Source of the DNA: a virus
Direction: 5' to 3' (one strand)
DNA length: 28,995 nucleotides
IMG/VR virus record: IMGVR_UViG_3300032213_000172
Location: 1 to 28,995 of that record
Positions 1 through 28,995 of this stretch are shown in pieces. The notes under the pieces are model-generated. The model saw only the letters and a list, made by a program, of their open reading frames with translations. It was not told where the DNA came from and ran no database searches. Numbering within the stretch: position 1 is the stretch's first letter; each line of letters begins with the position of its first letter. A program made the position numbers and the translations under genes.

Positions 1-95
1 AAGAAAAAGTATAACTTAAAAACAAATAAAAATGGAACAATTAAATTTAAAATTACCAATTAAAATTACACCAACAGATAATAATGGCTATGTAA
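1..95. repeat. Direct terminal repeat, left copy (circle junction)
   Basis: Bases 1-95 are identical to bases 28901-28995, read by eye over the full length. The repeat includes the first 64 bases of the gene at 32-229, so the gene is present whole on the left and cut on the right. This is what a circular or circularly permuted molecule gives when an assembler leaves an overlap. A true short terminal redundancy is possible but less likely, because the repeat starts and ends at no recognisable site. Seen directly; the circularity is an inference. Confidence 0.95.
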
Positions 96-229
96 TTAAA
101 GATTCAGAAGAATCAGAATACTTTTTTTATACAGATAAAGAAAGTGGAAAATTAATCTATGATGGGTGTTGTGTAACAGTTGAGAATAAAGAAATTGTAT
201 TTGAACATATTAAACAACAAGAACAATGA
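32..229 (+). CDS. Small hypothetical protein (65 aa)
   Basis: An open frame of 65 codons preceded by an A-rich leader (aaacaaataaaa before the ATG), a pattern also seen before the gene at 28419. The product begins MEQLNLKLPIKIT, is acidic in the middle and has no membrane segment or motif that I recognise. Its stop overlaps the next start by four bases (ATGA at 226-229), so it is translationally linked to that gene. On the circle it lies in the same operon as the small genes 26888-28876. Function unknown. Confidence 0.75.
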   Translation: MEQLNLKLPIKITPTDNNGYVIKDSEESEYFFYTDKESGKLIYDGCCVTVENKEIVFEHIKQQEQ

Positions 230-507
230 AAACATATAGAAAAATAGCAACTGTACAAGCTAAAATATTTGAACAAGGAGATGAAGATGGCTTTGTACAT
301 CCTGAAGGAATAGTAGGAGCAATGGAAGATGCAAAATATAATATTAATCCTATACTATCTCCATTTATAAAAACTTTAGAAAATACACATCACACAGGAG
401 AATTTGGTAAAAACTATTTATGTGTGGGTATTGATGGAGAAAAATGGCTAGTAGAAAAATCAATCTTTGAAAGAACTTACAAATTAGTTAACTATAAAAA
501 AGAATAA
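226..507 (+). CDS. Small phage protein, PGDYG-like C-terminal motif (93 aa)
   Basis: The start overlaps the upstream stop by four bases. The product begins MKTYRKIATVQAKIFEQGDE and near its end has YLCVGIDGEKWLVEKSIFERTY. That resembles the tail of the small PGDYG-type phage proteins, in which a GDYL/YLC turn is followed by a V-G-x-D-G-E strand and an IFExTY helix. The match was made from memory of the pattern, so the family assignment is tentative. The biochemical role of this family is not established. It is part of the early small-gene operon. Confidence 0.7.
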   Translation: MKTYRKIATVQAKIFEQGDEDGFVHPEGIVGAMEDAKYNINPILSPFIKTLENTHHTGEFGKNYLCVGIDGEKWLVEKSIFERTYKLVNYKKE

Positions 508-508
508 T

Positions 509-718
509 ATGAAAAAGACAGCAGTAGAATGGTTAGTTGAACAACTAATGCCAAAAGTATTAACAGCAGAACAATATTATCATATTGAAAAAGCTAAAGA
601 GATGGAGAAAGAGCAAATAACATATTGTTATGATTTTGTTTCATCAAAAATATGCACACAATGTGATGATTTTAAGACAGGTGATGAATACTACAATGAA
701 ACCTTTAAATCAGAATAA
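509..718 (+). CDS. MKxTAVEWL-family small protein, copy 1 (69 aa)
   Basis: The product begins MKKTAVEWLVEQLMPK, has a central helix AKEMEKEQI, and ends DEYYNETFKSE. The same three blocks, in the same order, are found in the next gene (720-929), so the two are tandem paralogues. This short protein type recurs in Bacteroidota phage genomes as far as I know the family, and its function is unknown. Copy 1 carries a CTQCDD segment that copy 2 lacks. It starts two bases after the upstream stop. Confidence 0.8.
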   Translation: MKKTAVEWLVEQLMPKVLTAEQYYHIEKAKEMEKEQITYCYDFVSSKICTQCDDFKTGDEYYNETFKSE

Positions 719-719
719 G

Positions 720-929
720 ATGAAACAAACAGCAGTAGAATGGTTAATGGATGAAATTGCAGAAAAATATAATTTTAGATTTGCAATTTATTATGGTCAA
801 GAAATTCAACAAGCCAAAGAAATGGAGAAAGAGCAAATTAAAAATGCTTGGTTAAATTCATTAACTAAAGGTGATTTTAATTCAGCAGATGAATACTATA
901 ATTATTTATATAAAAACTCAGAACAATGA
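720..929 (+). CDS. MKxTAVEWL-family small protein, copy 2 (69 aa)
   Basis: The product begins MKQTAVEWLMDEIAEKYN, has AKEMEKEQIKNAW in the middle and ends DEYYNYLYKNSEQ, matching copy 1 at all three blocks. A longer in-frame reading from 630 is possible but would overlap copy 1 by 89 bases; the ATG at 720 lies two bases after that stop and gives the family N-terminus, so I chose it. The stop overlaps the start of the DnaA-like gene (ATGA, 926-929). Function unknown. Confidence 0.8.
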   Translation: MKQTAVEWLMDEIAEKYNFRFAIYYGQEIQQAKEMEKEQIKNAWLNSLTKGDFNSADEYYNYLYKNSEQ

Positions 930-1333
930 ACGAAGTAAAATTTTTAAAAGAACAGATCACAAAGTATCAACTAGCTACTAACTCTAGAAATAGAGCCTAT
1001 GTCTATAAGAGATACTATGTAATGTACAGGCTGAACAAATGTAAGCTCACACTTAGTGAAATAGGTAGGCTTATGAATAGACATCATGCTACTGTTATAC
1101 ATGGCATCAAAATGCACAGGAGATGGACCAGGATGCAGGATAAAGTATATCTTCATGAGATAGAGCCATTAGTTGAGGCTGCTGTTAATGATAATTATGA
1201 GGATAAGTACAAAGTTTCGGCAATAGAGCATTTCAATTACATCAATGTAAGGATTCAAATGCCTTGGGATTATGATAAGGTCAATAAATTTAAAGATTAT
1301 ATGACAGCTAAAGAACTAGCTGAAATAATTTAA
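926..1333 (+). CDS. DnaA domain IV-like DNA-binding protein, putative replication initiator
   Basis: A 135-aa protein whose central part (residues about 20-75) resembles the C-terminal DNA-binding domain of DnaA. LTLSEIGRLMNRHHATVIHG (41-60) lines up with the E. coli segment containing the GRDHTTVLHA signature. Arg52, His54, Thr56 and His59 are kept, while the usual Asp and first Thr are His53 and Ala55. There is no AAA+ ATPase domain, so it cannot act as a full DnaA. It may bind CACA-type boxes and recruit host DnaA or the phage helicase. It is the last gene before a terminator, and the next 250 bp carry eight CACA iterons, which fits an initiator beside its origin. The domain call is fairly secure; the role is inferred. 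Confidence 0.75.
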   Translation: MNEVKFLKEQITKYQLATNSRNRAYVYKRYYVMYRLNKCKLTLSEIGRLMNRHHATVIHGIKMHRRWTRMQDKVYLHEIEPLVEAAVNDNYEDKYKVSAIEHFNYINVRIQMPWDYDKVNKFKDYMTAKELAEII

Positions 1334-1352
1334 GCCCTTAGGGGCTTTTTTT
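1332..1352 (+). terminator. Rho-independent terminator after the DnaA-like gene
   Basis: AAGCCC (1332-1337) pairs with GGGCTT (1342-1347) across a TTAG loop, followed directly by a run of T to 1352. The stem begins inside the stop codon. It closes the early operon that begins near 26825 and runs through the circle junction. Confidence 0.8.
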
Positions 1353-1605
1353 GTGCAATGTTAAAATGGTCCTTACAACTTTGCACAAAAGATTGCACAT
1401 AAAATAACATTGATTATCAGTATTTTAGATTGATTTGTGCAAAGTTTTGAGAAAAAGCCCCTACCCTATATATACTATAAGACCAGGATGAAAAAAAAAA
1501 GTAAAAAAAAAGACCAACTTTGCACAAAGCCTTGGTACTGCTAACTTTTGGGTGTGCAAAGTCTGTGCAAAGTTGTATGTTGATAAAAAAAGATTGCACA
1601 CTTTG
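1350..1605. other. Putative replication origin: CACA iterons plus A-tracts
   Basis: Eight copies of a TTGCACA-type box lie in about 250 gene-free bases. Plus orientation: ACTTTGCACAAA at 1378-1389 and 1517-1528, and GATTGCACA with its core at 1392-1399 and 1593-1600. Minus orientation: 1352-1357, TTTGTGCAAAGT at 1434-1445, and TGTGCAAAGT at 1553-1562 and 1564-1573, the last two spaced 11 bp, about one helical turn. The box CTTTGCACA fits the DnaA box TTATNCACA at most positions and keeps the CACA end. Between the groups are two A-tracts (1491-1500, 1503-1511). The gene just upstream encodes a DnaA domain IV-like protein and the next one downstream a primase-helicase. Origin function is inferred. 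Confidence 0.65.
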
Positions 1606-1634
1606 TAAAGTATTAATAATTATTATTACATTTG
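1602..1634 (+). promoter_or_regulatory. Host-type promoter before leader RNA and primase-helicase gene
   Basis: TTTG at 1602-1605 and TACATTTG at 1627-1634 fit the Bacteroidota consensus (TTTG, then about 19-21 nt, then TANNTTTG), here with 21 nt between them. The predicted transcript starts near 1641 and would begin with the structured leader at 1643-1729. The last CACA iteron (1593-1600) abuts the upstream element, so a protein bound there could repress transcription. Confidence 0.6.
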
Positions 1635-1642
1635 TAAAAATT

Positions 1643-1729
1643 GAACAGCCAAATGACAAAGACTTTAATCTTAGAGAGTATAAATCCCCCTATCAACTTG
1701 GCTGTTCGCTTAGGGGGACTCTCTTTTTT
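1643..1729 (+). ncRNA. Structured leader RNA: terminator hairpin with possible pseudoknot
   Basis: AGAGAGT (1673-1679) and CCCCCTA (1686-1692) pair with TAGGGGG (1711-1717) and ACTCTCT (1718-1724). This gives a 14-bp stem with one six-base bulge, followed by T's to 1729, which looks like an intrinsic terminator. The hairpin loop contains TTGGCTGTTC (1698-1707), a perfect complement of GAACAGCCAA (1643-1652) at the predicted 5' end. The two helices interleave, so they form a pseudoknot or compete. The primase-helicase start codon is only 10 bases further on. It may be an attenuator controlling that gene or a short independent RNA. The pairings are seen; the function is inferred. Confidence 0.6.
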
Positions 1730-1738
1730 ATATAAATT

Positions 1739-4078
1739 ATGAATCTAATAGATGTAGCTAATGAATTAATAGCAGAGGGATTGAATCCTCTACCACTTTG
1801 GAACAGCAAAGCTCCAATGCTTGAGGCAGGTCATAATTTTTTATATGAAACTATTACAGATGTAGATAGTAGATTCTTAAAAGCTGAGAAAATAGGGATA
1901 GCCTGTGGATTAGTTAGTGAATTTTACTGCATTGACTTTGACTGCCATAATGGTGAGCCTATTAAAGATACATTTGATGACTTTATTAGTGTGCCATCCA
2001 TTAAGATGCTGATTAAAGATGGGATGCTATCCTCTTATACTACAGCAGGAGGTGGCTATCATGTTTATTTTAGATCAAAAGAGAAGTTTAATGGTAGAGT
2101 ATTTGCTAAATATCCTACAGGAGCTACAATGGTAGAGATGAGAGGCAATGGACAGTACTGTGCCTGCTATCCATCTAGTGGATATAGTCATATCGGTGGT
2201 GAGGAGTACATAAAGCTGAGCTATTTTGATGATGATATTAATAATGTCTTTGATTTAATCACATCTTATAATCAGCATCACACTATTAGTCTACCTCACA
2301 AAGATACATCTGATAGAAAGTGGGCAGAGACCTGGAAAGATACTACTCCTGATGGTAAATATAACCTTGAGAATGGAGATGAGGCTAAGGAGCTGCTTAA
2401 GGGGATAGGATGGCAGTTCTGCAATAAGAGAAAGGATGGCTCAGAGTATTGGACTAGACCTAACAAAGATATAAAAGATGGATTCTCAGCTACTTTTGGC
2501 TTTCAAAATAATATGTTCTATATATTTAGTGAAGATGGAGGAGCTATAAAGCCATTTGAATCTAAGCAATCTTATTCACCATTTAATATCTATACTTTAG
2601 TCAAGCATAATGGAGATTGGAATGCTGCTAAAGAGGCATTAAAAAAGAAATTTAAGATGGTAGATGATGACTTTTGGTCCACTACTCAGAATGGAGCTTA
2701 CAATCTTAACAACTTTAAGTTCAAAACATTCCTAGATAACAATGATTTCTTTAAGCATTCACCTGAAAAAAATGGCACATTTCAAATGATTAAGAAAGAG
2801 GGTATATTTTTAAATGAGGTATATGAGAAAGATGTTAAAGACTTTGTATTAGATTACATCACATCTAATGATAAGCCTGAGGGAGTTTATAACCTGATGA
2901 GTGGCAATCTTAAGTTCTTTAAGAGAGAATTTCTAGGGATATTGACTAGTAAGAATGTAAGTCTATTGAAAGATGACAAAGATAGTGCATATCTATTCTA
3001 TACTAATTGCATAGTAAAGGTATCTAAGGATAAAAAAGAGGTACTATCTTATGCTGATATGGATCTATCTATTTGGAGAGACCAGGTCATCAATAGAGAC
3101 TTTAAGAAAACAGATCACCACAAGTCAGAATTTAGAACTTTCATTTGGAACATAGCAGGTAAAGATAAAAGTAAGTACAAAGCATTCCAAACTGTAATCG
3201 GATACCTCCTGCATAGCTATAAGGATAGGAGTAATAACAAAGCTATCATCTTTAATGATGAGGCTATCTCTGATGTGCCTAATGGTAGAAGTGGAAAGGG
3301 CTTATTTTGGAATGCAATGGGACATCTTAAGAAAGTGCAGAGCTTAGATGGTAAGTTGTTTGACTTTCAAAATAAATTCCCTTACCAAAATGTCTCTACT
3401 GATTGTCAGATATTAGTATTTGATGATGTTAAAAAGAAATTTAACTTTGAGAGCTTATTTAGTGTGATTACTGAGGGTATTACTATTGAATACAAAGGTA
3501 AGGATTCTATTAAACTAGATGTAACTAACAGCCCTAAGATTATCATTACTACCAACTATACTATCTCAGGCAATGGTGCATCTTTCAATGCTAGAAAGTA
3601 TGAGGTAGAGATGGCTAAGACATTCAATGATAAGTTCACTCCTGTAGATCTATTTGGTCATGAGCTGTTCGTTGATTGGGATGATGACCAATGGGCAGCC
3701 TTTGACAATTACTGCCAGGAATGCATACAAATATATCTTAATGTAGGTCTTATAGAGATGCCTACTATCAATCTAAATTTTAGAAAGATATTAGATGAGA
3801 TTAGCAGTGAGATGTACTATTTCTTTGAGGATCTAAAAGAGGATACTTACTACTCAGTAAAAGAACAGTTATACGATTCATTCTGCAATGCATTCCCTGA
3901 TAAAAAGAACTATATAACACAGAACAGCATCACAATTAACTTTAAAAAGTACTGCGAATACAAAGGATATATCTGCTCTACCAATAGGAATGGAGGCAGT
4001 ACTAGATTGTCATTTGTACAGGAGGTAAAAGAGCTAGATATATGGGATGAATTAACAATTAAAGCTATGAATATATGA
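1739..4078 (+). CDS. Primase-polymerase / SF3-type helicase fusion (779 aa)
   Basis: The N-terminal part is a primase-polymerase (Prim-Pol, AEP superfamily): catalytic DxD at Asp66/Asp68 (FYCIDFDCHN), the GGGYH segment with His108, and the MVEMRGNGQY strand with Arg135. The C-terminal part is a D5/SF3-like helicase: Walker A NGRSGKG near residue 515, Walker B ILVFDD near 560, and motif C IIITTN near 602. Such fusions prime and unwind DNA at phage origins. The gene starts 10 bases after the structured leader RNA, beside the putative origin. Its stop overlaps the nuclease gene by four bases. The residues between about 180 and 460 show no motif I recognise. Family is clear; exact substrate preference is not. 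Confidence 0.9.
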   Translation: MNLIDVANELIAEGLNPLPLWNSKAPMLEAGHNFLYETITDVDSRFLKAEKIGIACGLVSEFYCIDFDCHNGEPIKDTFDDFISVPSIKMLIKDGMLSSYTTAGGGYHVYFRSKEKFNGRVFAKYPTGATMVEMRGNGQYCACYPSSGYSHIGGEEYIKLSYFDDDINNVFDLITSYNQHHTISLPHKDTSDRKWAETWKDTTPDGKYNLENGDEAKELLKGIGWQFCNKRKDGSEYWTRPNKDIKDGFSATFGFQNNMFYIFSEDGGAIKPFESKQSYSPFNIYTLVKHNGDWNAAKEALKKKFKMVDDDFWSTTQNGAYNLNNFKFKTFLDNNDFFKHSPEKNGTFQMIKKEGIFLNEVYEKDVKDFVLDYITSNDKPEGVYNLMSGNLKFFKREFLGILTSKNVSLLKDDKDSAYLFYTNCIVKVSKDKKEVLSYADMDLSIWRDQVINRDFKKTDHHKSEFRTFIWNIAGKDKSKYKAFQTVIGYLLHSYKDRSNNKAIIFNDEAISDVPNGRSGKGLFWNAMGHLKKVQSLDGKLFDFQNKFPYQNVSTDCQILVFDDVKKKFNFESLFSVITEGITIEYKGKDSIKLDVTNSPKIIITTNYTISGNGASFNARKYEVEMAKTFNDKFTPVDLFGHELFVDWDDDQWAAFDNYCQECIQIYLNVGLIEMPTINLNFRKILDEISSEMYYFFEDLKEDTYYSVKEQLYDSFCNAFPDKKNYITQNSITINFKKYCEYKGYICSTNRNGGSTRLSFVQEVKELDIWDELTIKAMNI

Positions 4079-4539
4079 CCAAAGAAAACAAGCAACTACT
4101 CAAAGCCCTAGAGATTAACTACCTCACACTTAAGCACCCTACCATGCCCTACATTACGGCATCAGATTGGAATGATAACTCTGCCAATGCTCTCACTAAA
4201 TGTATCATTCACTTTCTAACCTATTCAGGCTATCAAGCTGAAAGGATTAATACAATGGGTGTATATAGAGAGGGTAAGAAGATACAGGTAGGTGAGAATA
4301 GTAGACAGCTCAAAGGCACATGGACTCCTAGCACTTCCACTAAAGGCTCAGCTGATATATCTGCCACCATTAGAGGTAGATCAGTGAAGATTGAGGTGAA
4401 GTATGGTAAGGATAGGCAGTCAGAAGTGCAGAAGAGGTATCAGCAAAGCATAGAGCAGGCAGGGGGTACATACTTTATTGCAAGAAATTTTGATGAATTT
4501 ATGATATTTTATTGTAAATTCCTTGCAGATATAAAATAA
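4075..4539 (+). CDS. VRR-NUC / PD-(D/E)XK nuclease-like protein
   Basis: A 154-aa protein with a nuclease core near its C-terminus: KGSADI with Asp94, then VKIEVKYGKDRQSEVQ with Glu107 and Lys109 as the E-x-K pair and Gln119 on the following helix. The order D...ExK...Q matches the VRR-NUC branch of the PD-(D/E)XK superfamily, which includes structure-specific nucleases and Holliday junction resolvases. The start overlaps the helicase stop (ATGA), and it ends just before a promoter. It probably processes branched replication or recombination intermediates, by analogy. Confidence 0.8.
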   Translation: MTKENKQLLKALEINYLTLKHPTMPYITASDWNDNSANALTKCIIHFLTYSGYQAERINTMGVYREGKKIQVGENSRQLKGTWTPSTSTKGSADISATIRGRSVKIEVKYGKDRQSEVQKRYQQSIEQAGGTYFIARNFDEFMIFYCKFLADIK

Positions 4540-4552
4540 TTGATTATCTTTG
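4523..4552 (+). promoter_or_regulatory. Host-type promoter before the recombination operon
   Basis: TTG (4523-4525) and TATCTTTG (4545-4552) are separated by 19 nt, an exact fit to the Bacteroidota -33/-7 pattern. The sequence is very similar to the promoter at 26825-26854: both read TTGCAG, then TATAAAA, then end in TATCTTTG at the same distance. The predicted start is near 4559, giving a leader of about 18 nt ending tacacATG. Confidence 0.75.
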
Positions 4553-4576
4553 TTGAAATAATTTAAATTTATACAC

Positions 4577-5116
4577 ATGGAAACAAAAACAAAAGCTGTA
4601 TCACCAGCACCTGTACTAACTCTGCATCAGAAGCTCCACAAAGCTAAGCAGTCAATCGGCAAAGTAGCTAAGAATGCTACCAATCCCCACTTTAAAAAGT
4701 CATACTCTGACATTAATGCCATCACTGAGGCAGTAGAGCCTATCTTATTAGAGAATGGTCTACTATTATTACAGCCTATTCAAGGCAATTCAGTATGTAC
4801 TCAAATTATCTGTATAGATTCTAATGAGTCTATAGAGTCATGTATGGAATTACCTGCAGGACTTAATCCTCAGCAAGTAGGATCTGCAGTTACTTACTAT
4901 CGTAGATATACTTTGAGCAGTATCTTATGCCTACAGTCAGTAGATGATGATGCAAATCTAGCAAGTGTACCTGTTAAGGCAGTTAAGCCTGGACTATCTA
5001 AGGAAAGATTTGAGGAGGCACTTGTATCTATTCAAGATGGTAAGTTTACTATCCCTAAGCTAAGAGAGACCTTTGAGCTTACAGATTTACAACTTAAAGC
5101 ACTTATGTTACTATGA
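4577..5116 (+). CDS. erf: ERF-family single-strand annealing protein
   Basis: The 179-aa product carries the ERF hallmarks in order: NPHFKKSYSDINAI (about 37-50), EPILLENGLLLLQP (about 54-67), and the signature NPQQVGSAVTYYRRYTLSSI followed by the acidic DDDAN. ERF proteins anneal complementary single strands in phage recombination. The next gene, overlapping by four bases (ATGA at 5113), encodes a PD-(D/E)XK exonuclease, so the two make a classic exonuclease-annealase pair. It is transcribed from the promoter at 4523-4552. Confidence 0.9.
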   Translation: METKTKAVSPAPVLTLHQKLHKAKQSIGKVAKNATNPHFKKSYSDINAITEAVEPILLENGLLLLQPIQGNSVCTQIICIDSNESIESCMELPAGLNPQQVGSAVTYYRRYTLSSILCLQSVDDDANLASVPVKAVKPGLSKERFEEALVSIQDGKFTIPKLRETFELTDLQLKALMLL

Positions 5117-5733
5117 AATGGCATCCATCTTCACTCGGAAAATTAATGATAGAATCTCGGACTAAGTCTGAGGTGCTATCTGAAACTACTAAGACCTACA
5201 TTAGAGCTGTAGCTAAACAAGATTTCTACGGTTACAATGTAGATCTGAATAATAAGTACATTAATAAGGGAAATCTACAGGAGAATGATTCTATAGCTCT
5301 ATTCAACTCAGTAATGTTCAGCAACTACTCTAAGAATACTGAGAGACTAAACAACGAATGGCTCACAGGAGAGGCTGATATAGTACTAGATGATCAAATA
5401 GTAGACATTAAGACATCATGGTCCTTAGAAACGTTCCCTGCTACCTCAGAAGAGGGTATAAATAAACTGTACGAATGGCAGCTAAGAGCTTACATGATGC
5501 TATATGATAAGAACTATGCTAGTCTAGTCTATTGTATGGTCTCTACACACCCATCTCTACTCAATGAGTGGGAGAACTTATCACTCCATCAGGTAGATCA
5601 CATAGCTCCTGAGAAGAGAATCACTACTCTACTCTTTACTAGAGACCTGGAGCTTGAGGAGGAGATTAAAGTACGGTTGCATCACTGCACTGAGTACTAT
5701 GTTAAGTATATTAATCAATTAAATAATAAATAA
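5113..5733 (+). CDS. PD-(D/E)XK exonuclease, recombination partner of ERF
   Basis: A 206-aa protein with the nuclease pattern: KGNLQE (Glu57), GEADIVLDDQIVDIKT with Asp89 and the D98-x-K100 pair, and WQLRAYMMLY with Gln123 on the following helix. This arrangement is seen in YqaJ/Cas4/RecB-type phage exonucleases, which resect double-stranded ends to load an annealing protein. The place directly after erf supports that role. The metal-binding acid before Lys is Asp rather than the more usual Glu, which the family tolerates. The exact subfamily cannot be told by eye. Confidence 0.8.
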   Translation: MKWHPSSLGKLMIESRTKSEVLSETTKTYIRAVAKQDFYGYNVDLNNKYINKGNLQENDSIALFNSVMFSNYSKNTERLNNEWLTGEADIVLDDQIVDIKTSWSLETFPATSEEGINKLYEWQLRAYMMLYDKNYASLVYCMVSTHPSLLNEWENLSLHQVDHIAPEKRITTLLFTRDLELEEEIKVRLHHCTEYYVKYINQLNNK

Positions 5734-5734
5734 G

Positions 5735-5911
5735 ATGAGAGATAAATTCTATGAGGCTGCCATGATAGCAGCTATGCAAGCACTAATTCAAAACAATCCT
5801 GGCATCAGCTGTAAATTTGCTGCTAAGAAAGCTCAGGAGTATGCAGAACAGTTAGCACTACTGCAGTATGGTGAGTACAATCCTAATCCATTCCCTACTA
5901 AAGTATTATGA
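5735..5911 (+). CDS. Small hypothetical protein (58 aa)
   Basis: The frame starts one base after the exonuclease stop. It encodes MRDKFYEAAMIAAMQALIQN and continues through ISCKFAAKKAQEYAEQL to end FPTKVL. It is predicted to be two alanine-rich helices with no membrane segment. The phrase MIAAMQALI...A..A...A...A is seen in short proteins beside SSB-like genes in related phages, as far as I recall, but no function is known. Its stop overlaps the next small gene by four bases. Confidence 0.7.
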   Translation: MRDKFYEAAMIAAMQALIQNNPGISCKFAAKKAQEYAEQLALLQYGEYNPNPFPTKVL

Positions 5912-6000
5912 CAGAAAAAACAATGGCAATAATTCTGATGCTGATAATTTATGGATTGATAATACTAGGTATGTATAATTTAATAACAACTATAATATGA
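5908..6000 (+). CDS. Single-span membrane peptide (30 aa)
   Basis: The ATG at 5908 overlaps the upstream stop (ATGA), and its own stop (5998-6000) overlaps the next start at 5997 in the same way, which strongly suggests a real gene in a coupled chain. The product is MTEKTMAIILMLIIYGLIIL followed by ten more residues: nearly all one hydrophobic helix. Role unknown. Confidence 0.55.
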   Translation: MTEKTMAIILMLIIYGLIILGMYNLITTII

Positions 6001-6326
6001 ATGAGTACAAAGTAAAAGGACTTATCAAAGTGATAGGTGATACCGTACAGGTGACTGAGAAATTCTCTAAGAGAGAAGTAGTAATAACAGTAGAGGATGG
6101 CAAATATCCTCAACACATCAGCTTGCAAGCTACAGGAGATAAAACAGCTCTACTAGATGGCTGTAGAGTAGGTGAAGAGGTGGAGGCATCATTCAATCTG
6201 AGAGGTAGAGAATGGCAGGATAAGCATTTCAACTCACTAGAGTTATGGAAAATAGAAGTATTGACTGCAGCTGCAACAACTCCTGCTCATGTACCTGATA
6301 ATCCTGCAGATGATCTCCCTTTCTAA
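5997..6326 (+). CDS. DUF3127-type OB-fold protein with SSB-like acidic tail
   Basis: A 109-aa protein. The N-terminal 90 residues follow the DUF3127 pattern common in Bacteroidota: KVKGLIKVIGDTVQVTEKFSKRE strands, then KYPQHISLQATGDK, GCRVGEEVEASFNLRGREW and LELWKIE. The C-terminus is ADDLPF, the acidic amphipathic tip by which single-strand binding proteins recruit replication partners. In a replication-recombination operon with erf and an exonuclease, a role as the phage SSB is the natural reading. Fold and tip are visible; DNA binding is inferred. Confidence 0.75.
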   Translation: MNEYKVKGLIKVIGDTVQVTEKFSKREVVITVEDGKYPQHISLQATGDKTALLDGCRVGEEVEASFNLRGREWQDKHFNSLELWKIEVLTAAATTPAHVPDNPADDLPF

Positions 6327-6348
6327 AGGACAGAGCCTAAAGGACTTT

Positions 6349-6510
6349 ATGATCAAAGAGACAAAGTCTAAGCTCACCCAAAGATATAAGCTCAGCCATT
6401 ATGCTGAGGATATCGGAGTCTCTTACTGCTCCATTTGGAGATTCACCAATGGTAAGGCTGTCAATGAGCAGTTCTACCTCAAATGGTGGAAAAATTATCT
6501 TAAAAACTAA
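6349..6510 (+). CDS. Small helix-turn-helix protein
   Basis: The 53-aa product includes LSHYAEDIGVSYCSIWRFTN, with the spacing of a lambda-repressor-like helix-turn-helix (A-x-x-x-G-V-S on the turn). I start it at ATG 6349, which is preceded by AAAGGA; an in-frame ATG at 6310 would overlap the upstream gene by 17 bases. It may be a Cro-like regulator. A terminator-like hairpin follows at 6520, so it ends the recombination operon. Confidence 0.6.
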   Translation: MIKETKSKLTQRYKLSHYAEDIGVSYCSIWRFTNGKAVNEQFYLKWWKNYLKN

Positions 6511-6519
6511 TAACTTTAT

Positions 6520-6549
6520 GGCAGTCTTATGGCTGCCTTTGTTATTTTT
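6520..6549 (+). terminator. Probable intrinsic terminator
   Basis: GGCAG (6520-6524) pairs with CTGCC (6533-6537) across an 8-nt loop, followed by TTTGTTATTTTT. The short stem and interrupted T-tract suggest partial termination, which would let some transcripts continue into the terminase region, where no other clear promoter is visible. Confidence 0.5.
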
Positions 6550-6554
6550 GGCAA

Positions 6555-6806
6555 ATGAATATACTAACCTACATTGCAATATCATGGTTTTTAGTAAACT
6601 TTGAGCCATTACAGCTACTGATTGACTCAATCTTTAGGAAAATTAGGTTTAGCAATCTATCATTATATCTACATTCATCTGCTTCCTGTATTAAATGTGT
6701 ATCTTTTTGGCTAACATTAATTTGCACCTGGTCTTTTGTTCAGGCAACTATTGTGGCTCTTTTATCGTTTATACTACACGAATGTTTACAGAAGCTGAGC
6801 AAGTAA
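6555..6806 (+). CDS. Membrane protein with CxxC motif (83 aa)
   Basis: There are two or three hydrophobic stretches: residues about 2-14 (ILTYIAISWFLV) and about 50-72 (FWLTLICTWSFVQATIVALL). Just before the second is SASCIKCVSFW, a C-x-x-C followed by a membrane entry. Short membrane proteins with a Cys-pair before an FW-containing helix occur in Bacteroidota phages next to the following gene type. It overlaps the next start by 25 bases. Function unknown. Confidence 0.65.
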   Translation: MNILTYIAISWFLVNFEPLQLLIDSIFRKIRFSNLSLYLHSSASCIKCVSFWLTLICTWSFVQATIVALLSFILHECLQKLSK

Positions 6807-6985
6807 TAATACAACAGGTATTTAATCTGCCTGAGAAAGAACAGTCTTATAAGATTAATCTAATAAAACTCAAGCCTATTAAAGTAAGACTTACAGGAAC
6901 TCCTGACAAAGAATGCTTCTGTGGTAGTGTGAGAAGAAAGATATGGCTTAAGGATTTCAAGCAATGGTATGAGACCTATACTTGA
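6782..6985 (+). CDS. Small conserved phage protein with ECFCG motif (67 aa)
   Basis: I start this at ATG 6782, giving MFTEAEQVIIQQVFNLPEKE; the frame is open further upstream only in a stretch overlapping the membrane protein. The C-terminal half has KECFCGSVRRKIWLKDFKQW, a Cys-x-Cys followed by a basic-aromatic helix. The Cys pair may bind metal, but only two Cys are present, so dimerisation or a redox role is equally possible. The last 17 bases overlap the sigma-like gene. Function unknown. Confidence 0.7.
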   Translation: MFTEAEQVIIQQVFNLPEKEQSYKINLIKLKPIKVRLTGTPDKECFCGSVRRKIWLKDFKQWYETYT

Positions 6986-7496
6986 TAACTACATATCAGC
7001 TCACTACAAAGAGATAAGGAAATATACTAACTATTTTCTAGTAAGAATGAAGTCTACTATTTCAGCTGATGCTGTAATAAATAACTCTTTTTTATATTTA
7101 TGTAATATAGATATAGAGGTGACTGATCCTGGTAAGGTGAAAGCATATCTATTAAACACTATTAAGATGCAGATTCTATGGTCTACCTCACTAACTAATA
7201 GGCAGGAAAGAATTACAGCTACTGATAGTACAATGCCAATAGTGATGGATGATGATACTGATCTATGGGATAAGATTAGAGATGATATGCAGTATCAGAA
7301 TAACATGGCAGTGATAGAGACATATAGAGGGAGGATTACAGATAGGATTAAGCTGATAGTGTTTCAATGTTACTTTGACAAAGGATACAGTACAGCTAGA
7401 GCAATGGCAGAATATTTTAAGATACCTGTTACATCTGCTCACTATTGGATACAAGAGATTAAAAACGATTTAAAACAACTAAGAGATGAAAATTAA
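6969..7496 (+). CDS. Sigma-70-like (ECF-type) transcription factor
   Basis: The 175-aa size and two-part layout match small sigma factors. Residues about 33-75 (ADAVINNSFLYLCN, then KVKAYLLNTIKMQILW) look like region 2 with its D-x-V-x-x-x-F helix. Residues about 123-172 (RIKLIVFQCYFDKGYSTARA, then IPVTSAHYWIQEIK) look like the region 4 helix-turn-helix. It precedes the terminase and late genes, where a factor switching transcription would be expected, and the genome has a distinct late promoter element. Similarity is moderate and read by eye; it could instead be a late activator with a sigma-like fold. Confidence 0.6.
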   Translation: MRPILDNYISAHYKEIRKYTNYFLVRMKSTISADAVINNSFLYLCNIDIEVTDPGKVKAYLLNTIKMQILWSTSLTNRQERITATDSTMPIVMDDDTDLWDKIRDDMQYQNNMAVIETYRGRITDRIKLIVFQCYFDKGYSTARAMAEYFKIPVTSAHYWIQEIKNDLKQLRDEN

Positions 7497-7713
7497 AGAT
7501 GAATTTATTGGAGTAAAAGTATCTCATAAAGGTAATAATGTAAATGTCTCAACTGAGAATTACACTTTTTGTGAGTCTATAGGCTTAGGCTATATGTTTG
7601 AAGAGCCTACAGTATCTGAGCCTAAAGTAGTGAAGTATAAAGCAGTCAAAGGACCAATACCTACTCCTGAGCCTGTAGTAGAAGATACAGAAGATGGCAC
7701 AGAAGCAGAGTAG
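7486..7713 (+). CDS. Small acidic-tailed phage protein (75 aa)
   Basis: The product begins MKIKDEFIGVKVSHKGNNVN, has two or three short strands, and ends in a proline-glutamate-rich tail (PTPEPVVEDTEDGTEAE) that looks disordered. The first half resembles short proteins in Bacteroidota phages placed just before the terminase. It overlaps the sigma-like gene by 11 bases and the following basic gene by 20. A partner for the basic protein that follows is an attractive but untested idea. Confidence 0.7.
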   Translation: MKIKDEFIGVKVSHKGNNVNVSTENYTFCESIGLGYMFEEPTVSEPKVVKYKAVKGPIPTPEPVVEDTEDGTEAE

Positions 7714-7828
7714 CATATCATTCTGCAGAAAGCCTAAGGTAAAGAGACCAGGTGTTCATGCTAAGAGTAAGACCTCTAAGCTGAAATCAAGTAAAAATTA
7801 TAAGAAACTTTATACAAGACAAGGATAA
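7694..7828 (+). CDS. Small basic protein with KRPGVHAKSKTSKLKSSKNY motif (44 aa)
   Basis: Starting at ATG 7694, the frame reads MAQKQSSISFCRKPK, then the highly basic KRPGVHAKSKTSKLKSSKNY, then KKLYTRQG. The stop overlaps the HAD gene start (TAATG). The RPGVHAK-x-K-x-SK-x-K-x-SKNYKK pattern recurs in short proteins near terminase genes in Bacteroidota phages, which makes this a real gene despite its size. Eleven Lys and three Arg in 44 residues suggest nucleic-acid binding, perhaps in packaging. Function unproven. Confidence 0.75.
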   Translation: MAQKQSSISFCRKPKVKRPGVHAKSKTSKLKSSKNYKKLYTRQG

Positions 7829-8148
7829 TGCTAGATAAGTATTTATTATCAATAAAGGATATTTCATTTGATTATGATGATACATTAAGTACTAAAAAAG
7901 GATATGACCTTGCACAATCATTGATTAATCAAGGAGCTACTTTGTATGTTATTTCAGCTAGAAATAATAAAGATGAAATGTTAAAAAGAGCAAAGGAATT
8001 AAATATACCTGCAAGTAGGGTATATGCAACAGGAAGCAATAAGGCAAAAATAGAGAAGATAAAAGAATTAGGTATAAACAAGCACTACGATAATAATCCT
8101 GATATTATAAAAGAATTAGGATCTATTGGAGTTTTATTTAAAAATTAA
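7828..8148 (+). CDS. HAD-superfamily phosphatase
   Basis: A 106-aa protein with the HAD motifs: SFDYDDTLS (D-x-D-x-T nucleophile motif), VISAR (motif II), Lys in NKAKIEKIKE (motif III) and HYDNNPD (acidic motif IV). There is almost no cap domain. Close analogues are small phage nucleotidases and the 3'-phosphatase half of polynucleotide kinase. It is inserted between the basic protein and the small terminase, and its codon choice (mostly GAA and TTA, few GAG or CTA) differs from the terminase genes beside it, hinting at separate acquisition. Substrate unknown. Confidence 0.8.
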   Translation: MLDKYLLSIKDISFDYDDTLSTKKGYDLAQSLINQGATLYVISARNNKDEMLKRAKELNIPASRVYATGSNKAKIEKIKELGINKHYDNNPDIIKELGSIGVLFKN

Positions 8149-8152
8149 GACA

Positions 8153-8578
8153 ATGGGTAGAACAAAACTAATAGAGACTCCTGAGAAGCTCATGGAGATA
8201 TTTGAGGAGTATAGAGCTTATACTCTAGCTAATCCTAGACATAAATGGGTGCTATCACAAAAGACTGCAGAGATGGTGGCAGAGCCTTTGAGAGTGCCTT
8301 TGACTAATGAGGGATTTGAGATATTCTGCTATAAGAATTACTCAGATGTACACCATTATTTTGATAACACTGATAACAGATATTCTGATTATAGGACAAT
8401 CTGTTCATACATAAAGAGAGAAATCAGAAATGACCAAATCAGTGGAGGCATGGTAGGACAGTTTAATCCATCCATCACTCAGAGACTAAACAACCTAACT
8501 GAGAAATCAGACATCACTACCAATGGTAAGGATATCTCTGAGATTAAGGTGAACATCATCACTAGTGCAAAGGATTGA
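8153..8578 (+). CDS. terS: Terminase small subunit
   Basis: I start at ATG 8153 (MGRTKLIETPEKLMEIFEEY), five bases after the HAD stop; an earlier start would overlap that gene. The 141-aa product has the layout of Bacteroidota phage small terminases: MGR-x-K/T start, helix PEKLMEIFEEY, a central NEGFEIFCYKNYSDVHHYF, and IRNDQISGGMVGQFNPSITQ followed by RLNNLTEK. Small terminases bind the packaging site and stimulate the large subunit. Its position just before the large terminase supports the call. Confidence 0.8.
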   Translation: MGRTKLIETPEKLMEIFEEYRAYTLANPRHKWVLSQKTAEMVAEPLRVPLTNEGFEIFCYKNYSDVHHYFDNTDNRYSDYRTICSYIKREIRNDQISGGMVGQFNPSITQRLNNLTEKSDITTNGKDISEIKVNIITSAKD

Positions 8579-8579
8579 A

Positions 8580-8720
8580 ATGATGTGTCAAGCTGTTGAG
8601 GCTTACATCTATTCTAAGAAAGGAGTACCTGTAAAGATAAACAGGATAGCAATTATCAGTAATGCTAGACAAATGGAGATGCTAGTCTATGCTTATGCTT
8701 ATGCCAATGGAGATAGATAG
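8580..8720 (+). CDS. Small hypothetical protein between terminase subunits (46 aa)
   Basis: A short frame begins two bases after terS and overlaps the first 14 bases of terL. It reads MMCQAVEAYIYSKKGVPVKI, then NRIAIISNARQMEMLVYAYA and YANGDR. The spacing and codon use fit the operon, and the gap it fills is otherwise empty. No motif recognised. Confidence 0.5.
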   Translation: MMCQAVEAYIYSKKGVPVKINRIAIISNARQMEMLVYAYAYANGDR

Positions 8721-9858
8721 CACCGTTATATTTCAAAAGAACTATGCAGCTCTCACTGATCCTGCACTAAGATTCATTATCAATGAGGGTGGGAGTAGAA
8801 GCTCTAAGACCTATAGCCTTTGTCAGATGCTAATAGTCTACTGCTATCAGAATAAGAATAAGGTAGTGTCAATCATTAGAAAGACATTCCCTGCACTTAG
8901 AGCTACAGTTATGAGGGACTTTCTAGAGATCATGAAGAGCATGGACATCTATGAGGTTAGCAATCATAACAAGTCAGAGCATATCTACTCATTCCCTAAT
9001 GGCTCAATAGTGGAGTTTTTTAGTGTAGATGATGAGCAGAAGATAAGGGGTAGGAAGAGAGATGTTGCATGGTGCAATGAGGCTAATGAATTATTCTATG
9101 ATGACTTTACTCAGCTGAACATGAGAACTGAGGATAAGCTAATCTTTGATTACAATCCATCTGAGTCATCCTCCTGGCTCTATGACCTACCAACTGAGGA
9201 GAGCATACTGATTAAGTCTACCTACAAAGACAATCCATTCCTACCGGATAGCATTAAGAAGCAGATAGAGGACCTTAAGAGAACTGATGAGGCAATGTAT
9301 CAGATATATGCTCTAGGAGAGAAAGCTATCTCTAAGAGTAACATCTATTCTAATTGGACTTTTATAGCTCATAGACCAACTAGATTTGTTAAGTATGTTT
9401 ATGGCTTAGACTTTGGATACAATCACCCTACTGCTCTAGTCAGAGTCTACTACTGTGACAATGATATCTTCATTGAGAAAATTATCTATGAGAGCTACCT
9501 CACCACTACTCAGCTGATAGAGAAGATGGATGCATTGAATGTGGATAAGAATATAGAAATCATGGCTGACTACTCAAGACCTGAGATAATAGCCGAGATG
9601 AATACTGCAGGGTATGATGTGCATAATGCGAACAAGGTAGTAAAGAAAGGCATAGATAACATTAAGACCTTTGGAGTATTTTGTCAGGAGGATAAGCAGA
9701 TAATGAAAGAGTATGAGAATTATAAGTGGAAGAAGATAGGTGACCAAATCATGGATGAGCCTGTCAAGCTGTATGATGATGCTATGGATGCTATCCGATA
9801 TGCTACCACTTACATAAGGCAGGAGTATTACACTGATGACTCCTATTATTCGTTCTAA
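8707..9858 (+). CDS. terL: Terminase large subunit
   Basis: The 383-aa packaging motor. The ATPase domain has Walker A GGSRSSKT (28-35) and Walker B DVAWCNEANE with catalytic Glu125. The RNase H-like nuclease has GLDFGYN near residue 235, ADYSRPE near 287 and DDAMDAIRY near 357-365, giving the conserved acids. It is of the Terminase_3/PBSX type. I chose ATG 8707 because it gives a natural N-terminus ahead of the ATPase; ATGs at 8689-8701 would add a repetitive MLMLMP leader. The late promoter for the structural genes overlaps its 3' end. Confidence 0.93.
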   Translation: MEIDSTVIFQKNYAALTDPALRFIINEGGSRSSKTYSLCQMLIVYCYQNKNKVVSIIRKTFPALRATVMRDFLEIMKSMDIYEVSNHNKSEHIYSFPNGSIVEFFSVDDEQKIRGRKRDVAWCNEANELFYDDFTQLNMRTEDKLIFDYNPSESSSWLYDLPTEESILIKSTYKDNPFLPDSIKKQIEDLKRTDEAMYQIYALGEKAISKSNIYSNWTFIAHRPTRFVKYVYGLDFGYNHPTALVRVYYCDNDIFIEKIIYESYLTTTQLIEKMDALNVDKNIEIMADYSRPEIIAEMNTAGYDVHNANKVVKKGIDNIKTFGVFCQEDKQIMKEYENYKWKKIGDQIMDEPVKLYDDAMDAIRYATTYIRQEYYTDDSYYSF

Positions 9859-9887
9859 ACAAAAAGCAACTTTAATGTAATATAGTT
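9856..9887 (+). promoter_or_regulatory. Late promoter element, copy A
   Basis: TAAACA (9856-9861), 16 nt, then TAATATAG (9878-9885), then TT and the ATG of the fibre-like gene. The same two blocks at the same spacing (22 nt start to start) occur at copies B and D, and 21 nt at copy C. It opens the unit 9888-17752. If TAATATAG is a -7 element, transcription would start at or near the A of the ATG. Confidence 0.7.
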
Positions 9888-11084
9888 ATGAGTGATACAC
9901 TAAAAAAAATAGCCGATAATCTAGGAGCTTCCCTTGTCAATGGCAGTTACCTTAATGGCATAGCTGACTACTATGGAGTAGACTTAGCTACCTCTACTGA
10001 TCTAATGGCAGATATACTAACTGAGGTAGGAGGCAATCCTGCTACATCTACTGACTATCTTCAGGACATAGTGCTAGAGTTAGGAGGCACTGAGCCTGTT
10101 AATGGTAATTGGATGGAGGCATGGGAGGCTATTACAGCTACTCCTCCTGTTGTTCTATTCACTACTGAATGGACTACTACAGCTCCGAGTGAACAAATAT
10201 TTTTACCTTATACTTCAGGACCTTATTCAGGAACTATTGATTGGGGGGATGGTAATACAGATGTTAATGATGGTAGTGTAACAACTCACACTTACGCAAC
10301 AGCAGGAACTTATACAGTTATAATAGATGGAGATTGCACAGGTTGGTATTTTGGTACTTATGGTGGCTCAACTTATATTACTTCGGTAGTAAATTGGGGA
10401 CAGCTTCAGTTAGGTCCTGAGGACTCAGGATATAATTTTTATGGTTGCCATAACTTAGATTTATCTTCAGTTTCAGATACTTTAGATTTAACAGGGGTAA
10501 CTAATTTAGATGGCTTGTTTTATGAATGTTTTGCTTTAACTACAATTAATAATATAAATTCTTGGGACACTTCATCAATTACAACTATGGCTGAGATGTT
10601 TGCTAATTGCACTTCGTTTAATCAAGCGTTATCATTTAACACTTCAGCAGTTACGAATATGGGTAGTATGTTTGGTGGTTGCACTGCATTTAATCAGCCG
10701 TTATCATTTGACACTTCAGCTGTTGAAGATATGAGTAGAATGTTTAGAGATGCTACAGCATTTAATCAAAATATAAGTTCTTTTAATACAGGAGCGGTTA
10801 CAAATATGAGTCAAATGTTTAGAGATGCACCTGCATTTAATCAAAACATAGGGACTTGGGATGTAGCAAATGTTCATGACTTTTCATTGTTTATGCAAGG
10901 CAAAACACCTGCAACATTCTCTACTACTAATCTTAACGCAATCTATAATGGGTGGAGTACACAAGCAGTACAGCCAAGTTTAAGTATAGATTTTGGCACT
11001 GCTAAATATACAGCAGCTGCTACAGCAGGAAGATTAATTTTAAGAGTAACAAAATTATGGAATATAACAGACGGAGGACTATAA
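9888..11084 (+). CDS. Fibre/adhesin-like virion protein with PKD and DUF285 repeats
   Basis: A 398-aa protein in three parts. Residues 1-90 hold short repeats (ATSTDLMADILTEVGG and ATSTDYLQDIVLELGG), a likely virion-attachment part. Residues about 112-150 form a PKD-like domain (GTIDWGDGNT and HTYATAGTYTVII). Residues about 204-332 are four 24-25-residue BspA/DUF285 leucine-rich-type repeats beginning MAEMF, MGSMF, MSRMF and MSQMF, each with FNQ. DUF285 and PKD domains occur on surface adhesins, so this is the best candidate for host-receptor binding. CpG-containing codons (gcg, tcg, acg, ccg) become more frequent after about 10150, which suggests a separately acquired binding part. Confidence 0.75.
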   Translation: MSDTLKKIADNLGASLVNGSYLNGIADYYGVDLATSTDLMADILTEVGGNPATSTDYLQDIVLELGGTEPVNGNWMEAWEAITATPPVVLFTTEWTTTAPSEQIFLPYTSGPYSGTIDWGDGNTDVNDGSVTTHTYATAGTYTVIIDGDCTGWYFGTYGGSTYITSVVNWGQLQLGPEDSGYNFYGCHNLDLSSVSDTLDLTGVTNLDGLFYECFALTTINNINSWDTSSITTMAEMFANCTSFNQALSFNTSAVTNMGSMFGGCTAFNQPLSFDTSAVEDMSRMFRDATAFNQNISSFNTGAVTNMSQMFRDAPAFNQNIGTWDVANVHDFSLFMQGKTPATFSTTNLNAIYNGWSTQAVQPSLSIDFGTAKYTAAATAGRLILRVTKLWNITDGGL

Positions 11085-11085
11085 C

Positions 11086-12480
11086 ATGCCTAGCACTACT
11101 ACAATCATAGCACAACCTGCTCAGTTAATGCCTGCTTACAATCCTATTAAGTATATCATAGATAACACTAATAAGAATGAGCCTGGCTTTAGATACATCT
11201 TCACCATCTATCCTGCTGCAGGATCTCACATCCCTGCCAATGTAGTGGCTCAATATAGAGTACTACCTGTATTCAGTACAGGATATGGTGAGCAGGATAT
11301 AAGTAGATTGATGCAGTCGTTGGTGACATGGAAGTTTGAATCAGGTCAAGCCAATGAATCATGGTATCAATATGATGTAGACTTAGGCTTTGAGTATATA
11401 GATAATGTAGGATATACAGCTGCACTGACAATAGATGGACTAAATACTAACATCACCTCTTCTACAGCTCATGGCTTTATAGTAGGTGATCAGATAGTGA
11501 TTACTCAGGCAGATGGTGGAGTAGATAATCCTGCACTTGAGGGATTGCACACTGTGATCTCAGTTACTGATGCTAATAACTTTACTGTCAATGTCCTATT
11601 TTCTACTATTACTAATATCAATATCAATGGTAATGTAACCTATGCAGATTTAAGAAAGACTCAGGTATTGAATGATGCATTGATAACTAACAAAGAGGTA
11701 TTCAATGGAGCTTATAGTTCAGGTATCTATGCTCAGGGACAATTTAATGATGGAGGGTTCTTAGGCACACAAGATCCTAGCTTTGCACTGACATCTCTTA
11801 ACACATATCCTAGTACCTCAGCTACTGCAGCATCTATCACATATAACATATTTTATCTTATGTGTAGGGTATATAATGGTGAAGATTATATACTTACCTA
11901 TTATGATATGGATGGTAATTCATTAGGAGTAAATAGTGCTGTAAGCCCTACAGATGGCTTATATAATTTCATTATAGAAACAGCTTCCTATTCTATTACT
12001 GAGGATTTTTATATAGAGATAGTAGGAGATAATGGATCTTTATTTACTTACTACTTTAGCTATGACAATAGATGTATTATTAATAATGATGTACTATACT
12101 ACTTAGATAGAATGGGATCATGGCAATCTTTTAATTTTCAATTAAGGACCTATGAGAAAGGGCAGATAACTAGAGAGATGTATAATCAGCATATAGATGG
12201 ACAGGTAGATAATAGTGAATGGTTCTACGGCACAGCTGCTATGGGTAACAGAACTTATAACACTAATGTATCTTATAGCTTAGACTTGAATACTAATTGG
12301 ATGGACCAATACAATGCTGATAGATTTCAAGAGCTACTGACATCTCCTCAAGTATTCTACAATAATTATGCCTGTACTATAGAGGCTACATCCTTTGAGA
12401 ACTTTAGACAGCGAAATAAGAATCTAATTAAGCAATCAGTAACTATTAAGCTAGCTCTTAATACTCCAATCAATGGTTAG
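11086..12480 (+). CDS. Virion structural protein, probable tail tip (464 aa)
   Basis: The product is rich in Asn, Thr and Tyr with predicted beta structure and no signal peptide. Around residues 125-185 it has a segment with TAHGFIVGDQIVI and HTVISVTDANNFTVN, the small beta-barrel insert often labelled Ub-activating-E1 FCCH-like in phage tail proteins. It starts one base after the fibre gene stop and overlaps the next gene by eight bases. Its place between fibre and hub-like genes points to the distal tail. Precise role not known. Confidence 0.65.
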   Translation: MPSTTTIIAQPAQLMPAYNPIKYIIDNTNKNEPGFRYIFTIYPAAGSHIPANVVAQYRVLPVFSTGYGEQDISRLMQSLVTWKFESGQANESWYQYDVDLGFEYIDNVGYTAALTIDGLNTNITSSTAHGFIVGDQIVITQADGGVDNPALEGLHTVISVTDANNFTVNVLFSTITNININGNVTYADLRKTQVLNDALITNKEVFNGAYSSGIYAQGQFNDGGFLGTQDPSFALTSLNTYPSTSATAASITYNIFYLMCRVYNGEDYILTYYDMDGNSLGVNSAVSPTDGLYNFIIETASYSITEDFYIEIVGDNGSLFTYYFSYDNRCIINNDVLYYLDRMGSWQSFNFQLRTYEKGQITREMYNQHIDGQVDNSEWFYGTAAMGNRTYNTNVSYSLDLNTNWMDQYNADRFQELLTSPQVFYNNYACTIEATSFENFRQRNKNLIKQSVTIKLALNTPING

Positions 12481-15271
12481 GATACAACTTAGCACAGGAT
12501 ACCTAGATGTTAAAGAGGGTACATCATTCCCTCTGAACTTTAGTGTGGGTGATATTAGAGATATATCTAAGAGAACAGGTAACTTTAGTAAGACCATTAC
12601 ACTGATAGGCAATAACAATAACAATACCCTACTGAATCATTACTATGATGTAAACATTCAAGCAGGTACTTTCAATATCAATACTCTCACTAGCTGTGAT
12701 GTTATTCAGGATGGTATCCCTGTTATGACAAATGCAACTCTTCAGCTCATTAACATTAAGAAGTCACAGCTCACATCAGCCTATGAGCAGATGGTGGAGT
12801 ATGAGGTATTGATTAAAGAGGATAGAGGTACATTCTTTACTGACATCTCTAATAAGTATTTGAGTGACTTAGATTTCTCAGACTTAGATCACTATGTAGA
12901 TCCTACTGTAGTGATTGATACTTTTGGTTATACTGTAGCAGATGGGTATAAATATGTGATGCCATTTAACATAGACAATCAATATCAGTTTAATTGGTTT
13001 AAGCCTGCTATCTATGCTAAAACTTACTTTGATAGAATCTTTGCTACAGCAGGCTATAGTTATACTTGGGCAGGACTAGAAGCTACGAACTTTGATAAGC
13101 TACTGATACCTTACAATGGTGATCAGAATATAGTGGATTGGAATGATGCTAAGGTGGTGGCAGAGAACTCAGGAGTAACTTTGACAGGTACTAGTAGTAA
13201 TTGGACTCAATCTTTTTTTGCACAAAGTATAACTACAGGATGGACTCAGATATCAGATCCTGCTAATATATTTAATCCTACCAATGGACAATACTCTACT
13301 CCTCAATGGGTAGGTGATGGCTCAGGTAATTCTTATGTATTTGAGGCAACTGTATCAGGTACTGTACAGATAGAGAATGTAACAGCTGATAATTTATTTC
13401 CTGATTTTGTTTATAATGTTCTTTACATTCCATTTTTATTGGTAAGAGTACAAGGTCAAAATAATACAAAAGTATACAGTTCACAAAGTTTAGATACTAA
13501 TTACACACAAGCTAGTCCATTTCCTGCTAATAGTTTTAGTAGTAGTTCTAGCTTTACTCAAGTTTTTACTTTCAATGGTACTACTGATGGTACAGGTGGA
13601 ATAGATGTAGGAGATATACAGATAGTGGCTGCAGGAGTAACACCAGGATATATAGATGCTTCAGGTAATAGAGTAATTTTATCAGAAAATAATTATATTT
13701 CATGGGTTGATGTAAATTTTGATCCTGCTAGTAATGCTCCTGACATCATCCTAGACCTAACATCTATAGACCTAACTATCAGACCATCTGATAACATCCC
13801 ATTGAACAGTGGTATCACTACCATGAATACCTTTATCCCTGATAAGATTAAGCAATCGGATTTCATTAAGAGTGTATTTATGATGTACAATCTTTATGCT
13901 ACTCCTGATATTGACAATGAGAATAATCTAATACTAATCGCTAGAGATGAGTACTATGATTCAGGTAAGGCAGTAGATTGGACTAACAAGCTGATGAAAG
14001 ATAAGGAGCAGTCTATTGTCTTTATCCCTGAGCTTAACAATAAGAAACTAAGACTAACATACAAGGCAGATACTGACTCACCTAATACAGTCTATACTGA
14101 TGTCACTAATGAAACTTATGGACAAGTAGAGGTAACCTTTGAGAATGAGTATGTGAAAGGCATAGATGTCAAAGAGCTTATTTTCTCACCTACTCCTGTA
14201 CAGCCTACAGTATTCGGTGCATTCCTACCATTACTAAATGGTGCAGCTCCTAAGACTAATATAAGAATCTTATTTGATAATGGACAGGTGACTGCTCAGA
14301 ATGTAGTGATAAATTCAGGCTATGATACTACAACTGATACAAATGGACTCTATCCCTACCTCTCACACTTTGGAGGAGCTGATCCCTATAATCCTATCTT
14401 TGATATTAACTTTGCAGAATGTCAATACTACTATTATCAGGTAGCTCAGAACACTAATAACAATCTATATAATTCATATTGGAGGAGAACAGTAGCTCAG
14501 ATAAATGGAGGTAAGCTATTGACTGCCTATTTTAATCTTAGAGAGACTGACATCCAATACATGGACCTGAATGATAAGATAAGGATAGACAATTCATGGT
14601 GGAGTATTAATAAGATTATAGATTACAATGCTAATGATTGGCAACCTACTAAAGTAGAGCTGATTAGCTTAGAGACTGAGATAGACCTACCTCCATTCTT
14701 TAGTGGCACTATCACTCCTGTAGGACCAGGTAATGGTACTCAGATTCAATCTATCATGAATACTTATAGAAGTACTACTAATGTCACTACTAACAACAAT
14801 GACTCTATTATCTTAGGCTCAGGTAATGTAGTAGGTGATGGACTTAGAGCCTTAGTAGTGGGAGATGGTCTAAGTATAGAGAATGATGGCATAGCTACTA
14901 CTAATCTTACAGTGACTCAGACTATTAATGGTAGACCTGCGAATGATATGCTACGCAACTATCAGAGATACATAGCTTTGATTAGTCAGACTAGCACCTC
15001 AGCACCTACAGTCATAGAGCTAGAGAATACAATAGGTCCAATAATATGGACTAGGAAAGCTACAGGGGAGTATGTAGGTACACTATCAGGTGCATTCACT
15101 GCTAATAAGACTTATGCTACAATTAGTAATTCATTAGCTGATGGTATTGTAATGATAACTACAACTGCTAATGATATTACTATTATTACTACCAACCTAC
15201 ACAGCCCTACTGCAGCTAAACATGATTCACATCTTAGTAAAAACACAATAGAAATCAGAGTATATGAATGA
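12473..15271 (+). CDS. Large tail protein, probable hub/baseplate component (932 aa)
   Basis: This is the largest gene in the window. The N-terminus (DVKEGTSFPLNFSVGDIRDI, then SKRTGNFSKTI) resembles large tail proteins found next to tape measures in Bacteroidota siphophages. The middle (about 240-440) is Ser/Thr/Asn-rich and looks like an inserted carbohydrate-binding-type beta domain. Residues about 450-745 return to mixed structure ending YMDLNDKIRIDNSWWSINKI. The last 180 residues are a beta-rich tail. It overlaps the tape measure by eight bases. Hub or baseplate is inferred from size and position. Confidence 0.65.
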   Translation: MVRIQLSTGYLDVKEGTSFPLNFSVGDIRDISKRTGNFSKTITLIGNNNNNTLLNHYYDVNIQAGTFNINTLTSCDVIQDGIPVMTNATLQLINIKKSQLTSAYEQMVEYEVLIKEDRGTFFTDISNKYLSDLDFSDLDHYVDPTVVIDTFGYTVADGYKYVMPFNIDNQYQFNWFKPAIYAKTYFDRIFATAGYSYTWAGLEATNFDKLLIPYNGDQNIVDWNDAKVVAENSGVTLTGTSSNWTQSFFAQSITTGWTQISDPANIFNPTNGQYSTPQWVGDGSGNSYVFEATVSGTVQIENVTADNLFPDFVYNVLYIPFLLVRVQGQNNTKVYSSQSLDTNYTQASPFPANSFSSSSSFTQVFTFNGTTDGTGGIDVGDIQIVAAGVTPGYIDASGNRVILSENNYISWVDVNFDPASNAPDIILDLTSIDLTIRPSDNIPLNSGITTMNTFIPDKIKQSDFIKSVFMMYNLYATPDIDNENNLILIARDEYYDSGKAVDWTNKLMKDKEQSIVFIPELNNKKLRLTYKADTDSPNTVYTDVTNETYGQVEVTFENEYVKGIDVKELIFSPTPVQPTVFGAFLPLLNGAAPKTNIRILFDNGQVTAQNVVINSGYDTTTDTNGLYPYLSHFGGADPYNPIFDINFAECQYYYYQVAQNTNNNLYNSYWRRTVAQINGGKLLTAYFNLRETDIQYMDLNDKIRIDNSWWSINKIIDYNANDWQPTKVELISLETEIDLPPFFSGTITPVGPGNGTQIQSIMNTYRSTTNVTTNNNDSIILGSGNVVGDGLRALVVGDGLSIENDGIATTNLTVTQTINGRPANDMLRNYQRYIALISQTSTSAPTVIELENTIGPIIWTRKATGEYVGTLSGAFTANKTYATISNSLADGIVMITTTANDITIITTNLHSPTAAKHDSHLSKNTIEIRVYE

Positions 15272-17312
15272 AGTAGTAATCCCCCTTAAGATACAAGGCA
15301 TAGCTCAGATGAAAGCTGAGTTAAGAGAATTAAAAGGATCTATAGCTAATGCTACTGATCCTGCACAGATGACTGCACTTGCACAGAAAGCAGGGGAGCT
15401 AACTGATAAGATAAAGGATGCTAATGAGGCAGTCAAAGTCTTTGCTACAGGCTCTAAGTTTGAACAGGTAAGCAATGGACTTGGAGGGATTAAAGACTCA
15501 TTGATGTCATTGGACTTTGCAGAAGCAGCAGAGAAGTCTAAGACTTTTGCTACAGCATTAGGTGGTATTAATAAAGCTGATATTGCTAAGTCAATGAAAG
15601 GCATAGTAGATATGACTAAGACTTTGACAGGTGCATTCTTAAAGTTAGGAATGACCATTTTAATGAATCCTATATTTTTAATAGTAGCTGCAGTAGTAGC
15701 CATCATAGCTGTAATAGCTCTAGTACTCAAATCTTTTGGAGTATTAGATGATGTAATGAAAGCAATGATGATGCCTATCAATATGCTGATTGCAGGATTT
15801 AAAGAGCTTACAGATTGGTTAGGTCTTACAGCATTTGCTGCTGAAGATAATGCAGCTAAGACTTTAGCAGCTAATGAGAAAGTATCAGAGTCATCTAAGG
15901 AACGAACTGCATCATTGACTGCAGATTTGGGTAGAGAGATTGCAGAAGCTAAGGCAGCAGGCAAAGATACTACTAAGCTAGAAGAGGAAAAGAGTAACGT
16001 ACAGATAAAAGAAGCAGATAAGAGAAGAGGTACAGCTTATAAGGCTTTAGCTGCTCAAAGAAAACTTGGTGAAGATGCTGATAAGGAAACTATCAAAAAA
16101 TTAAAGAAGCAGATAATTGAAGAGAATGAAATAATAAAGCAAGGATATTCTGATAAGAAAATAGCTAAGATAAATGATATTAAAGCTGATGCTGCTGCTG
16201 ATGCTACTGCTGCTAAAGAAGCTGCTGCTAGAGCTAAACAATATGCTAGTGATAGACTTAATGCAAGAAGAGAAATCAGAAAGCAAGAGATAGGATTAGC
16301 AGGTTCTGATATGGAACAGGAAAGACTTACTATAATAAATGATCATAAAGTAAAACTTGAAGATATTAAGAATAATGCTGCACTTACAAAAGCAGAAAAA
16401 ATAAGATTACAAGAATTAGAGAATCAATTATTTGAAGAAAAAAAGACAGATTTTACTGCTAAACAAACAGCTATTGATAAAGAAAATAAAGCTAAGAAAA
16501 AAGAAGCAGATACTAAAGCCATTACAGATGCTATAGCTGCAGAAGATTTTAGGTATAATGAGATTCAAAGATTAACTACATCTGCTGCAGAGTTTGAGAA
16601 GCTACAAGCACAACAGGCATTTGAAACTAAGACTGCAGGATTAAAAGAAAATGATCAGCTTTATCTTTTATATAAAGCAGAGTATCAAAAGAAATTAGAT
16701 GATATTGATACAGCAGCAGTAGAGAAAGTTAAATCAGATGAAGCTAAAAAACGAGCTGAGCAATTTGCTACTATTCAAAAAGGATTTGAATTTGCTCAAA
16801 AAACATTAGGAGCTATAGAGGGTATAACTAGCTTAGCTCAAGCTAATAAATTAAAAGGAATAGAAAAAGGTAGTAAAGAAGAGGAAAAAATACTTAGGCA
16901 ACAATTTAAAATTAATAAATCAATGCAATTAGCAGGAGCAATTATAGATGCAGGTAAAGCTATTACAGCATCTCTAGCATCCTCACCTATAGCTATAGGT
17001 CCTGTACCTAATCCTGCAGGTATAGCATCACTAGCATTTGCTAGTATTACAGCAGCAACTAATATAGCTAAGATAGCATCTACACAATTTACATCTAGTA
17101 CAACTCCTAGTACTGATACTCCTCCACCATCCACTACAGCAGTAGCACCAGCATCAGGTCCTAGTCTATTTGGTCAAGCTAATACAGGTAGCCAAGTGAA
17201 TGCAGGAGGTGGCTCAAGTCAAAACATAACAGTAACAGCAGTAGTATCTGAGACTGAGATAACAGCATCACAGAATCATATTAATAACATACAAAATAAT
17301 TCAGTATTATGA
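15264..17312 (+). CDS. Tape measure protein
   Basis: A 682-aa protein with the typical build: N-terminal helical part (MKAELRELKGSIA), a hydrophobic stretch at about 127-157 (IFLIVAAVVAIIAVIALVL), a long Lys/Glu/Ala-rich coiled coil (about 200-540), a second hydrophobic Ala/Gly/Ile part (about 553-607) and a Pro/Thr/Ser-rich linker before a short tail. Tape measures set tail length at about 0.15 nm per residue, implying a tail near 100 nm. It overlaps its neighbours by 8 and 4 bases. Long antisense frames across it are products of its repetitive composition. Confidence 0.88.
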   Translation: MNEVVIPLKIQGIAQMKAELRELKGSIANATDPAQMTALAQKAGELTDKIKDANEAVKVFATGSKFEQVSNGLGGIKDSLMSLDFAEAAEKSKTFATALGGINKADIAKSMKGIVDMTKTLTGAFLKLGMTILMNPIFLIVAAVVAIIAVIALVLKSFGVLDDVMKAMMMPINMLIAGFKELTDWLGLTAFAAEDNAAKTLAANEKVSESSKERTASLTADLGREIAEAKAAGKDTTKLEEEKSNVQIKEADKRRGTAYKALAAQRKLGEDADKETIKKLKKQIIEENEIIKQGYSDKKIAKINDIKADAAADATAAKEAAARAKQYASDRLNARREIRKQEIGLAGSDMEQERLTIINDHKVKLEDIKNNAALTKAEKIRLQELENQLFEEKKTDFTAKQTAIDKENKAKKKEADTKAITDAIAAEDFRYNEIQRLTTSAAEFEKLQAQQAFETKTAGLKENDQLYLLYKAEYQKKLDDIDTAAVEKVKSDEAKKRAEQFATIQKGFEFAQKTLGAIEGITSLAQANKLKGIEKGSKEEEKILRQQFKINKSMQLAGAIIDAGKAITASLASSPIAIGPVPNPAGIASLAFASITAATNIAKIASTQFTSSTTPSTDTPPPSTTAVAPASGPSLFGQANTGSQVNAGGGSSQNITVTAVVSETEITASQNHINNIQNNSVL

Positions 17313-17752
17313 TAAGCTATCAATCCATAGTAGATAAGATTACTACATTCTATGACAATCACCTACAAGTTAAAAAGGTAGGCTCAGACTTTAAAGAGCA
17401 AATGGTAAACTTTGCTACTAAAGATGAGAAGTATCCACTAGTCTATGTAGTTCCTACAGGAGTTACTCCTTATGAGAATGTTACTATCTTTAATATAGAG
17501 CTGTATTGCTTTGATATCATACAGATGGATAGAGCTAACATTACTACTATCTTATCGGATACTCAGCAGATACTCCAGGATCTATATCTAGAGTTTACAT
17601 TCAGTGATGACTATGACTTTGATATAGATGGACAGCCTACATTCATACCATTGAATAATGATCTACTAGATTATGCTGCAGGGTGGCAGATGAATCTATC
17701 AGTAGTGATTAAGTCATGGACCAACTGTCAAATTCCTGAACAAAATAACTAA
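17309..17752 (+). CDS. Virion protein, probable tail completion/terminator type (147 aa)
   Basis: The start overlaps the tape-measure stop by four bases. The product has mixed helix/strand character: ISYQSIVDKITTFYDNHLQV at the start, YPLVYVVPTG, FNIELYCFDIIQMDRANITT, and ILQDLYLEF. This profile (helix, VYV strand, I-E-L strand and a D-T-Q-Q-I-L-Q-D-L helix) resembles small tail-completion proteins in related phages. No catalytic motif. The end of the gene contains the TGAACA block of late promoter copy B. Confidence 0.6.
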   Translation: MISYQSIVDKITTFYDNHLQVKKVGSDFKEQMVNFATKDEKYPLVYVVPTGVTPYENVTIFNIELYCFDIIQMDRANITTILSDTQQILQDLYLEFTFSDDYDFDIDGQPTFIPLNNDLLDYAAGWQMNLSVVIKSWTNCQIPEQNN

Positions 17753-17768
17753 TTAAGATAATATAGTT
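17737..17768 (+). promoter_or_regulatory. Late promoter element, copy B
   Basis: TGAACA (17737-17742), 16 nt, then TAATATAG (17759-17766), TT and the ATG at 17769. The upstream block lies inside the preceding coding sequence, where its conservation is not required by spacing between genes. It opens a unit of one plus-strand gene that meets the minus-strand pair tail to tail. Confidence 0.7.
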
Positions 17769-18236
17769 ATGGCATATAAGAATACAGGTGAGTTTAATAT
17801 ATTGTATCCTACTCGTAGGAGAATGGCTGCTCTATTAAAGAGGATTGTAAGGAATGATATTGTACAAAACAATGGTACACTAGTAGAGTCTATAAGAATC
17901 AATGCTAAGGTTACAGGATTCGGTAGCTTAGAGATTGAGATAATAGCCATGTATTACTTTATCTTTTTGAATAATGGAGTACCTCAGACTGCTAATGCAT
18001 ACGGTCCTAATGATGGAGCTATAGCTCCTAGAGATTGGGTGAATACTTTTACTAGAGAGTTAGCTAATGCAGGTATCACTAATGAGATATATAGTCAGTA
18101 TGTAGAATGGATTACTAAGAACTATCCTATCTTAGCAGTAGCTGATTTCTTAGAGAAAGACCAAAGACTTACATATACATTCTATGCACTAGATCCTCCT
18201 GCAGGATTTCAGCAAGGATTCCCTTTATACGTCTAA
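17769..18236 (+). CDS. Virion connector/completion protein (155 aa)
   Basis: The product has a basic N-terminal helix (TRRRMAALLKRIVRNDIV), beta strands (ESIRINAKVTG, then LEIEIIAMYYFIFLNNGV), and GAIAPRDWVNTFTRELANAG. The -YY-F-LN-G-...-P-R-x-W- pattern recalls HK97 gp10-like head-closure and tail-completion proteins. It carries its own late promoter element with no room for a leader. Its last 12 bases overlap the end of the minus-strand gene at 18225. Function inferred from pattern and position. Confidence 0.55.
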   Translation: MAYKNTGEFNILYPTRRRMAALLKRIVRNDIVQNNGTLVESIRINAKVTGFGSLEIEIIAMYYFIFLNNGVPQTANAYGPNDGAIAPRDWVNTFTRELANAGITNEIYSQYVEWITKNYPILAVADFLEKDQRLTYTFYALDPPAGFQQGFPLYV

Positions 18237-18956
18237 AGTTTTTTTCATTCCTAAGATATTAAAGACTAACACTACAGGCATCTCTAAGATACTATTGAAC
18301 TTACTTAAGTCATCATTGCATAGAGCCATGATAGTAGATTCCCAAGCAAACTTTTGCTTTTGCTGTTCTCTCTTCTGCTCTTTAATCTCATCAGCATCCT
18401 CAAGCACCTCATCATCAGTCACTACATCTACCAATAAATTAGTGTAGGTATTAGTAAAATTCTCTCTATACTTTATATACTCAGGTATCAATCCATAAAC
18501 ATCAGTAATTGGATAATCTAAATACCAATCTAATCTATCTCTAGGACTATACTCATAAGGCTCAATGATATCATCACCATAGATGTTCTTAGATGTTCTC
18601 CTGTAGAGTAATGCTAAGATATGGCAGAAGTGGTCTAGGTAGTTATTAGAGAAGTAATGCTCTAGGTCTATAAACTCTCCTAGTGTGAGCTTACTGAATG
18701 GCTTGAGTACATAATTATCTAGCTTACTTTTATACCTCCTAGATGGATCAGACTGCACCCATTTAATCTGACTAGTCAATACTGATAACTCATCTATATC
18801 TAGCTCCTCAAAGTCAGAGATATTGCTATCAGTTAAAGCAGAAAGTACATCAATCTGATAGTTAAACATTCCATCCTCACTGCTCAGACTCCTGATCTCC
18901 AGGAACTGCTCCACTGATATCTGATTCCAATTCTTTGGGAGCTTGAGATTCTGCAT
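18225..18956 (-). CDS. Putative tail assembly chaperone, second gene (243 aa)
   Basis: On the minus strand, with the gene below the only exceptions to plus-strand coding. The N-terminus (LPKNWNQISVEQFLEIRSLS) parallels that of the upstream gene (KMDELTLEQFQKISAI), so the two look like paralogues. The pattern -S-V-E-Q-F-L-E-I- followed by acidic helices is typical of the G/GT-type tail chaperones found near tape measures. The C-terminal third has a charged EIKEQKREQQKQKF stretch. It overlaps the upstream gene by 80 bases in the +1 frame, so either independent starts or a +1 (or -2) frameshift is possible. Function inferred. Confidence 0.55.
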   Translation of the reverse strand: MQNLKLPKNWNQISVEQFLEIRSLSSEDGMFNYQIDVLSALTDSNISDFEELDIDELSVLTSQIKWVQSDPSRRYKSKLDNYVLKPFSKLTLGEFIDLEHYFSNNYLDHFCHILALLYRRTSKNIYGDDIIEPYEYSPRDRLDWYLDYPITDVYGLIPEYIKYRENFTNTYTNLLVDVVTDDEVLEDADEIKEQKREQQKQKFAWESTIMALCNDDLSKFNSILEMPVVLVFNILGMKKTLDV

Positions 18957-19455
18957 GGTTAGTAATTTTATAAGTTACAAAGGTAAGGTAAGGGATAGAG
19001 ATATCTGCTTTGAGCTTGCTGAATAGTTTAGCTTTGTGTTTCAAGTGTGCAGGATCATAATGCTCAGTATTGGATAGGTCAGTTCGTTTGAACATTAGAG
19101 CCATGATGTCTGATATATATTCTTTATTATCTTTCTTCACAATCTTTTCAACAATCCTACTATCTTTCACTGAGAGCTTCATCTCAGCCTTATAAGTATA
19201 GCCATCTATCTCTATCTCTTCAACAGGATCTTTCTTATCATAGTTATTGTTATTAAACTCTTTAACATTAGCTAAGAACAGGTCAAAGTCTACATCCATC
19301 TCCTCCTCAGTTATACCTAGATACTCAAAGACTTTACAATGTTTCTCAAGAGTATCATACTCTTCATTGTTATGGATAGCAGATATCTTTTGGAACTGCT
19401 CCAATGTTAATTCATCCATCTTAGATGGGATTTCTTTGCCGAATAATTTTATCAT
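18877..19455 (-). CDS. Putative tail assembly chaperone, first gene (192 aa)
   Basis: The product begins MIKLFGKEIPSKMDELTLEQ and continues with FQKISAIHNNEEYDTLEKH, an acidic helical protein without membrane segments. ADISIPYLTFVTYKI near the end and the first helix resemble chaperone-like genes that precede tape measures in Bacteroidota siphophages. Its last 80 bases overlap the start of the second chaperone gene. In that overlap it reads GCT CCC AAA, where a +1 slip from CCC to CCA would enter the other frame. It is divergent from the protease gene, with 44 bases between the starts. Confidence 0.55.
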   Translation of the reverse strand: MIKLFGKEIPSKMDELTLEQFQKISAIHNNEEYDTLEKHCKVFEYLGITEEEMDVDFDLFLANVKEFNNNNYDKKDPVEEIEIDGYTYKAEMKLSVKDSRIVEKIVKKDNKEYISDIMALMFKRTDLSNTEHYDPAHLKHKAKLFSKLKADISIPYLTFVTYKITNHAESQAPKELESDISGAVPGDQESEQ

Positions 19456-19468
19456 AATTTCTAATTTT

Positions 19469-19499
19469 TGAACAAATATAAAAAAAATATAATATAGTT
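19469..19499 (+). promoter_or_regulatory. Late promoter element, copy C
   Basis: TGAACA (19469-19474), 15 nt, then TAATATAG (19490-19497), TT and the ATG at 19500. The spacing is one base shorter than in the other three copies. It opens the protease-capsid unit, which ends at the terminator 21427-21450. Confidence 0.7.
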
Positions 19500-19506
19500 A
19501 TGACAA
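19473..19506 (-). promoter_or_regulatory. Minus-strand host-type promoter for the chaperone pair
   Basis: On the minus strand TATATTTG (19480 down to 19473) fits TANNTTTG, with the start predicted near 19466, about 11 bases before the ATG. The nearest TTG-type box (19506-19504) is 23 nt away, a little long. The -7 element overlaps the TGAACA block of the plus-strand late promoter copy C, so the two promoters probably exclude each other. Confidence 0.4.
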
Positions 19507-20456
19507 AAGATATACCAATCTATAAAATTACTATAGATCCTGAGTATTCAGATGGTGAAGAGTTAGGGATTGAGCAGATAGCTTTCACCTCTACTCCTGC
19601 CATTATTACTAAGGGGATGAGTTTTGATGAGCATAAGAAATTGTTTTTTTCAGATGACTTAAAGTATAGAGTAGTAGCTCCTGCTATGATTCCAATGGAA
19701 ATATACAGGAATGATGAGAATGATGAAGAGTACTATGTACAATTTACAGCTGAGACTATTGAGCAGATTCATTCTAAATTCATGCAAGACCTTACTAATC
19801 GTAATGTCTTTAACCTAGAGCATGATACTGATCAGACTGTACCTGCTTATGTACTTGAGGCATGGATAGTAGAAGATCCTAAGAAAGATAAAGCCTACTC
19901 AAGCTATGGTATTGAAGTACCTAAAGGCACATTAATGGTAACAGCTCAGGTAACTGATAAAGAGTACTATAATGAGCTAGTAGCAAATGAGCAGATAGGA
20001 TTTTCAATAGAGGGATTTCTAGGCTTAAAACTAAGTAATCAAATAAATAAATATAATATGAAGTTACCTGATGGAGAGCATCTAATTGAGGGCAAAATCT
20101 ACATAGTAGTAGATGGAGAAGTTACTGAGATTAAAGATGCACCTGTTGTTGAAGAAGAAGCAATGACAGAAGAGATTGCACTAGAGACAGTAGTAGAAGA
20201 AGAAGTAGTTACAGAGACACCTGCCACAGAAGAGATGGCTATTGATCCTGCTGCCGATGCTGAAGCTATACTAGCTATAGTACAACCTGTAATTGATGAG
20301 CAAATCAATGCTATTATAGCAATGATAGCTGATTTAAGAAATCACGTTGAAGAAATGATGGCTGAAGATGTTGCTACTGAGGAAGTAGTAGCTACTAAAC
20401 TTACACAGCATGACAAGTTTAACATGGTAAGTAAATTTTTAAACAATAATAACTAA
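19500..20456 (+). CDS. Prohead protease (XkdF/S78_2-like) fused to scaffold-like tail
   Basis: A 318-aa protein. Residues about 1-180 match the XkdF/Peptidase_S78_2 pattern: YRVVAPAMIPMEIYR, a helix IEQIHSKFMQ, NLEHD with probable catalytic His108, YVLEAWIVEDPKKDKAYSSY and QIGFSIEGFLG with probable Ser169. Residues about 215-255 are strongly acidic (EEEAMTEEIALETVVEEE) and are followed by a long helix (DEQINAIIAMIADLRNHVEE), as in phage scaffolds. The gene directly precedes the capsid gene. A protease that carries its own scaffold would explain why there is no separate scaffold gene. Confidence 0.8.
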   Translation: MTKDIPIYKITIDPEYSDGEELGIEQIAFTSTPAIITKGMSFDEHKKLFFSDDLKYRVVAPAMIPMEIYRNDENDEEYYVQFTAETIEQIHSKFMQDLTNRNVFNLEHDTDQTVPAYVLEAWIVEDPKKDKAYSSYGIEVPKGTLMVTAQVTDKEYYNELVANEQIGFSIEGFLGLKLSNQINKYNMKLPDGEHLIEGKIYIVVDGEVTEIKDAPVVEEEAMTEEIALETVVEEEVVTETPATEEMAIDPAADAEAILAIVQPVIDEQINAIIAMIADLRNHVEEMMAEDVATEEVVATKLTQHDKFNMVSKFLNNNN

Positions 20457-20472
20457 ATAAAAAACAAAAAAA

Positions 20473-21408
20473 ATGAGTAGAAAATTAAGATTCAACTTGG
20501 ATATTGACAATAGTGCATTATTACAAGCAAACAGTGAGGCTTTTTATAGCCGAGCTTATTTAAACGAGGAAGTAGTAGACAACTACCGTACACTACCAGG
20601 AGTAAAGTATAAGACTAAAATTTCAAATGTAGTATTTGGTCAAGTTTTACAAGCTGAGAACTGTGGATTCAATGCATCAACTGATGACCTTGCATCTGTA
20701 GAAATTGATGTATGTTCTCTATCTGCAATGGCTCAAATTTGTCAATTTGACCTAGAGCAGTCTTTCGTATCATTACAAATGACTAAAGGATCTAATGGTG
20801 ATTTCACTGTAGCATCTTTTATGGATTACTATTGGAATGAGATGGCAAAAACTATCGCTGAAAATGTAGAGAAGTTACGATGGTCAGGTGATACTGATTC
20901 AGGTACTGCTGCACTAGCTTTATGTGATGGATATAAGAAGTCTTTAGTAGCTGATGCTGCTAATGTAATTGATATTGCATCTCCTGTAGCTATTACACCA
21001 TCAAATGTACTTGCTAAATTAGCTCTAGTTTATGCTGCAATTCCTGCTGCTGTAATTGCTAATCAAGAGGAGTTAAGATTGTATGTATCTGCACCTGTAG
21101 CTACTGCTTATCGTGCTGCTGTTGCTGCATCAAATACTCAAGCTAACTTAACTCAAGCATTAGACTTTACTTACTTAGGTATTAAGATGGTACTTTGTCC
21201 TGGAATGCTTAGCAAGTCTACAATCGTAGCTTCACCTCGTTCTAATTTCATTTATGCTTTTGATGCAGAGGGTGATGGTAAAGCATTACGAGCTGTAAAT
21301 TTAGCTGATACTATTGCTGAGCCTGTAATCAGAACTCGTGCTAATATGAAAGTAGGATTTACTCACGTTAATGGTACTGAGATTGTATTCTACAACTCTG
21401 CTACATAA
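20473..21408 (+). CDS. Major capsid protein
   Basis: The 311-aa product has an alpha/beta layout consistent with an HK97-type capsid: helix-rich middle (FMDYYWNEMAKTIAENVEKL), Ala-rich region (KLALVYAAIPAAVIANQEEL), strands RLYVSAPVATAYRAAV and IKMVLCPGML, and a C-terminal NMKVGFTHVNGTEIVFYN. It follows the protease at 16 bases, is preceded by a very A-rich leader, and is followed by a terminator, as is common for a highly expressed capsid gene. Codon choice is richer in CGT and GCT than in neighbours, as expected of an abundant protein. Confidence 0.85.
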   Translation: MSRKLRFNLDIDNSALLQANSEAFYSRAYLNEEVVDNYRTLPGVKYKTKISNVVFGQVLQAENCGFNASTDDLASVEIDVCSLSAMAQICQFDLEQSFVSLQMTKGSNGDFTVASFMDYYWNEMAKTIAENVEKLRWSGDTDSGTAALALCDGYKKSLVADAANVIDIASPVAITPSNVLAKLALVYAAIPAAVIANQEELRLYVSAPVATAYRAAVAASNTQANLTQALDFTYLGIKMVLCPGMLSKSTIVASPRSNFIYAFDAEGDGKALRAVNLADTIAEPVIRTRANMKVGFTHVNGTEIVFYNSAT

Positions 21409-21426
21409 TTACTAATTTATAAATCT

Positions 21427-21450
21427 AAGGGAGTGAAAGCTCCCTTTACT
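21427..21450 (+). terminator. Terminator after the capsid gene
   Basis: AAGGGAG (21427-21433) pairs with CTCCCTT (21440-21446) across a six-base loop, followed by TACTT. The weak T-tract suggests partial read-through into the tail-tube gene, which has no promoter of its own; this would lower tube expression relative to capsid. Confidence 0.65.
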
Positions 21451-21463
21451 TAAAACATATACA

Positions 21464-21988
21464 ATGAGCTGTGAAGCATTACAATCAATCGCAAAAACCT
21501 GTGATAATAATACAGGAGGAATAAAAACAGTATGGATCTGCCAACAAGAGAATGTTACTACTGCTACTCCTGATTGGGAGATAACATCATTAGTTCTTAC
21601 AGATCCTGCTAATGTCTATGCAATCAATAGAAATACAGGTAACTATACAGAAGAGACTGCAATAGACCTAATCAATGGCTCTAGCTTTGTTACTCAGACT
21701 ATTACTTTAATGTTTAACCGTAGAGACAAAGAGAAGTCAGAAGCTATCAGTGTACTTGGATCAGGGCAGCAATACTTAGCTGTATTTATTCAGGATGCAA
21801 ATGACAAGTATTGGTACTTTGAGAATGTACAACTTACTGCAACAGGTGAGGGATCAGGTACAGCTCGTGCTGATGGATCTAAATATTCCATCACACTATT
21901 AGCTGAGTCTGACCATTTAGCTTATGAAATACTTAGTACTGAGATTACAAATAATGCAGGAGATTTCCCATTACCTACTCAAGCATAA
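21464..21988 (+). CDS. Probable major tail tube protein
   Basis: The 174-aa product is mostly beta: KTVWICQQENVTT, WEITSLVLTDPANVYAINRN, FVTQTITLMFNRRDKEK, SGQQYLAVFIQDANDKYWYF and YSITLLAESDHLAYEI. The block GSGQQYLAVFIQD...ENVQLTATGEG...GSKYSITL is typical of tail-tube proteins of Bacteroidota siphophages. It is flanked by terminators on both sides, indicating independent control of its amount. It is separated from the other tail genes by the head genes, unlike in most siphophages. Confidence 0.7.
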   Translation: MSCEALQSIAKTCDNNTGGIKTVWICQQENVTTATPDWEITSLVLTDPANVYAINRNTGNYTEETAIDLINGSSFVTQTITLMFNRRDKEKSEAISVLGSGQQYLAVFIQDANDKYWYFENVQLTATGEGSGTARADGSKYSITLLAESDHLAYEILSTEITNNAGDFPLPTQA

Positions 21989-22007
21989 TTACAACACCCT
22001 AATAATT

Positions 22008-22038
22008 AAAGCTCTGCATATTGTAGAGCTTTTTTTTT
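22008..22038 (+). terminator. Strong intrinsic terminator after the tail tube gene
   Basis: AAAGCTCT (22008-22015) pairs with AGAGCTTT (22025-22032) with a nine-base loop, and an unbroken T run follows to 22038. The T run abuts the TAAACA block of the next late promoter. Confidence 0.88.
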
Positions 22039-22069
22039 AAACATTTTTTGACCTTAGTATAATATAGTT
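22038..22069 (+). promoter_or_regulatory. Late promoter element, copy D
   Basis: TAAACA (22038-22043), 16 nt, then TAATATAG (22060-22067), TTAT and the ATG at 22072. The position directly after a strong terminator is where a new transcription unit is needed, which is the best contextual evidence that the element is a promoter. It opens the unit for portal, connector, lysis and exonuclease genes. Confidence 0.75.
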
Positions 22070-22071
22070 AT

Positions 22072-22413
22072 ATGATATACATTAAAAAAGATGAGGTCAA
22101 TCAGATTATCCTTACTCTCACTGAGGTAAGTACACTGCCTACTCCTTATTATTTATTTGTTTTTCAGAATGAAATGGACAAGCTGTCAGCACCTATTACA
22201 TTCTACACTGCTGATCTATCAGCTTATCCTGAAAGATTCAATCAGTTTGAGCTAGATGAGCCTGTAGATTTGGAACTAATCAAAGGACAGTATACATATA
22301 GTATCTATGAGTCAAGTACCACACCTCCAACTATTGCTAACTCTACAGGGTTTGTGATTGAAGAGGGCAGGATGGTAGTATCAGGACCAATAGTATCATC
22401 AATTTATGAGTAA
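22072..22413 (+). CDS. Small virion protein (113 aa)
   Basis: The product is beta-rich: MIYIKKDEVNQIILTLTEVS, PYYLFVFQNEMD, FNQFELDEP, and GQYTYSIYES, ending in a GFVIEEGRMVVSG strand. The layout (N-E-I/V-x-L-T-L strands, E-x-G-x-x-Y-x-Y-x-I-Y-E, then I-E-x-G-R-M) is one I associate with small structural proteins next to portal genes in Bacteroidota phages. It starts two bases after a late promoter element and two bases before the portal gene. Possibly a head decoration or fibre-associated protein. Confidence 0.6.
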   Translation: MIYIKKDEVNQIILTLTEVSTLPTPYYLFVFQNEMDKLSAPITFYTADLSAYPERFNQFELDEPVDLELIKGQYTYSIYESSTTPPTIANSTGFVIEEGRMVVSGPIVSSIYE

Positions 22414-22415
22414 TT

Positions 22416-23726
22416 ATGGCATTAAAAGATTTTTTTAAAACAGTAAAACACGAAATAGTAGAGGGATATCAGTCATTCTCTACTCCATTCCTAAAAGTAG
22501 GAGGTGCTAATCTAACTCTACCTTATGTTAATGGTAGGAATCAGACTAATGGATATATCCCATTTGGGCAGGATAACCTATTCCCTGAGCTACTCAATCA
22601 GATATTCTATAGCAGTCCATTACATGGCTCTATTGTAGGGTATAAAGTGAATGCAGCTGTAGGTGGTGGATTTAATATTGTAGCAGATAGGCTTACTCCA
22701 CAGGATAAGCTAGAGCTATATACATTAGAGAGAAAATTAAACATAAAAAAGGTAGTACCTGCAGTAACTCAGCAACTAATACTGCATAATAGAATATATT
22801 TTAAGCTATGCTTTGATGATAAGATGAAACTCACAAAAATTGTCAATCTATCCCCTGAGAAACTTAGAATAAACTTAGATAGAAAGAGATACTATATCTG
22901 TGATGATTGGGCTAGTAGGATTGGAGTACAGGAGATAAGGAGATACACTCCTACCTCTAGAGATTATGAGCAGTTATTTGTATATGAGGTTGAGAGTATT
23001 GGTCAGGATTATTATCCACTACCTACCTACACCTCAGCTCTAAACTTTGCATTTCTATCCGGTGAACTTAGCTATTTTGCTAAAAGTAATATCCAAAATT
23101 CAGTATTTCCTAGCTTTGCTATGATGTTTCCTAAAAGACCTCAGTCTGAGGAGGAGAAGAACATGATAAGAAATACCATTGATAGATTGAAAGGTGCTGC
23201 TAATGCAGGTAAAGCTGTGGCATTCTTTGCTAATTCACAGGACCAACTGCCTAAGATAGAGTCACTACCTACCAATGGTAATGATAGTCTATTTCAAGAG
23301 GCATCACAGCTGAACACTGAGCAGATTTGTTTCTCTCACACCATTGATCCTATACTTATGGGAATCCGTACTACAGGCTCACTAGGTAATGGCTCAGATA
23401 TTAAGCAGGCTTACATCATATTTGAGAAAAATGTAGTAATGCCATTGAGAGATATGGTATCTGATATCTTTAATGAGTTACTATTCATAGCTAAGATAGA
23501 TGCAGATTTCACTATCAATAACTATCAGATAATTAACGAGGCAATAGTAGAACTTGAGGGAGATACCTCTAAGACTAATGATGCACTTAATAGTCTATCA
23601 CCTTTGGTAGCTACTAAAGTACTTGAGACTATGACTGAGAATGAGATTAGAGCCTTAGCATCTTTACCTCCTGTAGCAGGTGGAGATAAAAGCAAATCAC
23701 AAATTGCACAAACACCTATACTATAA
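22416..23726 (+). CDS. Portal protein
   Basis: The 436-aa size and layout fit phage portals: PYVNGRNQTNGYIPFGQDN near the start, a helix before YKVNAAVGGGFNIV, YTLERKLNIKK, KIVNLSPEKLRI (the clip/wing strand region), NSVFPSFAMMFPKRPQSEEE and the stem helices around AAYII/FEKNVVMPLRDMVSDIF. GIRTTGSLGNGSDIKQAY is typical of portals of this group, with the G-S-x-G loop before the last long helix. It lies unusually far from terL, about 12.5 kb downstream. It overlaps the next gene by one base. Confidence 0.82.
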   Translation: MALKDFFKTVKHEIVEGYQSFSTPFLKVGGANLTLPYVNGRNQTNGYIPFGQDNLFPELLNQIFYSSPLHGSIVGYKVNAAVGGGFNIVADRLTPQDKLELYTLERKLNIKKVVPAVTQQLILHNRIYFKLCFDDKMKLTKIVNLSPEKLRINLDRKRYYICDDWASRIGVQEIRRYTPTSRDYEQLFVYEVESIGQDYYPLPTYTSALNFAFLSGELSYFAKSNIQNSVFPSFAMMFPKRPQSEEEKNMIRNTIDRLKGAANAGKAVAFFANSQDQLPKIESLPTNGNDSLFQEASQLNTEQICFSHTIDPILMGIRTTGSLGNGSDIKQAYIIFEKNVVMPLRDMVSDIFNELLFIAKIDADFTINNYQIINEAIVELEGDTSKTNDALNSLSPLVATKVLETMTENEIRALASLPPVAGGDKSKSQIAQTPIL

Positions 23727-24292
23727 TGCTATACTTTATAACAGAAACTTACTTAAAGAATAACACACCCATCACAGCTAATGTAGATGTAAACAATGTT
23801 ACTCCTTACTTAGCTACTCAAGCTCAGCTAAGAATCATGCCTATCTTAGGTACTACATTCTACAATGACTTGCTAACTAAGTACAATGATCAGACTTTAG
23901 ATCCTGATGAAGAGGTATTAGTTACATTCATTCAGCCTATTATAGCATGGAGAGCAGCTGAAGATGCTGTATTTGGTCTTAGTCTACAGCTAAAGAATAA
24001 AGGTCTACAAACTCAATTCGGAGATAACAGCTCATCAGTAGATAGAGGTACTATAGCATTCAGTATGGAACACTATGCACAAAAGGCTGCATTCTTTGAG
24101 CAGAGATTGATTAGATACTTACTTAAGAATAGAGCTTTGTATCCAATATTCACAGGTACAACTAACCGAGATACTGACCTTAGACCTATGATAGATGGTT
24201 GTAACTGTCTATCTAATGGCTTACTAGAGTGCAATGGTCTATGTGGAGGAGCAGGGAACAATGGCTATAACAATTCAATCTTAATAATATGA
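23726..24292 (+). CDS. Head-tail connector, DUF6712-like
   Basis: The 188-aa product has helices YFITETYLKNNTPITANVDV, LATQAQLRIMPILGTTFYND, LVTFIQPIIAWRAAEDAV and YAQKAAFFEQRLIRYLLKNR, the layout of DUF6712-like connector proteins that follow portals in Bacteroidota phages. The C-terminal 30 residues hold five cysteines (GCNCLSNGLLECNGLCGG), which are not usual in cytosolic connectors and may bind metal. The stop overlaps the next small gene (ATGA at 24289). Confidence 0.65.
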   Translation: MLYFITETYLKNNTPITANVDVNNVTPYLATQAQLRIMPILGTTFYNDLLTKYNDQTLDPDEEVLVTFIQPIIAWRAAEDAVFGLSLQLKNKGLQTQFGDNSSSVDRGTIAFSMEHYAQKAAFFEQRLIRYLLKNRALYPIFTGTTNRDTDLRPMIDGCNCLSNGLLECNGLCGGAGNNGYNNSILII

Positions 24293-24450
24293 AGCACTCA
24301 GGAGTCTTATCAATTATAGTATTCAGTACAGGATACTTAACAGGCATATCATTAGTATGTGAGCCTGCTATATATCTTAAGTTAGCAGGAGCTAGTATAA
24401 TAGGCTACCTTAGTTTTATTCTAGCATTACAATGGGAGGGAGAGGAATGA
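24289..24450 (+). CDS. Two-span membrane protein of the lysis block (53 aa)
   Basis: The frame overlaps the connector stop and the holin start by four bases each, so it is clearly part of the chain. It reads MKHSGVLSIIVFSTGYLTGI and SLVCEPAIYLKLAGASIIGY, then [13 protein letters not shown]: two hydrophobic helices with a polar turn CEP. Size and place suggest a holin partner (antiholin or pinholin-like protein), but this is inferred from context only. Confidence 0.6.
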   Translation: MKHSGVLSIIVFSTGYLTGISLVCEPAIYLKLAGASIIGYLSFILALQWEGEE

Positions 24451-24914
24451 AAGCACAATTATCACTACTACTAATATCAATACAATCCAAACTTTTGACA
24501 CTTATATCTATTTGCTTTGCATTCTTTTTACCAATAAGTGGCATCCTGATAATGATAGGAGTATTAATATGCATTGATACTATCACAGGCATTTGGAAAG
24601 CTAAGAAGTTAGGGGATAAAATAACTAGCAGAAAGCTCTCATCTATTATAAGCAAGTTAGCACTCTATGAAGTTACTGTGATTATGTTCTTTTTAATAGA
24701 CCAATTCATACTAAATGATATCATACTCACTTTTTTTAGTGTACCATTTATGCTCACCAAAATTGTAGCTCTAGTATTATCTAGTATAGAGGTAATGTCA
24801 ATCAATGAGAATTATAAAGTAATTTCTACTAGAAACTTAGACCTTTGGCAAAGTGCTAAGGCATTATTTGCTAGAGCTAAGGAAATTAAAGAGGACCTAA
24901 ACAAATTGAAATGA
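24447..24914 (+). CDS. Phage holin
   Basis: I start at ATG 24447 (overlapping the upstream stop), giving 155 aa. There are three or four membrane helices: [57 protein letters not shown] and a later one with [18 protein letters not shown], then a charged tail [12 protein letters not shown]. The [10 protein letters not shown]/x-K motif is the signature of the phage holin 4 family (toxin secretion/phage lysis holin). It sits directly before the endopeptidase, forming the lysis cassette. Confidence 0.85.
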
Positions 24915-25375
24915 CTAGATGGGAACTTACATCTAAATACGGTACTGCTAATGTAACAGGAGCAGGTTACTTGGTAAAGATTAAGCTACCTTATCCAATG
25001 AGAATAGCTTGGGACTTAGACAGCACTGTCAATTCTATGATGTGCCATAAGTTAGTAGCTGATAATTTTACAGCTGTATTCAATGAGCTTCTAGCTACCT
25101 ATGGCTATGATAAGATTAAGGAGTTAGGGATAGATTTATTCGGTGGATGCTTTAACTATAGAAAGATGAGGGGAGGTACAGCATTATCCATGCACTCATG
25201 GGGTATTGCAATAGACTTAGATCCTGCTAGAAATCTACTCAAAGAATCAGCGAAAACTGCAAGATTTGCAAGAGCTGAGTATAAGGCAATGATAGATATT
25301 TTCTATAAGCATGGGTTTATATCTTTGGGTAGAGAAAAAAATTATGATTGGATGCACTTTGAAATAAAAGAATGA
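24911..25375 (+). CDS. M15-family peptidase endolysin
   Basis: The 154-aa enzyme carries the VanY/M15 zinc motifs: [12 protein letters not shown] with His95 and Asp102, and DWMHFEI with His149. The [12 protein letters not shown] segment just ahead is typical of the M15_4 (L-alanyl-D-glutamate or D-Ala-D-Ala peptidase-like) endolysins. There is no signal peptide, so it needs the holin to reach the cell wall. Overlaps of four bases on both sides link it to holin and spanin. Confidence 0.88.
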
Positions 25376-25791
25376 TGAGATACTTAGCTATAATCTTACT
25401 ACTCAGCAGCTGCTCTGCACAATACCACCTAAACAAAGCTATTAAGAAAGGATATACCTGTGAGCAAACAGGAGATACTATAAGAATCACAACTTTAGAT
25501 TCCATCCCTGTTATAATTCATGATAGCATAGTATGGGAAAAATTCATCACTACTAAAGATACTATCATCAAATATAATACAGTCTATGTGCCTAAGACTA
25601 GACTAGATAAAAAAATAGAATATAGACTTAAGGTAAAAACTATCTACAAAGATAGGATAGTAGAGAAAGCACAGGCTAAAGCTACAAGACCTAAGACTAG
25701 AGGAAATCTTAGTCTATTATTTGTGGGAGTAGGCATAGGCTTACTGCTATCATATCTCTTTAAATTTGCAAGAGAGAAATATTTGTTCTAA
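25372..25791 (+). CDS. Unimolecular spanin (u-spanin) candidate
   Basis: The 139-aa protein starts with a lipoprotein signal: [17 protein letters not shown] with lipobox LSSC and Cys14 as the lipidated residue. The C-terminal part has one membrane helix ([18 protein letters not shown], about 113-130) followed by basic KFAREK. The periplasmic middle is rich in beta strands ([15 protein letters not shown]). An outer-membrane lipid anchor plus an inner-membrane helix in one chain is the definition of a u-spanin, which fuses outer and inner membranes in the last lysis step. It follows the endolysin directly. Confidence 0.75.
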
Positions 25792-25803
25792 GTTTACACC
25801 ACT

Positions 25804-26568
25804 ATGGTAAGAAAAAGACTGTTTTTTGACATTGAGACATCATTCAATGTTGGTATATTTTGGAGATCAGGATATAACCTAACTATTAATCCAGGTGACA
25901 TCATTCATGAGAGAGCTATTATCTGCATCTGCTACAAATGGGAGCATGAGCAGGATGTACAGTTCCTAACTTGGGATAAAAAGCAGTCAGATAAGGCAAT
26001 GATAAAAGCATTCCTTAAAGTTATGGCTCAAGCAGATGAAATTGTGGCTCATAATGGGGATAGATTTGACATCAAATGGTTGCGTACAAGAGCCATAATA
26101 CATGGACTTGATGTTATGCCCTCACCTAAGACTATAGATACTCTTAAATGGGCTAGAAAGTACTTTAATTTTAACTCAAATAAACTAGATTACATAGCTA
26201 AGTATTTAGGAGTAGGTCAAAAGATGGATACAGGAGGACTTGACCTGTGGAAAGATATTGTATTTAAGAAAGATCAGAAAGCTATGGATAAGATGGTAGA
26301 GTATTGTAAGATGGATGTCACTGTACTTGAAGCTGTATTCAATAAGCTAAATTCTTATGCAGCTCCATCTACTCATTATGCTGTAATGGAGGGAGATGAG
26401 AAGTTCTGCTGTCCTGAATGTACTAACTATAATGTAAGGTATAATAAACAGGTAGTAACTGCAGGAGGTACTATCCATCATTGGATGCTGTGTAATGATT
26501 GTAGAAAACACTTTAAAATAAATAATAAAACTTACACAGAGTATTTAAAATTCAAATATAAACACTAA
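25804..26568 (+). CDS. DEDD 3'-5' exonuclease with C-terminal zinc ribbon
   Basis: A 254-aa protein. The exonuclease part has FFDIETS (Asp9, Glu11), AHNGDRFDIKWL (Asp89) and MVEYCKMD (Tyr167-x-x-x-Asp171), which are the three Exo motifs of DEDDy enzymes of the DnaQ/YprB type. After it come CCPEC (203-206) and CNDC (230-233), a four-cysteine zinc ribbon. It is the last gene of a late unit, after lysis, an unusual place for a replication enzyme. It could trim nucleic acids in packaging or degrade host DNA. Family is clear, substrate not. Confidence 0.82.
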   Translation: MVRKRLFFDIETSFNVGIFWRSGYNLTINPGDIIHERAIICICYKWEHEQDVQFLTWDKKQSDKAMIKAFLKVMAQADEIVAHNGDRFDIKWLRTRAIIHGLDVMPSPKTIDTLKWARKYFNFNSNKLDYIAKYLGVGQKMDTGGLDLWKDIVFKKDQKAMDKMVEYCKMDVTVLEAVFNKLNSYAAPSTHYAVMEGDEKFCCPECTNYNVRYNKQVVTAGGTIHHWMLCNDCRKHFKINNKTYTEYLKFKYKH

Positions 26569-26591
26569 CTTTGCATAGTTCCATAGTGTAG

Positions 26592-26632
26592 AAAGCAGTT
26601 GTAAGCTCCCCAGCACGCAGCTGCTTTTTTTT
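26592..26632 (+). terminator. Terminator at the end of the late region
   Basis: AAAGCAG (26592-26598) pairs with CTGCTTT (26621-26627) followed by T's to 26632. The 22-base loop (ttgtaagctcc...) is long, so the hairpin may have further structure or belong to a small RNA. It separates the exonuclease gene from the early control region. Confidence 0.65.
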
Positions 26633-26824
26633 GTGTAAGATATGCTTTACATAATAGGCATAATTCCGATTATCATGTAATTCCAAAGTAATACTTTAGA
26701 TTTGTCCTCGCAAATTGCGACCTTAGTTATATGTTTTACCTTTACTCTACTACATTATTAGGTAAAAATTACCCTTATTATATGGTTTACCTTATTTAGA
26801 ATGAATATAAATTACACTTTTTTA
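26633..26824. promoter_or_regulatory. Operator-like repeat region before the early promoter
   Basis: This gene-free stretch holds three copies of TATGNTTTAC (26641-26650, 26730-26739, 26781-26790). The latter two are extended to TTATATGTTTTACCTTTA (26727-26744) and TTATATGGTTTACCTTAT (26778-26795), 51 bp apart. Two palindromes are also present: TCGCAAATTGCGA (26708-26720) and GGTAAAAATTACC (26761-26773); the arms of the second include the same TTACC block. They lie just upstream of a host-type promoter, so binding by a phage regulator (for example the helix-turn-helix protein at 6349) is plausible. No protein-coding frame of note is seen here. Confidence 0.55.
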
Positions 26825-26854
26825 TTGCAGTTATAAAACTTTATACTATCTTTG
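26825..26854 (+). promoter_or_regulatory. Host-type early promoter for the small-gene operon
   Basis: TTG (26825-26827) and TATCTTTG (26847-26854) with 19 nt between fit the Bacteroidota consensus exactly. The element closely matches the promoter at 4523-4552, including TTGCAG and TATAAAA. The predicted start is near 26861 and the first gene begins at 26888 after ttacac, again like the other promoter. Confidence 0.75.
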
Positions 26855-26887
26855 GCGTATAGTTATCAACAATTAAAACTTTTACAC

Positions 26888-27049
26888 ATGAAAACATTTA
26901 ATCAAGTCTTAGATTTTTTAGAAGTACAACAGCAGGAGGACAAACTAAACACAAACCAACTGCATTTAATTATTCAGACCTTAACTACTTTTTTGAACAA
27001 AGAGCAGTTAGAGGAAATTGAGAATTTATTTAACCAATTTAAAAAATAA
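26888..27049 (+). CDS. First early-operon small protein (53 aa)
   Basis: The frame is open from a TTG at 26852, but that lies inside the promoter, so I start at ATG 26888, preceded by a sequence very like that before erf (tacacATG). The product (MKTFNQVLDFLEVQQQEDKL, then TNQLHLIIQTLTTFLNKEQL) is helical and acidic with Gln/Asn-rich parts. It is the first gene behind the early promoter, a position often used by host-takeover proteins. Function unknown. Confidence 0.6.
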   Translation: MKTFNQVLDFLEVQQQEDKLNTNQLHLIIQTLTTFLNKEQLEEIENLFNQFKK

Positions 27050-27053
27050 TACA

Positions 27054-27185
27054 ATGAAAAAACTAATTAATTATTTTACTCCTGTAGGAGCTGAAGAGAA
27101 AGCATTTGCTATAGCTATGCTTATTGTTACATCTGTAACATTATCAATCTTATTTTTATTCACTTTTTTAGAACTTATATTATGA
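27054..27185 (+). CDS. Single-span membrane protein (43 aa)
   Basis: Beginning at ATG 27054, four bases after the upstream stop, the frame reads MKKLINYFTPVGAEEKAFAI and AMLIVTSVTLSILFLFTFLE, ending LIL. It has a basic N-terminus, a short amphipathic part and one long hydrophobic helix. The stop overlaps the next ATG (27182). Function unknown. Confidence 0.6.
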   Translation: MKKLINYFTPVGAEEKAFAIAMLIVTSVTLSILFLFTFLELIL

Positions 27186-27373
27186 ACTTTATAGACTTAT
27201 ACAAAAATGGAAATAATTACATCTCTAATTGGACCACTGACTATGATAGTGATGTATACATAGCAGGCACTATTGAGCCATTTACCTACAATGCATCAGA
27301 GACTGATGACGAATATATGTCTATGTATGTTCTAGATGAGGTAGAACTTAACCTACTTAAATCTAAGCTATGA
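27182..27373 (+). CDS. Small acidic hypothetical protein (63 aa)
   Basis: Coupled by four-base overlaps to both neighbours. The product, MNFIDLYKNGNNYISNWTTD and on to VELNLLKSKL, is acidic and soluble, with many Tyr, Asn and Asp residues. Its middle (DDEYMSMYVLDEVEL) could form a helix. No family recognised. A small acidic early protein may be a DNA mimic or inhibitor, but there is no direct evidence. Confidence 0.6.
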   Translation: MNFIDLYKNGNNYISNWTTDYDSDVYIAGTIEPFTYNASETDDEYMSMYVLDEVELNLLKSKL

Positions 27374-27495
27374 CAATCAACGCAATTATAAAATTTTGGA
27401 CTAGCAGGAGAACAGCAGAAGAGATAAGGGGTGGATTTAATCTGCCTCTTTACCTCAGGTATTTACAAGTCATAAATAATAAATCCAATGACTGA
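27370..27495 (+). CDS. Small basic hypothetical protein (41 aa)
   Basis: ATG at 27370 overlaps the previous stop, and the frame ends 8 bases inside the next gene. It reads MTINAIIKFWTSRRTAEEIR and GGFNLPLYLRYLQVINNKSN, with basic and hydrophobic parts. The short TAEEIRGGFNLP piece resembles a winged-helix turn (A-x-E-I), so a small DNA-binding or partner role is possible. Low certainty. Confidence 0.5.
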   Translation: MTINAIIKFWTSRRTAEEIRGGFNLPLYLRYLQVINNKSND

Positions 27496-27694
27496 GTTTA
27501 CACAGCTAGCTAGAGAGGTACAGGATGCTATAGCTAATGGTGATTATACTCACCAAAAATACCTGAGATTCAGAGAGTGGTACTTTCAAAATTATGAGGG
27601 TAGTAAAAGGAATGCTAACAGAGATTTTGCAATGTTTGACTTAATGTATGGCTTAGATGTGCCAATTCAAAATAATGACAATGAAGATATATAA
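27488..27694 (+). CDS. Small hypothetical protein (68 aa)
   Basis: The product, MTEFTQLAREVQDAIANGDY and THQKYLRFREWYFQNYEGSK, is helical and rich in aromatic residues, with an acidic tail (NNDNEDI). It starts eight bases before the end of the upstream gene and overlaps the next by 14 bases. No known motif. Function unknown. Confidence 0.65.
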   Translation: MTEFTQLAREVQDAIANGDYTHQKYLRFREWYFQNYEGSKRNANRDFAMFDLMYGLDVPIQNNDNEDI

Positions 27695-27833
27695 AGTAAT
27701 ATTCAAGACCTTTGACTATTGGAATGGTCCTGTAAAGTTAGTGACTAGGATAGTAGAGGCTTATGATGCTGATCATGTTAAGCAGCTCATACAGAAAAAT
27801 GATGATCTAATTTTGCTAATTGAAGAGGTATGA
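27681..27833 (+). CDS. Small hypothetical protein (50 aa)
   Basis: ATG at 27681 lies in the end of the upstream gene, and the stop overlaps the HNH gene start (ATGA at 27830). It reads MKIYKVIFKTFDYWNGPVKL, then VTRIVEAYDADHVKQLIQKN and DDLILLIEEV. The pattern (strand K-I-Y-K-V-I-F, then a strand and an Ala-rich helix) looks like a small alpha/beta fold. Function unknown. Confidence 0.6.
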   Translation: MKIYKVIFKTFDYWNGPVKLVTRIVEAYDADHVKQLIQKNDDLILLIEEV

Positions 27834-28441
27834 ATGATATCATAAGAGAAAGGTATCCATTTGAGCCTACTAAGAAGATAGCAGATGACTTAGGATTATC
27901 AGAGTCATCAGTATATAATAGAGCATTTGCTATGGGTATTAAGAAAGATCCTGTATACTTAAGGTCTACTCAATTCCCTCCAGGTTATCTAGGTGGTAAA
28001 GCTACTCAATTTCAGAAAGGCACTGTACCTCCTAACAAAGGACAAAAAATGTCCACAGAAGTATATCAGAAAGTGGCTCATACTATGTTTAAAAAAGGCT
28101 CTAAGCCTACCAACACTCAGCCTATAGGTACTATCCATCAAAGAAAGGATACAGGAGGAAAGATGTACCTGTATATTAAGATAGCAGATTCACATTGGGA
28201 ACAGCTGAACAGATATACTTGGGAACAGCACAATGGACCAATTCCTAAGGGGATGGTAGTAGTGTATAAGGATGGTAATTATCTAAATAATGATATTAAC
28301 AATCTGCTAATGATAACTAAAAAGGAGAATATGGCTAGAAATACCATACAGAGATTGCCTAAAGAATTACAACAGGTAATGAGATTAAAATGTAAACTAA
28401 TAAAAAAAATAAATAAAAATGGCACACAACAAACTAAGTGA
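27830..28441 (+). CDS. HNH_3-type endonuclease with N-terminal helix-turn-helix
   Basis: A 203-aa protein. Residues about 14-36 (KKIADDLGLSESSVYNRAFA) make a helix-turn-helix of the kind that begins many phage-encoded homing-type nucleases. Residues about 126-170 hold the HNH_3 core: YTWEQHNGPIPKGMVVVYKD then GNYLNNDINNLLMIT and KKEN. In the middle of the core the residues are Tyr-Lys before Asp-Gly-Asn, where the classic motif has His; the phage variant with F/Y-K-D-G-N is common, but catalytic activity is not certain. It lies inside the early small-gene chain and may be a free-standing homing endonuclease. Confidence 0.75.
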   Translation: MNDIIRERYPFEPTKKIADDLGLSESSVYNRAFAMGIKKDPVYLRSTQFPPGYLGGKATQFQKGTVPPNKGQKMSTEVYQKVAHTMFKKGSKPTNTQPIGTIHQRKDTGGKMYLYIKIADSHWEQLNRYTWEQHNGPIPKGMVVVYKDGNYLNNDINNLLMITKKENMARNTIQRLPKELQQVMRLKCKLIKKINKNGTQQTK

Positions 28442-28661
28442 TCTAAGAGATCATCTATTCATGGCTCTCGAGAGATTGAGTGATGAGACATTAACAACAG
28501 ACCAGGTGAATGTGGAGGTGGATAAAGCTAAGGCAATATCTCAGCTTGCAGGAACTCTAATCCAATCTGCAAAAGTAGAGATTGATTTCATTAATGCTAC
28601 CGGTGTAATGGAGTCTCAATCAGATCTATTTAAGTCAGTAACACAAACTAAATTATTATGA
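28419..28661 (+). CDS. Small conserved phage protein (80 aa)
   Basis: The product (MAHNKLSDLRDHLFMALERL, then VEVDKAKAISQLAGTLIQSA and KVEIDFINATG) follows a pattern I know from Bacteroidota and other phages: L-x-x-L-R-x-x-L-F-x-x-L-E-x-L, then A-K-A-I-x-x-x-x-x-x-x-I-x-x-A-K-x-E. It overlaps the HNH gene by 23 bases and the next by four. The start has the same AAATAAAAATGG context as the gene at 32. Role unknown. Confidence 0.7.
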   Translation: MAHNKLSDLRDHLFMALERLSDETLTTDQVNVEVDKAKAISQLAGTLIQSAKVEIDFINATGVMESQSDLFKSVTQTKLL

Positions 28662-28876
28662 CAGCAGTACAGCAAGTGTTTAGTGACTTAGAGAAGTTAC
28701 AGCCTCATCTATTCAATATGCACTCAGTAGAGGGTAGAGAGTTTGTCAATCACTTTCATAAGTATTTAGATGTGGAAAAGCAACAAATGAAAGATGCAAG
28801 TTGCCCATACATTGGTGGTTGGGAAGATGATGACTTTGAATATTGGTATAATCAAACATATAAATCAGAACAATGA
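28658..28876 (+). CDS. Small protein with MKxTAVEWL-family-like C-terminus (72 aa)
   Basis: The product begins MTAVQQVFSDLEKLQPHLFN and ends EYWYNQTYKSEQ. That last block closely resembles the ends of the proteins at 509-718 (DEYYNETFKSE) and 720-929 (DEYYNYLYKNSEQ), while the start does not. It reads like a mosaic made by recombination with that family. Its stop overlaps the start of a broken third copy (28873). Function unknown. Confidence 0.65.
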   Translation: MTAVQQVFSDLEKLQPHLFNMHSVEGREFVNHFHKYLDVEKQQMKDASCPYIGGWEDDDFEYWYNQTYKSEQ

Positions 28877-28914
28877 AACAAACAGCAGTAGAATGATTAG
28901 AAGAAAAAGTATAA
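28873..28914 (+). pseudogene. Broken MKxTAVEWL-family remnant, copy 3
   Basis: ATG at 28873 overlaps the upstream stop and reads MKQTAVE, then TGA where the family has Trp (TGG), then LEEKV and a TAA at 28912-28914. Restoring the Trp would give MKQTAVEWLEEKV, the same N-terminus as copies 1 and 2. So this is a fragment broken both by a stop and by truncation at the circle junction. Even if TGA were read through, only 13 codons would follow in frame. A base error in the assembly here is possible, as it lies at the join. Confidence 0.6.
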
Positions 28915-28995
28915 CTTAAAAACAAATAAAAATGGAACAATTAAATTTAAAATTACCAATTAAAATTACACCAACAGATAATAATGGCTATGTAA
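28901..28995. repeat. Direct terminal repeat, right copy
   Basis: Identical to bases 1-95. After removal the circle joins base 28900 to base 1, and the early operon continues from the small gene at 28658 into the gene at 32 without a gap in organisation. Confidence 0.95.

Follow-up and report, generated by a model that had tools for sequence, protein, structure and literature searches.

Putative iteron origin inherited with its primase-helicase beside a constant DnaA domain IV gene in a Bacteroidota-type phage

Positions 1352-1600 of the window (the whole stretch of viral DNA that was analysed, 28,995 nt) very probably represent an iteron origin that is read by a self-loading primase-helicase and swapped together with it as a cassette, with a gene for a DnaA domain IV-only protein (dnaA-IV) as constant neighbour. 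The phage is assigned to the Bacteroidota type by its promoter type and by distant protein matches in Bacteroidota phages. The original prediction of a minimal phage origin at this site is well supported by layout and co-inheritance as far as the origin is concerned, but the role of initiator, which it gave to the DnaA-IV protein, is unsupported. The features of the region are listed below.

926..1333, + strand: dnaA-IV, DnaA domain IV-only protein of 135 aa (Bac_DnaA_C profile and predicted fold)
1334..1356, + strand: terminator-like hairpin with T-run 3' of dnaA-IV, ending in TTTTTTTGTGC; left edge of the exchanged block (sequence and comparison of type A and B loci)
1352..1600, no strand: iteron array of eight AA[CG][TA]TTGCACA repeats, orientations - + + - / + - - +, centre at about 1476 (motif count, symmetry test, relatives)
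1410..1419, no strand: TTGATTATCA, putative bend or IHF-like element (read in the sequence; recurs in several other origin types)
1457..1511, no strand: conserved centre CCCCTACCCTATATATA of the putative origin with A-tracts after it, candidate melting region (similar centre elsewhere)
1602..1634, + strand: putative Bacteroidota-type promoter TTTG-N21-TACATTTG of the primase-helicase, abutting the last box (known promoter consensus)
1636..1738, + strand: primase-helicase leader RNA containing a terminator-like hairpin and a possible pseudoknot (sequence; no Rfam match at gathering score)
1739..4078, + strand: Prim-Pol / D5-SF3-type primase-helicase of 779 aa, proposed initiator (Prim-Pol profile and PDB fold match)
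3857..4021, + strand: C-terminal winged helix of the primase-helicase, residues 707-761, proposed iteron reader (AlphaFold2, pLDDT mostly 81-90 up to residue 760)

Layout of the iteron array and the putative origin

Eight TTGCACA boxes follow dnaA-IV in both orientations, as had been noticed before, at 1352(-), 1381(+), 1393(+), 1436(-), 1520(+), 1553(-), 1564(-) and 1594(+). The whole window holds 14 such sites compared to 4.43 expected from shuffling, and the Poisson probability of eight within about 250 bp is about 1e-16. Among 80 relatives the density of TTGCACA 3' of the dnaA-IV stop is 269 times that of the rest of the same loci. The cluster of repeats is hence real, but its earlier description as DnaA-box-like holds in part only: the full repeat unit is longer than the box, AA[CG][TA]TTGCACA, and none of the eight is an exact match to the DnaA-box consensus TTWTNCACA. 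The six exact matches to this consensus in the window are scattered and occur at about chance level.

The array is mirror-symmetric. With 1476 as the centre, the two halves of the array differ by 1-10 bp in iteron position (p 0.004-0.02 versus random placement); for the type E iterons of more distant relatives (see below) mirror symmetry alone is not significant. A centre like CCCCTATAC..CTATG is found in most other iteron types. The GC skew stays positive in almost every kilobase of the window and does not switch near 1350-1605, which says little about an origin because almost all genes lie on one strand. An Rfam search with the region and nine relatives returned no family at gathering score, and blastn of 1300-5300 against phage records gave no match. 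The assignment as a replication origin is well supported because symmetric iterons, a conserved centre and an A/T tract are combined with a primase-helicase that lies directly downstream and is inherited along with them.

Alternatively, the repeats might not form an origin but serve as operators that control the promoter of the primase-helicase, with the primase-helicase itself or another regulator as the binding protein. The last box indeed abuts the -33 element of this promoter. However, the array covers 250 bp about an A/T-rich centre in mirror-image order, and the layout is found in similar form where the repeat sequences are unrelated, which makes a mere operator function improbable.

Repeats are inherited with the primase-helicase and independently of DnaA-IV

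A scan with the DnaA-IV protein yielded 80 viral relatives with 75-94% identity. Together with the window these 81 loci fall into two discrete forms, 28 of type A and 53 of type B. Wherever a type A locus covers the region completely, the eight boxes recur with almost unchanged positions and orientations, apart from one locus that keeps seven of them. Type B is devoid of TTGCACA boxes and exhibits AGCACAA repeats and an inverted repeat instead. In all loci long enough, type A is found with a primase-helicase like that of the window (97-100% identical in full-length copies) and type B with another one, without exception. The type B primase-helicase is 43% identical to the one in the window, in the C-terminal half only, and carries a BT4734-like N-terminal domain in place of Prim-Pol.

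In contrast, the DnaA-IV proteins do not separate the two types. Identity between A and B reaches 100%, and one A/B pair is identical even in DNA. On the DnaA-IV tree the origin type requires 17 changes by parsimony, at least seven of which are forced by supported branches. In pairwise comparison the exchanged block begins 23-24 nt past the stop codon of dnaA-IV and extends to where the primase-helicase gene ends; outside of it, A and B are roughly 86-95% identical. DnaA-IV thereby lies outside the exchanged block, and its best explanation is a constant backbone neighbour of the origin that does not specify the repeats.

These comparisons also bear on whether the boxes are bound by the DnaA protein of the host, as in plasmids and phages that use host initiation. 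TTGCACA ends with the CACA half of DnaA boxes. Yet the region lacks any exact TTWTNCACA, phages with an about 90% identical backbone use non-DnaA repeats, and the phage has its own primase-helicase. Recognition by host DnaA is thus extremely unlikely.

The shared inheritance of iterons and primase-helicase could be due to linkage of neighbours alone, which is countered in part by recombinants in the leader. In the window, and likewise in L004, L013 and L108, the 5' strand of the leader can pair with the hairpin loop (GAACAGCCAA/TTGGCTGTTC), and the paired strands change together in relatives, e.g. to AATCACCCT/AGGGTGATT in L108, whereby covariation was judged by eye. L013, L082 and L090 combine type A iterons and a type A primase-helicase with a type B-like leader, indicating recombination inside the cassette. 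In L013, A iterons and A primase-helicase are thus matched although the leader between them is B-like. Some phages with type C iterons have an extra gene between origin and primase-helicase (L117 3063-4010, 315 aa; apparently also L116, L118 and L119).

Wider relatives show the same association. Where the primase-helicase is about 80% identical to that of the window, the TTGCACA array is kept even though DnaA-IV is only about 31-35% identical. More distant loci have other repeats around a similar centre, namely CCGAAATATTT, AAACTTTAC, AGTACACAT, TTACGTCA, AGGTACTT, AGTACAA, TGACAA or TGACGC, and CCCTTGCA. About nine repeat kinds exist in the wider relatives, and the kind tracks the clade of the primase-helicase, not that of DnaA-IV. 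In 91 distinct DnaA-IV/primase-helicase pairs we observed essentially one iteron kind per primase-helicase cluster, with motif counting misassigning a few weak cases (L223, L296), and a single DnaA-IV cluster can be associated with up to five or more kinds. Primase-helicase cluster 4 has two related kinds, C and D, and type J (L275) comes with a VapE-like helicase.

All this bears directly on the original proposal that DnaA-IV is the initiator, binds the TTGCACA boxes and competes with or recruits host DnaA. The protein has the domain IV fold with a conserved R21 and the recognition-helix residues H54 and V57, five boxes are one base off TTWTNCACA, and the gene remains beside the origin in most relatives. 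However, the very same DnaA-IV proteins adjoin origins with and without the boxes, and box identity follows the primase-helicase; type A iterons adjoin two DnaA-IV clusters that are about 31% identical. Moreover, the kinds C, D, G, H, I and J lie beside DnaA-IV genes with repeats that contain no CACA and have no DnaA-box character, and several 30-35 kb records with E-kind iterons (AGTACACAT), which may be incomplete, have no detectable Bac_DnaA_C. DnaA-IV is therefore very improbable as the reader of the boxes.

The primase-helicase as proposed initiator

The Prim-Pol profile (PF09250) matches the primase-helicase with 29.6 bits (cut-off 22.8). A PDB sequence search with the primase-helicase profile found nothing, and the best PDB match of the structure model is the SaPI5 primase-helicase 7ola/7om0 (E 6.7e-12). 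In a structure comparison, 7ola was aligned over 335 residues with Z 20.7 and an rmsd of 3.9 A, and 7om0 with Z 20.0. The model contains a predicted D5/SF3 helicase fold with P-loop, of which N515-G516 and S518-G519-K520 are invariant in 29 relatives. Model confidence is low at the N-terminus. The predicted C-terminal winged helix consists of helices 707-718 and 728-742 and strands 744-751 and 754-761, and one of the 7om0 alignments reaches residue 755.

The alpha protein of phage P4, with its ori, is alike by description: a single protein has primase, helicase and origin-binding activities, the last through a winged helix at the C-terminus, and P4 differs in repeat and organisation. The winged-helix origin-binding domain of alpha has been reported (PMC10516667). 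In SaPI Rep helicases the C-terminal domain recognises the iterons, and binding apparently involves two hexamers; for Cch2, this domain by itself suffices for binding to the origin (PMC7581432). SaPI5 PriRep1 and SaPI Rep, as well as SCCmec Cch2, resemble the system described here in the predicted fold of the primase-helicase, the C-terminal DNA-binding domain and a short-repeat origin beside the gene. They differ in that the origin is here upstream of the gene and not downstream, in that about nine repeat kinds occur in a single phage group, and in that a sequence match to PDB chains is not detectable. Since the fold is SaPI5-like and SaPI Rep reads iterons by its C-terminal domain, the winged helix is the inferred reader of the repeats. 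Residues of the recognition helix may be linked to the iteron sequence, for which the evidence is suggestive: in L145 a change from I to N in this helix coincides with an iteron change, but I-type relatives also hold the variant repeat.

We propose that in this phage the eight repeats would serve as binding sites for the winged helix at the C-terminus of the downstream primase-helicase, such that two hexamers load on the mirror-image halves of the array. The A/T-rich centre (about 1457-1511) would be melted by the hexamers, and unwinding and priming may then run both ways, in line with what has been proposed for SaPI Rep. The origin would form one cassette with the promoter and the primase-helicase, which is traded among related phages for cassettes with differing repeats.

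Origin-plus-initiator modules are already known, swapped ones included: in PLE satellites the origin iterons and the DNA-binding domain of the initiator covary and are swapped as modules (PMC8263062). The exchange in PLE is confined to the RepA_N domain of an initiator that is not a primase-helicase, whereas here the whole gene moves with the origin. The novelty lies in the phage group, in the range of repeat kinds and in DnaA-IV as a constant neighbour.

Possible roles of the DnaA-IV protein

The reading of the 926-1333 product as a DnaA domain IV-only protein without ATPase was confirmed by the profile search. Bac_DnaA_C (Pfam) matches residues 10-62 with 41.2 bits (cut-off 31.5, E 1.7e-10), and no further Pfam domain is above cut-off in the 135 aa, leaving the protein without AAA+ ATPase. 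AlphaFold2 predicts residues 1-88 with confidence (pLDDT about 77-96 per block). In Foldseek the PDB entries that match the model best are 3pvp and 1j1v, both DNA-binding domains of DnaA (probability 1.00/0.99; TM to target 0.71/0.67), at E-values of only 0.06/0.34. The protein thus resembles DnaA in its domain IV and differs from it by the missing AAA+ and by boxes that deviate from the consensus and whose kind does not go with the protein.

An alignment of 19 sequences shows no variation at R21 or at H54, A55, V57 and I58 of the recognition helix; hence DnaA-IV probably still binds DNA. As a candidate site for DnaA-IV we considered TTTTTTTGTGC, which lies at 1346-1356 after the dnaA-IV terminator and is kept between DnaA-IV clades. 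TTTTTTGTGC occurs 161 times near dnaA-IV stops compared to 73 times elsewhere in 2.38 Mb, many of the 73 being iterons. TTTTTTTGTGC is localised to dnaA-IV terminators yet missing beside some DnaA-IV clades, and is therefore not claimed as a binding site.

A search with DnaA-IV among phages had Olleya phage Harreka_1 as sole match (37% over 61 residues), and a scan of genome contigs gave 12 distant matches and no close prophage. At 509-929 of the window, two adjacent small genes start with a similar MK(K/Q)TAVEWL, apparently a tandem duplication.

DnaA-IV is probably a DNA-binding regulator, a role favoured by the precedent of GafY, a DnaA domain IV homologue that acts with IHF to switch on promoters of gene transfer agents (PMC9632790, PMC11150451). 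More specifically, it may be a transcription regulator of the GafY/HdaB type that is unrelated to origin recognition, which would be compatible with DnaA-IV as constant neighbour. Both cases concern a DnaA domain IV homologue in a phage-derived element, and the 135-aa protein has domain IV without other DnaA domains. On the other hand, GafY/HdaB is an alphaproteobacterial transcription activator with GafZ as partner, and the cited literature reports no neighbourhood to a replication origin. No binding site of DnaA-IV was identified here, and the comparison covers the shared domain IV. We consider a regulator of this type a serious candidate, if somewhat short of an even chance.

Competition of DnaA-IV with host DnaA is possible. 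It is also conceivable, though rather unlikely, that DnaA-IV is a conserved cofactor of interchangeable origins that serves several unrelated primase-helicases and repeat sets, e.g. through contact with the conserved centre or with the helicase on the origin, or through a block of host oriC. If so, the backbone would supply a universal adaptor and the cassettes the specificity.

For the preferred explanation, an origin read by its own primase-helicase, the present case cautions that DnaA-box-like repeats next to a DnaA-like gene may have another reader. In this one group of phages, about nine origin specificities are tied to primase-helicases, and cassettes have been exchanged naturally in a backbone that is otherwise almost the same. 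The swaps make the rule that links winged-helix residues to iteron sequence directly testable. The reason for origin swaps is testable as well, e.g. escape from satellites or from origin-directed nucleases as in PLE/ICP1.
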